From Akkermansia muciniphila (GTDB lineage Bacteria; Verrucomicrobiota; Verrucomicrobiia; Verrucomicrobiales; DEV007): DNA of 64,000 bases. The notes beneath the pieces are model-generated. The model had not been told where the DNA came from. It saw only the letters and a list, made by a program, of their open reading frames with translations, and ran no database searches. Numbering within the stretch: position 1 is the first letter of the stretch; each line of letters opens with the position of its first letter. Positions 1 to 64,000 of the stretch are shown here, piece after piece. The translations under genes were made by a program, and so were the position numbers. The stretch is from the NCBI GenBank assembly GCA_945883495.1, contig CAMCXS010000001.1, positions 124,001-188,000 of the forward strand, given 5' to 3'.

Positions 1-608
1 CAAGCGCCGCGATATTGCTGCAAAAAGCCCTCCAACCACTCGATCGATTCCGTGTCCAGGTGGTTCGTCGGTTCGTCGAGCAAGAGCAGGTCCGGTTCCC
101 CGACGATGGCGCGGCAAAGGGCGACCCGGCGCTTTTCTCCCCCAGAAAGCCCGGCCACGGGTTTGTCCGCCGGAGGCGTGTTGAGCGCCTTCATGGTGGT
201 CTCGATCCGCGCATCAAGACTCCAGCCGTGCAAGGCTTCGATCCGGTTTTGCGCCTCAACGAGCCGGGCACCGGAGAGATCCCCGCTTTCGAATTGCTCA
301 ATCCAATCGAGGATGTGCCGGGCCCCGCCGCGCACATTTTCGAGCACGGTGGCGGAGTCATCGAGCTCAAAGTCCTGAGGCAAGTAGCCGATGATCACCC
401 CGCTCCGCAGGGAAACGGTTCCGCGATCGGGTTCCTCGATCCGCGCGAGGATTTTGAGGAAACTGGATTTGCCGCAGCCATTACGTCCGACAATTCCGAG
501 TTTGTCGCCCGCGTGGCAAGTGAGCGCCGCGCCGTCGAGCACGACATGACGGCTGTAGCGGAGGTGCAGGTCTTGGCAGGAGGCGAGAACTTCTCCGGGG
601 TCGGCCAT
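1..608 (-). CDS. ABC-F family ATP-binding protein, N-terminal part
   Basis: The gene enters from the left edge, so only about 202 N-terminal residues are visible; the ATG lies at 608-606. The visible part is one nucleotide-binding domain: Walker A GRNGCGKSS (residues 41-49), signature LSGGEKRR (154-161), and Walker B ending in LLLLDEPTNHLD (about 174-185). The DEPTNHLD form and the absence of membrane segments point to the soluble ABC-F family (Uup/EttA-like), which acts on ribosomes, rather than to a transporter. The second ATPase domain should lie outside the window. Which subfamily it belongs to cannot be told from this half. Confidence 0.85.
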   Translation of the reverse strand, partial: MADPGEVLASCQDLHLRYSRHVVLDGAALTCHAGDKLGIVGRNGCGKSSFLKILARIEEPDRGTVSLRSGVIIGYLPQDFELDDSATVLENVRGGARHILDWIEQFESGDLSGARLVEAQNRIEALHGWSLDARIETTMKALNTPPADKPVAGLSGGEKRRVALCRAIVGEPDLLLLDEPTNHLDTESIEWLEGFLQQYRGA

Positions 609-657
609 GTCTCGCTGGGGGCTTCAGGAACCTTACTCTCTCTACACACGAACCGAA

Positions 658-731
658 CGGAGCGGACGGGGCTCGAACCCGCGACCTCCAACGTGACAGG
701 CTGGCGCTCTAACCGACTGAGCTACCGCTCC
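658..731 (-). tRNA. tRNA-Asp (anticodon GTC)
   Basis: On the minus strand the sequence folds as a complete tRNA. The acceptor stem GGAGCGG pairs with CCGCTCC, the D-loop AGTCGGTTAGA and the T-loop GGTTCGAGCC are canonical, and the anticodon loop reads CTGTCAC, giving anticodon GTC at about 697-695. The discriminator base is G, as expected for tRNA-Asp. The 3' CCA is not encoded. It lies between the ABC-F gene and rplS, upstream of the former on the same strand. Confidence 0.96.
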
Positions 732-875
732 AATAAGCATCCGTTCAGATGCTCTCAAGTTCGGGCGGCGAGAGTATCCGCTTCCGCAACCGCACGCAAC
801 AAATTTATGCATTTTCTTTGCGTTCCTCCGGTCACCGGCTATTTATGACCCCCCGCCACTGAGGCGGCCCGAGTT

Positions 876-1352
876 ATGTCCTCCATTAGTCCCATCATCG
901 ACAAGATCGAACGTGAGCAGATGAAGTCCAACCTTCCCGAGTTTGGGCCGGGGGATTCCGTCAAGGTCCATACGCGGGTCGTCGAAGGCGGCAAGGAGCG
1001 GATCCAGATCTTCCAAGGTTTGGTGCTCGCCCGCCGTGGCACCGGCTTGAACCAAGCGTTCACCGTCCGCAAGATTTCCGATGGCGAAGGCGTCGAACGC
1101 GTCTTCCCGTTGCATTCCCCGAAAGTCGCCGAAATCGAAGTCGTCAGCCGTGGTGGCGTCCGCCGCGCCAAGCTGAACTACCTTCGAAGCCGCGTCGGGA
1201 AAGCCGCCAGCTCCGTCCGCCCCGCCAAGAGCGGTTGGAAGACCAAGGCCAAGCTGAAAATCGAAGAAGCCGCCGCCGAAGCCAAGGAAGCCTCCGGTTC
1301 CAAGCGCCAAGAGCGCCGCAAGGCCAAGCGCGAGGCTCAAGCCAAGGGCTGA
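876..1352 (+). CDS. rplS: 50S ribosomal protein L19
   Basis: This protein (158 aa) of the large ribosomal subunit sits at the 30S-50S interface. The start is characteristic of L19 ([17 protein letters not shown]), followed by [13 protein letters not shown], the [10 protein letters not shown] segment and the conserved C-terminal core ending near KLNYLRSR (about residue 107). About 45 extra residues rich in Lys, Ala and Glu follow, longer than the usual ~115 aa. It heads a cluster with rnhB and yraN, a common bacterial neighbourhood for rplS. Confidence 0.97.
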
Positions 1353-1383
1353 TCTATCCCCTCACTCTCCGGCCTCGCGTCCC

Positions 1384-2013
1384 GTGCCCAGTCTCGTTTG
1401 GGAGAACAGACTTCGGGCACAGGGCCATGAGTATATCGCTGGAATCGATGAAGTCGGCCGCGGACCTTGGGCTGGCCCCTTGGTGGCGGCCGCTGTCGTT
1501 CTCCCCCCACGTTTCCGCCTCCGGGGGTTGGACGATTCCAAGAAACTCTCCCCAGAAGAGCGCGAACGCCTCTTCGACCGGTTGGTGAACCACCCGTCCG
1601 TGGTCTTTCATTGGGCGGTCGTTCCATCGGAAGAAATCGATGGATTGGGCCTCCAGCACGCGAATCACGCCGCGATGCGCCGCGCCTTCGAAGGACTTTC
1701 CATGAAAGCCAGCATCGCCCTCATCGACGGACGCCCCCTCCCCAATTTTCCGGTCCGTCATGAAGCAATTGTCCAAGGTGACTCCATCAGCCTTTCCATC
1801 GCCGCCGCCAGCGTGATCGCCAAAGTGCATCGCGACCGGCTCATGACGGAGTTTGCCGCAATCTTTCCGGAATACGGGTTTGAGAAACACAAGGGCTATG
1901 GCACCCGGTTTCACTCGCAGCAGCTTCGCCAACATGGACCTTGCCCGATTCATCGCCGCTCCTTTCGGCCCGTCGCTGAAATCGCCTTGTCGTTTGTGGC
2001 GGACCGCTCCTAA
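1384..2013 (+). CDS. rnhB: ribonuclease HII
   Basis: Cleaves the RNA strand of RNA-DNA hybrids and removes misincorporated ribonucleotides. The signature GIDEVGRGPWAGP begins at residue 20, with catalytic Asp22 and Glu23. A further acidic site lies in ALIDGRP, and AAASVIAKVHRDRLM carries the last Asp. The length, 209 aa, is normal. The start chosen is GTG at 1384, 31 bases after rplS. The 3' end overlaps the probable start of yraN. Confidence 0.95.
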   Translation: MPSLVWENRLRAQGHEYIAGIDEVGRGPWAGPLVAAAVVLPPRFRLRGLDDSKKLSPEERERLFDRLVNHPSVVFHWAVVPSEEIDGLGLQHANHAAMRRAFEGLSMKASIALIDGRPLPNFPVRHEAIVQGDSISLSIAAASVIAKVHRDRLMTEFAAIFPEYGFEKHKGYGTRFHSQQLRQHGPCPIHRRSFRPVAEIALSFVADRS

Positions 2014-2410
2014 TGGCGAGAGAGTCCGGATCAGCCCGATCGAGTTGGGGCAATTCGGGGAAGACATCGCTGCGGCGTGGCTGCGTAAGGCAGGATGCAA
2101 AGTGCTGCACCGGAACTACCGGGCCAAACGCGGAGGCGAAGTGGACATCGTCGCTCGGGAGCGCGCGGCCCTCGTTTTCGTGGAAGTGAAGACCCGGACC
2201 AGCGTGGCGTTCGGGAATCCGGCGGATGCCGTGGACGAGGAAAAACAAAAGCTAGTGATTCGCGGCGCTTTGGATTGGCTCCGAAAACTCGGTCACCCGG
2301 ATATCCTCTACCGCTTCGACATCGTTGAAGTCGTGGCTCTGGACGGTCAACCGCCCGCCGTCAACCACATCCCCAACGCCTTCACGACCGCGGACTATTA
2401 TTACTATTGA
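1934..2410 (+). CDS. YraN/UPF0102 family nuclease-fold protein
   Basis: The protein has the restriction-endonuclease-like fold of the YraN family: LGQFGEDIAAAWL, then RNYRAKRGGEVDIVARE with the Glu-Val-Asp motif, and FVEVKTRT with the Glu-x-Lys motif. This family commonly follows rnhB; its biological role is not settled. The start is uncertain. ATG 1934 gives 158 aa and overlaps rnhB by 80 bases in another frame; a TTG at 1994 would give a shorter protein closer to the family core. The C terminus ends in an odd run of four tyrosines just before thyA. Confidence 0.87.
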   Translation: MDLARFIAAPFGPSLKSPCRLWRTAPNGERVRISPIELGQFGEDIAAAWLRKAGCKVLHRNYRAKRGGEVDIVARERAALVFVEVKTRTSVAFGNPADAVDEEKQKLVIRGALDWLRKLGHPDILYRFDIVEVVALDGQPPAVNHIPNAFTTADYYYY

Positions 2411-2416
2411 TCGAGC

Positions 2417-3214
2417 ATGGAAGAATATCATCGACTGCTCCGCCTAGTCCTGGACCACGGCAAACCCGTAGCGGACCGCACGGGAACGGGAACGCTTTCC
2501 GTCTTTGGGGCACAGGCGCGCTTCGACTTGCGCGAGCGTTTTCCCTGCGTCACCACCAAAAAGCTGCACCTGCGCTCGATCATCCATGAGTTGCTCTGGT
2601 TCCTCAAGGGCGACACGAACATCGCCTACCTGCACGAACACGGGGTCACGATTTGGGACGAATGGGCCGACCAAAACGGCGACCTCGGTCCAGTTTACGG
2701 CAAACAATGGCGTCGCTGGGAAGGAGCTCCGGGCGCGGCGCCGATCGATCAAATCGCGCAAGTGATCGAGCAAATCCGAAATAATCCGCACAGTCGCCGC
2801 CTCATCGTGAGCGCTTGGAACCCGGTGGACGTCCCGCAAATGGCCTTGCCTCCGTGCCACAGCCTGTTTCAGTTTCACGTGCTCGACGGAGAACTCAGCT
2901 GCCAGCTCTACCAGCGCAGCGCGGACTTGTTCCTCGGCGTGCCGTTCAACATCGCATCGTACGCCCTGCTCACCCTAATGGTCGCCCAGGTTACCGGTCT
3001 GCGTCCCGGAGATTTCGTCCACACCTTCGGGGACTTGCACCTGTATCAAAACCACCTGGAGCAGGCTTGCCTTCAGCTCTCCCGGGATTGCCGACCGTTG
3101 CCTTTCATGCGTCTGAATCCGGCGGTGACCAAAATCGACGCCTTCACGTATGAAGACTTCACGCTCGAAGGCTACGATCCCCATCCGGCGATCCGCGCCC
3201 CAATCGCCGTCTGA
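2417..3214 (+). CDS. thyA: thymidylate synthase
   Basis: Methylates dUMP to dTMP using methylene-tetrahydrofolate, producing dihydrofolate. At 265 aa it has the normal length of the short ThyA form. The catalytic cysteine is Cys147 in [12 protein letters not shown]. Other landmarks are [12 protein letters not shown] (20-31), the dUMP-binding [18 protein letters not shown], and GDLHLYQNH. It starts 6 bases after yraN and is followed 11 bases later by dihydrofolate reductase, which regenerates the cofactor it oxidises, so the two are almost certainly co-transcribed. Confidence 0.98.
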
Positions 3215-3225
3215 AACCAGCTTTC

Positions 3226-3705
3226 ATGAATCGCCCCTTCACCGTCGCCGTCGTCGCGATGTCGCCAAACCGGGTCATTGGGCGCGGAGGTCAGCTGCCG
3301 TGGCATTTACCGGGTGATCTCCGTTTTTTCCGGCGCGCCACGATTGGACAGGCGGTTTTGATGGGGCGTAAGACCTGGGAATCGATCGGCAAGGCGCTTC
3401 CGGGGCGTCGCAACATCGTGCTTTCGCGCTCAAATCTGGATTTGCCGGACGGGGTGGACCTGATTCACGCGCCGGAAGAGATCGCGGGATTGCGGATTTC
3501 GACGAAGCTTTGCGTGATCGGAGGCGCGGAGATCTACCGGTTGCTCCTGCCGGAGTGCGACGAACTATTGCTGACGTGGGTGAAACGGACCTACGAGGGA
3601 GACACGTTCTTTCCGGACTTTGAAGACCGCTTCGTATTGTCAGAAGTCCTGGAAGACGCAGAAGAGTTTGAGGTGAGGCGGTACAAATTAAGAAGATCGG
3701 AATGA
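3226..3705 (+). CDS. folA: dihydrofolate reductase
   Basis: Reduces dihydrofolate to tetrahydrofolate with NADPH. The 159 aa chain shows the family landmarks in order: NRVIGRGGQLPWHLPGDLRFFRR with the substrate-binding Asp, VLMGRKTWESIG, RNIVLSR, VIGGAEIYRL and DTFFPDF near the C terminus. It is the expected partner of the thyA gene 11 bases upstream and probably ends that operon. An imperfect hairpin without a T-run follows at about 3756-3790. Confidence 0.97.
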   Translation: MNRPFTVAVVAMSPNRVIGRGGQLPWHLPGDLRFFRRATIGQAVLMGRKTWESIGKALPGRRNIVLSRSNLDLPDGVDLIHAPEEIAGLRISTKLCVIGGAEIYRLLLPECDELLLTWVKRTYEGDTFFPDFEDRFVLSEVLEDAEEFEVRRYKLRRSE

Positions 3706-3822
3706 GGCTTTCCTGCAAGGCGCGATGCGGATTGCGTCTTGCTCGCGAATTTCTGAACGCTCCCCGCTTGACGACGGCAAACGGGGCGTTAGGTAGATAA
3801 CTGGCTTCTCCCTGCCACAGTC

Positions 3823-4269
3823 ATGGTTGCGCTAAAAACCCCCAGGGCCCCGCGCCCGTCTTGCGACCGATATGGTCATCCGGTTTGCGCCGATCCGAAT
3901 AACGGACAGTGCGAACAGTTGCGCAGTTACCTCGAATCTCACGAGACGGAAATCGCTGGACGATGGCGGGCGCTCTACCGTCAGCTCTACCACGATGGTG
4001 GGCACCACGTGACCGATGACTGCTTGGTGGATGCGGTCCAAGCGACATTGCGCGAACTGGAGCGTGTCGCTGGCAGCGCCCCCGAGCCAGAGCAACTGCT
4101 GGGCGACGAGAAGCGGAGGAACCTCCTTAAGCAGGTCTGCCTCACCGGCTTCGAGTGCCACAACCGGCTCATCCCCGAAGGTGCCTGGGGAGACCAACGA
4201 GTGTGCCAGGAAGTCCGCGAGCAACTTCGCCGTCGGCTTTTCTGCTTGGTCAAGGATCTGCTGAACTGA
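3823..4269 (+). CDS. hypothetical protein, 148 aa
   Basis: I do not recognise a family. The protein is soluble-looking, with no signal peptide or membrane segment. The N-terminal part has two cysteines and a histidine in CDRYGHPVC, followed by QCEQLRSYL; the remainder looks helical, with a charged segment around ELERVAGSAPEPEQLLGDE and a C-terminal EVREQLRRRLFCLVKDLL. It stands alone between folA and the TIM-barrel gene, with about 120 and 135 bases on either side. Codon usage resembles the neighbours and no competing long frame is more convincing. Confidence 0.6.
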   Translation: MVALKTPRAPRPSCDRYGHPVCADPNNGQCEQLRSYLESHETEIAGRWRALYRQLYHDGGHHVTDDCLVDAVQATLRELERVAGSAPEPEQLLGDEKRRNLLKQVCLTGFECHNRLIPEGAWGDQRVCQEVREQLRRRLFCLVKDLLN

Positions 4270-4404
4270 GCGGAATCCGAGCCGCACGCAGACAGATTCC
4301 TGACAAACCCACATCCCGCTTGCATTCCGTTCGCGTTCAAGCGAATAGTCTTCAACCGCGCCATCCGCGCCTGTTTTTCGCTTCAAAGCCCCCGATTTAT
4401 TGTC

Positions 4405-5436
4405 ATGCCTTCTTCGTCTTCGCCCCGCCTGGGCCGCCGCCGTTTTCTGCAACTGCTCCCGATCGCCACCGGCGCCGCCGTTGTGCGCGCCAAAGCCGAA
4501 ACGAGTGCGGCCTCACGATTCCCGATTTCCTTGGCGCAGTGGTCGCTGCATCGGGCGTTAAAGGGGGGGCAGCTCGATCCCTTGGATTGGCCGGCCTACA
4601 CCAAGAAGAAGTTTGGGCTCACCGCCCTGGAACACGTGAATCAGTTTTTCGCGCAGGGCGACCGAGCCAAGGACCGTTACGGCTTGCAGCCCAAGCCTCA
4701 GGATTACTTCGTTGAGTTGGCCAAGCGAATCACGGGCGAAGGAATGCGTAGCGTGCTCATCATGTGTGATGGGGTGGGCAATCTGGGAGATCCCGACCCT
4801 GCCCGCCGCACGGACGCAGTGGAAGGTCATTACGCTTGGCTCGACACCGCCCTGCTCCTTGGCTGCCACGCCATCCGCGTCAATGCGGGCTCCGATCCAA
4901 AGCTGATGCCCGAGGAGCAAGCCCGCCTGTGCGCCGATGGTCTGCGCCGGCTCTCGGAAGCAGCCGCTCCACGCGGATTGAAGGTCATCGTAGAGAATCA
5001 CGGAGGACTCTCCTCGGACGGCGCCTGGCTTGCCTCGGTGATGCGGATGGTGAACCTGGGGAACTGCGGCACCCTGCCGGACTTTGGGAACTTCTACCTT
5101 GTGAAGAATCGGGGCAATGCGGAGGATTACGAACGTCAAAAGCCCCTTTTCGTGGGCCGCAAAACCTCCGAGGACGAGAAAGGTCTGTTTTACGATCGCT
5201 ATCAGGGAGTCACGGATCTGATGCCCTTCGCCAAAGGCGTCAGCGCCAAGAGCCACGACTTCAACGACGCAGGAGATGAGATCCATACCGATTTCGCGCG
5301 AATGATGCAGATCGTGGCCGCATCCGGTTACTCAGGCCATGTCGGCATCGAATATGAAGGAGACTCGCTCTCCGAAGACGAGGGGATTCTTAAGACCAAA
5401 GCCCTCCTGGAGCGCGTCTTGGCCACTCTGGGTTGA
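4405..5436 (+). CDS. Tat-exported sugar isomerase/epimerase-like TIM-barrel protein
   Basis: The N terminus carries a twin-arginine signal (GRRRFLQLLPIATGAAVVRAKA, broken as RRRFLQ plus a hydrophobic stretch), so the protein is probably exported folded. The body resembles the xylose-isomerase-like TIM barrel: FPISLAQWSLHRA at the first strand, VIVENHGG with a metal-site Glu and His, and GHVGIEYEGDSLSEDEGI near the end with another metal-site Glu. Such exported members are abundant in PVC bacteria; substrates are mostly unknown. Length 343 aa. The following gene starts 48 bases downstream. Confidence 0.85.
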   Translation: MPSSSSPRLGRRRFLQLLPIATGAAVVRAKAETSAASRFPISLAQWSLHRALKGGQLDPLDWPAYTKKKFGLTALEHVNQFFAQGDRAKDRYGLQPKPQDYFVELAKRITGEGMRSVLIMCDGVGNLGDPDPARRTDAVEGHYAWLDTALLLGCHAIRVNAGSDPKLMPEEQARLCADGLRRLSEAAAPRGLKVIVENHGGLSSDGAWLASVMRMVNLGNCGTLPDFGNFYLVKNRGNAEDYERQKPLFVGRKTSEDEKGLFYDRYQGVTDLMPFAKGVSAKSHDFNDAGDEIHTDFARMMQIVAASGYSGHVGIEYEGDSLSEDEGILKTKALLERVLATLG

Positions 5437-5483
5437 ATCTTCGCTCCAGGTTTGCCGACCTATTCTCAAGCGCCCATGCAGCC

Positions 5484-6386
5484 ATGAACAAGAATGCGGT
5501 GATTGGAATCCTCGGCGGCGTGGTCGCCCTGGCGATCGCGGGGTTTGGCATCTCCGAGCACCTCGTGAACCAAGAGTTGCGCCGGAGCTTTGACAAGGAA
5601 CTGGCCAAGCTCGAAGACCAGGCATCGATCACCTATGACCGTTTCCACTACAGCCTGCTGACCCGGCAAGCTAAGGCCCGAGGCATCACCGCCACCACCG
5701 CCGACGGTACCCTGCGCCTTCTCATTGAGGAACTGACGGTGCATCGTTGGGAGCGGAATGAGGAACTCGACCTCCTCACTTCCCTCCGCTTGTCCGGTCG
5801 CGGCGTTCGCCTGCGTCAGAAGAAAGGCGACGACTACACCCCGTCCCTTTCCGGGCTCGGTTACAGTGATCCCAAACTGAGCTTTCTCGTGGATCATGCC
5901 TTCGACCCGGCCACCCAAACGCTGACTATTAGCGAGGCCAGCGTTGCGGGAGCGGAAATGGGCAGCCTTGATCTGAAGTCACAATTCAGCGGCTTACGGC
6001 AGCTCAACACCAAGGAGCTCACCGGCGGCAACCTCCTCCAAATCGCCGCCAGCATCGGAAACTTGCAATTCCACGGGGCCACCGTCGCCTACACCGACGA
6101 AGGCTTGACAGAGCGAATCCTGGCGCAGCGCGAGACCGAACAAAAGACGAGCCGTGAAAAGATCGTCGCCGGCGTGGCCAAGAGCATGCGCGAACAGCGG
6201 TTTTTCCGGTTTTCCGACGAAATGATCCAAGAAGTGTCCGCCTTCCTCCAAAAACCCGGTAAACTGCGGATCGAATCCACTCCTAGCCAACCCGTGGGTC
6301 GCGAACTGATCGGGATGACCTTGCTCTTCCGCGGCAATCTCCTCCAAGTCCTCGGCGTGACCATCCGCAACGGAGTCGCCGGCTGA
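5484..6386 (+). CDS. membrane-anchored periplasmic protein, unknown function
   Basis: ATG at 5484 gives 300 aa starting MNKNAVIGILGGVVALAIAG, a single N-terminal anchor or uncleaved signal. The rest is predicted to be periplasmic, with a helical DKELAKLEDQASITYDRF region followed by beta-rich sequence. The layout (anchor, then a beta-rich body lacking other membrane segments) recalls the DUF945/YdgA type, but I cannot confirm homology. An in-frame TTG at 5433 would overlap the preceding stop codon but adds only an unlikely N-terminal tail. It follows the TIM-barrel gene and may share its transcript. Confidence 0.7.
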   Translation: MNKNAVIGILGGVVALAIAGFGISEHLVNQELRRSFDKELAKLEDQASITYDRFHYSLLTRQAKARGITATTADGTLRLLIEELTVHRWERNEELDLLTSLRLSGRGVRLRQKKGDDYTPSLSGLGYSDPKLSFLVDHAFDPATQTLTISEASVAGAEMGSLDLKSQFSGLRQLNTKELTGGNLLQIAASIGNLQFHGATVAYTDEGLTERILAQRETEQKTSREKIVAGVAKSMREQRFFRFSDEMIQEVSAFLQKPGKLRIESTPSQPVGRELIGMTLLFRGNLLQVLGVTIRNGVAG

Positions 6387-6454
6387 CCCGCTCGATGAGG
6401 GAATCATCGCAGTTCCTGCGTTGCGGCCCGCGGGTTTGTTCGTAAAGAGAGAGC

Positions 6455-8224
6455 ATGGACCCCAGCCGCATCGCCTTTGGACTTTGGAACAGCGCCTCCG
6501 CCGCACCGGGGCGCGGTCAGCCAAGCCCCCATGAAGCCCTCGTCCGCGTCGCACTCGAAGGCGGCTTCCGTACCTTCATCACTTCGGACGCGATCGAAGC
6601 GGGGGCAGCCGATCGGGGGCTGGGCACCGCGCTGGCAGCCACCGGGTTGCGTCAGGAATGTTTCATCGCGGGCTGCATCGGCGCCCCAGCCCCTGGTCAC
6701 GGCGGTGATTACGGCGGAGCCGGAGCCGCTGGCGAGGGCCAGTCAGACGAGGAGATCAAACGATTTGTCCGAGAAGCGGCCATCGGAGTCCTGCAACGGA
6801 GTGAGGTCGGCCATCTTGACCTGCTTCTCTTTGAATCTCCCAGCCGCTGGGCGTTCCGTAGCGCCGCGCTGTGGGAGGCGATGAGCGAGCTCAAAACCGA
6901 GGGGCTGACCCGAGGTATCGGCATCGCGCCCGGCCCCTCCAACGGTTACGCTTTGGATCTGCTCCATTTTCTTGACCATTTCGGGGAAGGGATCGATTCC
7001 ACGATGATCGTCTTTAATCCGCTCGAGCCCTGGCCGGGCGAATTGATTTTCGCGGCGGCGAAAGCCAAGGGCGTTACGCTAATCGGGCGAGAAAGCGCCC
7101 CTCCACCGGGTCCGATGGCGCCTCGTGCCAATGAAGAACGCAGCGTTCGCATGGGACGAGTCTTTGAGCTGGCGACTCGTCACGGATTGGACGGCTGGCA
7201 ACTGCTGACCGCTTGGACCACCGCCCCCGAGCCGGCGATCTCCTACGCGCCTCGGCTCTTACCGTCGGCTACGCAGTCGTTGGAGGACGTCATTCGCGCG
7301 GCCGGTTCCGCACACACACACACCGATTCGGCCGAAGTCGCCTTCTCGGAACTCCGGCAAATCGGGGAAAACAAGGGCCGGGTTGCGCTCAAGGGCGGCA
7401 GCCAACAGTTTCAAGGCAAGCCACAGGCGGAACAATGGCCGCTCGACGTCGCGTTGCTCGAAACCGCGGCGCGGCATCAGCTCGTGCTGGACCGAGATTA
7501 CTTCTGCGCCCACGATCCTCGGGATCTTCGCGATTTCGGCATGCCGGTGCGTGGCGTCCCGCAGGCGATCGATCGCCGGCTTTTCATGCAATTGCAGGTG
7601 GTGACAGGCATTTCCAATCGCCAACAAGCGGTGAGCGATCTTCAGTCCGCCGATGCGGCCGCGGTGCTCTACGCGGACCTCAACGATCCGCGCGCGGTGG
7701 GCCTTTTGCTCTGGGACGAAGATCCGTTGCAGCTCAGCGCCAAAGCGGACGCCGTCCAGGCCCTCCCCTCCTTTGCGGCCGGACGGATTCGCCCTGAATT
7801 CACCATGCTGGCCCGCAGTTACGCCTTCGGCCGGGAAGACGATGTTAGATATTGGCTCACCCGCCGTCCCATCGAAGTCGCTACGTATCCGAATCGCCCA
7901 TGGGCCGTTTGGTATCCGTTGCGTCGCAAGCCGGGCTTTTACCGATTGCCCAAGGATGAACAAGCCGAGATGCTCCGGGAACACGGCATCATCGGGCACA
8001 ACTTCGGCGCGGCGGGCTACGCCACGGACATCCGGCTGGAGTGTTTCGGGATGGATCCCGCGGACAATGAGTTTGTCCTCGGCTTGCTCAGTGAACGGCT
8101 CGACTGGTTGTCCCGCTTGGTGAAGGAAATGCGCGCGACTCGCCAGACAGGAGAATTCATGGATCATCTGGGTCCGTTCTTCGTCGGACACACGATCTAT
8201 CAGAACGCTGGACCGCATGCTTGA
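6455..8224 (+). CDS. fusion of a degenerate aldo/keto-reductase-like domain and a chlorite-dismutase-family (ChdC-like) domain
   Basis: Residues 1 to about 300 follow the aldo/keto reductase layout (ALVRVALEGGFRTFI, LDLLLFESPS, AMSELKTEGLTRGIGIAPG), but FITSDAIEAG replaces the usual FDTA-YG, FIAGCIG replaces the usual Lys segment and FES replaces the His strand, so the Asp-Tyr-Lys-His tetrad seems lost. Residues about 371-585 match the chlorite dismutase/coproheme decarboxylase family: LLLWDEDPLQL, AVWYPLRRKPGFYRL (Tyr487), EMLREHGIIGHNF (His510, aligned with the proximal haem ligand) and LGPFFVG. In ChdC this family converts coproheme to haem b. ATG 6455 is preceded by AAAGAGAGAG. The gene overlaps the next by 8 bases. 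Confidence 0.82.
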   Translation: MDPSRIAFGLWNSASAAPGRGQPSPHEALVRVALEGGFRTFITSDAIEAGAADRGLGTALAATGLRQECFIAGCIGAPAPGHGGDYGGAGAAGEGQSDEEIKRFVREAAIGVLQRSEVGHLDLLLFESPSRWAFRSAALWEAMSELKTEGLTRGIGIAPGPSNGYALDLLHFLDHFGEGIDSTMIVFNPLEPWPGELIFAAAKAKGVTLIGRESAPPPGPMAPRANEERSVRMGRVFELATRHGLDGWQLLTAWTTAPEPAISYAPRLLPSATQSLEDVIRAAGSAHTHTDSAEVAFSELRQIGENKGRVALKGGSQQFQGKPQAEQWPLDVALLETAARHQLVLDRDYFCAHDPRDLRDFGMPVRGVPQAIDRRLFMQLQVVTGISNRQQAVSDLQSADAAAVLYADLNDPRAVGLLLWDEDPLQLSAKADAVQALPSFAAGRIRPEFTMLARSYAFGREDDVRYWLTRRPIEVATYPNRPWAVWYPLRRKPGFYRLPKDEQAEMLREHGIIGHNFGAAGYATDIRLECFGMDPADNEFVLGLLSERLDWLSRLVKEMRATRQTGEFMDHLGPFFVGHTIYQNAGPHA

Positions 8225-9107
8225 TCTCGGGGACCTCGCTGAACTGGTGGCACGCTACGGGGACAGCCTCCAAGCGCGCCCGGCGGCCTTTGCCCTGCGT
8301 GGCCGGACGTTTCGCCACCACCCGTATCCCGATCTCATGGGAGTGGTCAACCTCTCTCCGGACTCCTGGTACCGGGAAAGTGTCAGCCTCTCCACTGAAA
8401 CGGCCATTCGCCGTGGACAACGGCTCTTGGCGGACGGAGCGACGGTCATCGACATTGGCGCCGAGTCCACTTTGGGTCACGCCGCCCGCGTGGACGAGAA
8501 AGGCCAACGCACCGCTCTTTTGCCGGTCATCACCGCCCTTGCCGAGGCAGGCGCCATCGTTTCCGCGGAAACCTACGATCAGAAAGTGGCGGAAGCCTGT
8601 CTTGATGCCGGGGCGGGCATCCTCAATTTGACCTCCGCAACGGAGACGGAGGACTTTTACCGGCTCGTGGCGGAACGGGAAGCCGGAGTAATCATCTGCT
8701 ACATCCAAGGGCGGCATGTCCGCGACGTCACGGATTTCTCATTAGCAGAGGACCACATCGCCGTGCTGGAAGAGTATTTCCGGCGGGAAACCGACTTGGC
8801 GTTCAGCCTTGGTGTGAAGCGACTCTGGATCGACCCGGGCCTTGGGTTTTACTACCGGAACTTGATGGATTCCAAGGAGCGGATCCGCTACCAGATGCGG
8901 ACGTTTCTTCATACCTTCCGGCTCCGCGCACTCGGCTGGCCCGTTTGCCAAGCATTGCCGCACGCCTTTGAATTCTTCGAGGAAGAAGTGCGCTCGGCCG
9001 AGCCGTTCTTCGCCGTTTTGGCCTCGCTGGGCCGGACGGATCTGATTCGTACCCACGAAGTCAACAGGGTCCGCGCCGTGATCCACACGCTTCAGGCTTA
9101 TGAGTGA
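8217..9107 (+). CDS. dihydropteroate-synthase-fold protein, divergent
   Basis: The 296 aa chain follows the pterin-binding TIM barrel of DHPS: MGVVNLSPDSWYRES (41-55, canonical MG-LNVTPDSF), GATVIDIGAEST (74-85), VSAETYDQKVAEACL (115-129, canonical VDT), GILNLTSA (134-141), IQGRHV, LWIDPGLGF (203-211) and LIRTHEVNRV (276-285). The Arg-Pro after GAEST and the GxSRK segment of real FolP enzymes are missing, so ordinary folate synthesis is doubtful. It overlaps both neighbours by 8 bases, which implies translational coupling. Pterin binding is inferred from the fold only. Confidence 0.8.
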   Translation: MLDLGDLAELVARYGDSLQARPAAFALRGRTFRHHPYPDLMGVVNLSPDSWYRESVSLSTETAIRRGQRLLADGATVIDIGAESTLGHAARVDEKGQRTALLPVITALAEAGAIVSAETYDQKVAEACLDAGAGILNLTSATETEDFYRLVAEREAGVIICYIQGRHVRDVTDFSLAEDHIAVLEEYFRRETDLAFSLGVKRLWIDPGLGFYYRNLMDSKERIRYQMRTFLHTFRLRALGWPVCQALPHAFEFFEEEVRSAEPFFAVLASLGRTDLIRTHEVNRVRAVIHTLQAYE

Positions 9108-9819
9108 CCATCCCGTGGCCCTCGTCACGGGCGGAGGCAGTGGATTGGGTGCAGGTCTGTGCCGTCACCTCGCCCGCTCGGGCTGGAACGTGGCCATTCA
9201 TTACCATTCCTCCCGAGCTTCCGCCGAACTGGTGCTCCGCGATATCGAATCCGCCGGTCAAGAAGGAATGCTGCTGCCGGCGGACCTTGGACGCGAAGCG
9301 GAGGTTACCCAGCTCTTGGCAGAGTTTTCCAGCCGGTTCGGCCACCTCGAACTTCTGATCAACAACGCAGGGGTTTACCACGAAAAAGGCTTCGCGGACC
9401 TCACCGAGGCGGACTGGTTCACGGAATTCAACTCCACCGCCACCGCCGTCTATTTCACGACTCGCGCCTGCCTGCCGCTGTTGCGGGCCTCCCGGGGCCG
9501 GGTCATCAACATCGGCGATAGCGCATGCGACCGGCCAGGAGCGCGCACCATGGCCCCGGCGTATCACATCGGGAAAACCGGCGTCTATATCCTGACGCGC
9601 TCGTTCGCCAAAGCGGAAGCGTCGCACGGCGTGGCGGTGAATCTGCTCTCCCCCGGCTTGCTGGAAACAAGCGTCGGCTTGGGGGAGCCAGATGAGGTCC
9701 CCGCCGGCCGCTTCGGCACGTTTGAGGACATCTTCGCCGCTGTCGATTTCCTTACAAACGTGGACACACCGTATCTCACCGGATCTCATCTCATCGCTGG
9801 CGGCGGTTGGAATTTGTGA
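9100..9819 (+). CDS. short-chain dehydrogenase/reductase, pteridine-reductase-like
   Basis: An SDR of 239 aa with the nucleotide motif VTGGGSGLGAGL (9-20), INNAG (87-91) and the YHIGK active-site pair (Tyr155, Lys159). The usual catalytic serine position is occupied by Asp140 in VINIGDSACDRPG, the arrangement known in PTR1 and FolM pteridine reductases. The strand-2 segment AIHYHSSRASAE also resembles the PTR1 HYHRSAAEA region. A reduced pterin as substrate is therefore a reasonable inference, supported by the DHPS-like neighbour with which it overlaps by 8 bases. A different ketone substrate remains possible. Confidence 0.85.
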   Translation: MSDHPVALVTGGGSGLGAGLCRHLARSGWNVAIHYHSSRASAELVLRDIESAGQEGMLLPADLGREAEVTQLLAEFSSRFGHLELLINNAGVYHEKGFADLTEADWFTEFNSTATAVYFTTRACLPLLRASRGRVINIGDSACDRPGARTMAPAYHIGKTGVYILTRSFAKAEASHGVAVNLLSPGLLETSVGLGEPDEVPAGRFGTFEDIFAAVDFLTNVDTPYLTGSHLIAGGGWNL

Positions 9820-9820
9820 C

Positions 9821-10810
9821 GTGACCTGCGCCGATCAGATTCCCGAACCCGTTTGGATTCACCCCTCCCGTTGGATGGAGTCGATCGCGGAACGCCGCCG
9901 ATTGGCTCTGCCCCTCGGCTCGATCCCGGCGGAGTTTCATTATGTCGGTCACCGGCAAAGCGAACTTTGGCTGGCGGTGGCCCGCTGCCACGCGCCGACC
10001 GGTCTCGATATCTTTTATCGCGGGGCGTTCGCCGCTCTACCGATTCCCCACCTACCCCACCTCGTCGGACTTGGCCCCGGCAGCGCGCAGAAAGAGGCTT
10101 GGCTCCAAGAAAAGCTCCAGGCTCGACGATTCACTCCGGTCGATGTCAGCGAGTCCCTGTCGCTGTTTTCGGCGCTCCGCCTGCGGCCTCATGTAGCCCA
10201 TGCGCCTCGACCGCTGGTCGCCGATTTGACGCGATTTCCGAATCTACCGGACTGGCTTTCGGAGTTTGACGGCGGAGAGCCGCGGCTCTTTTCCGCGTTC
10301 GGGGTGACTCCGAACCTTCCGCCCGGCGAGCTCGATCCAGCGCTCCGTGCTTTTCTCAGACCAGAGGATTGGCTGCTCATCAGCGCCAATTTGATCCCTG
10401 GCGGCGACGCGAATTCGATTCTTCCTCAGTATGACAACTCCGAAACCCGGGCCTGGCTGCGGGAGCTGCTTTTGCAATGGGGCATCGCCCCCCATCTGGG
10501 CGAGATAGACTTCGACGTGCAAGAGACCGCCCCTGGAGAAGCTTGCATCTCGGCTCAGGCTACTTGGAAGCAAAACGTTTGCTTCCCTTGGGCAGGCTCC
10601 CTGTTCCAGCCATCGCCCGGCACACCGTTGCTGCTGTTTCGCAGTTTGCGTTACTCGCCGGAAGCCTTTGGCGCCCGCCTGCGACGTGCGGGCTTCGACG
10701 AGGCAGGGGTATCGATCAGCCAGGGCGTTGAGGAAGGGCTCTGGCTGGCAAGAAAGCGACCGGCGTCCCAACTCGGGAACGCCGGTCTTCTCAACACATT
10801 CAACAAATGA
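9821..10810 (+). CDS. EgtD-like (Methyltransf_33 type) SAM-dependent methyltransferase
   Basis: With the GTG at 9821, one base after the SDR stop, the protein has 329 aa. VGLGPGSAQKEAWL resembles the SAM-binding ELG-GN-TK segment of the histidine N-alpha-methyltransferase EgtD, followed by FTPVDVSESL (canonical Y-PVDVS). FSAFGVTPNLPPGELDPAL and WLLISANLIPGGDANSILPQYDN match the later FLGSTIGN and DL-K--- LL-AYDD regions. EgtD methylates histidine in ergothioneine synthesis, but no egtB-like gene is present, so the substrate here is open. The C-terminal residues are encoded by a strong hairpin at 10758-10786. Confidence 0.75.
   Translation: MTCADQIPEPVWIHPSRWMESIAERRRLALPLGSIPAEFHYVGHRQSELWLAVARCHAPTGLDIFYRGAFAALPIPHLPHLVGLGPGSAQKEAWLQEKLQARRFTPVDVSESLSLFSALRLRPHVAHAPRPLVADLTRFPNLPDWLSEFDGGEPRLFSAFGVTPNLPPGELDPALRAFLRPEDWLLISANLIPGGDANSILPQYDNSETRAWLRELLLQWGIAPHLGEIDFDVQETAPGEACISAQATWKQNVCFPWAGSLFQPSPGTPLLLFRSLRYSPEAFGARLRRAGFDEAGVSISQGVEEGLWLARKRPASQLGNAGLLNTFNK
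10758..10786 (-). terminator. hairpin, probable terminator of the minus-strand OMP gene, inside the methyltransferase 3' end
   Basis: Arms GACCGGCGTCCC and GGGAACGCCGGTC pair with one mismatch around a 4-5 base loop. On the minus strand the stem is followed by GCTTTCTTGCC, a weak T-rich tail. It lies 54 bases beyond the stop of the gene at 10840-11355 and at the same time encodes the last residues of the plus-strand methyltransferase. Confidence 0.5.
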
Positions 10811-10839
10811 AGATCTAGAACCTAAAAGGAAGGGTTGGA

Positions 10840-11355
10840 TTAGAACGGAACGCGAACGCCGAGACGAAGGTGAAGCGCGTCTGGCTCTTCTTGAATCCAG
10901 TTGTAGGTCGCATCGGAGAAGACCGCGATGCAGTTGTCCAACCGGTATTCTAAACCACCGCCCAGGCGGTACGCCCCTTCGGTGAAGGAGTTCGCAAAGA
11001 CGGCGCCACCGCCCATGACGTACGGAGCCCAGCAGCTGTAGCCGAGCGGCAGTCGGTAAATCAAGTCCAGGGCGTTGATGTGCATCTCCGAGTCCGTGGC
11101 GTGAACGGAGTAGCTGTATTCGAGTCCGATGTTCTCTGTGAAGAAGTAGGTGAAGGCGACGCCACCGCCGGCAGCGCTTTCTTCATTTTCTCCTCGCGGC
11201 AGATAGCCAGACGCGAAGGCCCCAACTTGGAGACCCGGGAAGAAGCAGGGGCAGCTGGGATCCACGGGGAGCGGGTTCTTGTCGATCACGGGACCGGCGG
11301 AGGCAAATCCCATGCCAAAGGCAAGAGTCGCAATTGTGACTTGGAGTAGTTTCAT
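10840..11355 (-). CDS. small outer-membrane beta-barrel protein (copy 1)
   Basis: ATG at 11355 gives 171 aa with a cleavable signal (MKLLQVTIATLAFGMGFASA). The mature part begins GPVIDKN and continues with a DPSCPCFFPG cysteine motif, then alternating amphipathic strands (LQVGAFASGYL, GVAFTYFFTENIGLEYSYSV, LDLIYRLPLGYSCWAPYVMGGGAVF, GAYRLGGGLEYRL) ending LRLGVRVPF with a terminal aromatic, as outer-membrane barrels do. It is a clear paralogue of the gene at 11590-12096, about 235 bases upstream on the same strand. Function unknown beyond envelope location. Confidence 0.8.
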   Translation of the reverse strand: MKLLQVTIATLAFGMGFASAGPVIDKNPLPVDPSCPCFFPGLQVGAFASGYLPRGENEESAAGGGVAFTYFFTENIGLEYSYSVHATDSEMHINALDLIYRLPLGYSCWAPYVMGGGAVFANSFTEGAYRLGGGLEYRLDNCIAVFSDATYNWIQEEPDALHLRLGVRVPF

Positions 11356-11522
11356 GCGACTCACTGTAGAGAACCTGTTAGGATCGTCAACGCGAATTTC
11401 TTCGTAAGCTTTAATACTCGGATAGACAAAATTTCCCAAAAGATTGGAGGATTAAAGCGGTGGAGAATCAAAGATTTTTTATAAGATCAGCCAGGTTGAA
11501 TGCCTTCCAGCGGGCAGCGTAA

Positions 11523-11556
11523 AAACAAACAAGGCCGGGCGTGATGCCCGGCCTTG
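11523..11556 (-). terminator. rho-independent terminator of OMP copy 2
   Basis: A perfect inverted repeat, CAAGGCCGGGC / GCCCGGCCTTG (11530-11540 and 11546-11556, loop GTGAT), is followed on the minus strand by TTTGTTTTTAC. It begins 34 bases beyond the stop of the gene at 11590-12096. This separates the two paralogues into independent transcripts unless there is read-through. Confidence 0.9.
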
Positions 11557-11589
11557 CCGATTTAAAGATTAATTCTTCAGACGATTCAA

Positions 11590-12096
11590 TTAGAACGCGA
11601 AGCGATAGCCCAAGCGCACTTGAACAGAGTCGTCCAGAGTGGCAAGCCAGTTGTAAGTGCCGTCAGCGAAGATCGCCGAGCAATTAGCAAGGCGGTATTC
11701 GATCCCAGCACCGGCACGGTAAGCACCTTGGTTGGATCCATCGGAGAACAGCGCACCACCACCGATGATGTACGGGGCCCAGCAGCTGTTGCCAAGAGGC
11801 ATACGATAGACCAAGTCAAGGGCATTGACGTGTTCTTCGCTGTCGGTAGCGTGAACGGCATAGCTATAAAGGACGCCGAAGTTCTCATTGAAGAAATAAG
11901 AGAGTTCGACACCGCCCCCGAGGGCGTCCTCTTGAGGTCCGTTCAAGAGACCAGAAGCGAAAACGCCGACACCCCAACCAGCGTTGAAGCACTGGCAGGT
12001 GGGATCGACCACAACGTTCTTATCAATCACAGGGCCGGCGACGGCGAAACCGACGAGGGCCCCAAGGGTTGCAACTGACGCGATTAGCTTTTTCAT
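11590..12096 (-). CDS. small outer-membrane beta-barrel protein (copy 2)
   Basis: ATG at 12096, preceded by a good Shine-Dalgarno stretch (AGGAGAGG), gives 168 aa. Signal MKKLIASVATLGALVGFAVA is followed by GPVIDKN and the DPTCQCFNAG cysteine motif, then barrel-like strands (GVGVFASGLL, GVELSYFFNENFGVLYSYAV, LDLVYRMPLGNSCWAPYIIGGGALF) and terminal VRLGYRFAF with a C-terminal Phe. Nearly every segment aligns with copy 1. The strong ribosome binding site and terminator suggest good expression. Family function is not known to me. Confidence 0.83.
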   Translation of the reverse strand: MKKLIASVATLGALVGFAVAGPVIDKNVVVDPTCQCFNAGWGVGVFASGLLNGPQEDALGGGVELSYFFNENFGVLYSYAVHATDSEEHVNALDLVYRMPLGNSCWAPYIIGGGALFSDGSNQGAYRAGAGIEYRLANCSAIFADGTYNWLATLDDSVQVRLGYRFAF

Positions 12097-12160
12097 GTCG
12101 CCTCTCCTACCTGATGTTTTTCCTAGGGTCAATCATTTTTCTGCAAACGGCCGAAGAATC

Positions 12161-12859
12161 CTAGCACAAACACAGCGAGCCCACCATGGACCTCAGAGTA
12201 TTTTCCGGACGCCGCAGCTCAAACCACCGGACCCCAGCCCCCTTGGCGCCAGCCCAGTCCGCTACGGGGTCATCCCCCACATGAAGCACATTCCTAGGGG
12301 CCACCCCATGCGCCTGGAGAGCATGGGTGAAAACGGCCAAGCCGGGTTTTCGCGCTCTAGCTTGTGACGAAATTGTCACGGCCTCGAACAGCTCGAACAC
12401 CCCTAGTCCTTGCAGCACGGGAACCAGGCGATCGTCGAAGTTTGAGAGGACGCCGAGCCTGTAGCCCGCCTTGCGTAAATCACAAAGCACCTGCACCACC
12501 TCCTCGTATAAGACCCACGCGTCCGCGCGCGCGTAGAACTCCCAGAGGTTGGTAAAGTAAAGATCAAAGGCATCCCCCGGCTCAACCACGCCAGCCGCCT
12601 GAACCACCCGGTGGACCAGGGACCGCCACCACGCCTTCTCCGGATCTCCCTGAAGGCACTCCCAATCCGGCTCCGGCATCGAGCTCCAAACTTCACGGAA
12701 CACCGCACGGAGTCGCGCCGGATCCATCTGCCACCGAAACTCCCGGCCCACCGAAGCATAGACCTCCCAGACCGGCTCCGCAGTCCGAATTAAGGTCCCG
12801 GAGGCGTCAAAAAGGATCACCTCGATCTCCCAAGGGCCGGTTTCGTCTAGAGGGCTCAT
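12161..12859 (-). CDS. HAD-superfamily hydrolase, variant motif I
   Basis: The protein has 232 aa with the HAD type IA plan: motif I LFDASGTL (residues 16-23), a helical cap, motif II LGVLSNFDD, motif III Lys in ARARKPG, and motif IV VLHVGDDPVADWAGA. The usual second aspartate of DxDGT is a serine here, a substitution known in REG-2/HDHD3-like members, so phosphatase activity is not assured. It is divergent from nusA, whose start lies 194 bases away. Confidence 0.85.
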   Translation of the reverse strand: MSPLDETGPWEIEVILFDASGTLIRTAEPVWEVYASVGREFRWQMDPARLRAVFREVWSSMPEPDWECLQGDPEKAWWRSLVHRVVQAAGVVEPGDAFDLYFTNLWEFYARADAWVLYEEVVQVLCDLRKAGYRLGVLSNFDDRLVPVLQGLGVFELFEAVTISSQARARKPGLAVFTHALQAHGVAPRNVLHVGDDPVADWAGAKGAGVRWFELRRPENTLRSMVGSLCLC

Positions 12860-12868
12860 GTTTTCAGG

Positions 12869-12982
12869 TTGCGACTCCTTGATTTGTGCGTAGGTTCACT
12901 CTCCCCGAGGGGAAGCGCTGCCAGAATCCGGATTTCACAGTTTTGGACGACGACAGGGCGGGACCAGTTCCCGCTCTTTTTT
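12869..12982 (+). promoter_or_regulatory. nusA operon leader with terminator-like hairpin (candidate attenuator)
   Basis: Between the divergent HAD gene and nusA lie a possible promoter (TTGCGA, 16-base spacer, TAGGTT at 12869-12896) and then a hairpin GCGGGA-CCAGT-TCCCGC (12958-12974) followed by TCTTTTTT to 12982. On the plus strand this has the form of an intrinsic terminator 72 bases before the nusA ATG. No plus-strand gene ends here, so it would act on nusA transcripts. NusA autoregulation through leader terminators is known in other bacteria; its operation here is inferred. Confidence 0.5.
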
Positions 12983-13053
12983 GTCTTCAAGACACGAAAC
13001 CCACAAGGTCAGGGTGACCCGGCGTGTCTCTCGGATCCAGACTTGATTCGAAA

Positions 13054-14340
13054 ATGACCAACGAACTCCTCGCACTCTTCGAGTACTACGAGAAGGAAAA
13101 GGACCTGAGCCGCGCCACCATGGTCGAGGTGATCGAATCCGCTCTGCTCTCTGCTTCCAAGAAAAGTATCGGTCCAGCACGGGAATTGCGCATTTCCGTC
13201 GATCCCGACAAGGGAAAAATCAAGGCGATTGCCACCCTCGTGGTCGTGGACAACGTCAAGGCCCCATACGATGAGGTAAGCTTGCAGATCGCTCGCCGGA
13301 TCAAGGCCGACGCCAAGCTCGGGGACGAGATCGACGTGGAAATTACGCCCAAGGATTTCGGCCGGATCGCCGCGCAGGCCGCCAAGCAGGCGCTTATGCA
13401 GCGCTTGCGCCAGGAAGAAAAGGCCAAGATCTACGACGAATTTAAGGACCGCGCGGGCGATATCGTCAGCGGAACCATCCGCCGCTTTGAACGTTCCGAC
13501 GTGATTGTCGATCTCGGAAAATTCGAAGCCGTAATGCCTTCCCGCGAGCGGGTTAAAACCGAAGACTACAACATTGGCGACCGCATCCGCGCCTACGTTT
13601 TGGCGGTGGACAACGGGCCGCGCGGTCCGGAGATCATCCTTTCCCGCAGCCATCCCAGCTTCGTTCGTCGCCTTTTCGAATTTGAAGTTAGCGAAATCGC
13701 CGATCGGACGGTGGAAATCCGTGGAATCGCCCGGGAAGCAGGATATCGTACGAAAATTGCGGTGTACAGCGCTGACGACAAGATTGACCCTGTTGGCGCC
13801 TGCGTCGGCCTGAGAGGGGCGCGCGTCAAAAACATCGTCCGTGAACTGAATAACGAGAAAGTCGACATTATCCGGTGGAGCGATAGCCCCCGCGAGTTCA
13901 TCCAGGATGCCTTGAAACCGGCTAAGCTCCGGACCATCGAGGTGGATCCTGTGAAGAGGACGGTCCGGGTCACTGTCGATGAGGAGGAGCTGTCCCGCGC
14001 AATTGGGCGGCATGGCCAAAATGCTCGCCTCACCTCCAAACTCATGGACTGGGACGTCAAAATCGAACGCGACGAGACGGCTCACGAACAATTCGAGGCT
14101 CGCAAGAGCGACGCCGGCGACCTGCTCGCGGGCCAGATTGGGATCGATCCCATCTTGGCTCACGGGTTGGTCACAGCCGGGATGAATACCCTGGAAACGA
14201 TCGCCACGGGCGTCGGTCCGGAAGACATCGTCTCCGAACTTCGGAACCAGGAGATTGAAATTGATGAAGCGACTGCCGAAGAAGTCATCGCCAAAGCGGC
14301 GGCGGCTTTTGCCCGGCTTCGCGAGGGCGGGGACGCTTGA
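13054..14340 (+). CDS. nusA: transcription termination/antitermination factor NusA
   Basis: NusA binds RNA polymerase and modulates pausing, termination and antitermination. ATG 13054 gives 428 aa; a GTG at 13024 would add ten unlikely residues. Domains in order: N-terminal polymerase-binding part (LLALFEYYEKEKDLSRATMVEVIESAL), S1 domain (GDIVSGTIRRFERSDVIVDLG, about 126-200), KH1 (DPVGACVGLRGARVKNI), KH2 (LSRAIGRHGQNARL) and a short acidic C-terminal tail. First gene of the nusA-infB-rbfA-nrnA-truB-ribF cluster. No rimP is seen upstream. Confidence 0.97.
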   Translation: MTNELLALFEYYEKEKDLSRATMVEVIESALLSASKKSIGPARELRISVDPDKGKIKAIATLVVVDNVKAPYDEVSLQIARRIKADAKLGDEIDVEITPKDFGRIAAQAAKQALMQRLRQEEKAKIYDEFKDRAGDIVSGTIRRFERSDVIVDLGKFEAVMPSRERVKTEDYNIGDRIRAYVLAVDNGPRGPEIILSRSHPSFVRRLFEFEVSEIADRTVEIRGIAREAGYRTKIAVYSADDKIDPVGACVGLRGARVKNIVRELNNEKVDIIRWSDSPREFIQDALKPAKLRTIEVDPVKRTVRVTVDEEELSRAIGRHGQNARLTSKLMDWDVKIERDETAHEQFEARKSDAGDLLAGQIGIDPILAHGLVTAGMNTLETIATGVGPEDIVSELRNQEIEIDEATAEEVIAKAAAAFARLREGGDA

Positions 14341-14400
14341 CGCTGGATTCGTCCAGTTCCAAGCCCCTGCCTGGAAAGAGCAAATACCAAAACCCAGCGC

Positions 14401-16560
14401 ATGGCGAAGAAGAAAGCAGCCCTCGACCTCATAAGCAGCCCTCCTAAGGGTAAGGAGGAAGCCTCCGCCCGGCAGGTTCCCCCGATTCAATCCCCTTCCA
14501 CCGAGAAGTCGATGATGGGTGGCAAAGTGGTTTCCGAGGCCAAGAAGGAGGCATTGAACCTCTTCGATGAGCTGGAGAAAAAGGCGGAGCGGCGCAAGGA
14601 CCGCCCGGCGATTCAGAAATCCGAGGCCAGCGTCTTCCAGCCAATGGCAGACGCGCGTCCTCGGGTTGTACCCCCTGCTTCCGCTCCGGCTCCATCGCCT
14701 GAACCTGTTCCCGCGCCTGCGCCCGTGCGCGCTGCGGCTCCGGCGTCCGAGCCCGAGCCTTCCGGTGAAGAAGGCGGCGACAAGAAGATCATCCAGATCA
14801 AGCCCCCCATCATCGTTAAGGATTTGGCCGAGCTGATGGGATTGAAGCCCTTCAAGATCATCCAAGACTTGATGGGCTTTGATGTATTCGCCAATCAGAA
14901 CCAACAGATCGAACCCGACGTCGCCGCCAAGGTCTGCGAAAAACATGGCTTCATCTTTGAGCGCGAGAAGCGCGAAAAAGGAGCAGGCGTCCACAAGGTC
15001 GAGGAAAAGATCGAAGAACCTCCGCCGGAGCCCGAACCGGAGGAGCATCGCCTCCAGTTGCGCCCGCCGATCGTCACCGTGATGGGCCACGTTGACCATG
15101 GGAAGACTTCGCTGCTAGACGCGCTGCGGGACGCCAAGGTGGCCGCTGGCGAGGCCGGCGGCATCACCCAACACATCGCGGCCTACGCCGTTCCGCACGG
15201 AGGCAGCTTCATTACTCTCATCGACACCCCGGGCCACCAAGCGTTCACCGCGATGCGGGCCCGTGGCGCCAAAGTGACGGACATCGTGGTGCTCGTGGTC
15301 GCGGCCAACGACGGTATCAAACCGACGACAATTGAGGCCATCGACCACGCTCGCGCTGCCGGAGTCGAAATCATCGTGGCCATCAACAAGATGGATCTTG
15401 AGACGGCGAATCCGCAATTCGTGCGCCAACAACTACAGGAACGCGGTTTGTCCCCGGAAGAATGGGGTGGGACCACGATCTGTTGTGAAATTTCCGCGAC
15501 GAAGAGGCTCGGATTGGACCACCTGCTCGACATGATTGCGTTGCAATCAGAGGTGTTGGAGCTGAAGGCCGATCCGAAGGCGACGGCTCGCGCCACAGTC
15601 ATCGAAGCCCGCCAAGAAGCCGGCAAAGGCCCAACCGCCAGCGTCATCGTCCAAGCGGGCACGTTGACCGTCGGTATGCCCTTTATCTGCGGGAACTATT
15701 GGGGCCGGATCCGATCGATGCTCGATGACAATGGGAAGCCGATCAAATCCGCCGGGCCGTCGATGCCCGTAGAAGTGCTCGGCTTCAGCGGAGTCCCCGC
15801 CGTGGGCGATGAAATGGTCCAGATGGACTCGGACCGCCGGGCCAAGAAGCTCAGCGAGGAGCGTCTGGAGAGTCACCGGTTGGCGGGATTGGCCAAGCCA
15901 GTTCACTCGACCCTGGAGTCGTTCTTCCACGAGATGACCGAAGGGAAGAAGAAAGTTCTCAAGATCATCCTCAAGACGGACGTCGCGGGATCAGCCCAAG
16001 CCATCACCGGGGCGCTCCAAGAGATCGAGAGCAAGAAGGTCAATTTGGAGATTTTGCATGCGGCCGCCGGACCGGTCACGGAATCCGACATTCAGCTGGC
16101 GGATGCCTCGGACGCGATCATCATCGGGTTCAACACCAAGCAGGAGCCAAACGCAGTCAAGGCAGCGAAACGCGACGGCGTGCAGGTGCGCCTCTACTCC
16201 ATCATCTACGAGCTCATCGATCAGGTGAAGGAAGCGATGCTTGGTCTATTGGATCCGGAAACCCGGGAGAATTCCCAGGGCTTCGCCGAAGTGCTCAAGG
16301 TTTTCAAACTCAGTGTCGGCCGCGTCGCCGGTTGCCGGGTCAACAAAGGCCGGATTATCCGGTCTGGCCGTGCCCGTGTATTGCGCGGCGGACAGCAGGT
16401 TTACGATGGCGGCGTGCACACGCTGAAACGCTTCACTGAAGACGTGAACGAAGTGAAGAACGGTCTTGAGTGCGGCATTCGCCTTGGCAACTTCAACGAT
16501 TACGAGGAGGGTGACGTGATCGAGTGTTACGAGCTGGAGAAGATCCCGCAGACGCTCTAA
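14401..16560 (+). CDS. infB: translation initiation factor IF-2
   Basis: GTPase that delivers initiator tRNA to the 30S subunit. The 719 aa chain has a short Pro/Ala/Glu-rich N-terminal region, an IF2_N module ([20 protein letters not shown], about 140-160), the G domain with [17 protein letters not shown] and NKMD, then the domain II and III beta barrels and C-terminal fMet-tRNA-binding domain ([17 protein letters not shown]). It is smaller than the ~890 aa E. coli form because the N-terminal part is compact. It starts 60 bases after nusA. Confidence 0.98.
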
Positions 16561-16587
16561 TTCCTTCCCCGTTTCCCTCCCCTTTTC

Positions 16588-16965
16588 ATGAGTCAACGAG
16601 TTCTGCGTGTTCGCGAACTGATGAAGCGCGAGTTGAGCACCTTGCTCAGCCGGGATTTCGAATTCCCGGGAGTTTTGGTGACCGTGAACGACGTCGACGT
16701 CACGCCGGACTTTAAACAAGCCCACGTCTTCATCGGCATCCTGGGCACGCTCGCCAATCCAGAGGAAATCATCGCTCAGCTCACCGAACGCCGCGTGTAT
16801 CTCCAGAACAAGGTCGCCAAGCGGGTCGTCCTCAAATTCACCCCAAGGCTCTCCTTTCACCACGACAGCTCCGTGGAACGAGGCACCAATGTCGTCTCCT
16901 TGATCGATCGCATCGATATTCCCGACGAGATTCGCCCGTTGGGAGAGGACGACGTCGCCTTGTAA
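16588..16965 (+). CDS. rbfA: 30S ribosome-binding factor A
   Basis: A 125 aa KH-like protein for late 30S maturation. Features are an N-terminal RVLRVRELMKRELSTLLSRD helix, the strand VTVNDVDVTPDFKQAHVFIGI and the C-terminal RVVLKFTPRLSFHHDSSVERG, which matches the RbfA pattern PELrF-yD-s-e-g closely. It lies 27 bases after infB and 7 bases before nrnA, the usual order. Confidence 0.95.
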   Translation: MSQRVLRVRELMKRELSTLLSRDFEFPGVLVTVNDVDVTPDFKQAHVFIGILGTLANPEEIIAQLTERRVYLQNKVAKRVVLKFTPRLSFHHDSSVERGTNVVSLIDRIDIPDEIRPLGEDDVAL

Positions 16966-16972
16966 CGACCCG

Positions 16973-17977
16973 ATGGCGTCTCCCCAACCCAGCTTGCGCG
17001 AGATTGGAGAGGTCCTGCTCGGGGCCTCTTCCATCGTCATCGCGAGTCACACAAGGCCGGACGGAGACGCCCTGGGCTCCACCATCGCCTTAGCGGACAC
17101 CTTGCGTGAACTCGGCAAAACGGTGCTCGCCATCAACCAGGATGGAGTTCCTCCGCGCTATGCATTTCTGCCGTGCGCAACTTCCGTGCATCAGCCAAGC
17201 GCGCTCAAGGACAAGCTTGGTTCGCCGCTCTTCGTGTCGCTGGATACCGGAGATCCCGACCGGCTGGGAGATCAGGTCTGGAAGCTGGTGACCGAGCGGC
17301 ATTCGACCCTGGTCATCGATCACCACACCAGCAATCGCGGGTATGGTGAGGTGAACTACGTGGACTCTGAAAGTCCAGCCACCGGCCAAATCATTTATGA
17401 GTTGATTGAGGCGATGGATTGGCCTCTCACCCCGACCGCCCGGGACAATTTGTGGGTGGCGATGGCGACGGACACCGGATCCTTCCAATACCCCGCGACC
17501 ACGCCGCGGACGTTTGCGATCGCCTCCCGTCTGTTGGAAGCTGGCGTGGACCTCGCCTGGATGAGCGCCATGCTGTTCCAGAATCATCCATTCCGCCGCC
17601 TCGAACTGCTCCGGGAGCTCCTCGGAACCGTGCAACGCAGCAGCGACGGGAAGGTTGCCTCCTGGAAGGTATCCCGGGAGACCATCAAGCGTCTCGCCAT
17701 CCAACCGGATGACAACGAGGGACTGATCGATCAGCTCCGCTCGCTTTCCGGAGTGGTCGTAGCCGTATCATTTGAAGAGGAAGCGGACGCCACCGTGCGA
17801 ATCAGTGCGCGCTCCAAAGATGCCAAACAGGCCGACGTCGCGCAGATTTGCCAAGCGTTTGGCGGTGGCGGACATCGTTTGGCCGCCGGAGCCCGGATTC
17901 AAGGAACGTTGGATACGGTTGCGGAACGCTTTCTCGCTGCTCTCAGCCAAGAACTGGATCATGATGGAACCCCCTGA
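16973..17977 (+). CDS. DHH/DHHA1 phosphoesterase, NrnA-like (nanoRNase/pAp phosphatase)
   Basis: The 334 aa protein has the DHH domain metal motifs IASHTRPDGDALGS (about residues 23-36), SLDTGDPDRLG, LVIDHHTSNRGYG and MATDTGSFQY, then the DHHA1 substrate-binding segment FGGGGHRLAAGARI near the C terminus. In the family these enzymes degrade short oligoribonucleotides and hydrolyse 3'-phosphoadenosine 5'-phosphate. Placement between rbfA and truB is typical. The final 17 bases overlap truB. A separate pAp-phosphatase candidate, the CysQ-like gene, lies at 41614. Confidence 0.93.
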   Translation: MASPQPSLREIGEVLLGASSIVIASHTRPDGDALGSTIALADTLRELGKTVLAINQDGVPPRYAFLPCATSVHQPSALKDKLGSPLFVSLDTGDPDRLGDQVWKLVTERHSTLVIDHHTSNRGYGEVNYVDSESPATGQIIYELIEAMDWPLTPTARDNLWVAMATDTGSFQYPATTPRTFAIASRLLEAGVDLAWMSAMLFQNHPFRRLELLRELLGTVQRSSDGKVASWKVSRETIKRLAIQPDDNEGLIDQLRSLSGVVVAVSFEEEADATVRISARSKDAKQADVAQICQAFGGGGHRLAAGARIQGTLDTVAERFLAALSQELDHDGTP

Positions 17978-18677
17978 CGGAGTGCTGCTCGTCGACAAGG
18001 CTCCGGACATGACGTCGCATGACGTCGTGGCCATTGCCCGTCGTTGCCTCGGAACAAAGAAAATCGGCCATTGCGGCACGCTCGACCCCATGGCGACGGG
18101 CCTGCTCATCCTTGTGATTGGCAAGGCCACCAAAATCCAGGATCTCCTGATGGCGGAAGACAAGGAATACGAGGGCACCGTGATGCTCGGCAAATGCACC
18201 TCCACCCAAGACCGCGAGGGGGAAGTGACCGACGAGCGCGAGGTGCCAAGCCTTTCCAACGAGGCGGTCGGGGAAGCGTTTGCCCGCTTTGATGGCGATT
18301 TCCACCAGATCCCGCCGATGGTGTCCGCCATCAAAAAGGACGGCGTCCGGCTCTACAAACTGGCTCGGCAAGGCCAGGACGTGGAACGCGAGCCGAGGCT
18401 GGTTCACGTCTATGCGCACGAGATCAAACGGATCGCGCTACCGGAGATTGATTTCCGGGTGGTATGCAGCAAGGGCTTTTACGTGAGAACCTATGCGCAC
18501 GATGTTGGCCAAGCGCTGGGTTGCGGCGGCCACCTCAGCAGTTTGCGGCGAACCCGCTCCGGCCGGTTCACCTTGGCCCGTGCCGTGGGCATGGCGGATC
18601 TCATGGAAGGCAAGCGGGACTCCGTTTTGCAAAAATTGCTCAGCTTGCCGGAAGTCTCACGCCTTCGGGGAGCTTGA
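17961..18677 (+). CDS. truB: tRNA pseudouridine(55) synthase
   Basis: Isomerises U55 in the T-loop of tRNAs. The chosen ATG at 17961 (or 17964) lies inside the nrnA end and gives 238 aa beginning MMEPPDGVLLVDKAPDMTSHDVV. The catalytic Asp is in HCGTLDPMATGLL. Other landmarks are EYEGTVMLGKCTSTQD, PPMVSAIKKDGVRLYKLAR and GFYVRTYAHDVGQAL. The protein ends about where the catalytic domain does, so the C-terminal PUA-like domain of longer TruB forms is absent. Confidence 0.95.
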   Translation: MMEPPDGVLLVDKAPDMTSHDVVAIARRCLGTKKIGHCGTLDPMATGLLILVIGKATKIQDLLMAEDKEYEGTVMLGKCTSTQDREGEVTDEREVPSLSNEAVGEAFARFDGDFHQIPPMVSAIKKDGVRLYKLARQGQDVEREPRLVHVYAHEIKRIALPEIDFRVVCSKGFYVRTYAHDVGQALGCGGHLSSLRRTRSGRFTLARAVGMADLMEGKRDSVLQKLLSLPEVSRLRGA

Positions 18678-18707
18678 ACGGTTCGAGGAAGCTGCGTGTA
18701 GGCCGCG

Positions 18708-19640
18708 ATGACGACCATTCACCGCCTCGAGGACTTGAGCCGCTTTCCAGCGCCGCATCACTTGGCCATCGGGGTGTTCGATGGGCTGCATTTGGGTCAC
18801 CAATCCGTGTGGGCCCGTGCGGCGCTCCACGCCAAGGATAGCGGAGGGACGGCGGTGTTGGTGACCTTTGATCCACACCCCCGTGCCGTGCTCAGCCCCG
18901 GAAATTGTCCACCTATCCTGACCCACACCAGTCACAAGCTGAGGATCGCCGGCCGGTTGGGCATCGAAGCCGTCCTCGTCGTTCCCTTCGACCGCGAGTT
19001 CGCAAGCCGCCCAGCGGACAGTTTCGTGGCGGAACTGCATCGCTGCAGTCCATCTTTGGCGGAGATCTGCGTGGGCCTCGACTGGCAGTTTGGCCACAAT
19101 CGTTCGGGTAATTTCAACCGCTTAGAAGAACTGGGCCGGCAGTTTGGCTTCATCGCCACCGGGCTCGATCCGCTAGTCGTCGACAGTGCCCCCGTGAGTA
19201 GCACCCGAATCCGGGAGCTACTCAGCGCTGGTGACTTGGCCGCAGCCAAGCGCCTGCTCGGCCGCGATTACTCGGTTTTGGGAACGGTCGTCACCGGGAA
19301 CCGTTTAGGCCGCACAATTGGATTCCCGACCGCCAACCTCGTCGTCGAGAACGAGCAACTCCCCCCGGAAGGCGTTTACGCGGTGACCTCCGCACTCCAG
19401 GAGGGCGAAATTCTCCACGGCGTGGCAAATCTGGGACGGCGTCCGACGGTCTCCGGCGTTGAGGAGCGCCGCTTGGAGGTGCACCTGCTCGACTTTCCTC
19501 CGAAAGAATTTTATGGAGAGTCGATGGAAGTATGGTTTTTCCGGAACCTGCGAGCCGAACGGAAGTTCCCAAGCTTGGACGAGTTAAAGAACCAGATCGA
19601 ACGTGACGCGCTGGCCGCAAGGGCAGTGTTGCGGGGTTGA
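18708..19640 (+). CDS. ribF: bifunctional riboflavin kinase/FMN adenylyltransferase
   Basis: Makes FMN and then FAD from riboflavin. The N-terminal adenylyltransferase half has GVFDGLHLGHQSVW (about residues 23-36), VTFDPHP and the STRIRELLSAGDLAAAKRLLG segment; the C-terminal riboflavin kinase half has GNRLGRTIGFPTANL and NLGRRPTVSG-EERRLEVHLLDF with GESMEVWFFRNLRAERKF. The length, 310 aa, is normal. Last gene of the nusA cluster; truB-ribF adjacency is common in bacteria. Confidence 0.97.
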   Translation: MTTIHRLEDLSRFPAPHHLAIGVFDGLHLGHQSVWARAALHAKDSGGTAVLVTFDPHPRAVLSPGNCPPILTHTSHKLRIAGRLGIEAVLVVPFDREFASRPADSFVAELHRCSPSLAEICVGLDWQFGHNRSGNFNRLEELGRQFGFIATGLDPLVVDSAPVSSTRIRELLSAGDLAAAKRLLGRDYSVLGTVVTGNRLGRTIGFPTANLVVENEQLPPEGVYAVTSALQEGEILHGVANLGRRPTVSGVEERRLEVHLLDFPPKEFYGESMEVWFFRNLRAERKFPSLDELKNQIERDALAARAVLRG

Positions 19641-19674
19641 TTCGGCCCTAACCCCGGTCTACCATCGGGTCCTC

Positions 19675-22600
19675 GTGTCGCCGGTCCGTGCCGTATCCCT
19701 CCTCGCGCTACTTGCGTGTCTCCTCATCTGCCGTCCGGCCAAAGCGATGGGCGCGGAAGCGGACGGGATTTCATTTGAGGCTTTCAAGCCCCGTTCCGGC
19801 TATGGCGCCCCCCAGACTCCGCTTTTCGCCCGGCTCGGGCCCGAACAGACGCGCCTCGACTTTTCGCACCAGATTGCCACGTGGCACGATCAGAAGCGGC
19901 TTTATCTTTCCAGCTTTGCGGGGGGAGGTTTGGCGCTCGGGGACATTGATGGCGATTCGCTGACCGATCTGTTCGTGGCCGGAGGAGCCGACGACAACCG
20001 GCTCTACCTCCAAGGGGAAGATCTCACCTTCCTGGACATCACCGCCGGGCTTTCCATTGAAGGCGCGGGCCGCTGGTCTCCCAGCGCGGTGATCCTGGAC
20101 ATCGATAATGATGGGGACAATGACCTCTACGTCTGTCACTACGATCAGCCGAATGAGCTTTTCCTCAATCAGCTTAAGGAGACTGGGAAGCTCGCCTTCA
20201 AAGAAGACGCCGCCCGCTTTCAACTCAGCATCGCGGATGCCAGTCTCATGCCAGCGTTCGCGGACTATGACCTGGACGGCGATCTCGATCTCTACCTGCT
20301 GACGCATCGGCTCCACCGGGACGGAGGCCGTCCCGCGACGGCGATTCAGGTGCAACAGAACGCGAAAGGCGGCAGCCTCGCGGTGAGCGGAGATTTGGCA
20401 CGCTATTACGCGGTCGCGGATCGGCCCGACGCCTCGGGGAAATGGACCTACTGGGAGCATGGCCGTCCCGATCGCCTGCTGCGCAACGACAAAGGCGTTT
20501 TCCACGACGTCACCGCCGTCGCCGGGATCTCCACCGCGCCGGCTACGGGAAATTCCGCGATTTGGTGGGACTTCGATGAGGATGGCTGGCCAGACTTGTT
20601 CGTCGGAAACGAAGATGCGCCCAGCCTACTTTACCGCAATTCGGGCAAAGGCACGTTTGTGGAGGTGAGCCAAACGCACCTTCCGCCCGGCCCGCAGGTT
20701 GCCCGCGGCTGCACCACGCTCGACGCAGACCACGATGGTCGGCCAGATTTGCTGGTCGCCACTGTCTCCGGGCAAAGCCATTACCAACGCTATTCCACGG
20801 GAACGAGTGGCGAATCCGCTCATAACGCACTGTATCTTGCCACCGGCACCGGCGGCTTTTTGGAAGCGGGATGGATGAGTGGCTTGGGCCGCACTGGTCA
20901 CACCTGGTCTGTCCAAAGTGGCGACTACGACCTGGATGGCTGGGAGGACGTCTTTTTCACCAACGGGGCGGCCCGGCACTCCTTGCATGGGGATTTGCCC
21001 AAACTCGGTCACGAGCAGCTTGTGGGCCGAACGTTGTGGGATCACAACGAGACCGCCGCGCCGGAACTGCGCCAAGCCAACCTCGCCTACCGCGGCTCCC
21101 CCACCCTGCCGTGGCCAGACGTCTCGTCGCAATGGGGACTCGATCTCGTGGGCATGAGCTACTCCTGCGCTCAAGCGGACCTCGACAACGACGGCGATCT
21201 CGATTTGGCGGTCTGCGGCCTCAATGATCCGATCTTCGTCTTCCGCAATGACAGCGCCGGGCATCACTCGGCTCGCATCCGCCTCACTGGCGGCAAGAGC
21301 CATCGGGCTGGAATCGGTGCCCGCGTTGTCGCCACCACGCCGCTCGGCCGCCAAGTCCGAGAGATTCGCTCCACGCACGGGTACCTAGCTTCGGGAGATG
21401 GCTCCGTCCACTTCGGCCTCGGCCCGCACGAGAGAATCGCCTTGCTGCAAGTGCATTGGCCCAGCGGCGCGACCCAGGAATTTAAAGATTTGCCCGCAGA
21501 CCGGCTCTATACCATTGCCGAACCAGCCTCGCGGAAAGCCGCACCGTCCCGGGGCGCCGTCCCGTTGCCACTCTTCGCCTCCCAAGATGCCCTTGCGGAG
21601 CGAGCCGACGGCCGGGCAATCCCAGGAGATCCCGAGCAGCCTGTCTACCAACTCGCTCGCCTCGGTCCGGGTCAAGCTTGGGGGGATGTGGACTCCGACG
21701 GAAAACCCGATCTCTACCTTGGCGGGGGCGCGGGTCAACCGGGCCGACTTCTCTTCAACCGCGCCTCTCCCACCGGAAAGCTCTCGTTCACCCTCTCCGC
21801 CCAGCGGCTCTTCGATACGCACTCGGAAAGGGAGGATACCTGCGCGCTGTTCTTCGATGCGGACGGCGACGGCCACCTCGATCTCTATATCGGCAGCGGC
21901 GCGACCGGACAGGAAGAAGGGGCCTCGACGCTGCGTGACCGGCTCTACATGAACGAGGGATCCGGAGTCTTCGACGATGAGTCGTTCCGGCTTCCGGACA
22001 TTCGGGAAAACACCTCGACTGCTTGCGCGGCGGATTTCGACCGCGATGGCGACCTGGATTTGTTCACCGGATTCCTGGGGCAACCTGGACGCTATCCGCT
22101 TTTCGCCGGCGGGCGGCTTTTGGCGAACGAAGCCAGTAAGGAATTCCGCGACGTCACCAAGGCGAAAGCTCCGCATTTGGCCTCCGCGGGGCTGATCACC
22201 AGTAGCTTGTGGGCGGACTGCGACGGTGATAGCTGGCCCGAACTCATCGTCGCTCAAGACCGAGGCCCCATTTTGATCTACCCGAACCGCGAGGGAACTC
22301 TGTCCGCCCCCATGAAAGCGTCTTCGTCTGGCCGATGGAACGCCGTGGCAGCAGCCGATCTCGATCAAGACGGAGACATGGACCTCGTCGCGACCAACTG
22401 GGGAATCAACCTGCCAAATCCAGCGACTCCACAATCCTCAGATGTCCTCTTCTCCGGCGAAGGTTTGGGCGACGGCAAGCTCACTCTGGTTGAGGCTTAC
22501 CGCGAAAACAAAATCTGGTATCCGCGAGGTGGCCTCCGCTTATGGCGCCAGTCTCTCCCCGCTTTGTTTCCGGAAACGATGACCTATCATCAGTTCGCGA

Positions 22601-23379
22601 ACGGTTCGTTGGGCGAACTGTTCGGGATCGACCGGCTCCGCAAGGCAAACATTCTCAAGGTGACCGAATCGAGGTCGGGCTACTTCGAGAACGACGCCAA
22701 AGGCAGATTTTCCTTCGCCCCCTTTCCGCAGATCGCCCAGATTGCTCCCGCCTTTGGAATCGCGCTGTCGGACTTTGACCTGGATGGCCGGATTGACTGT
22801 TACCTGGCGCAAAACAACTCAGCCCTTCCCGCAGCATTCGGCCCACTCGCGGGCGGCGCGGGTCAACTGCTCCGCAACACGCCATCTCCGAAACGCCCAG
22901 AGGATCGCTTCGTCGCCGTGCCCGCTGCCGAGAGTGGAGTTTACCTTCGCGGAGATGGCCGCAGCGCAGCGGCCGTAGACCTGAACTCGGATGGCCGTCC
23001 GGATTTGGTCACAGCACGAAATGGGAGCGCCCCCTCCGTGCTGGTGAGTCAGGTGAAACCGGCTCATTCTCCGCTCGCCGTGCAACTCAGTGGCCCACCA
23101 GGAAATCTGCTGGGCATCGGCGCACAGGTCATCCTGCGCACCAGCGGACTGCCTCAGCAAACCCGCGAAATTCGCGCCGGAGAAGGACTTCGCTCTAGCG
23201 TGGTCACGGCCGTCCTGTTCGCCCTACCCAAGGGAGGCGGCGCGCCACCAGAACTCCAGGTGAATTGGCCCGACGGAACCATCAGCCGCCACCCGATCCC
23301 TGATTCCGGCGGACGAGTGGAAATCGCCTACCCACCACCAGCGCCCGTGGTAGCGGAAGAGACCCAGCCAGGGAATTGA
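19675..23379 (+). CDS. exported FG-GAP/VCBS-repeat protein with two ASPIC/UnbV units
   Basis: GTG at 19675 gives 1234 aa with a signal peptide (AVSLLALLACLLICRPAKA); an upstream GTG inside ribF is unlikely. The chain carries many calcium-type repeats such as DIDGDSLTDLFVAGGA, DIDNDGDNDLYVCHYD and DFDRDGDLDLF, building beta propellers. An ASPIC/UnbV-like domain (GIGARVVATTPLG, EIRSTHGYLASGDGSVHFGLG) lies at about residues 532-615 and a second (GIGAQVILRTSGL, EIRAGEGLRSSV) at about 1131-1225, so the protein is an internal tandem duplication. Common in PVC bacteria; binding or adhesion is guessed, not shown. Confidence 0.88.
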   Translation: MSPVRAVSLLALLACLLICRPAKAMGAEADGISFEAFKPRSGYGAPQTPLFARLGPEQTRLDFSHQIATWHDQKRLYLSSFAGGGLALGDIDGDSLTDLFVAGGADDNRLYLQGEDLTFLDITAGLSIEGAGRWSPSAVILDIDNDGDNDLYVCHYDQPNELFLNQLKETGKLAFKEDAARFQLSIADASLMPAFADYDLDGDLDLYLLTHRLHRDGGRPATAIQVQQNAKGGSLAVSGDLARYYAVADRPDASGKWTYWEHGRPDRLLRNDKGVFHDVTAVAGISTAPATGNSAIWWDFDEDGWPDLFVGNEDAPSLLYRNSGKGTFVEVSQTHLPPGPQVARGCTTLDADHDGRPDLLVATVSGQSHYQRYSTGTSGESAHNALYLATGTGGFLEAGWMSGLGRTGHTWSVQSGDYDLDGWEDVFFTNGAARHSLHGDLPKLGHEQLVGRTLWDHNETAAPELRQANLAYRGSPTLPWPDVSSQWGLDLVGMSYSCAQADLDNDGDLDLAVCGLNDPIFVFRNDSAGHHSARIRLTGGKSHRAGIGARVVATTPLGRQVREIRSTHGYLASGDGSVHFGLGPHERIALLQVHWPSGATQEFKDLPADRLYTIAEPASRKAAPSRGAVPLPLFASQDALAERADGRAIPGDPEQPVYQLARLGPGQAWGDVDSDGKPDLYLGGGAGQPGRLLFNRASPTGKLSFTLSAQRLFDTHSEREDTCALFFDADGDGHLDLYIGSGATGQEEGASTLRDRLYMNEGSGVFDDESFRLPDIRENTSTACAADFDRDGDLDLFTGFLGQPGRYPLFAGGRLLANEASKEFRDVTKAKAPHLASAGLITSSLWADCDGDSWPELIVAQDRGPILIYPNREGTLSAPMKASSSGRWNAVAAADLDQDGDMDLVATNWGINLPNPATPQSSDVLFSGEGLGDGKLTLVEAYRENKIWYPRGGLRLWRQSLPALFPETMTYHQFANGSLGELFGIDRLRKANILKVTESRSGYFENDAKGRFSFAPFPQIAQIAPAFGIALSDFDLDGRIDCYLAQNNSALPAAFGPLAGGAGQLLRNTPSPKRPEDRFVAVPAAESGVYLRGDGRSAAAVDLNSDGRPDLVTARNGSAPSVLVSQVKPAHSPLAVQLSGPPGNLLGIGAQVILRTSGLPQQTREIRAGEGLRSSVVTAVLFALPKGGGAPPELQVNWPDGTISRHPIPDSGGRVEIAYPPPAPVVAEETQPGN

Positions 23380-23430
23380 TCCCAGGCTGAATGATAGGGA
23401 GTGCCTCACAAAGCATTCTCAATTTTGAAA

Positions 23431-23459
23431 TTGATTAAGATTTCTTAACAATTTATTCT
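23431..23459 (+). promoter_or_regulatory. candidate sigma-70-type promoter with very short leader
   Basis: TTGATT (23431-23436), a 17-base AT-rich spacer and TATTCT (23454-23459) lie just before the ATG at 23467. The transcription start would fall within a few bases of the ATG, so the message may be leaderless. No Shine-Dalgarno sequence is visible. Confidence 0.4.
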
Positions 23460-23466
23460 GGCATCG

Positions 23467-24093
23467 ATGCACACGCCATTTCGTTCCTTCTCGCTTCTGG
23501 CAACAACCAGCGGAATTGTTTTTTGCCTCGCCGGTTCTCTTCAGGCCGGTATCTCTCCCAGTTGGACATCCTCGACCAAAGAAAAGCTTTCAGCCGGCGG
23601 AGTCTCGCTCTTTTACCCTGGAAAGAATCCCTCCACTGGAGCGCGCCTTGCCGCCGCCGTTCACGTGGACGCCACCCGCGAGGAGGTCTGGAAGGTGATC
23701 AGTAATCCCGGAGCCCAACCGGAGTTTCTCTCGAACGTAAAACAAGCCCACGTCACTCAACTCTCCGCCGTCTCCCAACTGGTCGATCACCGCGTCAAGC
23801 CGAGCTTCTTGCCCATGACACTTTCGTATCGTTACCGGACGCAACAGACGCCGTTGCAAAAGATTGATTTCGTCCGGGTCAGCGGCCAAGTGCAAGCCTT
23901 CGACGGTCGTTGGGTTCTCTATGATGCGCCGGCGCTCATCGGCAAACCAGGCACCGTGGTCTTCTACGAACTCTTCATTGATCCAGGTAACGGCATCCCC
24001 CAAAAATTGGTCCGGCAAAACCTGCAGAAAGACATGCCCTCCATGCTGACGAAGGTCCGCCAGCGTGTCTACACAGTGCGCGATCGCGCCTGA
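23467..24093 (+). CDS. exported SRPBCC/START-like protein
   Basis: The 208 aa protein begins with a signal peptide ending near LAGSLQAG. The mature part, AAAVHVDATREEVWKVISNPGAQPEFLSNVKQAHV, has the pattern of SRPBCC (polyketide cyclase/START) helix-grip proteins, followed by strands LPMTLSYRYRTQ and WVLYDAPALIGKPGTVVFYELFIDPG, and a long C-terminal helix KLVRQNLQKDMPSMLTKVRQRV. Such proteins bind hydrophobic ligands; the ligand here is unknown. It converges on the cytochrome gene with 2 bases between stop codons. Confidence 0.75.
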   Translation: MHTPFRSFSLLATTSGIVFCLAGSLQAGISPSWTSSTKEKLSAGGVSLFYPGKNPSTGARLAAAVHVDATREEVWKVISNPGAQPEFLSNVKQAHVTQLSAVSQLVDHRVKPSFLPMTLSYRYRTQQTPLQKIDFVRVSGQVQAFDGRWVLYDAPALIGKPGTVVFYELFIDPGNGIPQKLVRQNLQKDMPSMLTKVRQRVYTVRDRA

Positions 24094-24095
24094 GG

Positions 24096-24671
24096 TTACT
24101 TTTTGGAGTCAAGCTCCCGCGCGAGGGCTTGACTCTCCGTATCCAGCTTATCGAGCGGGTAGCTGTATTTGACGCCGTTCGCCAGCAGCAATTCCACCTT
24201 CTGGCCGGCCAATCCCGCGAAGCGCGCTTTGATTTCCTTGCCGCCGGAGTTGCGCCAACTGTGAAACTCCGCCGAAACGGTCTTGGCGGTCATGGCCCTA
24301 GACTTTTGAGGATGCACGTTGGCGCCCTCCGCGAGCCAACGCTTCACCAAGCCAATCTCCTCGCCCGTAAGTCGCTCTCCCTTGCCCTTCGGCGGCATCG
24401 TATCGGGATCTGCCGGATCGCTGATGTAACGCACGAGGTCGCTCTCCTCAGGCTTCCCGGGCTTCATCGACGCGTAGGGGCCGATGTAGATTTCCTCCAT
24501 ATCGACGAGGTTATCCAGCTGTAGACTGCCTTTAGAGACGCCCTCGCGTTTGCTGTGACAGTCAAAACACTTGGCGTCAAAAATCGGCATGATGTCCGAG
24601 ACATAATCCAACGCCATCGCGGTGAGGCCCGGACAACAAAGCACTACGGAGACGAGGGCAACCTTCCTCAT
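24096..24671 (-). CDS. planctomycete-type cytochrome c domain protein
   Basis: ATG 24671 (or 24680) gives about 191 aa with a signal peptide (MRKVALVSVVLCCPGLTAMA). The mature start DYVSDIMPIFDAKCFDCHSKREGVSKGSLQLDN holds one haem-binding CxxCH and the context of the PSCyt1 (C-type cytochrome) domain common in PVC genomes; MPPKGKGERLTGEEIGLVKRWLAEGA supplies the distal Met and the typical tail. A C-terminal segment of about 70 residues (KARFAGLAGQKVELLLANGVKYSYPLDKLD) resembles the small SLA1-like domain of such proteins. It lies downstream of nuoD with a 57-base gap. Confidence 0.85.
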   Translation of the reverse strand: MRKVALVSVVLCCPGLTAMALDYVSDIMPIFDAKCFDCHSKREGVSKGSLQLDNLVDMEEIYIGPYASMKPGKPEESDLVRYISDPADPDTMPPKGKGERLTGEEIGLVKRWLAEGANVHPQKSRAMTAKTVSAEFHSWRNSGGKEIKARFAGLAGQKVELLLANGVKYSYPLDKLDTESQALARELDSKK

Positions 24672-24728
24672 GCCCAGCATTCTGGAGGCGACGGCCGCCC
24701 ATAGCAAGGACGGGGCTTCGCGCGAACT

Positions 24729-26000
24729 TCAGCGATCGCACTCGCCCATCACGAAATCCAAGCTGCCGAGGATGGCAGGTACGTCGCTGACCATGTGGCC
24801 CACTAGGATTTTGGGCAACACGCTCAAGTTCACGAACGAGGGACTGCGGATCTTGAGCCGGTGCGGGACCCCGCCCCCTTTGCTGTTCACGTAAAAGCCG
24901 AGTTCTCCCTTGGGATTCTCCGCCGCAAAGTAGACCTCGCCCACGGGGGCATCGATTCCCTGGGTCGCCACGATAAAGTGGTGAATCAGTTCCTCCATCT
25001 TCATCAGTACGCGCTCTTTCTCCGGCAGGCGCCCCTTTGGATCGCCCACGTTGAATGGACCGGAAGGCAGTCGCTCCAGCACTTGGTTGAGGAGACGCAC
25101 GCTCTGGCGAATCTCCTCCATGCGCACGAGGTAACGATCGTAGCAATCGCCGTTGGAACCAATCGGCACGTCGAATTCATACTTCTCGTAGCCGAGATAC
25201 GGATGGGTCACCCGCAAATCGCTATCGATGCCGCTTGCGCGCAGATTCGGTCCGGTGATGCCGTAGCCAATGGCGTCCTCCTTCGAGATCACGCCGACGC
25301 CTTGAGTGCGGTCGATGAAGATCTTGTTCCGGGTGAGCAGTTTGTCGACCTCGTCCACCACGGGCAGAACCTCGCGGAGGAACTGACGCAAACCACTGAT
25401 GAATGTATCGGGGATGTCCCGCGTCTGTCCCCCTACCCGAGTGTAGCTCGTGGTAAACCGCGCGCCGGTGAGCAACTCACTGAGGTTGTAGATTTTCTCC
25501 CGTTCCGTAAAGGTGTAGAGGAACACGGTGAACGCGCCCACATCCATCCCGTAGACGCCAATCCCGAGGAGGTGAGAGGAAATCCGGGCCATTTCGCAAC
25601 AAATTACGCGGATCGCTTGGCCCCGCGGGGGAAGCTCCCATCCCATCAACTTCTCGATGGCGCAGGCGTAAGCCACGTTGTTCGCGAGTGGCGCCAAATA
25701 ATCCAACCGGTCCGTGTAGGGCACGAACTGGTTGTAATGCATGTTCTCGGCAATCTTTTCGTCCCCGCGGTGCAGATAGCCGACCTCGGGAGTCGCGGCG
25801 GTGATGACCTCGCCGTCCAGCTCCAGCACCAACCGGAGAACTCCATGAGTGGCCGGGTGGGATGGGCCCATGTTCAGCACGAGCTTCTCACCGATCACAT
25901 CGGTGGCAGCTTCCTGGTAGGCCTCCATTTCGCGCGCGGCCCCAGAGGCACGCGCCACGGAGTCCCCGGCCTCAATCTCCTGCACGATTTTCGTCGCCAT
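24729..26000 (-). CDS. nuoD: NADH-quinone oxidoreductase subunit D
   Basis: The 49 kDa-type peripheral subunit of respiratory complex I, near the quinone site. The 423 aa chain has an N-terminal extension of about 40 residues, then NMGPSHPATHGVL, VGYLHRGDEKIAE, DYLAPLANNVAYACAIEKL, ELPPRGQAIRVICCEMARISSHLL, GPNLRASG, VPIGSNGDCYDRYLVRMEE and the C-terminal SLDFVMGECDR. The other nuo genes are not in the window; its neighbours are pilin-like genes and a cytochrome c, so the nuo genes are at least partly dispersed here. Confidence 0.97.
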   Translation of the reverse strand: MATKIVQEIEAGDSVARASGAAREMEAYQEAATDVIGEKLVLNMGPSHPATHGVLRLVLELDGEVITAATPEVGYLHRGDEKIAENMHYNQFVPYTDRLDYLAPLANNVAYACAIEKLMGWELPPRGQAIRVICCEMARISSHLLGIGVYGMDVGAFTVFLYTFTEREKIYNLSELLTGARFTTSYTRVGGQTRDIPDTFISGLRQFLREVLPVVDEVDKLLTRNKIFIDRTQGVGVISKEDAIGYGITGPNLRASGIDSDLRVTHPYLGYEKYEFDVPIGSNGDCYDRYLVRMEEIRQSVRLLNQVLERLPSGPFNVGDPKGRLPEKERVLMKMEELIHHFIVATQGIDAPVGEVYFAAENPKGELGFYVNSKGGGVPHRLKIRSPSFVNLSVLPKILVGHMVSDVPAILGSLDFVMGECDR

Positions 26001-26072
26001 GGCGGTGAAACTACGATGCTTCCCCAGTCATCCGCCGCAATGGGAACTTGTGAAATTTTTCACAAGCCCTTT

Positions 26073-26531
26073 TTACGGGAAGGGCACTAGCTGCAGAGGA
26101 GAGCGGTAGACACGCAACGTTGCGGTGCGACTCGTCGGGCTGGAATCTCCGCCTCCCGTCCAGGAGCCGGGCGTCCAACTGCCGGTATCGTCGGTGCTCT
26201 GGATCGTGAGGGTGACATCCACTGCCTGCAACTGCAACCCGGAGATCGTCTCAGACGCCTGCGTCCCAAAACTAACGGACGCTTGAGGGTCCGTGGGCAA
26301 AAGTGCGCTTACCTGGGCTGTCGTCAACCCAAGGCCATAGAGGGCACATGCATTTTCCAACAAGGCGTTTCCACGGGATACGCGCCACGCAATCTCATCC
26401 TGCGTATTCATTCCCAGGCTCAAACTGGAGGCGGCACTCACAGCGATTCCCAGAATGGCCGCCGCGATTAAAGTATCCGCGAGGGAATAGCCACGACGGG
26501 AAAAGGAGCTTGATTTCGACTGCACCTGCAT
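26073..26531 (-). CDS. type IV pilin-like / pseudopilin protein (minor)
   Basis: A 152 aa protein with a class III (prepilin) signal RRG-YSLADTLIAAAILGIAVSAASSL: basic leader, Gly before the cleavage point, and a hydrophobic helix. Position +5 of the mature protein is Asp rather than the usual Glu. The rest is a small beta-rich head with a low-complexity stretch (STDDTGSWTPGSWTGGGDSSPTS). It lies 7 bases downstream of the 26539-27900 gene and is probably the last gene of a three-gene pilin-like operon. Confidence 0.75.
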   Translation of the reverse strand: MQVQSKSSSFSRRGYSLADTLIAAAILGIAVSAASSLSLGMNTQDEIAWRVSRGNALLENACALYGLGLTTAQVSALLPTDPQASVSFGTQASETISGLQLQAVDVTLTIQSTDDTGSWTPGSWTGGGDSSPTSRTATLRVYRSPLQLVPFP

Positions 26532-26538
26532 GCTTGGT

Positions 26539-27900
26539 TCAAAACTGTTGATAGGTTTCCACCCAGAATGAGCGCCAGAGTAGCTGATCGAACCATTCCG
26601 GACGGGCTGTCTCCGCGCGGAGGTGAATCGTGCCTGACTCTATAGTCAGATCATCATCCGTCGAAATCCCGCCTCGCAGCGTTGTGGTGCTCGTGGAACT
26701 GAGTGTCAACGGCTGGTGGTCTGCGATCAAATGAAGGCGGTAATCAGTGCCGTTCTGGAAGAGAAGCGTAGGGGCCGCCGCGTTGTTTGATGAAAAGGCA
26801 ATGATCAGGGGACGGGAATTGTTGTCGTGAAATGTCACAGCCACGGTAGTGCTCGAACGAATAATAATCATGACGGGAGCTAAATTCTCTACCGCCATTT
26901 GCGCCGCAGTGCTTGTCTGGCCGATCAGTGATAGACTCAGCGGCTGATCTAATACCACGCTAGCTAGGTTAAGGCTATTCAGGTTGATAGTAAATGACCC
27001 GGCTCCATTCCCTGTGATCCCATTCTGATTGTGCGTGCTGTTCGCCGCCAGTGAAATAGCCCCCAGCGAGATCGCTCGTTCCGTCATGGATACCGCTATC
27101 GCGTTGCTGGAGAATGGGCCCCAATCATCCGCGAAGATGGCGGGGTAGGAGCCAGAAGCAAGAACGGACCCGGCTGGAGCAAACCAGTTCGGAAGGCTTA
27201 GCCCGGGAAGATTCTGAGGAGCCAAGGTTGCCCCAGCAAGATTCTCTACGGCGACGTTCGACTTTGCCACCGTTCCGCTATATCCGGAAAACTGTGCAGC
27301 TTTGAAACTGAATGTATTGTTTGAGGCCTGGGGCTGCCAAATCAGCGCTTTGCCGAAAACGGTTAAGTTGCCGCTAATCGTGCGACTTGCGTCCTGGCTG
27401 CGAGCGTCCAGCAACACCCCGGTATTCGCCAGAGCCCGGCTCTGAATCCGAGTGGAAACGGTCTTGGGAGCTGTCGTGATCCAGTTGCCCCCGTCATCAA
27501 GTCGATTGAAGACTGAGATGTTCACCGACATCTGGTAAGGCAATCCGTCTGCATTCGGGCCCACATGGTTATAGACCGAAGCCCTCTGGGTCGTGGTGAA
27601 CGCAGTCCGGTTCCAAGCAGGCACCACGATCCGGCCCCACCCACCCGAAATCTCTACAGTCTCGTCCCCTCCAGATGATGAGGTCCAAATCCGTCTGAAT
27701 GCATAATCCTTCGCCAGCTGACGACCGTTATATTCGCGCAAGCGCCGTACGCACCCCTCATCCAGCGCGTCCACTTGGCCAACGCGCGCCTGCATGATCG
27801 CAATCATCCCAAGCAGGCCAACTGTGCCAACCGCGCAAATGATCAGGGCGACAACACTTACCGCGCCCCGAAAGTGATGATGACTGATTGGAAGGTGCAC
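26539..27900 (-). CDS. membrane-anchored pilus-assembly-like protein, 453 aa
   Basis: GTG 27900 is chosen because it lies 10 bases after the upstream stop and puts a hydrophobic segment (GAVSVVALIICAVGTVGLLGMIAIM) at residues about 12-36, as in PilX-like proteins; upstream frame-open sequence is poor. The rest is exported: an early helical part with two cysteines absent from later regions, then a long Ser/Thr/Asn-rich beta-solenoid-like body (LGAISLAANSTHNQNGITGNGAGSFTI, broken into shorter stretches). It is flanked by two prepilin-like genes. Precise family not recognised. Confidence 0.65.
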   Translation of the reverse strand: MHLPISHHHFRGAVSVVALIICAVGTVGLLGMIAIMQARVGQVDALDEGCVRRLREYNGRQLAKDYAFRRIWTSSSGGDETVEISGGWGRIVVPAWNRTAFTTTQRASVYNHVGPNADGLPYQMSVNISVFNRLDDGGNWITTAPKTVSTRIQSRALANTGVLLDARSQDASRTISGNLTVFGKALIWQPQASNNTFSFKAAQFSGYSGTVAKSNVAVENLAGATLAPQNLPGLSLPNWFAPAGSVLASGSYPAIFADDWGPFSSNAIAVSMTERAISLGAISLAANSTHNQNGITGNGAGSFTINLNSLNLASVVLDQPLSLSLIGQTSTAAQMAVENLAPVMIIIRSSTTVAVTFHDNNSRPLIIAFSSNNAAAPTLLFQNGTDYRLHLIADHQPLTLSSTSTTTLRGGISTDDDLTIESGTIHLRAETARPEWFDQLLWRSFWVETYQQF

Positions 27901-27910
27901 TGCTTGGATT

Positions 27911-28822
27911 CTATTGCTGGCTCGGAAAAGCCGGAACGGTGAAGAAGAAACGCGTCCTCCCGCCCATCCGGTAATAATCCCAAACCGCACTACCGGCGGG
28001 AGCAGTCGGCTCAGGAGGTGTGGTTGGCGACTCAAGAGTCCGCGCCGCAGGATCGGGCCACCAAACAAGGTAAAATGGGTGCTCCTCAGCTACCATATAC
28101 TTCTGTATAGCCGCATTCGCCTCATACGGCGCCAAGCCCTTTCGGTAGAAATGCACGGCAGCTGGGGCAAATGCCGTCCCCGTTCCAGATGGATAGAGGA
28201 TGTCGTAGTAGCTTGTCAAAGACCCATCCACATAGCGGCGGACCGCCACGTAGTTCCCAATTCCCGTCACTGCGACCAAATCCAAGTCATAGATCGACAG
28301 CACCTGAAGCGCTGTGGCCGTGCCACTCGGCTGTAACACCATAATCGTCAAATCCTCCGCCATGGACGGACCGCTGTAAGAGACAAACTGAGCGGTGTCC
28401 GTCGCACCGAACTGTGTCACCAGATGGGACAGAAATCGCTCCGGAGTGTCCAACACCGGACTTCCAGAGGGGTAAGGGATTGTGCTAGGCCTCAACGTGT
28501 TTAGCCCATTCCGTCCCAGACAGTATACAGCCGACGCCGCCGCTACATCATCTCGAAAAAGCTCGGCCAACTGGCCAGCGAAAGCTCCGCGCCCATGATT
28601 TGGCGCCGAGTAGACGCTCATGGTGTCTTGGTCCACTCCGAGCAGGTTCTGAAACGTCGATCTGCCCAAGGTGATTGGCTGCAGCGAACTAAGGCTCCTG
28701 GAGTTTGCCGATATGTTCTGATATACCAGCGTAGCCGCAGTGAAGAACACCGCAGAGAGGCTAATGGTAGCGATGACCTCCACTACGGTGAACGCGGCTG
28801 AGGGACTTCGGGAGCAACGCAT
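27911..28822 (-). CDS. prepilin-like protein, 303 aa
   Basis: ATG 28822 gives a short basic leader and AFTVVEVIATISLSAVFFTAATLVY, a prepilin N terminus with Glu at +5 but Ala, not Gly, before the likely cleavage point. The globular part has segments such as FAGQLAELFRDDVAAASAVYCLGRNG and FYLVWWPDPAARTL, with no recognised domain. PVC genomes carry lineage-specific pseudopilin cassettes and this set may be one, though I could not confirm that. First gene of the trio 28822 to 26073, with its own promoter candidate. Confidence 0.7.
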   Translation of the reverse strand: MRCSRSPSAAFTVVEVIATISLSAVFFTAATLVYQNISANSRSLSSLQPITLGRSTFQNLLGVDQDTMSVYSAPNHGRGAFAGQLAELFRDDVAAASAVYCLGRNGLNTLRPSTIPYPSGSPVLDTPERFLSHLVTQFGATDTAQFVSYSGPSMAEDLTIMVLQPSGTATALQVLSIYDLDLVAVTGIGNYVAVRRYVDGSLTSYYDILYPSGTGTAFAPAAVHFYRKGLAPYEANAAIQKYMVAEEHPFYLVWWPDPAARTLESPTTPPEPTAPAGSAVWDYYRMGGRTRFFFTVPAFPSQQ

Positions 28823-28832
28823 AGCCCCTGAA

Positions 28833-28859
28833 ATTATACTCAATCTTATTAATTATCAA
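28833..28859 (-). promoter_or_regulatory. candidate sigma-70-type promoter for the pilin-like operon
   Basis: On the minus strand TTGATA (28859-28854), a 15-base spacer and a perfect TATAAT (28838-28833) precede the ATG at 28822. The expected transcription start is about 4-5 bases before the ATG, which would make the message nearly leaderless. The 15-base spacer is short, so the -35 match may be partly fortuitous. Confidence 0.45.
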
Positions 28860-28862
28860 ACT

Positions 28863-29891
28863 TTATTTCGCATTACTTCCGTTCGGCACTTGTGTTGACT
28901 TCTCTTCCGCTTCCAGAGGTATCAAGAGTTCGATCTTGGCCACGCGCCGCCACTCATCGACGTTTTTGCGCATAATTTCTGCTCGCTTCATTTGGAGCAT
29001 GCCATCGCGGACTTGATCCTTTATTTCGAGCAGTTCCGGCTGCCTCGCAGGGGATCGTGATTCCACCTTGATCAGGTGATATCCCATGCGCGTCCGCACG
29101 ACGTTCCCGATCTTCCCTACCTGCTGAGCGAAAGCCGCATCGGTGAATTCCGGCAAAAAGTCACCTCGCCGCATGAAGCCCAGATAACCACCATTCTCCG
29201 CCGTAGGCCCGTCCGATTTCTCTTTCGAGATCCGGCCGAAATCCAGGCCCGGATTCTCCAAGAGCATCGTGCGAAGCGCCTCAGCCTGGCGTCGCTTGTC
29301 ATCGATCTGCTTCTCATCTTGAATCCCCTCCAAATCGAAGAAGATATGTCGGCACTCAATAGTCTCTTCTCGATAGAACTGCACCTTGTTCTCTTCGTAG
29401 AATCCCGCGATCTGCGCATCCGTGGGGGGATCGACGTTCTTTGTGATGTCCTCAACCAGCTTTTGAATAAGCAAATTACGGCGGACATCCTCCGCTAACT
29501 CGGCCTTGGAAATCCCGGCCTCCTTTAAAAAGCTCTCTGGCGATCCGCCATCTGCAATACTCTTGACCACCACGGCGAGCCTTTGATCAATCTCCGCGTC
29601 CGTAATCTGAATTCCCCGGGAGCGCGCTGCGTTCACCAGCAGAAGCTTACCAATGAGATCCTCAATAACTTGCTTCTCCGCCTGCTGACTCATCGCCTTG
29701 GCTTGATCCGGAGGAAATCCTCGCAAGCGATCTAGAAAAGCGCCCAATTCACGGCCAACGTCGCTTTGGTAAATCGTGACCCCATCGACTCTCACCACCG
29801 GCCTGTCTTCCTGCTGTCCCCAGCAAGAAGAACTGCACAAGAACAGCCAGCAGATGGAAAGAACCAGTTGAAAGGAGAACACACTGTTCAT
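28863..29891 (-). CDS. SurA/PpiD-type parvulin peptidyl-prolyl isomerase
   Basis: A periplasmic folding chaperone/isomerase of 342 aa. It has a signal peptide (VLSICWLFLCSSSCWGQ), a SurA-like N-terminal helical chaperone part (VVRVDGVTIYQSDVGREL, ADGGSPESFLKEAGISKAEL), and a parvulin domain at about 165-270 with ECRHIFFDLEG, FGRISKEKSDGPTAENGGYLGFMRRGDFLPEF and RTRMGYHLIKVESR. A charged tail follows. It sits 41 bases after the Clp-like gene and 40 bases before the pilin-like operon, and could help fold exported products of either. Confidence 0.92.
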   Translation of the reverse strand: MNSVFSFQLVLSICWLFLCSSSCWGQQEDRPVVRVDGVTIYQSDVGRELGAFLDRLRGFPPDQAKAMSQQAEKQVIEDLIGKLLLVNAARSRGIQITDAEIDQRLAVVVKSIADGGSPESFLKEAGISKAELAEDVRRNLLIQKLVEDITKNVDPPTDAQIAGFYEENKVQFYREETIECRHIFFDLEGIQDEKQIDDKRRQAEALRTMLLENPGLDFGRISKEKSDGPTAENGGYLGFMRRGDFLPEFTDAAFAQQVGKIGNVVRTRMGYHLIKVESRSPARQPELLEIKDQVRDGMLQMKRAEIMRKNVDEWRRVAKIELLIPLEAEEKSTQVPNGSNAK

Positions 29892-29932
29892 GAAGCAAGT
29901 CGTAATGGGGAATTATCCAGGAAGATCGGCGT

Positions 29933-32218
29933 TCATCCAACCTTTTCCTCGACAAGCAGCCGATTCTCTCGCTCATCCCAGTCAATCACCAAGCATTTCC
30001 CGGCATGTTCGGGTCCGGCCACCAACATCCGAGCCAGGGGCATGACCACCTCTTCTTCAATGGCTCGTTGCAGCGGCCTCGCGCCGTAAACTGGGTCGAA
30101 ACCATTGGACGCCACCCTTCTTACCAAGCGCTCTCCAAACGCCAGCGCGATCTTCCGATCCATAAATCCCTCGCGACGAGCCAATCCATCTAGCTCCAGC
30201 CGGGTGATCTGCTCAATGGTGGAACGCCCCAACGGCTTGAACTCTACGATATGATCGATCCGGTTGAAAAACTCCGGCCGGAAGAATGCCCGGATCGCAC
30301 GCGCATCCGTCCGCACCGGCGGAGCTTCGGGATCGGCCTGCCCCCCGCTGAAGCCGAGCGGCCCTGAACTGGTAGAGCCCAGATTCGAGGTCATCACGAT
30401 GATGCTGCTGTTGAACGCCGTAACCCTGCCCAACGCATCGCAAAGCCGCCCCTCCTCAAACACATTCATCAGCAAGTCGAACACCTCAGAGGACGCCTTC
30501 TCCACCTCGTCGAAAAGCACCACCGAAAACGGATTCGCCCGGACCCGGCGGATCAATTCAGCCGGACGCCCATGGACGTTGCCAATCAAGCGCTCGGCGG
30601 CGTCAGGACCTGCATATTCACTCATGTCGAGCCGAATGAGCCTCTCTTTTTCGGACTTACCGGGAAACAGAAAATCTCCCAGCAGCTTCACTAACTGCGT
30701 TTTGCCCACTCCAGTCGGCCCCACGAAGAGCAGCACCGCGATGGGCCGCGCCGGATCGTTGAGCCCGGCCTTAAACTTCGCAATCGTCCGGCAAACCTTG
30801 CTCACTGCTTCCTCCTGCCCCAGCAGACGAGCCCCAAAATTCGCGATCAACGAATCCAGAACCAACGGTTCATCGTCCCTCAAAAATCGCTCCGGCAATC
30901 CGGTCACCGAGGAAAACTCCCGGCGCACGTCGTTGAGCCCCGTCTCAGGCGCCCCATGTTCTCGCAATTTGCGATCGACGATCCCGCCCATCAACTGAAT
31001 CGCCTTGCCGGGAAAAGCGACATATGGCTGAAACCGCCGGAACAAGTGAAACACCTCAGCCGAAGCGGCGTGGGAAAAGATCACCGGCTCATTTTGGGTG
31101 TAAAACTCTCCGGCGAGCTCAAGCACCGAGAGGGCCTGCCGTTCCGTCAGCTCATCGATCTTGAGAATCCGCATTTCATCGATCAACCCCGGGAGCACCC
31201 GGTCGCAAGCGTCGATTTCCTGAGGAGTGGCCTCGGCCACGATTCGGAGTTCGCCGTTGCGCAGATAAGGAATTAAGAATGCGGCCACGCTGCTCTCGGG
31301 ACCGATTCCCCCGGTCCCCGCCAAGTCCACCAAGTTCTCCACACAGAGAACTCCCCGCAGCCCCGCCAGCTCCCGGATCGTCTCCTCGCAGCGTTGTTGC
31401 CACTCACCGAGATAGCGCATCCCCGCAATGATCCGGGCGGCGCTCGACAACCAAAACCGTGGCCGCGCCGCAGCGGATTCATCCTCCTTAAGCAAGCGTC
31501 GCACAGCCTCCACGAGGATACTCGTTTTCCCGCTTCCGGTCTCCCCCACCAGGCAAATGCTGCCGCTTTCTTCCCGCAGGGCGCGCATCAATTCCTGCAC
31601 TTCGGCATCGCGCTCCCAGGCCCGACCTATCCTTCCCGCAGATCGCTTATCCACCGGACTGGCTACCCGCGAAAGCTGCGGAAAGAGTTCCGGCGTCCGC
31701 TCCCGGGGCGAACTCTCTTTAATCGATACCGACAGGGTTTCAATCTCACAGGCGGCGGGCGGCAGAAACCGCGTCAACTCCCGGGGGGTGCGATCGCTCA
31801 AAAACTGCCGCGCGTAGTGGACTGCCAACTCGTTGAACCGAGCCATCTCAAAGAAATCGAAGTAAACGTCGAGCGTGGGAAAACATGCCGCCCACAATCC
31901 GGATGCACGGCGCCCCACCGCGCAGGGGAGTTTGAAATGAATCGGCTCCCGACACGGAAAGCGCCGCTCTCCATCGCGGTACTCAGGGACAATCGCCACC
32001 TTCACCTGGCGGATCGTCCCTTCGGCGAAATCTGGATCCAGCCAAAAGAAGTCGTCCTGACGGGAGCGATGCACCAAGTAGTCCCGGAGGTGATCAAGCA
32101 CCTCTTTGCGCGTTTCACCCACGGCGATTCCTTCCTCGAAGTCATCGATCAACCGGGCCGTGAATTTGCCTTGATGACTTTGCCAGATGAAGACCGGACA
32201 TTGATACGTCGTTGCCAT
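29933..32218 (-). CDS. Clp/HSP100-like double AAA+ ATPase with unusual N-domain
   Basis: ATG 32218 gives 761 aa. The first ~190 residues are not the Clp N-domain and I do not recognise them. AAA domain 1 has Walker A GETGSGKTS (about 225-233) and the pore-type stretch IAGMRYLGEWQQR, but Walker B reads GVLCVENLVDL, lacking the usual Asp. AAA domain 2 is intact: GPTGVGKTQL (about 498), VVLFDEVEKAS (about 566), MTSNLGS, FRPEFFNRID and the C-terminal ClpB-type GFDPVYGARPLQRAIEEEV. It is probably an unfoldase or disaggregase; substrates unknown. No ClpP-docking loop was identified. Confidence 0.88.
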   Translation of the reverse strand: MATTYQCPVFIWQSHQGKFTARLIDDFEEGIAVGETRKEVLDHLRDYLVHRSRQDDFFWLDPDFAEGTIRQVKVAIVPEYRDGERRFPCREPIHFKLPCAVGRRASGLWAACFPTLDVYFDFFEMARFNELAVHYARQFLSDRTPRELTRFLPPAACEIETLSVSIKESSPRERTPELFPQLSRVASPVDKRSAGRIGRAWERDAEVQELMRALREESGSICLVGETGSGKTSILVEAVRRLLKEDESAAARPRFWLSSAARIIAGMRYLGEWQQRCEETIRELAGLRGVLCVENLVDLAGTGGIGPESSVAAFLIPYLRNGELRIVAEATPQEIDACDRVLPGLIDEMRILKIDELTERQALSVLELAGEFYTQNEPVIFSHAASAEVFHLFRRFQPYVAFPGKAIQLMGGIVDRKLREHGAPETGLNDVRREFSSVTGLPERFLRDDEPLVLDSLIANFGARLLGQEEAVSKVCRTIAKFKAGLNDPARPIAVLLFVGPTGVGKTQLVKLLGDFLFPGKSEKERLIRLDMSEYAGPDAAERLIGNVHGRPAELIRRVRANPFSVVLFDEVEKASSEVFDLLMNVFEEGRLCDALGRVTAFNSSIIVMTSNLGSTSSGPLGFSGGQADPEAPPVRTDARAIRAFFRPEFFNRIDHIVEFKPLGRSTIEQITRLELDGLARREGFMDRKIALAFGERLVRRVASNGFDPVYGARPLQRAIEEEVVMPLARMLVAGPEHAGKCLVIDWDERENRLLVEEKVG

Positions 32219-32284
32219 GAGAACCAGCGGAAGCCCGGTAACTTCCACGAGGCGAGCCCGGTTGAAAACCGGAAGTTGCTTTCC

Positions 32285-33457
32285 TCAAAGCGAGGCGTTC
32301 AACGTCGGCTCCGCCAGGGCCATGGACCAGTTGTTCTCACTCCAGTATTCCGCGGTCCAACCCTCGAAATTCTTAAAGTACATCCGAGCGTGGTCGAATT
32401 GATACTCCGGTTCATAGTCGAAAGCCAACTCTGAGATCAGCGGCGGCCGTTCCTCCGGAAGGCGCGAAGCGGTCGTTTCCAGAAGATACGATTGCCCTTC
32501 CCAACGGAGGACACACCAGGCGTGACCTTGCCCCTTGTGCTTGCCCAGAACCACCCTCGCCTCGTAGCCTCGTGAGAGAAGGAGTTGCGCCAGCGCCAGG
32601 GAAGTGTCTTCACAATCTCCAGTGCCACGGCGCAGCGTTTCCTCCGGCATATTCCAAGAGTCCGCGCCACCGATTCGTTCGGCATCCCTCTGGTATCGAT
32701 TGGTTGAAACCAATCCAGTCCAAATCTGCATCACGTCGGCCAGTCCCCGGTGCGCCGTCTCTCGATCCGCAACCGGCTGGAGAAACTGGCTAGCACGGCG
32801 CCAAAACCCATCCGAATCCGTGGCTACCAAATCGTTGGTGCGGCGGCAATCCGGACATTGAATCACCAAAGTGGTTTGCCCGCCCCCTGTTACGGAAACC
32901 CCGTGTCCCCGCCCGCACCAGCGGCACACGTTGTAGAACCCACTCACGCCCTGTGACCTCATTGGCGGGCGAAACTCGGGAAACACCGTCGCCAGTACCA
33001 CGATGCAACCCGGTCTGGACTGCGCCGGATCCTCAAAAAAATCTACGGCCAAGTGGGTGTAGCCCGGATCAACAACGTCGCTCCAACTCCCGACCTCCGC
33101 GAAGAGACGCTGGTCTGAAGCCCCGTAAATTAGATTCCCAGCCAAGGAGCGCACCGCAGGTATTCTCTGCCCCGCAAAACGAAATGCGCCCTCCAAGCCC
33201 CCATTCGATCCGTTCCGAGTGTAGTCATCCAAGGCGACTTGGAGCTCTGGGTGCACGCTGAGCTTGGGCACCCCGGCCCGTGTCCTCGCGATGTTGGCCG
33301 CAGCCAGAAAATCAAGAACCTTCGCCTCGGAGTCGATGGAAGATCCATGATCGGAGAGAGTGGCTTTAGCAGCCTGCGGCCGCGCAGTGGAATGAGCTGC
33401 CCAGAAAAAAGCGCCGGCGATAAGGAATGTAGTGGCGAAGGCAAGAAAGCGGCGCAT
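32285..33457 (-). CDS. exported transglutaminase-like protein with CAP-like and zinc-ribbon parts
   Basis: The 390 aa protein starts with a hydrophobic signal or anchor (FLAFATTFLIAGAFFWAA). Residues 45-160 recall the CAP/SCP fold (LDFLAAANIARTRAGVPKLSVHPELQVALDDYT). A four-cysteine ribbon follows (Cys178, Cys181, Cys201, Cys204). The C-terminal part has the transglutaminase/protease-like triad region: GTGDCEDTSLALAQLLLSRG (Cys282), GHAWCVLRW (His312) and LLETTA. The function of such secreted members is unknown. It lies upstream of the Clp-like gene with a 66-base gap. Confidence 0.78.
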   Translation of the reverse strand: MRRFLAFATTFLIAGAFFWAAHSTARPQAAKATLSDHGSSIDSEAKVLDFLAAANIARTRAGVPKLSVHPELQVALDDYTRNGSNGGLEGAFRFAGQRIPAVRSLAGNLIYGASDQRLFAEVGSWSDVVDPGYTHLAVDFFEDPAQSRPGCIVVLATVFPEFRPPMRSQGVSGFYNVCRWCGRGHGVSVTGGGQTTLVIQCPDCRRTNDLVATDSDGFWRRASQFLQPVADRETAHRGLADVMQIWTGLVSTNRYQRDAERIGGADSWNMPEETLRRGTGDCEDTSLALAQLLLSRGYEARVVLGKHKGQGHAWCVLRWEGQSYLLETTASRLPEERPPLISELAFDYEPEYQFDHARMYFKNFEGWTAEYWSENNWSMALAEPTLNASL

Positions 33458-33467
33458 CGGGGCTTCG

Positions 33468-33505
33468 AATTTCCATAATTATAATTAATATGGAAATTTT
33501 AGCAA
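33468..33505 (-). promoter_or_regulatory. promoter with a 9-bp palindromic site over the -10 box
   Basis: On the minus strand TTGCTA (33505-33500), a 16-base spacer and TATAAT (33483-33478) precede the transglutaminase-like gene; the start of transcription would be about 13 bases before its ATG at 33457. The arms AATTTCCAT (33468-33476) and ATGGAAATT (33490-33498) form a perfect inverted repeat around the -10 box, the layout of a repressor operator. Confidence 0.5.
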
Positions 33506-33525
33506 CCCCGCACCCAAGTTTTCCT

Positions 33526-34077
33526 TCAGCCTGACTGGAGACGCCGCTTTAAGATATCCATGACCTCGCTTACGTCGAAGCAGACTTCACTTCCTTCCTT
33601 CGTTTGGATCACGTCAATGCGCCGCCCACCGGCTTGACGCAGGGTCTGGCTGGCCCAAGTGAGGTTGGAGGCCGCGAGAACGTCATACTCGTCCGATGGG
33701 CGCGTGACCTGGTAGGGGCGCTCCATTGAGCCATCGCCCGTCGATAAAATTCCTTCGATACAACGGATGGCGATGGCTCGTTCCCTCTCCATCTCCTCGT
33801 TCTGGCCCAACCTTTCATAGACGAGGGCCAATTTGAGATGGGCGCCGGCGCTCAGAATGTGACTGGGGCGCATTCTTTGGCGCAGTTCCTGCTCGGCTTC
33901 CCGAAAGTGTTCGGAGGCGAAAAGAGTTTCAGCTTGGCTCAAATCACGAGAGTATGGATCGAAACCCGGTGCCTCCAGCAGGGCAGTCCGCAGCGCGAGA
34001 AAGTTTTCGGGTGCCGGGTTCTGGAGATAGCCGACGAACAATTGATCCATGGCGATGCTGGGGCGGGTAACAGACAT
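33526..34077 (-). CDS. helical-repeat protein of unknown function, 183 aa
   Basis: No signal peptide or membrane segment is visible. The middle (DLSQAETLFASEHFREAEQELRQ, AHLKLALVYERLGQNEEMERER) looks like two TPR-type helical hairpins. The C-terminal part contains a compact motif-rich segment: SMERPYQVTRPSDEYDVLA followed by GGRRIDVIQTKEGSEVCFDVSEV, which looks like a conserved domain I cannot name. It is divergent from the exbB gene, with a 283-base intergenic region between them. Confidence 0.65.
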   Translation of the reverse strand: MSVTRPSIAMDQLFVGYLQNPAPENFLALRTALLEAPGFDPYSRDLSQAETLFASEHFREAEQELRQRMRPSHILSAGAHLKLALVYERLGQNEEMERERAIAIRCIEGILSTGDGSMERPYQVTRPSDEYDVLAASNLTWASQTLRQAGGRRIDVIQTKEGSEVCFDVSEVMDILKRRLQSG

Positions 34078-34360
34078 TTCGAGGGCTGCCGGGCAGTCCC
34101 GGGCTTATAACTCAGCCAGCCCAGCGGGGCAAGCGCGGATCGGAGGAGGGCCAGGGGAGATGCCCAATGTGGTGACGACAGGAATTCCAGGCGGTAAAAC
34201 CTTGCAGGGAAGCCCGTCAGATAGCAAGATTGCTGGGCGTCAGGGCGCGTTGACAAGCCGCACGGAGAACCGCACTCCCGCTTTCCCGTCAAAATGCCCC
34301 GATTCGCCCCTAAATTCAAGAGCACCCTACGAGACAACGTCCAAGGTTTTCAACGCATCC

Positions 34361-35242
34361 ATGAGATCGATTTTTGTGTTCATCCTCTCCTTCGCTGTCT
34401 TGGCTGGCGGACCGTTGTTCGCTCAACAGGGCGCTCCGAGTGTCCCGCCCCCCCCCACGACTCAAGAATCCCAAGGATCGCGCGTACCGTTGGCGAAGGA
34501 TCTTGCCAGCCAAGTGACCAGGGAACGAGCCGTGCAGTTCATCGAAATCGTGAAAAAAGGCGGTTGGGTAATGTATCCAATGGCGGCCCTGTCCTTCACG
34601 ATGGTTCTCCTCATCGTCTACTACATGCTTACGATCCGGCAGGGGAACATCGTCAGCGATAAGTTCATGAACGCTGCGGACGCCCTGATCCGCAAACAGG
34701 ACTACCTCGGCCTCATTGCCGTCTGCAACCGGGAAAATGAGGCCATCGCACGCATCACTTACAAGACGCTGGACTTCGCCACGAAAAATCCGACCGCCAG
34801 CTTCGAGGAAGTCCGCGAAGTCACCGAAGCTGAAGGCAGCCGCCAGGCGAGCATCCTGAATCAGCGCATCACCTATCTAGCTGACGTCGGTTCCGTGGCT
34901 CCACTTGTGGGCCTTTTGGGCACTGTCACTGGGATGATCCGCTCCTTCCATGATCTCAGCGCCGCCACCGGCGCGGTGCAGTCACAAGTTGGAGCCGGCG
35001 TTTCCGAGGCCCTCATCGCGACCGCCGGAGGTCTGTCCATCGGCATCCCAGCCCTCATTTTCCACTCCATTTTCCGAGGCCGGGTGCAAATGATGATCAG
35101 CGAACTGGAAGCAGCCATGACGCACCTGATGGCCCTGCTTGCAGCCCAGTATAAACGCGCCAGTTACCGCAACGCAGCCCGGAGTGAAGCAGCGGAATCT
35201 GGAGCCAAGTCTGGCCGCCGCTCCGACCCGAAAGGCATCTAG
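34361..35242 (+). CDS. MotA/TolQ/ExbB proton channel family protein
   Basis: ATG 34361 gives 293 aa. An N-terminal signal-like segment (FVFILSFAVLAGGPLFAQ) and a Pro-rich linker precede the three-helix ExbB core: VMYPMAALSFTMVLLIVYYML, then the cytoplasmic part RQASILNQRITYLADVGSVAPLVGLLGTVTGMIRSF and GVSEALIATAGGLSIGIPALIFHSIF. This is the stator partner of ExbD/TolR in proton-driven inner-membrane motors. It is followed by two exbD genes and a periplasmic TPR gene. The N-terminal exported extension is longer than in E. coli ExbB, as is frequent in PVC and delta-proteobacterial members. Confidence 0.92.
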   Translation: MRSIFVFILSFAVLAGGPLFAQQGAPSVPPPPTTQESQGSRVPLAKDLASQVTRERAVQFIEIVKKGGWVMYPMAALSFTMVLLIVYYMLTIRQGNIVSDKFMNAADALIRKQDYLGLIAVCNRENEAIARITYKTLDFATKNPTASFEEVREVTEAEGSRQASILNQRITYLADVGSVAPLVGLLGTVTGMIRSFHDLSAATGAVQSQVGAGVSEALIATAGGLSIGIPALIFHSIFRGRVQMMISELEAAMTHLMALLAAQYKRASYRNAARSEAAESGAKSGRRSDPKGI

Positions 35243-35281
35243 TCTCGTAGCGCCCGCTCTCGTCCGCTCCGCTCCGCGACC

Positions 35282-35713
35282 GTGAAATTCCGCGACCACA
35301 GCAACCCGAAAACGGCCGAGCTCCAGCTTGCGCCGATGATCGACGTGGTCTTCTTGCTGCTCATTTTCTTTATCGTCTCCTGGAACTTTGCGCGATTCGA
35401 AGTAGATGCGGCCGTGGTAGTTCCTGAAGTGGAAACCTCCGAGCAGACCTCGAGAGTCCCTGGCGAAATCATCATTAATGTCACCGGCGAAGGCACCGTT
35501 AAGATCAGCAACGAACTGATGGGCCGCGAGCAGCTGCTGGCGAAACTGAGCAGCCTAGCTGAACGATTCCCCGATCAGCCAGTCATTCTGCGCGGGCACA
35601 AGACCGTCCCGTTTAAACACATTATGATGGTGCTCGATACGTGCCAGAAAGCAGGTATTTGGAACGTCGCCTTCGCCGCCGAGCAGCCAGCCACAGCCCC
35701 TCCGAAACGGTGA
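35282..35713 (+). CDS. ExbD/TolR family protein (first copy)
   Basis: GTG 35282 gives 143 aa: cytoplasmic KFRDHSNPKTAELQLAPMID, a single membrane helix VVFLLLIFFIVSWNF carrying the conserved proton-site Asp at its start (LAPMIDVVFLLL), then the periplasmic domain (GEIIINVTGEGTVKISN, PVILRGHKTVPFKHIMMVLDTCQKAGIWNVAFA). The start overlaps nothing but the stop overlaps the next gene by 4 bases (GTGA). Together with the upstream channel it should form a motor. Confidence 0.93.
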   Translation: MKFRDHSNPKTAELQLAPMIDVVFLLLIFFIVSWNFARFEVDAAVVVPEVETSEQTSRVPGEIIINVTGEGTVKISNELMGREQLLAKLSSLAERFPDQPVILRGHKTVPFKHIMMVLDTCQKAGIWNVAFAAEQPATAPPKR

Positions 35714-36132
35714 AATTCCGCGACAACAGCCAGACTCGCAAGGTAGAGCTGCAACTCGCCCCCATGGTGGACGTAGTTTTCCTGCTCCTTATGTACTTCG
35801 TGGTGAGTTGGAACTTCGCCAAGTTTGAGTCAGAGGTGAACATCTCGGTCCCCAAAGCGGAAAATTCTTCGCCGACCGAGCAGTCCCCGGGAGAGCTTGT
35901 CATCGGGGTTGCCCCAGACGGCTCTGTCACGGTGAACAACCAAGCCCTCACCCGCGAGCAGCTCTTCGAAAAACTCACCCGCGTCGCATCGCTCTTCCCG
36001 GGACAAGCCGTCATTTTACGGGGAGATGGGGACGCGGAATTTACCTACGTCATGGCCGTGCTCGATCTTTGCCAAAAAGCCGGCATCTGGAATGTCGCGT
36101 TTGCCTCTGCCCCCCCCTCACCACAGGGTTGA
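35710..36132 (+). CDS. ExbD/TolR family protein (second copy)
   Basis: GTG 35710 overlaps the stop of the first copy (GTGA). The 140 aa protein repeats its plan: KFRDNSQTRKVELQLAPMVDVVFLLLMYFVVSWNF with the helix Asp, then GELVIGVAPDGSVTVNN and a near-identical end (AVLDLCQKAGIWNVAFA). The first codons of the two genes are the same (GTGAAATTCCGCGAC), so the pair looks like a local duplication with later divergence. The helix has Met-Tyr in place of Ile-Phe. Confidence 0.93.
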   Translation: MKFRDNSQTRKVELQLAPMVDVVFLLLMYFVVSWNFAKFESEVNISVPKAENSSPTEQSPGELVIGVAPDGSVTVNNQALTREQLFEKLTRVASLFPGQAVILRGDGDAEFTYVMAVLDLCQKAGIWNVAFASAPPSPQG

Positions 36133-36230
36133 ATCTTGAACCTTTCGCGAAACCCTCCAGAATCTAGCAACATTCCCCGTCTCAGCTTCAACCCATCCCC
36201 AGCTCTCTCCCCTCCCTCCCCGACCACCCC

Positions 36231-38621
36231 ATGATTCGCAACCTGATCCGCGGCACGGTCGCTCGCCTTCTGGCCCTGAGCCTTTTGCTCTGGGAGCCAG
36301 CCCACCTTCAAGGCCAAGGATCCGGCATCCGCGCCACTCCCATCCAGCCAGGCTCTGGCCCCGCCCCTGCGCCAACCGCAGACACCCTGGATACAAGGCT
36401 GCGCTTTGCGAACATGCTTTACAACTACCAGAAGTACGACGGCGCCAAGGAGAAGTACATTGAATATCTCCGCGCTTCGCCCGATGGCCCTGAAGCAGCC
36501 TCGGCTTGGTTCCGTCTCGGGGATTGCTACCGTCGGCTAAATGCACCAGACGATGCCGTTCGGAGCCTCTCGAACTACCTCAAGCTCGACCCAAAAGGTG
36601 AATTTGCTGCCGTCGCTGCCTTCGCGATTGCCCGGATCCACTTCAACGCAGACCGCTTCGAAGATTCCCTTCCCTATTGGGCCATGGCGGCGGTCCATCT
36701 CAAGGATCCCGAGATCAAGTTGGAGACCGAATTTTTCTATGCGCAAGCCGCTCAGCTCTCGGGGCAAATTCCTCAGGCGATAACAGCTTACCAGAAATTG
36801 GTCGATGCCAAAGCAGAGCATCGCTATCGAGATCGAGCAGAACTTGAGCTCGCGCGGCTCGCGTTGGAAAAAGGAGACAGAGCTCTTGCTCGGCAGCACT
36901 TTGACAACCTGGCAACAAGAACAAAGGAAGTCGAAATCAAGGACGAAGCCTGTTTCCGCGCTGGCGTGCTTGCCCTGGAAACCTCAGATGCCGCAAGGGG
37001 CGAAGCACTCCTCCGGGAAACGCTAGCCTCAAGCAAGAACCCGGCCTTCAAGCAGTTAGCCCAAATGGCCCTCATGCAAAAAACTTACGAGCGGCAGGAA
37101 TATGATGAAGTGATTCGTCTCTACTCCCTGTCTCCGCTGGAGGCTGAAGGAACCGCTCGGTCCCAGCTCGACCTGATGGTCGCCAACTCGCTCCGCCAGA
37201 AGAAGCTGCTAGCTCAAGCCATTCAGCTTTTCGACCAAGTCGAGAGATCGTTTCCTGGCACCGTGGAAGCCACGGAAGCAGGCTATCGAAAATTGCTTTG
37301 CTATCACGAGGCCAGTGACAAGGCTTTGCCTCGATACATCGACGACTTTCTCGCCACCCAGAGCGCGGCGGATGCGTCTTCGAATTACCTTGACCTCGCT
37401 TTGTTGCTCAAAGGTGAAACTCTCTTCGGCGTCCAGGACTTCAAGGGAGCCGCCGAGGCCTACCGCAACGTCCGGCCTGAAAACGTCGATTCAAAATATG
37501 GACCAGGCCGCCTCTACAAAATGGGCTGGGCAATGATCGATTCCGGCTCCGAGAAGGAGGGAATGGCGGCCCTTGAGGATTTCATCAAAAAGTACTCCCT
37601 CAACCCATTAGTGGCCTCCGCGCTCATGAAGCTGGCGATCACCCACCACCAGAAGGAGGATTTCAAAGAGGCGCTCAGCGGCTACCAGCGCCTGATCAAG
37701 AATCACCCCGACTCGCCAGACACCGAGAACGCGATGACGCAGATCGCCCTGATTCACCGGCATCTGCGCGAGCTTGATCCGATGATCTCAGCCTACCAGG
37801 CACTCGTGGCCAAATTCCCGAATACTCCGATTAAGGCGGAGGCGTTTTACTGGATAGGTGGCGGCCTCTTCGACTTAAAAAAATACAAGGATTGCCTGGA
37901 GCCTCTGCGCCAAGCCCGCACATTGGACGCCAAAACCTTCGGCCAGACCGCCTCGCTGCGCATCGTCTTCGCCCTGTATCATTTGGAAGATCTCAAGGGA
38001 CTTCTCGAAGAAACCCGCTCTTTCCGGGCCGCGTTCGGCGACAAGACGGAGCTTCAACCAGTCTTCGGCCATCTCGGCCGTTCCTTCTACGACGCGAAAG
38101 AATATGGCATCGCCGAACCCTACTTGATCCTACGCAGTGACCCGGCCAATCCAAAACAAACGCCACCGGATATTTGGCGAAAGCTCGCCGACGTCCACAT
38201 GCAGATGAAGAAGTTCCCCGCTGCCTTGGCGGATCTCGATAACTTTCTCCTTCACCAGCAGCCACTCGATCTGCGCGCCCGGGCCATTCTCGACAAAGCC
38301 AGGTGCTACCTACGCACGGGCTCCACCAAAGATGCGCTGTCCGCTGCTGAGGAAGTCCTTCGGCTGGTCCGCTCCGGCCAGCTCAACAACGAAGCTCGGG
38401 TTTTGATCGGCGACATCTACATGTCCCAAAATGATCCCAACCAAGCGATTCAATACTACAGCATCGTGGTTGAGTTCGGAGCCGATAAAGTCACGGTTCC
38501 AATGGCCATCAGCAAGCTTTCAGACGCGCTTGAGGCCAAAGGCGACGTCGAAAAAGCAATCAAGTATCGCAAGCAACTCGCCGCAGATTATCCCGGATTC
38601 AAGGTGGAGGATCAACCATGA
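36231..38621 (+). CDS. exported multi-TPR protein, 796 aa
   Basis: An N-terminal signal (RLLALSLLLWEPAHLQGQG) is followed by a Pro-rich linker and about 15-20 TPR-like helical pairs across the whole chain, for example RLRFANMLYNYQKYDGAKEKY, FRLGDCYRRLNAPDDAV, KGETLFGVQDFKGAAEAYR and IGDIYMSQNDPNQAIQYY. In other bacteria large periplasmic TPR proteins accompany exbB-exbD-exbD sets and are thought to scaffold the motor with envelope partners. It starts 98 bases after exbD and overlaps the next gene by 4 bases. Confidence 0.88.
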   Translation: MIRNLIRGTVARLLALSLLLWEPAHLQGQGSGIRATPIQPGSGPAPAPTADTLDTRLRFANMLYNYQKYDGAKEKYIEYLRASPDGPEAASAWFRLGDCYRRLNAPDDAVRSLSNYLKLDPKGEFAAVAAFAIARIHFNADRFEDSLPYWAMAAVHLKDPEIKLETEFFYAQAAQLSGQIPQAITAYQKLVDAKAEHRYRDRAELELARLALEKGDRALARQHFDNLATRTKEVEIKDEACFRAGVLALETSDAARGEALLRETLASSKNPAFKQLAQMALMQKTYERQEYDEVIRLYSLSPLEAEGTARSQLDLMVANSLRQKKLLAQAIQLFDQVERSFPGTVEATEAGYRKLLCYHEASDKALPRYIDDFLATQSAADASSNYLDLALLLKGETLFGVQDFKGAAEAYRNVRPENVDSKYGPGRLYKMGWAMIDSGSEKEGMAALEDFIKKYSLNPLVASALMKLAITHHQKEDFKEALSGYQRLIKNHPDSPDTENAMTQIALIHRHLRELDPMISAYQALVAKFPNTPIKAEAFYWIGGGLFDLKKYKDCLEPLRQARTLDAKTFGQTASLRIVFALYHLEDLKGLLEETRSFRAAFGDKTELQPVFGHLGRSFYDAKEYGIAEPYLILRSDPANPKQTPPDIWRKLADVHMQMKKFPAALADLDNFLLHQQPLDLRARAILDKARCYLRTGSTKDALSAAEEVLRLVRSGQLNNEARVLIGDIYMSQNDPNQAIQYYSIVVEFGADKVTVPMAISKLSDALEAKGDVEKAIKYRKQLAADYPGFKVEDQP

Positions 38622-38911
38622 CCCTTGAAGACCTGCTCGCCTCCGTGGAGCGGGATGCGGCTCCCCCCACCAGCTTGTCCTCTCCGCTCCGGGCTCTTTG
38701 GTTGGCCAAAAAAGGGCGCTGGGATGACTCCCACGACGTGGTGAACGACTTGCCCACCTCAATGGGCTCTTGGATCCACGCCCACTTGCATCGCATCGAA
38801 GGGGACCTTGGCAACGCAGCATACTGGTATGCACGGGCGGGGCGCGACGCGATACGCACCCAGCACGATCTGGATGGAGAATGGCGGGACCTCGTCCTCG
38901 CCAACCTTTGA
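38618..38911 (+). CDS. small TPR-partner protein, 97 aa
   Basis: ATG 38618 overlaps the TPR gene stop (ATGA). The protein is acidic and helical with no signal: SPLRALWLAKKGRWDDSHDVV followed by GSWIHAHLHRIEGDLGNAAYWYARAGRD, which looks like one and a half TPR hairpins. Translational coupling suggests it works with the large upstream TPR protein, though lack of a signal would keep it in the cytoplasm. Family not recognised by name. Confidence 0.7.
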   Translation: MTLEDLLASVERDAAPPTSLSSPLRALWLAKKGRWDDSHDVVNDLPTSMGSWIHAHLHRIEGDLGNAAYWYARAGRDAIRTQHDLDGEWRDLVLANL

Positions 38912-39033
38912 AGTGCCATCATGAGGGTCGCTCCGTTTAAACTTTCCGCTTTGCGGATCGCGCAACGCTTTAGTAAAAAGTTGAGGTTCGCTGCCGATGG
39001 GGAGACGCGCCCACGTCAAAGGTGCAGTAGTCC

Positions 39034-41574
39034 ATGAATCTCCCGCAGATCCCATCCTACGAATTTGAAACGCTGATCGGTGAAGGCGGGGCCGGTGCGT
39101 CCTACCGTTGCCGGTATCGGGGGAATTCGACGCGCGTCGTAAAGGTGTTCAACGGGATGGCTGTCAACCACTCCCTGCTGAACCATGCCTTAACCTCAGT
39201 GGGGGCATCGGTGCCTCACCCGAACTTGGTGCCCGTCCACGCCTTCAATCTCCAGCAGGCGCCTTACTACTACATCACTGACTACTACCAGGGACCGGAC
39301 GGTGATCCCGCCACTTTGGATCAAGTGGCCGGGCAGCTCCCTCCTCCAGTGGCTTGGCGGCTAGTCGAACAACTCGTCAACGCACTCTCGTTTCTCCACC
39401 GCCTCGACATCATCCACACCTGCGTTAAGCCGGGGAACATCTTCGTCGAATACAAGGATCGCGATATTCAAAACGTTCGCCTCGGCGACTTCGCTCAAGG
39501 CTTGGTCCCGGGCATCCATTACTTCGAAATCGGCGATACCTGCTACTTCGCCGCCCCGGAACAATTGCGTGACCGGGACTTTTCCCACGGCAAAGGCAAA
39601 CGCTGGGATGTCTATGCCTTCGGTGTCGTCGCCTACTACATCCTTAACGGAAAACTGCCGCGGCTCGATGACCGCCACCGGGATTACCTGCGGCGCCGCA
39701 ACAATCCCCGGCACCCGACCGCCGCGCTGCAGCAGGACGATCCGATCGATTTCAGTCTGCTCCTTTACGAAGAACCCGACATTTCCTGGCCGAAGCGCCC
39801 CCGGAACGAATACGAGGAGCAACTCCGCAACGTCATTGAGCAGTGCCTCAGCCTTTCGCCAGATGACCGTCCTGCCGATCTCCGCGAAGTGGCTCGCACG
39901 TTCGAGACCATCCGCTACACCGCTGACATCGAACTCCTCAAACGCCAGCACCATGCCCAGCTTCACGGCAAAAGCATCAAGGTGCGCACCCTCCTGGGAA
40001 CCACCGGCATTTTCCTCCTGACTTCCCTGCTTCTTCTCGGCGCCGCCCTCATGGGCTTCACCAACGTCGCCACGGAGGCGAACAAAGTCGTCAAGGCCGA
40101 ACAGAAGCGCCAGTCCGACTTGGCCAAGCTCAAGTCGATTTCCGATGCCAAAGTCGCCCAAGAGGAATCCCTCCGCTTAGCTGCGCAATCGGAAACCAAC
40201 GTCCGGCGCACTGAGGCCACCAAAGCCAAAGCCTTCCTGTTCGAATCCCAAGAGCAGGCGGATCGCTTTTTCTCCGCCATCCTCCGGGCCGATGAGATCG
40301 ATTTCCCCGGGTTCCAGGAGATGCGTCGCGCCAACTTGGAATCCGCCGCCGCCTACTTCAGCAAGTTCGTGAGTGTCTACGGCAAGGACCCCGAGTTTGC
40401 CCGTCAACTCTGCCGGGCCGATCTGTTTCTCGGGGAAATCCGTCGTTCGCAGGGTCGCTCTGAAGAAGCTCTCAAGCACCTGGTCAAGGCGCGGGACGCC
40501 ATGAAAACCCTCGAAGTGCCTGCCGATACCCGGACCGAATTCCTGCGCGAGTGCGGCTTGATTGAACGCAGCGTCCACGAAATCGAACTCGCCAGGGGCA
40601 ATTTCGCCATAGCCGACGAGGCTCTGGTTCGATCCAACGCCTTTTTTGAGGAACTTGCGAAAGCCAATCCAGCCAGCGGAGCCGATGCTGAGTTGGCCAA
40701 AAACCGGCTCGCCGCCGCGCGTCTCCTGCTCGGGCGCGGGAGTTACGAGGCAGCGGAAACGGCATTCCAAAAACTCGTAGAGCAGCTCTCCACCCTTTCC
40801 GCCGCAAAGCCAGAGGACAGCTGGACGAAGGAGCAACTTGGCGAGTGCTACGTGCGCTTGGCCTCGCTCGTCCGCCGCCACGCCAATGACAAGTCCGCCC
40901 TCGAACTCGTCCGCAACGCCGCACGCATCTTCGCCGAACTGATCGAGGGCAATGGCGAAATCGAGTCCTACCAGTATTTGCTCGCCGTCGCCCTCAACCA
41001 ACAGGGGGAAATCACCTCCGAGCTACCCGTCTTGCGCGATGCGACCACCCTTCTCGACCGAGTCGTCCGCCTCCAGCCGGACTCCACGACCTATCGCTAC
41101 GAACTGGGCTACAGCTACGGCCGGCTCGCCGAAATCTTGCGTCGCGAAGGGCAAACTGACCAAGCGCTTCCTTTAAATGAGATGGCGCTGAAACTCTTCA
41201 AGGAACTGCTCGGCAAAGATCCGTTTGCCCCTGCGTATCGCCACGCCATCGCCCGCCAAAACATCGCCATGGCCCAAGCCCTCCTCGATTCCTCCCGCCC
41301 CCGGGATGCGGCAGAACGCTTCGAAGAATCCATCTCCGTTTTGGAAAAGCTGGTCACCGAGGATCCTGACCACGCCGAGTATCTGCTCCTCCTCGCCCAA
41401 GCCCAAGGTCACGCCGGTCTGGCTCGGCAAAATCTGGACGATAAAACCAAAGCCATCAGTTTTTACCAAGCCGCCAAGAGCTCCTGGACCACGTTTTTAG
41501 GACGCTTCCCCAACCATCCCGAAGCCACCGAGACCGTCGCTTGGCTCAACGAACGGCTGGAACGGAAACTCTGA
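39034..41574 (+). CDS. membrane protein with kinase-fold domain lacking the HRD aspartate, plus TPR repeats
   Basis: The chain has 846 aa. An N-terminal Hanks-type kinase fold shows the Gly loop GEGGAGASYRC (16-26), Lys37 in VVKVFN, IIHTCVKPGNIF at 126-137 in place of HRDLKPEN, RLGDFAQG at 149-156 in place of DFG, and CYFAAPEQL. The catalytic Asp is Cys130, so ordinary phosphotransfer is unlikely. A membrane helix (TGIFLLTSLLLLGAALMGF, about 324-342), a coiled-coil-like stretch and some ten TPR-like repeats to the C terminus follow. It comes 122 bases after the small TPR-partner gene. Confidence 0.88.
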   Translation: MNLPQIPSYEFETLIGEGGAGASYRCRYRGNSTRVVKVFNGMAVNHSLLNHALTSVGASVPHPNLVPVHAFNLQQAPYYYITDYYQGPDGDPATLDQVAGQLPPPVAWRLVEQLVNALSFLHRLDIIHTCVKPGNIFVEYKDRDIQNVRLGDFAQGLVPGIHYFEIGDTCYFAAPEQLRDRDFSHGKGKRWDVYAFGVVAYYILNGKLPRLDDRHRDYLRRRNNPRHPTAALQQDDPIDFSLLLYEEPDISWPKRPRNEYEEQLRNVIEQCLSLSPDDRPADLREVARTFETIRYTADIELLKRQHHAQLHGKSIKVRTLLGTTGIFLLTSLLLLGAALMGFTNVATEANKVVKAEQKRQSDLAKLKSISDAKVAQEESLRLAAQSETNVRRTEATKAKAFLFESQEQADRFFSAILRADEIDFPGFQEMRRANLESAAAYFSKFVSVYGKDPEFARQLCRADLFLGEIRRSQGRSEEALKHLVKARDAMKTLEVPADTRTEFLRECGLIERSVHEIELARGNFAIADEALVRSNAFFEELAKANPASGADAELAKNRLAAARLLLGRGSYEAAETAFQKLVEQLSTLSAAKPEDSWTKEQLGECYVRLASLVRRHANDKSALELVRNAARIFAELIEGNGEIESYQYLLAVALNQQGEITSELPVLRDATTLLDRVVRLQPDSTTYRYELGYSYGRLAEILRREGQTDQALPLNEMALKLFKELLGKDPFAPAYRHAIARQNIAMAQALLDSSRPRDAAERFEESISVLEKLVTEDPDHAEYLLLLAQAQGHAGLARQNLDDKTKAISFYQAAKSSWTTFLGRFPNHPEATETVAWLNERLERKL

Positions 41575-41613
41575 GCTTGTTGCCCCGGCCATCCGGGCTT
41601 TTGTGCCCCCCTC

Positions 41614-42384
41614 ATGGAAATTCAACTCGACCGCGTCGCGGACATCGCCCGGCAAGCCGGCGAAGCCATTCTCGAAGTCTATCGCCAGGACTTCACGGTG
41701 GAACACAAGGCGGACCAATCCCCGCTCACCGAGGCGGACCGCCGCGCCAACGACGTGATTCTCCGGAGTCTGCGCGAGGAATACCCCGAGATCCCCTGGA
41801 TTTCCGAGGAAACCAAGGCCACGCCTTTCCCCCAGCGCACCGGCTGGAATCGGTTTTGGCTCATCGACCCGCTCGATGGCACCAAGGAATTCATCAAGAA
41901 AAACGGCGAATTCACGGTCAATATCGCGCTGATCGAAGACGGCGTTCCGGTCCTCGGCGTGGTCTATCAGCCCGCTACCGGAACACTCTATACCGCTCAG
42001 CGCGGAGCCGGAGCCACCAAAACTTCCCCAGACGGCTCCCAAACCGCTCTCCACGGCGGAGCCTATTATCGCGAACAAAAACTCGTGCGCGTGGTGGCCA
42101 GCCGCTCCCACATGTCCCCAGAAACCGAGGAATTCATCAACGCGTTGAGTGCCAGCGGCCACGATGTCGAACTCACCTCCGCCGGTAGTTCCCTGAAACT
42201 CTGCCTGGTGGCGGAAGGAGCCGCCGATGTCTACCCCCGTTTTGGGCCGACCATGGAATGGGACACCGCCGCCGCTCACGCCATCGCCCTGGAAGCGGGC
42301 CGCAAGGTCATCCAGCATCCGTCTGGCGAACCGCTCCGCTACAACAAGGAGAATCTGCTGAATCCTTGGTTCCTCGTGGAATGA
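41614..42384 (+). CDS. cysQ: 3'(2'),5'-bisphosphate nucleotidase, CysQ-like (inositol monophosphatase family)
   Basis: The 256 aa protein has the lithium-sensitive phosphatase motifs: KADQSPLTEADRRA, WISEETKAT with the metal Glu residues, FWLIDPLDGTKEFIKKNGEFTVNIALI, and MEWDTAAAHAIALEAG near the C terminus. The GTKEFI version and RVVASRSHMSPETEEF favour CysQ, which removes 3'-phosphoadenosine 5'-phosphate, over a plain inositol phosphatase. It overlaps the next gene by 4 bases. Confidence 0.93.
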   Translation: MEIQLDRVADIARQAGEAILEVYRQDFTVEHKADQSPLTEADRRANDVILRSLREEYPEIPWISEETKATPFPQRTGWNRFWLIDPLDGTKEFIKKNGEFTVNIALIEDGVPVLGVVYQPATGTLYTAQRGAGATKTSPDGSQTALHGGAYYREQKLVRVVASRSHMSPETEEFINALSASGHDVELTSAGSSLKLCLVAEGAADVYPRFGPTMEWDTAAAHAIALEAGRKVIQHPSGEPLRYNKENLLNPWFLVE

Positions 42385-42797
42385 ACGTGACCTGGGTGCG
42401 GCTTTCGGGCTCCGCCCGGTGGCTGGCCGCCTACGGGCTCGCCTTCGCGCTCGCTGGCATCACCCTCGTCCAGCTGTTTCCCTTGCTGGAAGCCGCCACG
42501 CTCAGCCGTCCATCGCCCTGCGCTTTAAAAATGCTCACCGGGTATCCTTGTCTCGCCTGCCGCGGCACTCGGGCTGTCTTCGCTCTGGCGGATGGGGATT
42601 TTGGGCAAGCCATCCGTTTCAACCCTCTGGCCACCCTCTTGCTTGCCTCGCTTCTCGTCATGGCCGCGATCGCCTCCGCGATCGGGCGGCTCCCCACCAT
42701 TACCCAAATGTCCCGCCCCTGGAGATCGCTCTGCTGGTGCCTGCTCGTCGTCGCCTTGCTGGGGAACTGGGCCTACGTCATCGCGGCAGGCGGCTGA
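42381..42797 (+). CDS. DUF2752 family membrane protein
   Basis: ATG 42381 overlaps the cysQ stop (ATGA) and gives 138 aa. Three hydrophobic helices (AAYGLAFALAGITLVQLF; PLATLLLASLLVMAAIASAI; SLCWCLLVVALLGNWAYVIAA) surround the family signature CALKMLTGYPCLACRGTRAVFALADGDF-QAIRFNP (cut here), with Cys-Pro/Cys-x-Cys-Arg-Gly-Thr-Arg. No function is established for the family. It lies between cysQ and apt. Confidence 0.88.
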   Translation: MNVTWVRLSGSARWLAAYGLAFALAGITLVQLFPLLEAATLSRPSPCALKMLTGYPCLACRGTRAVFALADGDFGQAIRFNPLATLLLASLLVMAAIASAIGRLPTITQMSRPWRSLCWCLLVVALLGNWAYVIAAGG

Positions 42798-42860
42798 TCC
42801 TCCCGCACGACAACCTGGCCCGTCGTTGACCCCGATCCACCCCTAGCGTATACGTCCTCC

Positions 42861-43394
42861 GTGCAATCCGAACGATCCCGCCGTCTCAATGCGGCCATCC
42901 GGGACATCCCCGACTTTCCGCAACCCGGCGTGCTCTTCAAGGACATCACTCCCGTTTTGGCCGATCACGCCTTGTTCGCGGAGGCAATTGATGCCCTGGT
43001 GGAACCGCTTGGTTCCACCAAAGTGGACAAAGTCGTCGGCATCGATGCCCGGGGCTTCATTTTCGCCTCCGCCGTGGCCTTGAAAATCGGCGCCGGATTG
43101 GTGCCTGTCCGCAAACGCGGCAAACTTCCCTGGCGCACCCGCAGTCTGGCCTACACGCTGGAGTACGGCCAAGCCGAGGTCGAAATCCACTTGGACGGCA
43201 TCGCTCCGGGCGAAACCGTCTGGTTGGTGGACGATCTGCTCGCCACGGGCGGGACCGCCGGAGCGGCCCAAGCCCTCATCAAGGATGTAGGCGGCGAATT
43301 GGTGGCCACCTCCTTCCTCATCGAACTCGGGGAACTTGGCGGTCGCGACCGCTTGTGTCAGAAATCTCAGGTCCACTCGGTGCTCATCTACTGA
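42861..43394 (+). CDS. apt: adenine phosphoribosyltransferase
   Basis: Salvages adenine to AMP with PRPP. GTG 42861 gives 177 aa. Landmarks are NAAIRDIPDFPQPGVLFKDITPVL at the N terminus, GIDARGFIFASAVA, LVPVRKRGKLPW and the PRPP loop VWLVDDLLATGGTAGAA (about 120-136), with LIELGELGGRDRL near the end. The length and motif order are normal. Confidence 0.97.
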   Translation: MQSERSRRLNAAIRDIPDFPQPGVLFKDITPVLADHALFAEAIDALVEPLGSTKVDKVVGIDARGFIFASAVALKIGAGLVPVRKRGKLPWRTRSLAYTLEYGQAEVEIHLDGIAPGETVWLVDDLLATGGTAGAAQALIKDVGGELVATSFLIELGELGGRDRLCQKSQVHSVLIY

Positions 43395-43420
43395 GCCCGC
43401 CGCCCCACGCGCCGCGGCCC

Positions 43421-45361
43421 ATGTCCACTCCAGAGAATCGCAGCTCAGCTCCTTCCAGCGGCCGCGCTTCCTTGCGCATGCTGGACCAATTCCTGGAGAC
43501 CAACGGGCTCGGAGGTTACGCATCTTCCACCATCGGCGGCGTCCGGCTTTGGCCATCCCACGGGATGGTCGTCATCGCCAAGCACCCGCCGATCGACCGC
43601 TACGTCCTCATCAACGGCTTCGACGTTTGGGTCGAGATCGGCGCGGAGAGCATCCCGCTGAGCACCAACCGCTTTGCGAACAACCGGCACGATCCCGACG
43701 GCCGCAAGCGCATCCTCCGCTTTCGCACCCAACCGTGGCCTCGCTGGACTTTTGATTTGGATCAAGGCCGCACCCTCACTTGGGAGTGTTTCTGCCGCCA
43801 CGGCACCAATCAATTCGTCTTCCGCTGGCACCTTGAAGTCTCGCCGCACCCAGTCACGCTGCGGGTCCGTCCCCTGCTCTCGGGCCGACCGATGAATTCT
43901 CCCCGCCCGGAATCCTACCGCATGCAGCTGGAGCCAGAATGCCCGTCGCCCCGCCAGTTCGTCTGGCCGCTGCGGCCGGGCGCTCCCCCGCTCTCCATCC
44001 TCAGCGACGGCGAGTTCCACCGCCAACCGGAATGGAGCCACGGCTTCGCCTACGACAATCAAACCGCCGAGGACCTCGCCTGCCCCGGTGAGTTCCGCTG
44101 GACCTTGGAACCACGGCAAAAGGCCTACCTCATCGCCGGCACCGCCAACGAGATGAGCGAAGACCCGCGCACCGCGAATGAGGTGGCCCACCTCGCCACG
44201 AAGCTTCGCAACGCGGAGCGCACCCGCCGCAAACTCTTCCGTTCCGAACTCGATCGCGCCGCAGACCAATACATCGTAACCGGCTCCGATGGCCGCACCG
44301 TGATTTCCGGATATCCGCGAGGCACGGAAATGGGCGCGCGCGCCATGATTTCCATCCGCGGCATCTGCCTCAGTCCCGGCCGGCTCGATGTCGCCAGCGC
44401 CGTCTTGCGTACCTGGCGAGGCCGGATCGCCTCCGGAATGATGCCTTCGGAAATTTCCGAACACCGCCTCGCCGCCTCGTACACCTCGCCCGAGCCGTCC
44501 CTTTGGTACGTCGTGGCGATTTACGAATACCTGCGCGCGGCCCACCGCCAAACCCGCATAATCCCGCCTCAGGAGCGAGCGGAAATTGAGGAAAGCGTTG
44601 ACCAAATCCTCACCGGTCTTTCCCAACGCACTCACCGGGACGTCTACATGGACGAAGACAGTCTCCTGGCGGAAACCCTGGAATCGTCCGGGTCCCCAGC
44701 CCGGTCACGTACGATCAAACGGGTTCACGTCCAATCCCTTTGGCTGGCCGCCCTCCGCATTGGCGACCGCTTGGACGAAGGCCGTTGGGAAGCACTTTAC
44801 CGGACCGCTCGCCGCGAATTCGATCGCGCCTTTTGGAACGAGGAGCTCGGCCACCTCGACCGCGCCATCATTCAGTCTCCTGCCCAGCCCGTGGAACGAG
44901 TCTCCACCTTGGGGTTCGACCAAGTGCTGGCGATCGGTGGCCTCCCCATCGTCTGTGTGGACCAGGGCAAGGCAAGTTTGATCGTGCACGCGCTCGAAAT
45001 CGCTTTCGCTCAACCCGAAATGATCCAATCAGCCACCAGCCTCTCCTGGCTTTTTGGCCCGTTCATCGAGGCTTGGTACCGAGTACGCTACACCGACCCG
45101 CAAGCTTTAGAAGAAGTGAAACAGCGCTTCGTGGCGCCTTGGCGGAGTCACCTGGAGTTTGGAGGCATCAACCATCTGCCGGAAAACCAGTCGCTTTCTG
45201 GACGCTCCGTCGTGCTCGCCGCCCAAGCGCCCATACAGCCCCGGCAGACATCCTTCAGCGCGGCGGAGACCGCGGAGCTTCTCCGCATCCTGCACCTGCC
45301 CGATCTGAGGAGGAATCTCGATCCCTTTGATGACCGCCTGACGCACCCGCTGTTTCATTGA
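43421..45361 (+). CDS. glycogen-debranching-enzyme-like protein (GH133-related), altered active site
   Basis: ATG 43421 gives 646 aa. The start ETNGLGGYASSTIGGVRLWPSHGMVVI matches the N-terminal domain of bacterial/archaeal debranching enzymes, and the C-terminal part has the (alpha/alpha)6 pattern with LGFDQVLAIGGLP and ETAELLRIL. ISGYPRGTEMGARAMISIRGICL stands where active enzymes have GYPWFTDWGRDTMI, losing the Asp, and INHLPE replaces the usual ISEIFDG Glu. It may therefore be inactive, or act on another glycan. No other glycogen gene is nearby. Confidence 0.85.
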   Translation: MSTPENRSSAPSSGRASLRMLDQFLETNGLGGYASSTIGGVRLWPSHGMVVIAKHPPIDRYVLINGFDVWVEIGAESIPLSTNRFANNRHDPDGRKRILRFRTQPWPRWTFDLDQGRTLTWECFCRHGTNQFVFRWHLEVSPHPVTLRVRPLLSGRPMNSPRPESYRMQLEPECPSPRQFVWPLRPGAPPLSILSDGEFHRQPEWSHGFAYDNQTAEDLACPGEFRWTLEPRQKAYLIAGTANEMSEDPRTANEVAHLATKLRNAERTRRKLFRSELDRAADQYIVTGSDGRTVISGYPRGTEMGARAMISIRGICLSPGRLDVASAVLRTWRGRIASGMMPSEISEHRLAASYTSPEPSLWYVVAIYEYLRAAHRQTRIIPPQERAEIEESVDQILTGLSQRTHRDVYMDEDSLLAETLESSGSPARSRTIKRVHVQSLWLAALRIGDRLDEGRWEALYRTARREFDRAFWNEELGHLDRAIIQSPAQPVERVSTLGFDQVLAIGGLPIVCVDQGKASLIVHALEIAFAQPEMIQSATSLSWLFGPFIEAWYRVRYTDPQALEEVKQRFVAPWRSHLEFGGINHLPENQSLSGRSVVLAAQAPIQPRQTSFSAAETAELLRILHLPDLRRNLDPFDDRLTHPLFH

Positions 45362-45388
45362 CAGCCTTCCGCGTCCGGGACGGTCACG

Positions 45389-46636
45389 TCACCCCAAAAA
45401 CGGCGTGACGACCAACGAGGCGTTGTGCCCGCCGAATCCAAAGGAGTTGCTCACGGCCGCGCGCACCTTGGCCTCTCGGGGCTGGTGTGGCACGTAATCC
45501 AGGTCACACTCAGCATCAGGATGGTCGAGGTTAATCGTTGGCGGCACCAATCCTTCGCGAATCGCGAACACCGTGGCCGCCAGTTCCACGCCGCCAGCCG
45601 CTCCGAGCAAGTGACCAGTCATTGACTTCGTGGAACTCACCAAAAGCCCATTCTTGGCATGATCCCCAAATGTGCGCTTGATGGCGCGCGTTTCGCAAAC
45701 GTCGCCCATCATGGTCGAGGTGCCATGCGCGTTCACGTAGTCCACTTGCTCGGGGTTGAGCTTGGCGTGCCGCAGCGCGTTCTCCATGCACCGGCTCGCA
45801 CCAATGCCTTCCGCGTGCGGTGAGGTCAAGTGATAGGCATCTGCAGACACCCCGTAGCCAGCCAGCTCACAAAGGATGTTGGCGCCACGTTTTTTGGCAT
45901 GCTCCAACTCTTCAATCACCACAACGCCAGCGCCTTCACCCATGACAAATCCGTCCCGGTCCTTATCAAACGGACGGGAAGCCTTCTCGGGCTCGTCATT
46001 GCGGCAGCTCAGCGCCTTCATATTCCCGAACCCGGCCATGCCCATCGGCAGAATGGAGGCTTCAGCCCCTCCGGCGATGATCACGTCGGCATCCCCAAAT
46101 TTAATGATGCGCCAAGCTTCCCCGATGCTGTTGTTCGCCGTCGTACAGGCGGTCACGATGCACATATTCGGTCCGTGAATCCCGTACTCCATCGAGATCA
46201 TCCCACTGGCGATGTTCGTAATCATCATCGGAATCACGAACGGCGAAACCCGGGATGGGTGCCGTTGAATCAGCACCGCGTTCTCCTTTGTCAACGTATC
46301 GAGACCGCCGATTCCGCTGCCGACCAAAACCCCGGCCCGAAAGGGATCACCGGCGCTGAAATCAATCCCGGAATGCGCCACCGCCATCTTGGAGGCCGCC
46401 ATCGCGAGCTGGGTGTAGCGGTCCGCCCGGCGCGCGTCCTTGGGGTTGTTGAAATAGGGCTCTGGATTGAAGTCTCGGACTTCCCCGGCGATTTTGCACT
46501 TGTACTCGGTCGTGTCGAAAGCTTCCACTCTGCGGATGCCACTGACGCCGGACCGGAGATTGCTCCAAAACGTCTCCAAGTCGCAGCCGATCGGCGATAC
46601 GACTCCCATGCCGGTGATGACAACTCTGCGTTCCAT
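45389..46636 (-). CDS. fabF: 3-oxoacyl-[acyl-carrier-protein] synthase II
   Basis: Condensing enzyme of fatty acid elongation. ATG 46636 gives 415 aa starting MERRVVITGMGVVSPIG. The active-site Cys lies in VTACTTANNSIGEAWR, His residues in VNAHGTSTMMGD and KSMTGHLLGAAGG, and the C terminus has SFGFGGHNASLV. The usual TACATGTHAI context is TACTTANNSI, a common variant. No acpP or other fab gene is adjacent; it ends a minus-strand run that includes exbB/exbD and mglA and converges on the debranching-like gene. Confidence 0.95.
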   Translation of the reverse strand: MERRVVITGMGVVSPIGCDLETFWSNLRSGVSGIRRVEAFDTTEYKCKIAGEVRDFNPEPYFNNPKDARRADRYTQLAMAASKMAVAHSGIDFSAGDPFRAGVLVGSGIGGLDTLTKENAVLIQRHPSRVSPFVIPMMITNIASGMISMEYGIHGPNMCIVTACTTANNSIGEAWRIIKFGDADVIIAGGAEASILPMGMAGFGNMKALSCRNDEPEKASRPFDKDRDGFVMGEGAGVVVIEELEHAKKRGANILCELAGYGVSADAYHLTSPHAEGIGASRCMENALRHAKLNPEQVDYVNAHGTSTMMGDVCETRAIKRTFGDHAKNGLLVSSTKSMTGHLLGAAGGVELAATVFAIREGLVPPTINLDHPDAECDLDYVPHQPREAKVRAAVSNSFGFGGHNASLVVTPFLG

Positions 46637-46714
46637 TTGTGAGGCCGGGAAGAACCCCCATCCGCCGAAGCTTTGCAAGGGCATTTTCCGCCACCTCCAT
46701 CGGGCAGCGACTCG

Positions 46715-46954
46715 CTAAATCTCGCGAATCGGCAGCCTTTCGTTCGCGCGGCCGCACTCTGGGCATACCGGCAACGTCGATGGTGACGTATCCTGATAGT
46801 GATTGCTGCATGCTTGACAGATCACCCAGGTTTTCCGGAGACGCCACGCACTGCGGACAGTCCCGATTTTGCGGATCACCCACATCGTCCCCACCCCTCC
46901 CAGCAGCAGGAGCAGGTAAATGACCATCAACTCAGAAAGGGTGACGTGGATCAT
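46715..46954 (-). CDS. small membrane protein with zinc ribbon, 79 aa
   Basis: ATG 46954 gives a membrane helix (ELMVIYLLLLLGGVGTMWVI) followed by a basic segment and a four-cysteine ribbon: VICQACSNHYQD and PVCPECGRANERL. The Cys-x2-Cys pairs resemble a zinc ribbon. It lies between the TonB-like gene (14-base gap) and fabF. Family not recognised. Confidence 0.72.
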   Translation of the reverse strand: MIHVTLSELMVIYLLLLLGGVGTMWVIRKIGTVRSAWRLRKTWVICQACSNHYQDTSPSTLPVCPECGRANERLPIREI

Positions 46955-46968
46955 GCGCCCTCTCCACC

Positions 46969-47721
46969 TTAGCGCCGCAACTCCAGCCACCCCCACCGCC
47001 GCTCCGCTCCCGGTTCAAACCGGACGCCTTGGCGAATCTTCTCCAGCGCTCTGGGGGATATCGTGCCCTCATCCACCGACTCAGTCAGCAGGTTCATGAT
47101 CCCGCCATCAGCCCCCACCGTCACCCGCAAGCGAAGAGTCTTCCAGGAGCCCGCCCCACTCACAATCTCCTGTTTGAGTTCAGGAAGAACCTTCAAGGGC
47201 ACCGTCTGATGGCCTGGAGAGACCTCCAATGCTCCGCGGACCTCCACGAACTTCGCCCGGTCCAGTTTTCTGTATGCAGCCTCCTCCGGAGATGCCTGGC
47301 GCACAGGCAACTCCGGGAATTCGATTGCCCCAGTAGGCAGAAGCATCGGCAGCGTCTCTTCCCTCTCCGGTGCCGCCTTTGGCAGCAGTGCCACTTGGTG
47401 CCCGGAAAACGATGAGCGAAATTTCGGCGACATCTTGTTCAGGGCATACGCCGGCACTTCGCTTGCCCCTGCCCCCTGAAGATGAAAGGTGTGGTCGTCG
47501 AGTTCCCGTAAAACCTGAGCTGAGATCGGGTCCGTCGAACTCAACAGCATCGCCCCCCTGGTCCGGGGAGACCACCTGTCCGCCGGTGGGTAGGCCACCT
47601 GAAACAGGTAGAACACGACCACGTGGCCCACCAACGATACAAAAATCAGGAACATCAGTCGCCAGTTGCCCTCCCACTTGGGCGCTCGGGACCAATCAAA
47701 GATAAATTGATGCTCCTCCAT
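46969..47721 (-). CDS. TonB-like single-pass periplasmic protein, 250 aa
   Basis: ATG 47721 is preceded by a GGTGAG ribosome binding site inside the exbD end. A cytoplasmic tail is followed by one helix (LMFLIFVSLVGHVVVFYLF) and a long periplasmic region. The C-terminal part (TLRLRVTVGADGGIMNLLTESVDEGTI, ALEKIRQGVRFEPGAERRWGWLELR) is reminiscent of the TonB C-terminal domain, in which a variable strand, helix and strand end the protein. Its place directly after exbB-exbD supports an energy-transducer role, but the fold match is by eye only. Confidence 0.62.
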   Translation of the reverse strand: MEEHQFIFDWSRAPKWEGNWRLMFLIFVSLVGHVVVFYLFQVAYPPADRWSPRTRGAMLLSSTDPISAQVLRELDDHTFHLQGAGASEVPAYALNKMSPKFRSSFSGHQVALLPKAAPEREETLPMLLPTGAIEFPELPVRQASPEEAAYRKLDRAKFVEVRGALEVSPGHQTVPLKVLPELKQEIVSGAGSWKTLRLRVTVGADGGIMNLLTESVDEGTISPRALEKIRQGVRFEPGAERRWGWLELRR

Positions 47722-47726
47722 GACTC

Positions 47727-48128
47727 TCACCGGTATTGCATCGTCGCATACGCTAGATCGTAGCCACGAGTGGTAACCAATTCCGAAATCCTCATGACTA
47801 CCCCGAAAGCCGCCGTCCGGTCCGCCATAATCACGACGTGCCGGTGCTGCGGAGAGGCTTCGTCCAATGCGGTCTCTAAGTCCGCAAAGCCGATTTCCCG
47901 CTCGTTAAAGAAAATCCGTGGAGAATTGCCGGGAAGGACGGTGATGATGTGGGAACCGCTAACCGGAGGCAATATCGAGGACGAAACCGGCAGATCCACG
48001 GGAACCCCGGACTTCACCACGAAGTTGGATGAAAGCACGAAGAATACCAGTAGGAGGATAATGACATCCAGCATCGGCGCGGCGAAAAGGAGACCCGAAT
48101 TTGGGCGCAGGGTGCTTTCCAGCTTCAT
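47727..48128 (-). CDS. ExbD/TolR family protein (third copy in window)
   Basis: ATG 48128 gives 133 aa with KLESTLRPNSGLLFAAPMLD, a single helix VIILLLVFFVLSSNFVV bearing the conserved Asp at its start, and a periplasmic part (SHIITVLPGNSPRIFFNEREIGFADLETAL, HVVIMADRTAAFGVVMRISELV). It follows exbB by 65 bases and ends 5 bases before the ATG of the TonB-like gene. Confidence 0.9.
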   Translation of the reverse strand: MKLESTLRPNSGLLFAAPMLDVIILLLVFFVLSSNFVVKSGVPVDLPVSSSILPPVSGSHIITVLPGNSPRIFFNEREIGFADLETALDEASPQHRHVVIMADRTAAFGVVMRISELVTTRGYDLAYATMQYR

Positions 48129-48193
48129 ATCACCCAGCCACCATGGCGGCCCCCACCAAAGAAACAATCACTTTATGCGCTCTGCCAGCCAGG

Positions 48194-48955
48194 TCAGCGT
48201 GCCCCGCCCTCTTTCGGCCCCTTGAACGGGGTGGAAGACGCCCCGGTGGAGGGGAACTGGTCCGAGTCGCGACGGAATTCGACGATGAGACTGCGATCCG
48301 TCCGGCTGTCATGAATCAAGTTAACGATTTCAATGCCAGCCCGTTCCATGTCGTGCATCAGAGTCCGGGCGAATGAAGCCAGATACGAGTAGAAGGTAAA
48401 GGCAGGAACGGCGACGACGATTCCCAGAGCGGAAGTGATCAACGCTTCGTACAGACCTGCGGAAACCTGCTCTGATGTCGCAAAACCGCTATTTTGCTTG
48501 ATCAAAACGAAGGTGCGCATCAACCCAAGCAAAGTCCCAAGCAGACCGATCAAAGGAGTGACGTAGGCCAGATTGTGCAGAACCGCGAGATTCTTCTCCA
48601 ACCCAGGGACCTCCAATTGCCCTGCCTCCTGGACGATTTCTTTCAACTCCTCCCGCGGAGCGTCGTGACGCAGAATGGCGGCATGCACCACTCGGGCGAC
48701 TGGTCCCGGCGTTCCGGCACACTCGTGGAGAGCTTCAGCGAAATTCTTTCTCCGGACCAAGTTCGCCAGCCCCATCATGAGGTCGCTCACGCTAATTCTC
48801 GCCCGGTGAAATGCCAGATACCGCTCCAAAAAGATGCCAATAGAGAAAATGCTACATCCCAAGAGTAGCCACGTCAAAGGACCTCCCTGCCAGATCAGCG
48901 GCCCAGTTTCGGCCAGTAACGTGCTCCCCTTCATGCTTGCGTCTACGAAACTCAT
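48194..48955 (-). CDS. MotA/TolQ/ExbB proton channel family protein (second copy)
   Basis: The 253 aa protein has the three helices of the family: PLTWLLLGCSIFSIGIFLERYLAF, then NLAYVTPLIGLLGTLLGLMRTFVLI and EALITSALGIVVAVPAFTFYSYLASF, with the usual large cytoplasmic loop between the first two. A polar C-terminal tail follows. No signal extension is present, unlike the copy at 34361. It is the first gene of an exbB-exbD-tonB-like set, about 90 bases downstream of the roadblock gene. Confidence 0.92.
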   Translation of the reverse strand: MSFVDASMKGSTLLAETGPLIWQGGPLTWLLLGCSIFSIGIFLERYLAFHRARISVSDLMMGLANLVRRKNFAEALHECAGTPGPVARVVHAAILRHDAPREELKEIVQEAGQLEVPGLEKNLAVLHNLAYVTPLIGLLGTLLGLMRTFVLIKQNSGFATSEQVSAGLYEALITSALGIVVAVPAFTFYSYLASFARTLMHDMERAGIEIVNLIHDSRTDRSLIVEFRRDSDQFPSTGASSTPFKGPKEGGAR

Positions 48956-49048
48956 CTTTTTTCAAACGTGGCCCGGCATCTGTCAAGACAGTGCGCGATT
49001 CCTGAAACCATCCTCGGGGCCATCTGCATTTTTTTTGCCAACTGACCG

Positions 49049-49576
49049 CTAATTGTAGCGGAGGAAAAGGTTTTCACGCTCTTCGCTTGGCGGAGAACCG
49101 CTTGCTGGTGCCAAAACCGTCACATTCCGGATGATTTGGCCAAGATCCGCCATGATCCCTGCCGCCACTTTTCTCGCCTGGAGTCGGATTAGCCCGACCG
49201 CAACACGATTGGGAAAGACCGCCAACAACGCAAACTCAGGGGACAAAGGGGCGACGAACATGTGCATGTCCTGTCCATGACAAATCACTTCGGGCGGCTC
49301 TTGCTCCCCAATTTGCTTCGCCAACATGTGCGTCGACGCAAATAAACCAGCCGCCAAGGCACCTACGGAATCGGCCCGAGGAAGCTTCACTCCGTTCCCT
49401 GGAGATCTTTGCTCACTGACAATGACGGCTCCACTGCGCTCAATCACCGCCCCCATGCTGCATCCCGTCTCATCGAGAAAACCTCGCATGACCTCGCGGA
49501 AACGCCTCGCGGATTCCGTGGTGAGATTCAGCTGGTAGTCTCCGGAAGAAGACGGGACCGTAGATGGATCGGTCAT
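49049..49576 (-). CDS. roadblock/LC7 domain protein (MglB-like)
   Basis: ATG 49576 gives 175 aa. The core, RFREVMRGFLDETGCSMGAVIERSGAVIVSEQ then ALAAGLFASTHMLAKQIGEQEPPEVICHGQDMHMFVAPLSPEFALLAVF, follows the roadblock pattern (helix, two strands, helix, three strands). In Myxococcus MglB, a homodimeric roadblock protein, is the GTPase-activating partner of MglA. Here the gene lies 45 bases downstream of an mglA-like gene. A short disordered N terminus and polar C terminus flank the domain. Confidence 0.85.
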   Translation of the reverse strand: MTDPSTVPSSSGDYQLNLTTESARRFREVMRGFLDETGCSMGAVIERSGAVIVSEQRSPGNGVKLPRADSVGALAAGLFASTHMLAKQIGEQEPPEVICHGQDMHMFVAPLSPEFALLAVFPNRVAVGLIRLQARKVAAGIMADLGQIIRNVTVLAPASGSPPSEERENLFLRYN

Positions 49577-49621
49577 AGTTAATAGCAAGGACGGAGATCT
49601 CGATGATCGCCTTCGAAACTT

Positions 49622-50272
49622 TCAGCCCACCGTGGCACCTACCTGATCCCGGACGCCCCAGCCGGGCCCACCACCGGATGCTACGGATGCGTGGAACCGC
49701 TGCAACACCTCCTCCGCCACCGAGTTCAGTGTCGCGAACACGTTGTAGCCCTGGGATGCCACTGCCTCAACCACTGGAAAAGGGGTCGGCCGCTGGTTGA
49801 GCAACAGGTTCAGGTGCTCGACTGCAACGGCGCCAGGGACATCCCGCTTGTTGTATTGAAGGACAAACGGCAGTTCGTCCATCACCACTCCGTTCTGCGC
49901 GAGATTCTCCTCGGTCGTCCGCAACGCTTGAGCGTTCTCCTCCAATTTCTCTGGGCTCGAATCCACTACAAATACCAACCCATCCGCCCCCCGCAGCACT
50001 AACTGGCGAGTCGCGTTGTAAGCCACCTGACCTGGCACCGTGTAGAGCTGAAACTTCGTGTGATACCCCTTGATTAGCACCGCATCGATTGGCAGATAAT
50101 CAAAGAACACCGTCCGATCGGTAGATGTCGCCATGGAGAGCAAATCGCCCCTTCGGTCGTCATCGATCCGGCCATGAATATGCTGGAGATTCGTCGTCTT
50201 GCCGCTGAACGCAGGACCGCAGTAAACGATCTTGAACTGAACCTCCTTCGTGTCGTGATTTACTAACGCCAT
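49622..50272 (-). CDS. MglA-like small Ras-type GTPase
   Basis: The 216 aa protein is a small GTPase of the MglA type. The P-loop is YCGPAFSGKTTNLQHI (about 17-32), switch II region LYTVPGQVAYNATRQLVLRGADGLVFVVDSS, and the NKRD nucleotide specificity motif in LQYNKRDVPG. These match MglA closely (GPGLCGKTTNL, TVPGQVFYNA). In Myxococcus MglA sets cell polarity and drives gliding and twitching. The gene is between two roadblock-domain genes. The C-terminal tail of about 20 residues is Gly-rich. Confidence 0.92.
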   Translation of the reverse strand: MALVNHDTKEVQFKIVYCGPAFSGKTTNLQHIHGRIDDDRRGDLLSMATSTDRTVFFDYLPIDAVLIKGYHTKFQLYTVPGQVAYNATRQLVLRGADGLVFVVDSSPEKLEENAQALRTTEENLAQNGVVMDELPFVLQYNKRDVPGAVAVEHLNLLLNQRPTPFPVVEAVASQGYNVFATLNSVAEEVLQRFHASVASGGGPGWGVRDQVGATVG

Positions 50273-50348
50273 GGTTTCCCTCCGGTTTGTGATCGACTAT
50301 TCAGTCCCTAACACTATTTCGGCTACCTGCAAATCCGAGTTTGTAAAA

Positions 50349-52208
50349 TTACTCGCGCAGGGCTGCCAAGCCGCGGGCGATCAGCACAAGACGGGCCCAC
50401 AAGCCGGCATCGCCCTTCTCTCCCTCCTGCAGCACGCCCAAACAAACTTGCCCATGAGAGATGAAGCTCACTATCCCTTGGCTAGTGCGAAGCGTGAACG
50501 TCTCCCCACTCTCAAATCCCAGATCCTCAGCCAATCCCTGAATCCGCTCATACATGCGCGGCATCCGTGTGACCATCGCAGCCACTTCGGCACTATTCGC
50601 CTCCGATTTGGCCAGCACCTCGACCGGCTGCGGCACAGTGAACAAACAACAGCCAAGGACTCCAGGCAGTCCCGCCGTCAAATCAATCGCCAATTGGCGC
50701 GTGAACGGCTCTGCCCGGCAAAACACTGCCCGCAGTTCCAGGTCTTGCACCATCGGTTGCACACCAACTCCATCGAAGCGAAGCAAGCTCCTCTCTGCCC
50801 CGCTAGGCATGCTTGGCATCAATGGCGCCACCGCCTGAGCTGGAGGCGCGACAGGGCCACTGATCGCCTGAAGACTCGTGAACGACCCCACAGCCTCTCC
50901 AGCTGGAGTTTGTGGAAATGTAGCAGGGACCGGGGGAGCAAAAGCATTCATAGTGCCCGGCTTCTTCGAGCCCTCAGAGGAAGGCCCACTCAACTCATCG
51001 AGCGAATCCAGGCCCTTCCCAAAACTCATGGGAGCGGCCAGCTCCACTTCACGGCGATCTACCGTCTTTGCGTCGGGTGCGATCCGAAACGGACTGAGGA
51101 CAGGAGCCGTGGGATCGAGCAAGGCTGGGGGCGCCTCCTTCAGAGGGATAAAGCCCCGCAATGCCTCCTCCTGAGCCTGACTCTTAAATGGGTTCACCGC
51201 CGCCCTCTCCTCTGCGGTAATCGCCCCGGCCCCAGAAGAAACCTCACTTTGGGGCAACTGCCGCACAATTTCCTTCAAAGGAATGCTGACCTCGATGGCA
51301 CCGTTAACCCCTTGAAGCCCCACTTTGGCGGCTGCGTCTGCGTGCTCAACCAGCTTCGCAAGGGAAGCAACCACACGCCCCCCGATAAACTGCGGCTTCA
51401 CGAACGACCAAGGCAAATGCGTCCGCCAGTCCAAGGGCAATGCTGCCGGATTGATCCCAAGCATGGACGGCTCAATCTGTCCCAAAAGGACGTGAAAAGG
51501 AAAACTCAAGCGTAAGTCATTCACGACGCCTTGATCCCCAAGAGGTGGCTCCGGCTTGTTTGCCGGCGACACCACTGTACCCGTAATCGCAGCGAGAAAG
51601 GGCGATATTGGAGACGCACTCTCCTTGGCCGGCACGGAAGGAGCCACCTTGAACGGACTGTTCACTGTTGCTGGCAGCGGCGGCGGTCCGGTGGGCAGCT
51701 CAATCGGTTTTACTAGGGGACTGGAAAATGGACTCATCGGCGCCTGCGCCATCGCTACTCCAGAGGGCAGCGCCTGAAATGGAGTGCCCCCGCCAGAACC
51801 CACAGGAGGTAGCGGGGCCGCTACGGCCGCCTCTCCGACTCCCGCCAAACGAAGCGTCACCGGCATATCGACCGCCTCATCGATCGCTACCGTGAAGAGC
51901 TGCGGACAAGCCCGGTAGACTTGCATCAACCTCGTTGAAACCTCTGTGTCTCCAGGCTCCCACTCGGCGTCGTCCAACCGCAGCGTCACTCTTGTGGAAT
52001 GCGTCGTCACTCCCGACCTCAACTCGACCGGGATGGATTCCGCGAGAGATTCTGCCTCCACCGTGAACATGCTGTCCCGGCCAATCATCTCCGCAGGTCC
52101 AGTCACCATCCTGGAGGCCCGGTCCTGATCTCCAGAGGCGAAGGCCGGATCAAACTGATTCCCTGACTCATCGGCCAGTCCAAAAATGCTACGGAAGGGC
52201 AATGCCAT
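50349..52208 (-). CDS. multidomain protein with C-terminal roadblock-like domain, 619 aa
   Basis: There is no signal peptide. A long low-complexity Pro/Ala/Ser-rich region carries repeated S/N-Pro-Phe motifs (SPFSSP, SPFKVAP, SPFLAA, NPFKSQ, SPFRIAP). Short conserved segments recur: FPFHVLLGQIEPSML (about residue 234), VSIPLKEIVRQLP (about 306) and FIPLKEAPPALL. The last ~130 residues, LELRAVFCRAEPFTRQLAIDLTAG, GVLGCCLFTVPQPVEVLAKSE, FTLRTSQGIVSFISHGQVCLGVLQ, look like a roadblock-type domain. It precedes mglA by 76 bases, so a role as an MglA regulator or effector is inferred. Confidence 0.72.
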   Translation of the reverse strand: MALPFRSIFGLADESGNQFDPAFASGDQDRASRMVTGPAEMIGRDSMFTVEAESLAESIPVELRSGVTTHSTRVTLRLDDAEWEPGDTEVSTRLMQVYRACPQLFTVAIDEAVDMPVTLRLAGVGEAAVAAPLPPVGSGGGTPFQALPSGVAMAQAPMSPFSSPLVKPIELPTGPPPLPATVNSPFKVAPSVPAKESASPISPFLAAITGTVVSPANKPEPPLGDQGVVNDLRLSFPFHVLLGQIEPSMLGINPAALPLDWRTHLPWSFVKPQFIGGRVVASLAKLVEHADAAAKVGLQGVNGAIEVSIPLKEIVRQLPQSEVSSGAGAITAEERAAVNPFKSQAQEEALRGFIPLKEAPPALLDPTAPVLSPFRIAPDAKTVDRREVELAAPMSFGKGLDSLDELSGPSSEGSKKPGTMNAFAPPVPATFPQTPAGEAVGSFTSLQAISGPVAPPAQAVAPLMPSMPSGAERSLLRFDGVGVQPMVQDLELRAVFCRAEPFTRQLAIDLTAGLPGVLGCCLFTVPQPVEVLAKSEANSAEVAAMVTRMPRMYERIQGLAEDLGFESGETFTLRTSQGIVSFISHGQVCLGVLQEGEKGDAGLWARLVLIARGLAALRE

Positions 52209-52340
52209 GACGTTTTATCGGGTGATTAAGTGCTGTGTTGAGTGCGTCTAGTGTGGCCCACACCAGATCCTGACACGCGCACCAAACCCTATCATTCCAA
52301 GAAATCAAGCATTTAACTTGTCTTAATTCTTCGCAGCCTG

Positions 52341-53945
52341 TCACGGGCGCGCCGCCCCAACACGCACCCAACTCTTGGCTACCAGTTGCTCCACCGTCAG
52401 ATACGGCTTCCCCCCTGGAAATTGCGCCCACTTCAGTTCCACCTCAGCAGCGAGCGGGTCCGATTCCCAGGATAGCTCACGCGCCATCTGCTTCCCTATC
52501 GGCTTGTCTTTATCGATAAATGCAAACCTCGTCACCCCTGGATACGGTGGATCGATTTTGCAGCATAGTAACTGATCCACACCGGGGATTTCCTCCCGGT
52601 CAGACTCTCCGTAGCTCACCCGCTGCAAAACCACCCGGAATCGATGGGCACCAGCTGGCTTCTCCTCCACAAATTTCTGAAATGCTCGTGCCCGAAACTC
52701 GACGTAAAGGCTCCAGTCGATCCGATACTCTCCATCACGCTCCAACACCATCACCGGACAACCATCCGTTTCGCTAGCTAGCGTAAGAAAGAAGATGTAG
52801 GCGGCCGGCTTTCCTGCATCGCCCTCCTCCTCATGAAAAAAGTCGAGCCGGTAAGTCTTAATCGGCAAGTCCGCGTTCTTCTCGTAGTAGGCCGACAGAA
52901 CGGCGGTTGGGTCACCCGCCACATCAATCAAATCGACGCGTTCTCTCCAAGAGTTCGCCTCAAGGAAAAGCCTGATCACGTTCCGAGCCCGATCCAAGGG
53001 CGTGCTCCCAGGTGGTGTCGCGACGGCCGCAGCACTTACTCCCGGTTCTGGACTGGACACACGCTCCGGCGCCGGTTCGGGTGGAGCCACCGCCAGCCGA
53101 GGATCGGAGATCCTGGGGGGAATTTCGACCTGACTCTGACTCTGCGCAGGCGTGGCCGCCAACGACGCGAACGGCTGGGGACCGGGAGGAGGCCCCGGCA
53201 CCTCATCCACCGTTCCGCCCCCTTTGTCGTCCTTCGCAACCGCCGTCCCCGCCTCTAGCGAGTTCGGCAGAGCCCCTCGAGAGGCCACTGGACTCGCCGT
53301 CGCAGGCGCCACGGGGATCGACTCCGTCCTGGCGACAACGGATGATGGTCCCGCCGCCTCTCCGGCGATGCTATCATCGACGGGCCCCCACAAGCCCATG
53401 CGCCAACTCAGGAAAACAGCCCCGGAGATGACCACGACCATCAAAGAAACCAAGGCCACCGGAAAGGACCGAGGCGGCGCCGACTCCTCAAACCGGCTAG
53501 AGCCGAGATCGATCGGTAGATCCTCCTGGTCCACGGGAAGGGAACGCCTGGATGCCGCGCCCCTCCGGACGGGAGTTGATATCTCGGAAAAGCCGCCGTT
53601 GTACCCAGCAACGCCCCCTGGGGGACGTCCGTAATCCACGTGAGCTTGCTCCACCGACGGAATCTCCAAAGTGGGCAACTCAAACTCATGAGGATGCGGG
53701 CGCTGAGTCTCGACGCGCCCTGGCGCAACCCGTGGAGCTGGAAGCACCGGCGCTGGCGTTGCCGTTGGCTCGTTGGGCACCACCATGGCCGAAACCAGCG
53801 GAGCCCGGTTGCTGGAAACCAAAGGGGCGGTGATCACCGCCGCGCACTGGGGGCAGGGCCCAGTCTCGCCTGCCAATTCGACGGGGACCAAGAGCTTGGT
53901 TCCGCAGTGAACACAAAAAAAGGAGATGGGTGCCGGTGAATTCAT
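52341..53945 (-). CDS. zinc-ribbon single-pass membrane protein, 534 aa
   Basis: ATG 53945 starts a short zinc ribbon (FFCVHCG, Cys11 and Cys14; GPCPQC, Cys31 and Cys34). A Pro-rich region follows, then a membrane helix at about 162-181 (PVALVSLMVVVISGAVFLSW), another long Pro/Ala-rich linker and a folded C-terminal domain from about 340 (ARNVIRLFLEANSWRERVDLI, KTYRLDFFHEE, AFQKFVEEKPAGAHRFRVVLQR) that I do not recognise. Cytoplasmic ribbon plus external domain is a frequent PVC design. It is upstream of the roadblock/MglA run. Confidence 0.72.
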   Translation of the reverse strand: MNSPAPISFFCVHCGTKLLVPVELAGETGPCPQCAAVITAPLVSSNRAPLVSAMVVPNEPTATPAPVLPAPRVAPGRVETQRPHPHEFELPTLEIPSVEQAHVDYGRPPGGVAGYNGGFSEISTPVRRGAASRRSLPVDQEDLPIDLGSSRFEESAPPRSFPVALVSLMVVVISGAVFLSWRMGLWGPVDDSIAGEAAGPSSVVARTESIPVAPATASPVASRGALPNSLEAGTAVAKDDKGGGTVDEVPGPPPGPQPFASLAATPAQSQSQVEIPPRISDPRLAVAPPEPAPERVSSPEPGVSAAAVATPPGSTPLDRARNVIRLFLEANSWRERVDLIDVAGDPTAVLSAYYEKNADLPIKTYRLDFFHEEEGDAGKPAAYIFFLTLASETDGCPVMVLERDGEYRIDWSLYVEFRARAFQKFVEEKPAGAHRFRVVLQRVSYGESDREEIPGVDQLLCCKIDPPYPGVTRFAFIDKDKPIGKQMARELSWESDPLAAEVELKWAQFPGGKPYLTVEQLVAKSWVRVGAARP

Positions 53946-54169
53946 GCGTTGCGCGGCGGGTGCCGGGCTAGGAGTGAGTCTCCCCGTGGTCAACGAGGAA
54001 AGGGACACCAGCTAGCGCGCGCCTCCCGGTCCGTCAAGTGTGGATGTGTTAGGTGAAGCCGTGTTCTCCTTCATCCAGCGGGTTTAGTCTCACCGGCTCC
54101 AGCCTTTGTTCAAGCGGAACCATTGTCTCTTTTTCGAACTTTCGGGCTTTTTCGTTTGTCTCATCCGCC

Positions 54170-54553
54170 ATGTCTCACATCCTCACATCCCGCGTCGCCG
54201 CCGCCCTGCTCGCGGCGCTTACGTTCTGCTCATGCCGAGCGACTTACCCGGAGCGGACCGCCGCCACTGGAGCTTTGATTGGTGCTGGCACGGGTGCCCT
54301 CATCGGTTCCGCCAGTGGGAACGCCGGCAAAGGGGCCCTCATCGGGGCGGCCGCCGGTGGCATCGCCGGCGGAGTCTATGGTCGCCAGCGGGTCAAGCAG
54401 CATTACCGAGGTTACTATGACCCGCTTGGCCAATCCTACGGACCACACCGCCGCGCTCCGATGTATTATCCCACCTACGCTTACCCCGGGCCACGCGTTC
54501 GCCGCCCGCTTCCCGTCGTCTACGCTCCTCGGCCGTATCGATACTATTATTAA
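54170..54553 (+). CDS. glycine-zipper lipoprotein
   Basis: ATG 54170 gives 127 aa with a lipoprotein-like signal (AALLAALTFCSC, Cys available for lipidation). Next comes a glycine-zipper stretch (GALIGAGTGALIGSASGNAGKGALIGAAAGG, split here in three GALIG units), and a Tyr/Pro/Arg-rich tail ending RYYY. The glycine zipper is typical of small envelope lipoproteins. It overlaps the end of the convergent RDD gene by 4 bases. An earlier in-frame start at 54053 is less likely. Confidence 0.8.
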   Translation: MSHILTSRVAAALLAALTFCSCRATYPERTAATGALIGAGTGALIGSASGNAGKGALIGAAAGGIAGGVYGRQRVKQHYRGYYDPLGQSYGPHRRAPMYYPTYAYPGPRVRRPLPVVYAPRPYRYYY

Positions 54554-55143
54554 GTGCGATCCGCACCGTTGTTTCCATTCCGCGGCACCGATACGGCCGA
54601 TACCGTGACGGTGCCGCTGAGGAGATCATGCCATCCGCGGCGCCTTGGATCGACCAAGATCCAGAGAAACCCGAAACAGAGCGGCGGCCCCATCACCCAG
54701 CCCTCCCATCCATGTGGCGCCCCCGAAGCCGTGGGCATCAGTGCGCTCAATCCTGGCAATGCTCGCTCCAGAACCCGGAATGGAATCATTGGTAAAAATC
54801 CGAGGAAATAGCCAAAGTAGCGCACGATGACCTGCCGCCATGTAGGCTTTACGCCAGTCCGGGAGTCCACAATCCGCAGACCAAACAGCTTTTTGCCTGG
54901 TGTGGTCTGCGTTTTTTTCCAGAGCACCACCACGCCAACAAGAAGGGTCAAATCAAACGGAATCTCCAACCAACGCCCCCAAACCGGCACCTCCATCGTT
55001 CCCGTTGCAACCATCTGCATCATCAATGGCAGCGTGAACACGCACATCACGGAACTGACCAACGTCAGGTCAATCAAATGCGCCAGGCTCCGCACCCAAA
55101 AACTAGCCCCTCGCACTGGGCTCTCCCGGAGTTCGTCGTGCAT
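54550..55143 (-). CDS. RDD family membrane protein
   Basis: ATG 55143 gives 197 aa. The RDD core is visible: ASFWVRSLAHLIDLTLVSSVMCVFTL with the Arg and Asp of the first helix, VVLWKKTQTTPGKKLFGLRIVDSRTG, and the C-terminal DPRRRGWHDLLSGTVTV. These small multi-helix proteins have no settled function. It is divergent from the large exported protein at 55224, about 80 bases apart. Confidence 0.9.
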   Translation of the reverse strand: MHDELRESPVRGASFWVRSLAHLIDLTLVSSVMCVFTLPLMMQMVATGTMEVPVWGRWLEIPFDLTLLVGVVVLWKKTQTTPGKKLFGLRIVDSRTGVKPTWRQVIVRYFGYFLGFLPMIPFRVLERALPGLSALMPTASGAPHGWEGWVMGPPLCFGFLWILVDPRRRGWHDLLSGTVTVSAVSVPRNGNNGADRT

Positions 55144-55223
55144 CCGGCAGGCTAGCTGACTCCTCCGGCCTTGCACCCAAAATTTCCGTGTCGATCTCAC
55201 CCCCCCCTGAGGCAATCTCCCGC

Positions 55224-58200
55224 GTGAAACTCAGCCTCCCGCTCTTGCTCCGCCTTTGCGCCTGCTTCGCTTGGCCGGTCCTCGGCAACGCCCAACAAAG
55301 CGTCACCTTTACGGATGGTTTCGAGTCCGGCGCCAGCGCTTGGCTGCCCAGTGATCCCGCCAAGTGGACGATTTCCGAAACTTCCGCCGGCAAAGTCCTC
55401 CACCTCCTCGGAAAAAGCGACTACCAGCCCCCGCACCGCAGCCCGCACAGCGTTACCATCCTTCGCGACCACGTCTGGGGTGACTTCACCCTTACCGCCA
55501 AGGTGAAAACCCTCCAGACCACCCGGGGCCATCGGGACATGTGCGTCTTCTTCGGATTTCAGGATCCAGCGCATTTCTACTACGTCCACCTCGGCGAAAA
55601 ACCCGACCCGCACTCCAGCCAGATCTTCATCGTCAACGACGCACCGCGCGCCAAGATCACGACTTCCCCAGACAGTGGTATTCCTTGGGAGGACGATACT
55701 TGGCACCAAGTCAAGGTGGTCCGCAATGCCGCCACCGGCGAAATCGAGATCTACTTCGATGATCTCTCGCAGCCCTGCAAGGTGGCCCGCGACACCACGT
55801 TCGCCTGGGGCGCCATTGGCCTTGGCTCCTTCGATGACTTGGGGCAGTGGGACGACGTTCGCATCGAGGGCACCAAGGTCGATGGGCAAACTCCCATGCT
55901 CTTTTCGAAAATTCCCCCGGCCGAGCCCACTCCGCTTTCGTTTCACAAATGGTCGGGCAATCTCAACGTGCCCGACCCTGTCGCCATCAGCTTGGATGAC
56001 CAGGGCCGTGCCTATGTCACCCAAACCCAGCGCCGCCAGATCCAAGACCTCGACATCCGCAAGAATCTCGATTGGATACCCAATGACGTCAGTTTCCGCC
56101 GTATCGAGGACAAGCTCGCTTTTTACCGGGAGCGCCTCGCCCCAGAACGCTCCGCCGAAAACACCGCCCGGGTCCAAGATCTCAACGGAGACGGTTCCCA
56201 CGACTACCTCGACCTCCGCGTCGTCAGCGAGAAGCTTCACCGCGTCGAAGACACCGACGGCGACGGCACTGCGGACGCCATCCAGCTCTACGCCGATGGC
56301 TTCCAAACCGAGGTCACCGGCATCGCCGCCGGAATTCTCTGGCATCAGGGCGCCGTCTACACCACGATCGCCCCGGATGTCTGGAAACTCCGCGACACGA
56401 ACGGCGACGGCACGGCCGACGAGCGCGAAGTTTTCGCCCATGGGTTCGGCCACCACATCGCCTATGCCGGGCACGACATGCACGGCCTCACCTTGGGACC
56501 GGACGGCAAAATTTACTGGACGGTCGGGGACAAGGGCATCTCCGTAACCACGCCGGAAGGAAAAGAGTGCTCCTTCCCAAACGAAGGAGGCGTCCTCCGA
56601 GCCAATCCGGACGGCAGCGGCTTTGAAATCTTCGCCCATGGCCTCCGCAACGTTCAGGAACTCGCATTCGACGAGTTTGGCAATCTGTTCGGAGTCGACA
56701 ACGACGCGGACATGAGCGGCGAGAAAGAGCGGTTCGTCTACATCGTCCAAGGCATGGATGCCGGCTGGCGCTGCGCCTATCAATACCGGGGCAACGGCTA
56801 CAATCCCTGGACCGCCGAGAAACTTTGGCAGCCCCGCCAAGAGGGCCAACCCGCCTACCTCACCCCTCCGCTCAGCAACTACGTGGACGGTCCCTGCGGC
56901 TTCACCTACAACCCCGGCACCGCGCTCGATGCATCCTGGGCTCGCACCTTTTTTCTCACGGAGGCCCCGGGCGGCAAACAATGGACCTTCCAGGTGGAGC
57001 CCGATGGCCCCGCCTTCCGCATGGTCAATTCCCGTCAAATCGGCGGCGGAGTCGCCATCATCGGTTGGAAGTTCGGCCCGGACGGCGCTCTCTACGGCGC
57101 GGATTGGGGAGCCACCGCGTATCCGCTCGACCAAAAGGGCGGCATTTATCGCATTGATGTCCCTTCGGGCCAAGCCTCTCCGGAACGAAAGCAAACCAAG
57201 GAACTCCTCGCCGCCGACTTCACGAAACTGGAGCCCGCCGTTCTCGGGCAGCATCTGGCTCACGCCGACCAACGCGTCCGCCTCAAAGCTCAGTTCGAAC
57301 TCGTCGCCCGCAAAGAAGCCGGCCCGCTCGAATCCGCCATCACCGTCCCGGATCGCCTCGCCAAAGTCCACGCCATTTGGGGCCTCGGCCAACTGCAACG
57401 CCCCGAACCGATCCTCCGCAGCCTCGCGGACGCCGACTCCATGATCCGCGCCCAAGCCGCTAAGACCTTGGGCCAACTCCCGGGTTCAGTTCCCTTCGCC
57501 CGCGCGCACATCGCCGCCCTCCTCGTCGATCCCGATCCGCACGTACAATTTCACGCCGCACAGGCCTTAGGCAACACCGTCTCCCCGGAGACTGCCCTCT
57601 TAAGCTCGGTGCTCAAGTTCATTGAGTCCCAGCCTTCCCATCCCTACTTCCGCTTGGCCCAATCCCGCGCCTTGGCCGCCGTGGCCTCCGTTCCAGAAAT
57701 CGCCCAGCTCCATGAGACGGACTCCGCCCCGCAACGCATGGCAGCCGTTCTCGCTTTGCGAATCCTCAAAGCTCCCGAAGTCGCCGGATTCCTCCAGGAC
57801 GCCGTGTCGGCCATTCGCGCCGAAGCCGCCCGGGCGATCCACGACGGCGATTCAATCCCCGCCGCTCTCCCCGCTCTCGCCGCCAGCCTCACCCATCCCG
57901 GTGACCATACCGAAGCTTTCATCCGCCGCGCCCTCAATGCCAATTTGCGCCAAGGCTCGCCCGAAGACGCCGTCCGCGTCGCCGAATACGCCGTGCACTC
58001 GGATACCCCAGCCTCGATGCGCCTCGAAGCGCTCGATTCTCTCCTCGCATGGACCCGCCCTCCGGTGCTCGACCGCGTCGATGGCTGGCACCGGCCCCTT
58101 GCGGAACGGCGCCCGGCTCCCATTGCTGAAGCTCTGCGCGCCCCCGTGAACCAGTTGCTCGACTCCCCGGAGGCTGCCGTCCTCGAGAAAGCGGTCCAGC

Positions 58201-59084
58201 TCGCCTCCTCCCTGAAGATTACGCTCGATGCCCCTCGACTCAGCGCCCTGCTCCAGAACGAAAGCGCTCCTGCCGGCGTCCGGGTGGCCGCGCTTGAAAA
58301 CTTGAACACGCTCGAAGCCGCCAGTTACGCGATCGGCGCCCAGGCGGAAGTCCTTCGCATCCGCGGCGCATCACTCCTCAGCCAATTGGACCCAGCCGCT
58401 GCTCAAGAGCACTTGGCTAAGGTCCTGGAAACCTCGAAATCCATCTCGGAACAACAAAACGCTTTGGCCCTCCTCGGCAACCTCAAAGCCGCCGACCTCC
58501 TCAAGCCGTGGGCCGACCGCCTTGCCGCAGGGAACCTGCCCGCCGCGCTGCAATTGGATGTCGCCGATGCCGCCGCGAAAACCGGCACGTTGACCGCTGC
58601 CCTCCCGCGCCCGGCGAACGATCCCCTCGCGGAATGGATCGAGTGCCTGGAGGGCGGTGATCCCGTCCGAGGCAAAGACACATTCCTCAACAACATCGGC
58701 GCCCAATGCGTCGCTTGCCACAAATACGACGACAGCAAAGGCGGCAGCGTTATCGGTCCCAACCTGAAATCGGCGGGTCTCCAGAATCGCCGCTATCTCC
58801 TGGAAGCCTTGACCCTGCCTCAAGCCGCCATCGCGAAAGGGTATGGCGCCATTTCGCTCACCTTGAAGGACGGAAGCGTCGTTAGCGGTCAACTCCGGGG
58901 TGAAACCGCCGAATCCATCGAACTCCGTGATCCCGCGGATCGCGGCAGCCGCAAAATTCCCGTCAGCGACATTACGGAACGTGGAGCCGTGGTTTCGCTG
59001 ATGCCACCGATGGGCATGATGCTACCGAAGCGAGACGTTCGCGACGTCGTTGCCTACCTAAGCACGCTGCGGGCCAAAAAGTGA
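55224..59084 (+). CDS. exported chimera: LamG-like, sugar-dehydrogenase-type propeller, HEAT repeats, cytochrome c
   Basis: GTG 55224 gives a compact signal (KLSLPLLLRLCACFAWPVLGNAQ); GTG 55188 is an alternative. About 1286 aa. Domains: a LamG/DUF1080-like lectin fold (about 20-220, FTLTAKVKTLQTTRGHRDMCVF), a PVC-type membrane-bound dehydrogenase propeller (about 240-650, HDMHGLTLGPDGKIYWTVGD, GFTYNPGTALDASW), HEAT-like repeats (about 660-1120, LAHADQRVRLKAQFELVA), and a C-terminal cytochrome with CVACHK (about 1163) and MPPMGMMLPKRDVRDVVAYL. Substrate unknown; polysaccharide oxidation is a guess from the family. Confidence 0.85.
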   Translation: MKLSLPLLLRLCACFAWPVLGNAQQSVTFTDGFESGASAWLPSDPAKWTISETSAGKVLHLLGKSDYQPPHRSPHSVTILRDHVWGDFTLTAKVKTLQTTRGHRDMCVFFGFQDPAHFYYVHLGEKPDPHSSQIFIVNDAPRAKITTSPDSGIPWEDDTWHQVKVVRNAATGEIEIYFDDLSQPCKVARDTTFAWGAIGLGSFDDLGQWDDVRIEGTKVDGQTPMLFSKIPPAEPTPLSFHKWSGNLNVPDPVAISLDDQGRAYVTQTQRRQIQDLDIRKNLDWIPNDVSFRRIEDKLAFYRERLAPERSAENTARVQDLNGDGSHDYLDLRVVSEKLHRVEDTDGDGTADAIQLYADGFQTEVTGIAAGILWHQGAVYTTIAPDVWKLRDTNGDGTADEREVFAHGFGHHIAYAGHDMHGLTLGPDGKIYWTVGDKGISVTTPEGKECSFPNEGGVLRANPDGSGFEIFAHGLRNVQELAFDEFGNLFGVDNDADMSGEKERFVYIVQGMDAGWRCAYQYRGNGYNPWTAEKLWQPRQEGQPAYLTPPLSNYVDGPCGFTYNPGTALDASWARTFFLTEAPGGKQWTFQVEPDGPAFRMVNSRQIGGGVAIIGWKFGPDGALYGADWGATAYPLDQKGGIYRIDVPSGQASPERKQTKELLAADFTKLEPAVLGQHLAHADQRVRLKAQFELVARKEAGPLESAITVPDRLAKVHAIWGLGQLQRPEPILRSLADADSMIRAQAAKTLGQLPGSVPFARAHIAALLVDPDPHVQFHAAQALGNTVSPETALLSSVLKFIESQPSHPYFRLAQSRALAAVASVPEIAQLHETDSAPQRMAAVLALRILKAPEVAGFLQDAVSAIRAEAARAIHDGDSIPAALPALAASLTHPGDHTEAFIRRALNANLRQGSPEDAVRVAEYAVHSDTPASMRLEALDSLLAWTRPPVLDRVDGWHRPLAERRPAPIAEALRAPVNQLLDSPEAAVLEKAVQLASSLKITLDAPRLSALLQNESAPAGVRVAALENLNTLEAASYAIGAQAEVLRIRGASLLSQLDPAAAQEHLAKVLETSKSISEQQNALALLGNLKAADLLKPWADRLAAGNLPAALQLDVADAAAKTGTLTAALPRPANDPLAEWIECLEGGDPVRGKDTFLNNIGAQCVACHKYDDSKGGSVIGPNLKSAGLQNRRYLLEALTLPQAAIAKGYGAISLTLKDGSVVSGQLRGETAESIELRDPADRGSRKIPVSDITERGAVVSLMPPMGMMLPKRDVRDVVAYLSTLRAKK

Positions 59085-59104
59085 GGCCAACAGGGGCCTA
59101 AGCC

Positions 59105-60295
59105 TCAAGAGAAGCTCAACCGCGCGGAGCGTGACTCGCTCTGGAACAGGATGTGCTTCGCGATCTTGGTGGCGCCATCACGCGGCACGAAATCAATCGC
59201 GCGCTCCGCCACCGGCATCGAAGCTTTGCGTCCGCAATATTCGCGGATTTTGCGGGCGATCCGTTCGGGAGAGCGGGAATAGTCACCCAACCCATTTTCC
59301 TGGACAAAGCGGACGTTCGCGAATTCTTGGCCGGGAACGAAATCGTAAATCAATACATAGGTTCCGACCGTGAGCGTCTCCATGAGCACCGTCGGGCTCG
59401 CCTTAATGAGCGCCAAATCAGCGGCGGCCAGCATTTCCGGGAGCTCCGTCGTGAACCCATGCAGATAGACGTTGGCCGGGGGGCGGCTCCGCTCTAGACG
59501 CTGCCGCAACTCTTCGTTCTTGCCGCACACGATGTGGACGTCGATCCCCTCCGGAAGTTCCGCCAAGGAAGGAAAAAGACGCTGAATTCCCATTCCATCC
59601 GCTCCGCCCACACAAACGACCGTCGGCTTGTTGAATCCCAATCGGCGCCGGAGCTGAGCTCGCTGACCGCGAAGCGCTGACAAACGAGAGTTCAACGGCA
59701 GCCCGCTGACATGAATCGAGTCTTTGGGAACACGCTGCCGGAGCGCCCGCTCCTTCATGATGTCCGTGGGCACGAAATACGCGTCCGCCCCGTGCGTGAA
59801 CCAACTGGCGTGGCCGTAGAACAGATCCGTCACCACCGTAGCCAAATATGGCTGGTAGTAGGTCTTGCGCACCGCATACTCCGCCGCCGCCGTGAGGCAG
59901 GGATGCATCGTCACCACCACGTCAGGCCGCCCCCGCAAAATCGCCGCCGACAATTCCGTCTTCGTCAATTGATGCCAGGGATAAAACAGCATCTTCGACC
60001 AGCGCCGCCCGTTCGTCAGGTAGAACGTGGTTCGCCACAAGTTGCGCCGCTCCGACCAGCGCGTGTAGAGTTCCGGCATCCGGTCGATCGGAAATCGTCC
60101 CGTCTCCCGGAGACCATCGACGATTTCCACCTCGATCCCGGGCTCCTGCTCCACCATCGCCGCCCGCAGCGCGTTTGCGCAGGCTCGATGTCCGCCGCCC
60201 GTGTCGGAGATTAGCAAATTGACCCGGCGCGCTCCACGCCAACCCGGCCCGTCTCCACCCGCGCCCGATACCAGGTTTGAATCAAAATAGCTCAT
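59105..60295 (-). CDS. GT28-type glycosyltransferase, MGDG-synthase/MurG-like
   Basis: The 396 aa protein has the MGDG-synthase N-terminal domain (VNLLISDTGGGHRACANALRAAM, DVVVTMHPCLTAAAEY, VVTDLFYGHASWFTHGADAYFVPT) and a GT28-like C-terminal nucleotide-sugar domain (VVCVGGADGMGIQRLFPSLAEL, VHIVCGKNEELRQRLE, VYLHGFTTELPEMLAAADLALIKASPTVLMETL). It most likely glycosylates diacylglycerol or a similar lipid acceptor. It stands alone, about 330 bases from the next gene upstream, and converges on the chimera gene. Confidence 0.9.
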   Translation of the reverse strand: MSYFDSNLVSGAGGDGPGWRGARRVNLLISDTGGGHRACANALRAAMVEQEPGIEVEIVDGLRETGRFPIDRMPELYTRWSERRNLWRTTFYLTNGRRWSKMLFYPWHQLTKTELSAAILRGRPDVVVTMHPCLTAAAEYAVRKTYYQPYLATVVTDLFYGHASWFTHGADAYFVPTDIMKERALRQRVPKDSIHVSGLPLNSRLSALRGQRAQLRRRLGFNKPTVVCVGGADGMGIQRLFPSLAELPEGIDVHIVCGKNEELRQRLERSRPPANVYLHGFTTELPEMLAAADLALIKASPTVLMETLTVGTYVLIYDFVPGQEFANVRFVQENGLGDYSRSPERIARKIREYCGRKASMPVAERAIDFVPRDGATKIAKHILFQSESRSARLSFS

Positions 60296-60625
60296 TGCGT
60301 CCCGAAAAGTTCCTGACCTTTGGCACTAAAACTCACCGCCAACTACGAATTAGTGAATAAATCTGCGTTGGGTGGTGTTGTTAGCATACACACTTGAAAC
60401 CAGTTCAACCAGAAAAGTCAAGAGATCCTTAGAGTAAGTTTTGCTTTCATGCCCCCATCGCCGCCGATGAAAGCGCACACTGTGGCGGCATGGAGACAAC
60501 TTGTCACGGTCGGACCGGGCGCGTGACCACCTCAGGAAAAAGACGCATCACCGCATCCGGAACTTCACCGCTGTCCGCGAAAATGGCGAGCTTTCGCCTC
60601 GCGTCAACCCCACTTCTGTCCCCTC
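60296..60625 (-). other. intergenic region upstream of the glycosyltransferase gene
   Basis: About 330 bases without a convincing gene. The part next to the GT gene (about 60330-60430) is AT-richer than its surroundings and should hold that gene's promoter, but no clear -35/-10 pair stands out. A partial inverted repeat (CATGCCCCCATCGCCGCC with GGCGGCATG) lies near 60449-60491 without a T-run. Small open frames here lack coding character. Confidence 0.5.
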
Positions 60626-61027
60626 TCAATTTCCAGCCGCCACCCAGCCAGCGTGAATCGCCCACACATACCCCACCTTGCAGAGGATGTGGAGGAACTG
60701 ATCTACGTGCAGGTTGCCAAATCCGGCGGATTTCACGAAGTCGATGATCCAGTGCAACACGGTCTCAATCAGCGCCAGGATCATCGATCCCGTCAAAATC
60801 CAGACCGCTCCCGCATGGATCAACGAATGCGCCGTAAGACAATGCACCCACACTCCGGGCGTCTCCCCCAGCGCGCCCGGTAAAGGGCGCGGTCGACGAT
60901 GGTTTTTCCCCAGCGCCAAAAACTCCGTCTGGAGCGAGTAATCCGCTACCATGTGGCCAATCAGCAAGGCGAAGAAAAGCCGGAACGGATCGGTCAGTGA
61001 GTTCAATAATGGAGCCAACGCTTCCAT
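60626..61027 (-). CDS. DUF3307 family membrane protein
   Basis: The 133 aa protein has three to four membrane helices. LFFALLIGHMVADYSLQTEFLALGK shows the family His, Asp and Gln pattern, HCLTAHSLIHAGAVWIL the second helix with His, and LALIETVLHWIIDFVKSAGF the third with His and Asp. No function is established. The gene lies 21 bases downstream of the cyclic-nucleotide-binding protein gene, so they are likely co-transcribed. Confidence 0.85.
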   Translation of the reverse strand: MEALAPLLNSLTDPFRLFFALLIGHMVADYSLQTEFLALGKNHRRPRPLPGALGETPGVWVHCLTAHSLIHAGAVWILTGSMILALIETVLHWIIDFVKSAGFGNLHVDQFLHILCKVGYVWAIHAGWVAAGN

Positions 61028-61048
61028 AGTCGCCTTGTCCCCACTCGA

Positions 61049-61513
61049 TTACGGTTGGGACAACAACTGCTGAAGCGCCGCTTTTTCGTTCGTCCGTCGC
61101 AGTTTCTTGCTCAAGGTCGTCGCGATGCTCAGCAAAACTTTGCTCGATGCAATCGGATGATCGTGCATGAAGGCTTCCAGCTTTGTCCGCGAAATGCTCC
61201 ACAAGACCGCAAACCCATTGGAGACCACCGTCGCGCTCGCCTCAGCCGGGTCAAAAATGTTCACCTCGCCAATCACGTCGCCAGCCCGCAAGCTCGTCAA
61301 GAGGATGTGGCGGCCCCCGGCTTCGGTTTGCACGTGGACCGTCCCCGACACAACCATTGAGAGGGAATCCTGCGGCGCGCCTTCCACGATGATCGCTTGG
61401 CCATCGTCGGCCGCCGTGAAATCGCCATACGCACTCAGCTGACGGCGCTGCTCATCGTTCAGGTCCCGGGCAAATCCAAGGGGCGGAAGGTCAGGGGTCT
61501 CGCTCTGGCTCAT
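61049..61513 (-). CDS. cyclic-nucleotide-binding-domain protein (Crp-like sensor without HTH)
   Basis: ATG 61513 gives 154 aa: a single cNMP-binding beta-barrel. Typical segments are GQAIIVEGAPQDSLSMVVSGTVHVQ, LLTSLRAGDVIGEVNIFDPAEASATVVS with the phosphate-binding-cassette region, and a C-helix (PIASSKVLLSIATTLSKKLRRTNE). The chain ends there, so there is no DNA-binding domain. The cassette lacks an obvious Arg for cyclic phosphate (PAEASATV), so true ligand binding is uncertain. Confidence 0.85.
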   Translation of the reverse strand: MSQSETPDLPPLGFARDLNDEQRRQLSAYGDFTAADDGQAIIVEGAPQDSLSMVVSGTVHVQTEAGGRHILLTSLRAGDVIGEVNIFDPAEASATVVSNGFAVLWSISRTKLEAFMHDHPIASSKVLLSIATTLSKKLRRTNEKAALQQLLSQP

Positions 61514-61577
61514 GCCCTTTCTTCGGATTTCTTCCCCCAAGAAGCAAGGACGGAAGCCAAAATCCTGCCAAAAAATC

Positions 61578-62699
61578 TCAATCCTCCCCGCCCATCCACC
61601 GCACCTCGTGCGCTTCCCCGGGCGATGGCGGTTCCGCACGGTCGAGCAGCCGGTGAATCACTCGCTCCGGGACCCGGCGTTCCCGCTCCCGATTCTGCTT
61701 CAGCAAGGCTTCGAACGGCGGCTCCAAGTAGACGATCTCCACCCTCGCCTCATACCGCGCAAACAGATCGGTCCACAGCTTGCGCATCGGCGCAGTCAGA
61801 TTGGTGGCGTTGAACGCAAAGTCTTCCCCCACCCGCAGCCGCTGCCGGCATCGCTCCTTCGCCCGCTGAATCACCCGTCCCTGCTCCTCCGTCGGATCGA
61901 CGTCCAGTTCTTCCCGGACATCGTCCAGCGAGATGGAGGGCAAATCTGGCCGATGCCGCGCCAGCCAAGTGTCCTTCCCCGCCCCCGGCAGCCCGCTCAT
62001 CATTGTCACCGTGCAGCGATACTCCTCGTGCGGCACCCGGTGCAGACTCCCCAGCTCCCCCCGGAAGAAGAGAAACCGAGCATGATCGTTCACAAATGGA
62101 TAGGCCACCTCCAGGCAGCCGTGCTCTTCCGCCAAATCCCGCCAGAGCTCCAACGCATCTTCTTTGCGGGCCGTCTCCCTCGTCGTCCTTCCCCGCGTAT
62201 CCGCCAGCGCAAACTGATACAGCAGATCATTGCGAACCAGCCAAGAGAGCCGGATCACCTCTTCTTCCGGCTTCGACTTATCCAACAGATACGGCGGTCG
62301 CCCATGGTAACGCACCAGGTTTACGATCGCTTCCCGCACCTCCAAATCGCATCCCCAATTCCGCAAGATCTCCCGCGCCATCCGCGCACTCACGATGGAA
62401 TGCTTCGGCGATCGCGTGCGCCCACTCTCTTCATCAAAGTAGGTGGTCGCCGGTTTCCCCGCGTCGTGCCACAACGCCGCGAACCGCAGAGCCCGCCGAT
62501 GCTCTGGGCGCATATCCGAGAATCCCCCCAGCCGCCCCACTTCCTCCCATACCATTCGGGTGTGGGTCCAAACATCTCCCTCCGCATGCCACTCCGCGTC
62601 TTGCCCGCAAGCCCGCATCGCCTCCGCCCAAGGCTGCCGCTCCGCCCAGGCCAGCAATTCATCGTCGCTAGCCGACACCACGTCCGCCCAATTCCTCAT
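61578..62699 (-). CDS. HD-Pnk-like RNA end-healing enzyme (HD phosphoesterase plus polynucleotide kinase)
   Basis: The 373 aa protein joins two catalytic modules. Residues about 40-170 form an HD-type metal phosphoesterase: WTHT (His46), ALWHDAGKP (His78, Asp79), SPKHS (His100) and ALADTRGR (Asp167). Residues about 230-370 form a P-loop kinase: SGLPGAGKDTW (235-245), SLDDVREEL (257-265), resembling the catalytic Asp-Asp-x-x-Arg motif of polynucleotide kinases. The Runella slithyformis HD-Pnk enzyme has the same order and heals RNA ends with 2',3'-phosphodiesterase and 5'-OH kinase activities. It lies 9 bases after an RNA ligase gene. Confidence 0.86.
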   Translation of the reverse strand: MRNWADVVSASDDELLAWAERQPWAEAMRACGQDAEWHAEGDVWTHTRMVWEEVGRLGGFSDMRPEHRRALRFAALWHDAGKPATTYFDEESGRTRSPKHSIVSARMAREILRNWGCDLEVREAIVNLVRYHGRPPYLLDKSKPEEEVIRLSWLVRNDLLYQFALADTRGRTTRETARKEDALELWRDLAEEHGCLEVAYPFVNDHARFLFFRGELGSLHRVPHEEYRCTVTMMSGLPGAGKDTWLARHRPDLPSISLDDVREELDVDPTEEQGRVIQRAKERCRQRLRVGEDFAFNATNLTAPMRKLWTDLFARYEARVEIVYLEPPFEALLKQNRERERRVPERVIHRLLDRAEPPSPGEAHEVRWMGGED

Positions 62700-62708
62700 C
62701 GATTTGCT

Positions 62709-63443
62709 CTACTTCCAGATATCCGCGCCATTGGCCAATTCGTTCGGCACCATCTTTTGATGCTGCCAATGCTCGCTCTGTTTGACGCGTTCCACGAACT
62801 CGGGCCGCACCAATTTCCCCCGTGCCGTGACCACGCCATCCGCCTCCGTACGCACGTAAAGTCCTTCCGCCATGTCATCGATCTCACCAGTCAAAGGATT
62901 GTCGAAACGAGCCCCAAAGAGAGAAGGCCCAATCAGCCCAGCCAAATCCTCCGCCGGTCCGCGGTGCACCACCGGCACCGTCTCCATCCCGCTGCCATCG
63001 AGAATTTCCAACCGCCGGTCCAAGGAAAGGAATGCCGCCGCCTCCTTGTCGTAGATATCGAACTCAAAAAAGTAATGCGGCAACGCCAAGTAATGGACAC
63101 TGTGCTTCGCATAGAGCCATTCCCCAAAGAGGATGAACCGGTCCTCCAGGATCAACTCCAGCACCGGCCGCTTCACTGCCGTCCACTGCTTGAAGAGGTC
63201 ATACTGCGGGTGCATGCCCTCGGTGATCTCATGTCCCCGGCATTGCAATACCAGCCGCCCCCCCGAAGTAAAGTGGATGCCCACATTCGTGCCATCCAGC
63301 TTTTCTTCCACGATCAAAGACGGGTCCGACACCAACGCCGCAGACTCCATCGGCCCCAAGTGCCGGTCATCTTCCGTCCCCTTGGAACCAAAGAGATGCG
63401 GCGTCCGCGGATACTTCACGAAATCATCACGGGACGCGCCCAT
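62709..63443 (-). CDS. ATP-dependent RNA ligase (nucleotidyltransferase superfamily)
   Basis: The 244 aa protein has motif [11 protein letters not shown], with adenylated Lys48, motif III-like [12 protein letters not shown], motif [10 protein letters not shown] and motif [15 protein letters not shown]. The size and lack of extra domains fit stand-alone bacterial RNA ligases of the Rnl2/Rnl5-like groups; the C-terminal specificity domain is short. It is upstream of and nearly contiguous with the HD-Pnk gene, which would supply the 3'-OH and 5'-phosphate ends that it seals. Confidence 0.88.
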
Positions 63444-63619
63444 GCCTGGCAGAATACCAGCATGGCCGTGGGAAATCGAGAATTCCGATTCCGATTCGGA
63501 GCACGAGCTGCTCCGCCATTCACCAGCATCCCGCCGTGCTCTTGTCTTTCGTGGTGACTAAGCCGGTTGCGGTTGCCTCCGCCTGCTATCCACCGCGGTC
63601 ATCCGCGAGTTCTCAAGCC

Positions 63620-64000
63620 TCAACGGCGCGTCGCCACGTGCCACTGCCGATAGCCATACCAGAGAAACCCAGCGGCGGCGGCAAACATGAAAATGGAGTA
63701 AAATTGTCCTTTGTTGATGCCCATAATGAACCCAGAATCCGCGCGGCGCCAAGTCTCGCCGATGATCCGGAACACCGCATAGAGCAGGAAAAACAGCCCG
63801 GTGAGAATTCCATAGGGCAGCTTGGGGAACTTCCAGCGGATCCCGAAGAGGATGACAAACAAGAGCAGTCCCTCGAGGAGCGCCTGGTAAATTTGGGATG
63901 GATGCCGGGGCGTCAACGTGGCGTGAAGCACTTCGCGGACGGCGGGATCGTGGATGGCGGTCTTGATGTCGACGAGACTCATCCCGGGCAAGCGGGCGGC
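63620..64000 (-). CDS. lgt: prolipoprotein diacylglyceryl transferase, C-terminal part
   Basis: The gene runs off the right edge; about 127 C-terminal residues are visible. Lgt attaches diacylglycerol to the lipobox Cys of prolipoproteins in the inner membrane. Recognisable segments are TPRHPSQIYQALLEGLLLFVILFGIRWK, YAVFRIIGETWRRADSGFIMGINKGQFYSIFMF, with the conserved Arg, Gln and Glu pattern of the catalytic end, and a final helix. An internal ATG near 63991 is not the true start. A 176-base gap separates it from the ligase gene. Confidence 0.9.
   Translation of the reverse strand, partial: AARLPGMSLVDIKTAIHDPAVREVLHATLTPRHPSQIYQALLEGLLLFVILFGIRWKFPKLPYGILTGLFFLLYAVFRIIGETWRRADSGFIMGINKGQFYSIFMFAAAAGFLWYGYRQWHVATRR

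Follow-up and report, generated by a model that had tools for sequence, protein, structure and literature searches.

What pathway, if any, do four tightly packed genes of this bacterium encode, and do all four belong to it? The window, the whole stretch of 64,000 nucleotides that we analysed (G000:C1:124001-188000), carries four consecutive open reading frames in which a first-pass annotation had seen a coupled cluster with pterin-like signatures, and from which it had proposed an undescribed pathway for a modified pterin or folate-like cofactor, possibly with haem-linked chemistry.

Layout of the cluster in the window and in a sister species

The four genes, and two folate-related genes lying upstream of them, are as follows.

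2417-3214: thyA, upstream of the cluster
3226-3705: folA, upstream of the cluster
6455-8224, plus strand: AKR-Cld fusion (AKR-like / chlorite-dismutase-family), 589 aa; PF00248 and PF06778
8217-9107, plus strand: DHPS-like paralogue, 296 aa; PF00809
9100-9819, plus strand: SDR of pteridine-reductase type, 239 aa; PF00106/PF13561
9821-10810, plus strand: EgtD-like SAM methyltransferase, 329 aa, GTG start; PF10017

All Pfam labels of the four genes scored above their cut-offs. The coordinates and spacing of the four coupled genes were confirmed: the first two junctions are overlaps of 8 bases each, and a single base separates the last two genes. An in-frame ATG at 9692, upstream of the GTG, provides an alternative start for the methyltransferase; this start is less likely because the orthologues are mostly about 330-345 aa long. 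Another species of the genus (locus L033, genome G002) carries all four genes in this order and with both 8-base overlaps; there the gap between SDR and methyltransferase is 6 bases instead of 1. Identity between the two species is 83-89% for the first three genes and 65% for the fourth. The thyA-folA pair, which had been brought into the first interpretation, is indeed present in the window, but in the sister species neither gene turned up in the neighbourhood of the cluster. Its proximity is therefore not conserved, and we rejected a link between the pair and the cluster.

A recurrent three-gene set in Verrucomicrobiia

We followed the genes through a class sample of 286 Verrucomicrobiia genomes and a close-relative sample of 57 genomes. 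Strong orthologues of the DHPS-like protein (46-65% identity) were present in 101 of the 286 genomes, distributed over 34 families. Among the 57 close relatives the gene was detected only in the window's genome (G000) and in G002, so within the window's order it is confined to one genus and was probably gained by transfer. In a phylum-wide sample, whose non-class share is not given, a search at E 1e-40 detected no such orthologue beyond Verrucomicrobiia.

The partner genes follow the DHPS-like gene closely. EgtD-like matches (E 1e-6) occurred in 74 of the 286 genomes, and 72 of these 74 carried the DHPS-like gene, compared with 29 of the 212 others (Fisher p ~5e-41, shared ancestry ignored). 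Counted by family, 24 of the 25 families with the methyltransferase also had the DHPS-like gene. SDR matches (E 1e-45) were found in 50 genomes, 45 of them with the DHPS-like gene (Fisher p 9e-19, shared ancestry ignored). At the thresholds used, 29 of the 101 DHPS-like genomes gave no methyltransferase match and 56 gave no SDR match, so either these genes can occur without one another or some partners have diverged too far to be matched.

Comparison of neighbourhoods, which the first-pass annotation had recommended, showed that linkage recurs in many families and that the order varies between tandem, convergent and divergent arrangements. The complete series of DHPS-like gene, SDR and methyltransferase occurs in family f45, with 4-base overlaps in one genome (G276). 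The DHPS-like gene is followed by the SDR in families f34, f37, f21, f41 and f9 and by the methyltransferase in genome G180, and DHPS-like and methyltransferase genes are convergent in f11, f22, f38, f40, f59 and f62. In f12 the SDR and methyltransferase genes are divergent, and a DHPS-like gene lies roughly 10-35 kb away. Such variable gene orders indicate repeated association and not one frozen operon, and the rearrangement of the partners favours a functional connection over descent of one inherited block. These results support a core of three genes, DHPS-like, SDR and EgtD-like, forming a recurrent set across some 25-34 families of the class. This gene set is undescribed in the open-access papers that we searched.

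No universal fourth neighbour of the module was found. Its neighbours differ by lineage and include cytochrome oxidase genes, riboflavin synthase and ChdC. The cytochrome-oxidase genes SCO1 and DUF420 adjoin the DHPS-like or the methyltransferase gene in several families, an adjacency that probably reflects a shared ancestral order. Riboflavin synthase lies 3' of the SDR in f12 and f57.

Active-site residues and folds of the three core proteins

The DHPS-like protein is a paralogue of FolP. Canonical FolP exceeded the TIGR01496 cut-off (162.6 bits) in 49 of 51 genomes tested and is also present in the window's genome; the DHPS-like protein of the window scored 122.6 bits and the DHPS-like copies 109-137 bits, none of them reaching the cut-off. 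In a tree, the DHPS-like copies formed one clade separate from canonical FolP (support 100/100), and the window's protein grouped with family f45 (94/95). Because canonical FolP is also there in nearly all the genomes tested, no standard folate operon explains the gene set, as had been argued from the window.

We then compared 43 DHPS-like orthologues with 21 canonical FolP sequences of the same class. N45, D79, N137, D206, R278 and H280 are invariant in the DHPS-like orthologues, and F211 is kept as well; these match residues that, in known DHPS structures, hold the pterin or stack against it (PMC3098144). The position of DHPS D96 is occupied by Glu118, and that of the pterin-pocket residue Lys221 is not Lys. 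On the pABA side, the STRPGA and SRK motifs are lost: other residues stand for their Arg, Pro, Ser, Arg and Lys in all 43 orthologues or all but a few. New blocks (SWYRES, GLGFYYRNL and LPHAFE) are invariant or nearly so. By these alignments, the protein has kept the pterin pocket and has had its pABA-site motifs replaced. We considered whether Glu at the position of the DHPS Lys would imply that the ligand is a tetrahydropterin; this reading is not relied on, because the alignment has a two-residue insert there. An AF2 model of the protein (pLDDT 91.6) has the DHPS TIM-barrel fold (against 3tyz: Z 29.9, 264 residues, rmsd 2.5). The protein is thus like FolP (TIGR01496, PF00809) and Sul1-3 in fold and in most pterin-pocket residues but unlike them in its score below the FolP cut-off, its lost SRK and STRPGA motifs, its own clade and its coexistence with a true FolP. 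By description, it can also be likened to mycobacterial FolP2, an additional FolP-type gene that is not part of the folate operon and that in M. leprae was reported unable to complement folP; FolP2, however, clusters with cell-wall genes (PMC1971073).

For the SDR, the best NCBIfam model was TmpR (NF012208), at 194.3 bits and below the cut-off of 325. All 27 orthologues have D140, Y155 and K159, which correspond to D181, Y194 and K198 of PTR1. An Asp at the usual SDR Ser position is a mark of PTR1 and FolM. The protein therefore looks like an enzyme of the pteridine-reductase (PTR1/FolM) type: it shares with PTR1, FolM and TmpR the Asp-Tyr-Lys triad, in which Asp stands where SDRs usually have Ser, but differs from them in that it scores below the TmpR cut-off and that its gene is associated with those of a DHPS paralogue and a methyltransferase. 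Together with the pocket residues of the DHPS-like protein, this triad points to pterin chemistry, in agreement with the signatures first read from the window.

The same matches could also be taken to indicate an antifolate bypass, in which a sulfonamide-insensitive, Sul-like DHPS and a trimethoprim-insensitive, TmpR-like dihydrofolate reductase would supply a spare folate route. This would agree with TmpR being the leading model for the SDR (194 bits), with the matches of Sul models to the DHPS-like protein and with the report that FolA is missing in M. infernorum (PMC2474590). We nevertheless consider such a bypass very unlikely, as the SDR falls short of the 325 bits set for TmpR, the SRK and STRPGA motifs are lost, folA and FolP are both present in the window's genome, and the methyltransferase, like the betaine transporter described below, would be left unexplained.

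The methyltransferase was modelled by AF2 with a pLDDT of 94. EgtD entries headed its structure matches, with Z 26-31 across some 290 residues, and the next family reached Z 18; in the best match (4uy6: Z 31.1, 294 residues, rmsd 2.4) the fold spans the whole chain. With the EgtD model TIGR03438, whose cut-off is 290.9 bits, the protein scored 18.6 bits. In EgtD, Tyr206, Ser284 and Asn166 hold the carboxylate and amine of the amino acid (PMC8593015). The corresponding residues are Y204 in 41 of 41 sequences, S275 in 40 of 41 and N165 in 39 of 41, and EgtD Tyr39 matches Y41 in 41 of 41, a match made by eye. Glu282 of EgtD reads the imidazole, and its position is Phe in 39 of 41 sequences. According to the title of entry 4pip, an EgtD variant without Glu282 binds tryptophan. 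Since the alpha-amino-acid site is kept and the Glu282 position is Phe, the substrate is likely an amino acid other than histidine. The protein thus resembles the histidine N-alpha-methyltransferase EgtD in its whole fold and in the residues binding the alpha-amino acid, but stands far below the EgtD cut-off and has Phe for Glu282.

A candidate pterin pathway and the transporter beside it

On balance, we lean towards a three-enzyme pathway for a pterin compound other than folate, one that would include an N-methylated, betaine-like amino-acid moiety. The DHPS-like enzyme would bind activated 6-hydroxymethyl-dihydropterin in its conserved pocket and join the pterin to an acceptor other than pABA, although an enzyme altered in this way could in principle still use pABA. 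The SDR would convert the pterin to its tetrahydro form. The EgtD-like enzyme may N-methylate an alpha-amino acid, either free or already bound to the pterin, and the product of this step would probably be a betaine. In some lineages, an OpuA/EgtU-type transporter whose genes lie immediately upstream might carry this betaine. The module of the window's genus is translationally coupled behind the AKR-Cld fusion, probably the coproheme decarboxylase. We infer each reaction, the reaction order, the acceptor and the product; the gene set, co-occurrence, paralogy, residues kept and lost, folds and transporter adjacency are shown by computation. The wider proposal of an undescribed pathway running through the whole class, which would yield a tetrahydropterin with an N-methylated amino acid (a pterin betaine) as a cofactor or protectant transported in some lineages, is put forward tentatively and seems rather doubtful as a whole.

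Genes for this ABC transporter (ATPase, permease and a binding domain of the OpuAC type) immediately precede the DHPS-like gene in G073 (f7), G059 (f9) and G138 (f36). OpuAC was found in 22 of the 286 genomes, with one match each. Ten of these genomes also have the DHPS-like gene, and in five of them (G059, G073, G138, G178 and G274) OpuAC is directly upstream; the five belong to three families, three of the five to one genus. The transporter is missing from most genomes, including that of the window. Its binding domains are similar to ProX, to EgtU and to choline/betaine binders, which points to a quaternary amine. The EgtD fold and this adjoining transporter could also belong to an ergothioneine-like amino-acid betaine pathway, in which the DHPS fold would have been taken over for a non-pterin substrate and the pterin likeness would reflect ancestry. 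The missing Lys of the DHPS pterin pocket would suit such a substrate, but the rest of the pocket does not vary between orthologues and the SDR has retained the Asp typical of pteridine reductases, and we regard this explanation as unlikely.

The proposal of an undescribed pterin-related pathway is therefore partly supported. Given the recurrent set and the pterin residues, it is better founded than it was from the window sequence alone, but for three genes rather than four, the remaining (ChdC/AKR) gene not being supported as a core member. If the three-enzyme pterin pathway is correct, DHPS chemistry serves metabolism in a further way, with another acceptor, and a class of bacteria common in the environment possesses its own pterin cofactor or protectant. 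These genes would then no longer be annotated as belonging to the synthesis of folate or ergothioneine or to trimethoprim resistance. The module offers three named targets, and the genomes that carry it include complete ones, probably of cultured strains.

The AKR-Cld fusion gene

The suggestion that a haem-linked gene is a core member of the pathway was not supported by the survey of relatives. The fusion occurs in only three of the 57 (G000, G002 and G006), and G006 carries it without a DHPS-like gene. Canonical ChdC is absent from these same three genomes and present in most relatives, so the fusion is more simply explained as their ChdC. The Cld half matches PF06778 with 57.4 bits (cut-off 25), and its Y487 (the catalytic Tyr) and H510 (the proximal His) align to invariant positions of 33 ChdC sequences. 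At Asp525 this type of ChdC has an invariant distal Gln, a position where other ChdC types differ too. The resemblance to coproheme decarboxylase ChdC therefore lies in PF06778, the Tyr and the proximal His, while the AKR-like half, the Asp in place of the distal Gln and the lost N-terminal motifs set the fusion apart. The Cld half probably replaces ChdC in this genome and would act as the coproheme decarboxylase of the window's genus.

The label of a ChdC/AKR fusion holds as far as PF00248 and PF06778 are concerned, but the AKR part needs a qualifier. In the AKR half (approximately residues 1-343), I47 and E127 replace the catalytic Tyr and His of 30 standalone homologues; this replacement is seen in G000 and G002 and not in G006, so that by alignment the catalytic pair is lost in the window's genus. 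A plasmid search returned no match to the fusion, and ferrochelatase PF00762 had no match in the nine genomes searched. We also rejected a general AKR-ChdC linkage: the standalone AKR homologues lie in scattered contexts, with ChdC nearby only in G044.

The fusion could still be a true fourth step, with haem or coproheme chemistry inside the same pathway. Its 8-base overlap with the DHPS-like gene is conserved in two species, and canonical ChdC adjoins the module in one other family, f45, with which the window's DHPS-like protein groups; because of this neighbour a weak haem link may exist. The occurrence of the fusion in G006 without the module and its absence elsewhere, the lack of a nearby Cld gene in most module genomes examined, and the other job that the fusion has in three genomes devoid of canonical ChdC nevertheless leave a fourth step with a small probability. 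The fusion is best read as a genus-level add-on, this lineage's ChdC placed before the module. The window's genome also holds a second, weak Cld match, on contig C161.

A possible haem route in genomes without a ferrochelatase match

No match to ferrochelatase (PF00762) was found in any of the nine genomes searched (the window's own genome, G000, and G001, G002, G005, G006, G020, G180, G253 and G276), and most of these same nine carry ChdC or the AKR-like/chlorite-dismutase-family fusion. One idea is that they would use a route from sirohaem to coproheme, with ChdC as its last step.

Window genes flanking the cluster

The four-gene cluster is flanked in the window by the following genes:

4405-5436, + strand, xylose-isomerase-like TIM-barrel gene
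5433-6386, + strand, 317-aa gene without a Pfam match
10840-11439, - strand, outer-membrane beta-barrel protein gene
11590-12132, - strand, outer-membrane beta-barrel protein gene

The first two overlap by 4 bases, and in the sister species (G002) the cluster again has both of them upstream. The two beta-barrel proteins are similar and their genes adjoin each other; the pair is probably a tandem duplication.

Module genes and their neighbours in other genomes

Five SDR-bearing genomes (G161, G261, G304, G095 and G236) gave no match for the DHPS-like gene. In two of the five, the incomplete genomes G095 and G236, the methyltransferase is present as well.

In several families, SCO1 and/or DUF420 genes were observed near the DHPS-like or methyltransferase gene (loci L106, L107, L108, L111, L145, L148, L149, L160 and L164), accompanied at five of the nine loci by additional cytochrome-oxidase-type genes. 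A riboflavin-synthase-like gene directly follows the SDR in L137-L142 (family f12) and L165 (f57), with PF00677 confirmed in L137 and L165. Three families (L098, L099, L104) have a gene of 385-404 aa near the DHPS-like gene, its likeness to glycosyltransferases weak at most. Two families each have an FAD-linked oxidase gene immediately beside a module gene, which is the DHPS-like gene in one of them and the methyltransferase gene in the other:

L103, 10486-11865, FAD-linked oxidase gene
L153, 1418-2788, FAD-linked oxidase gene
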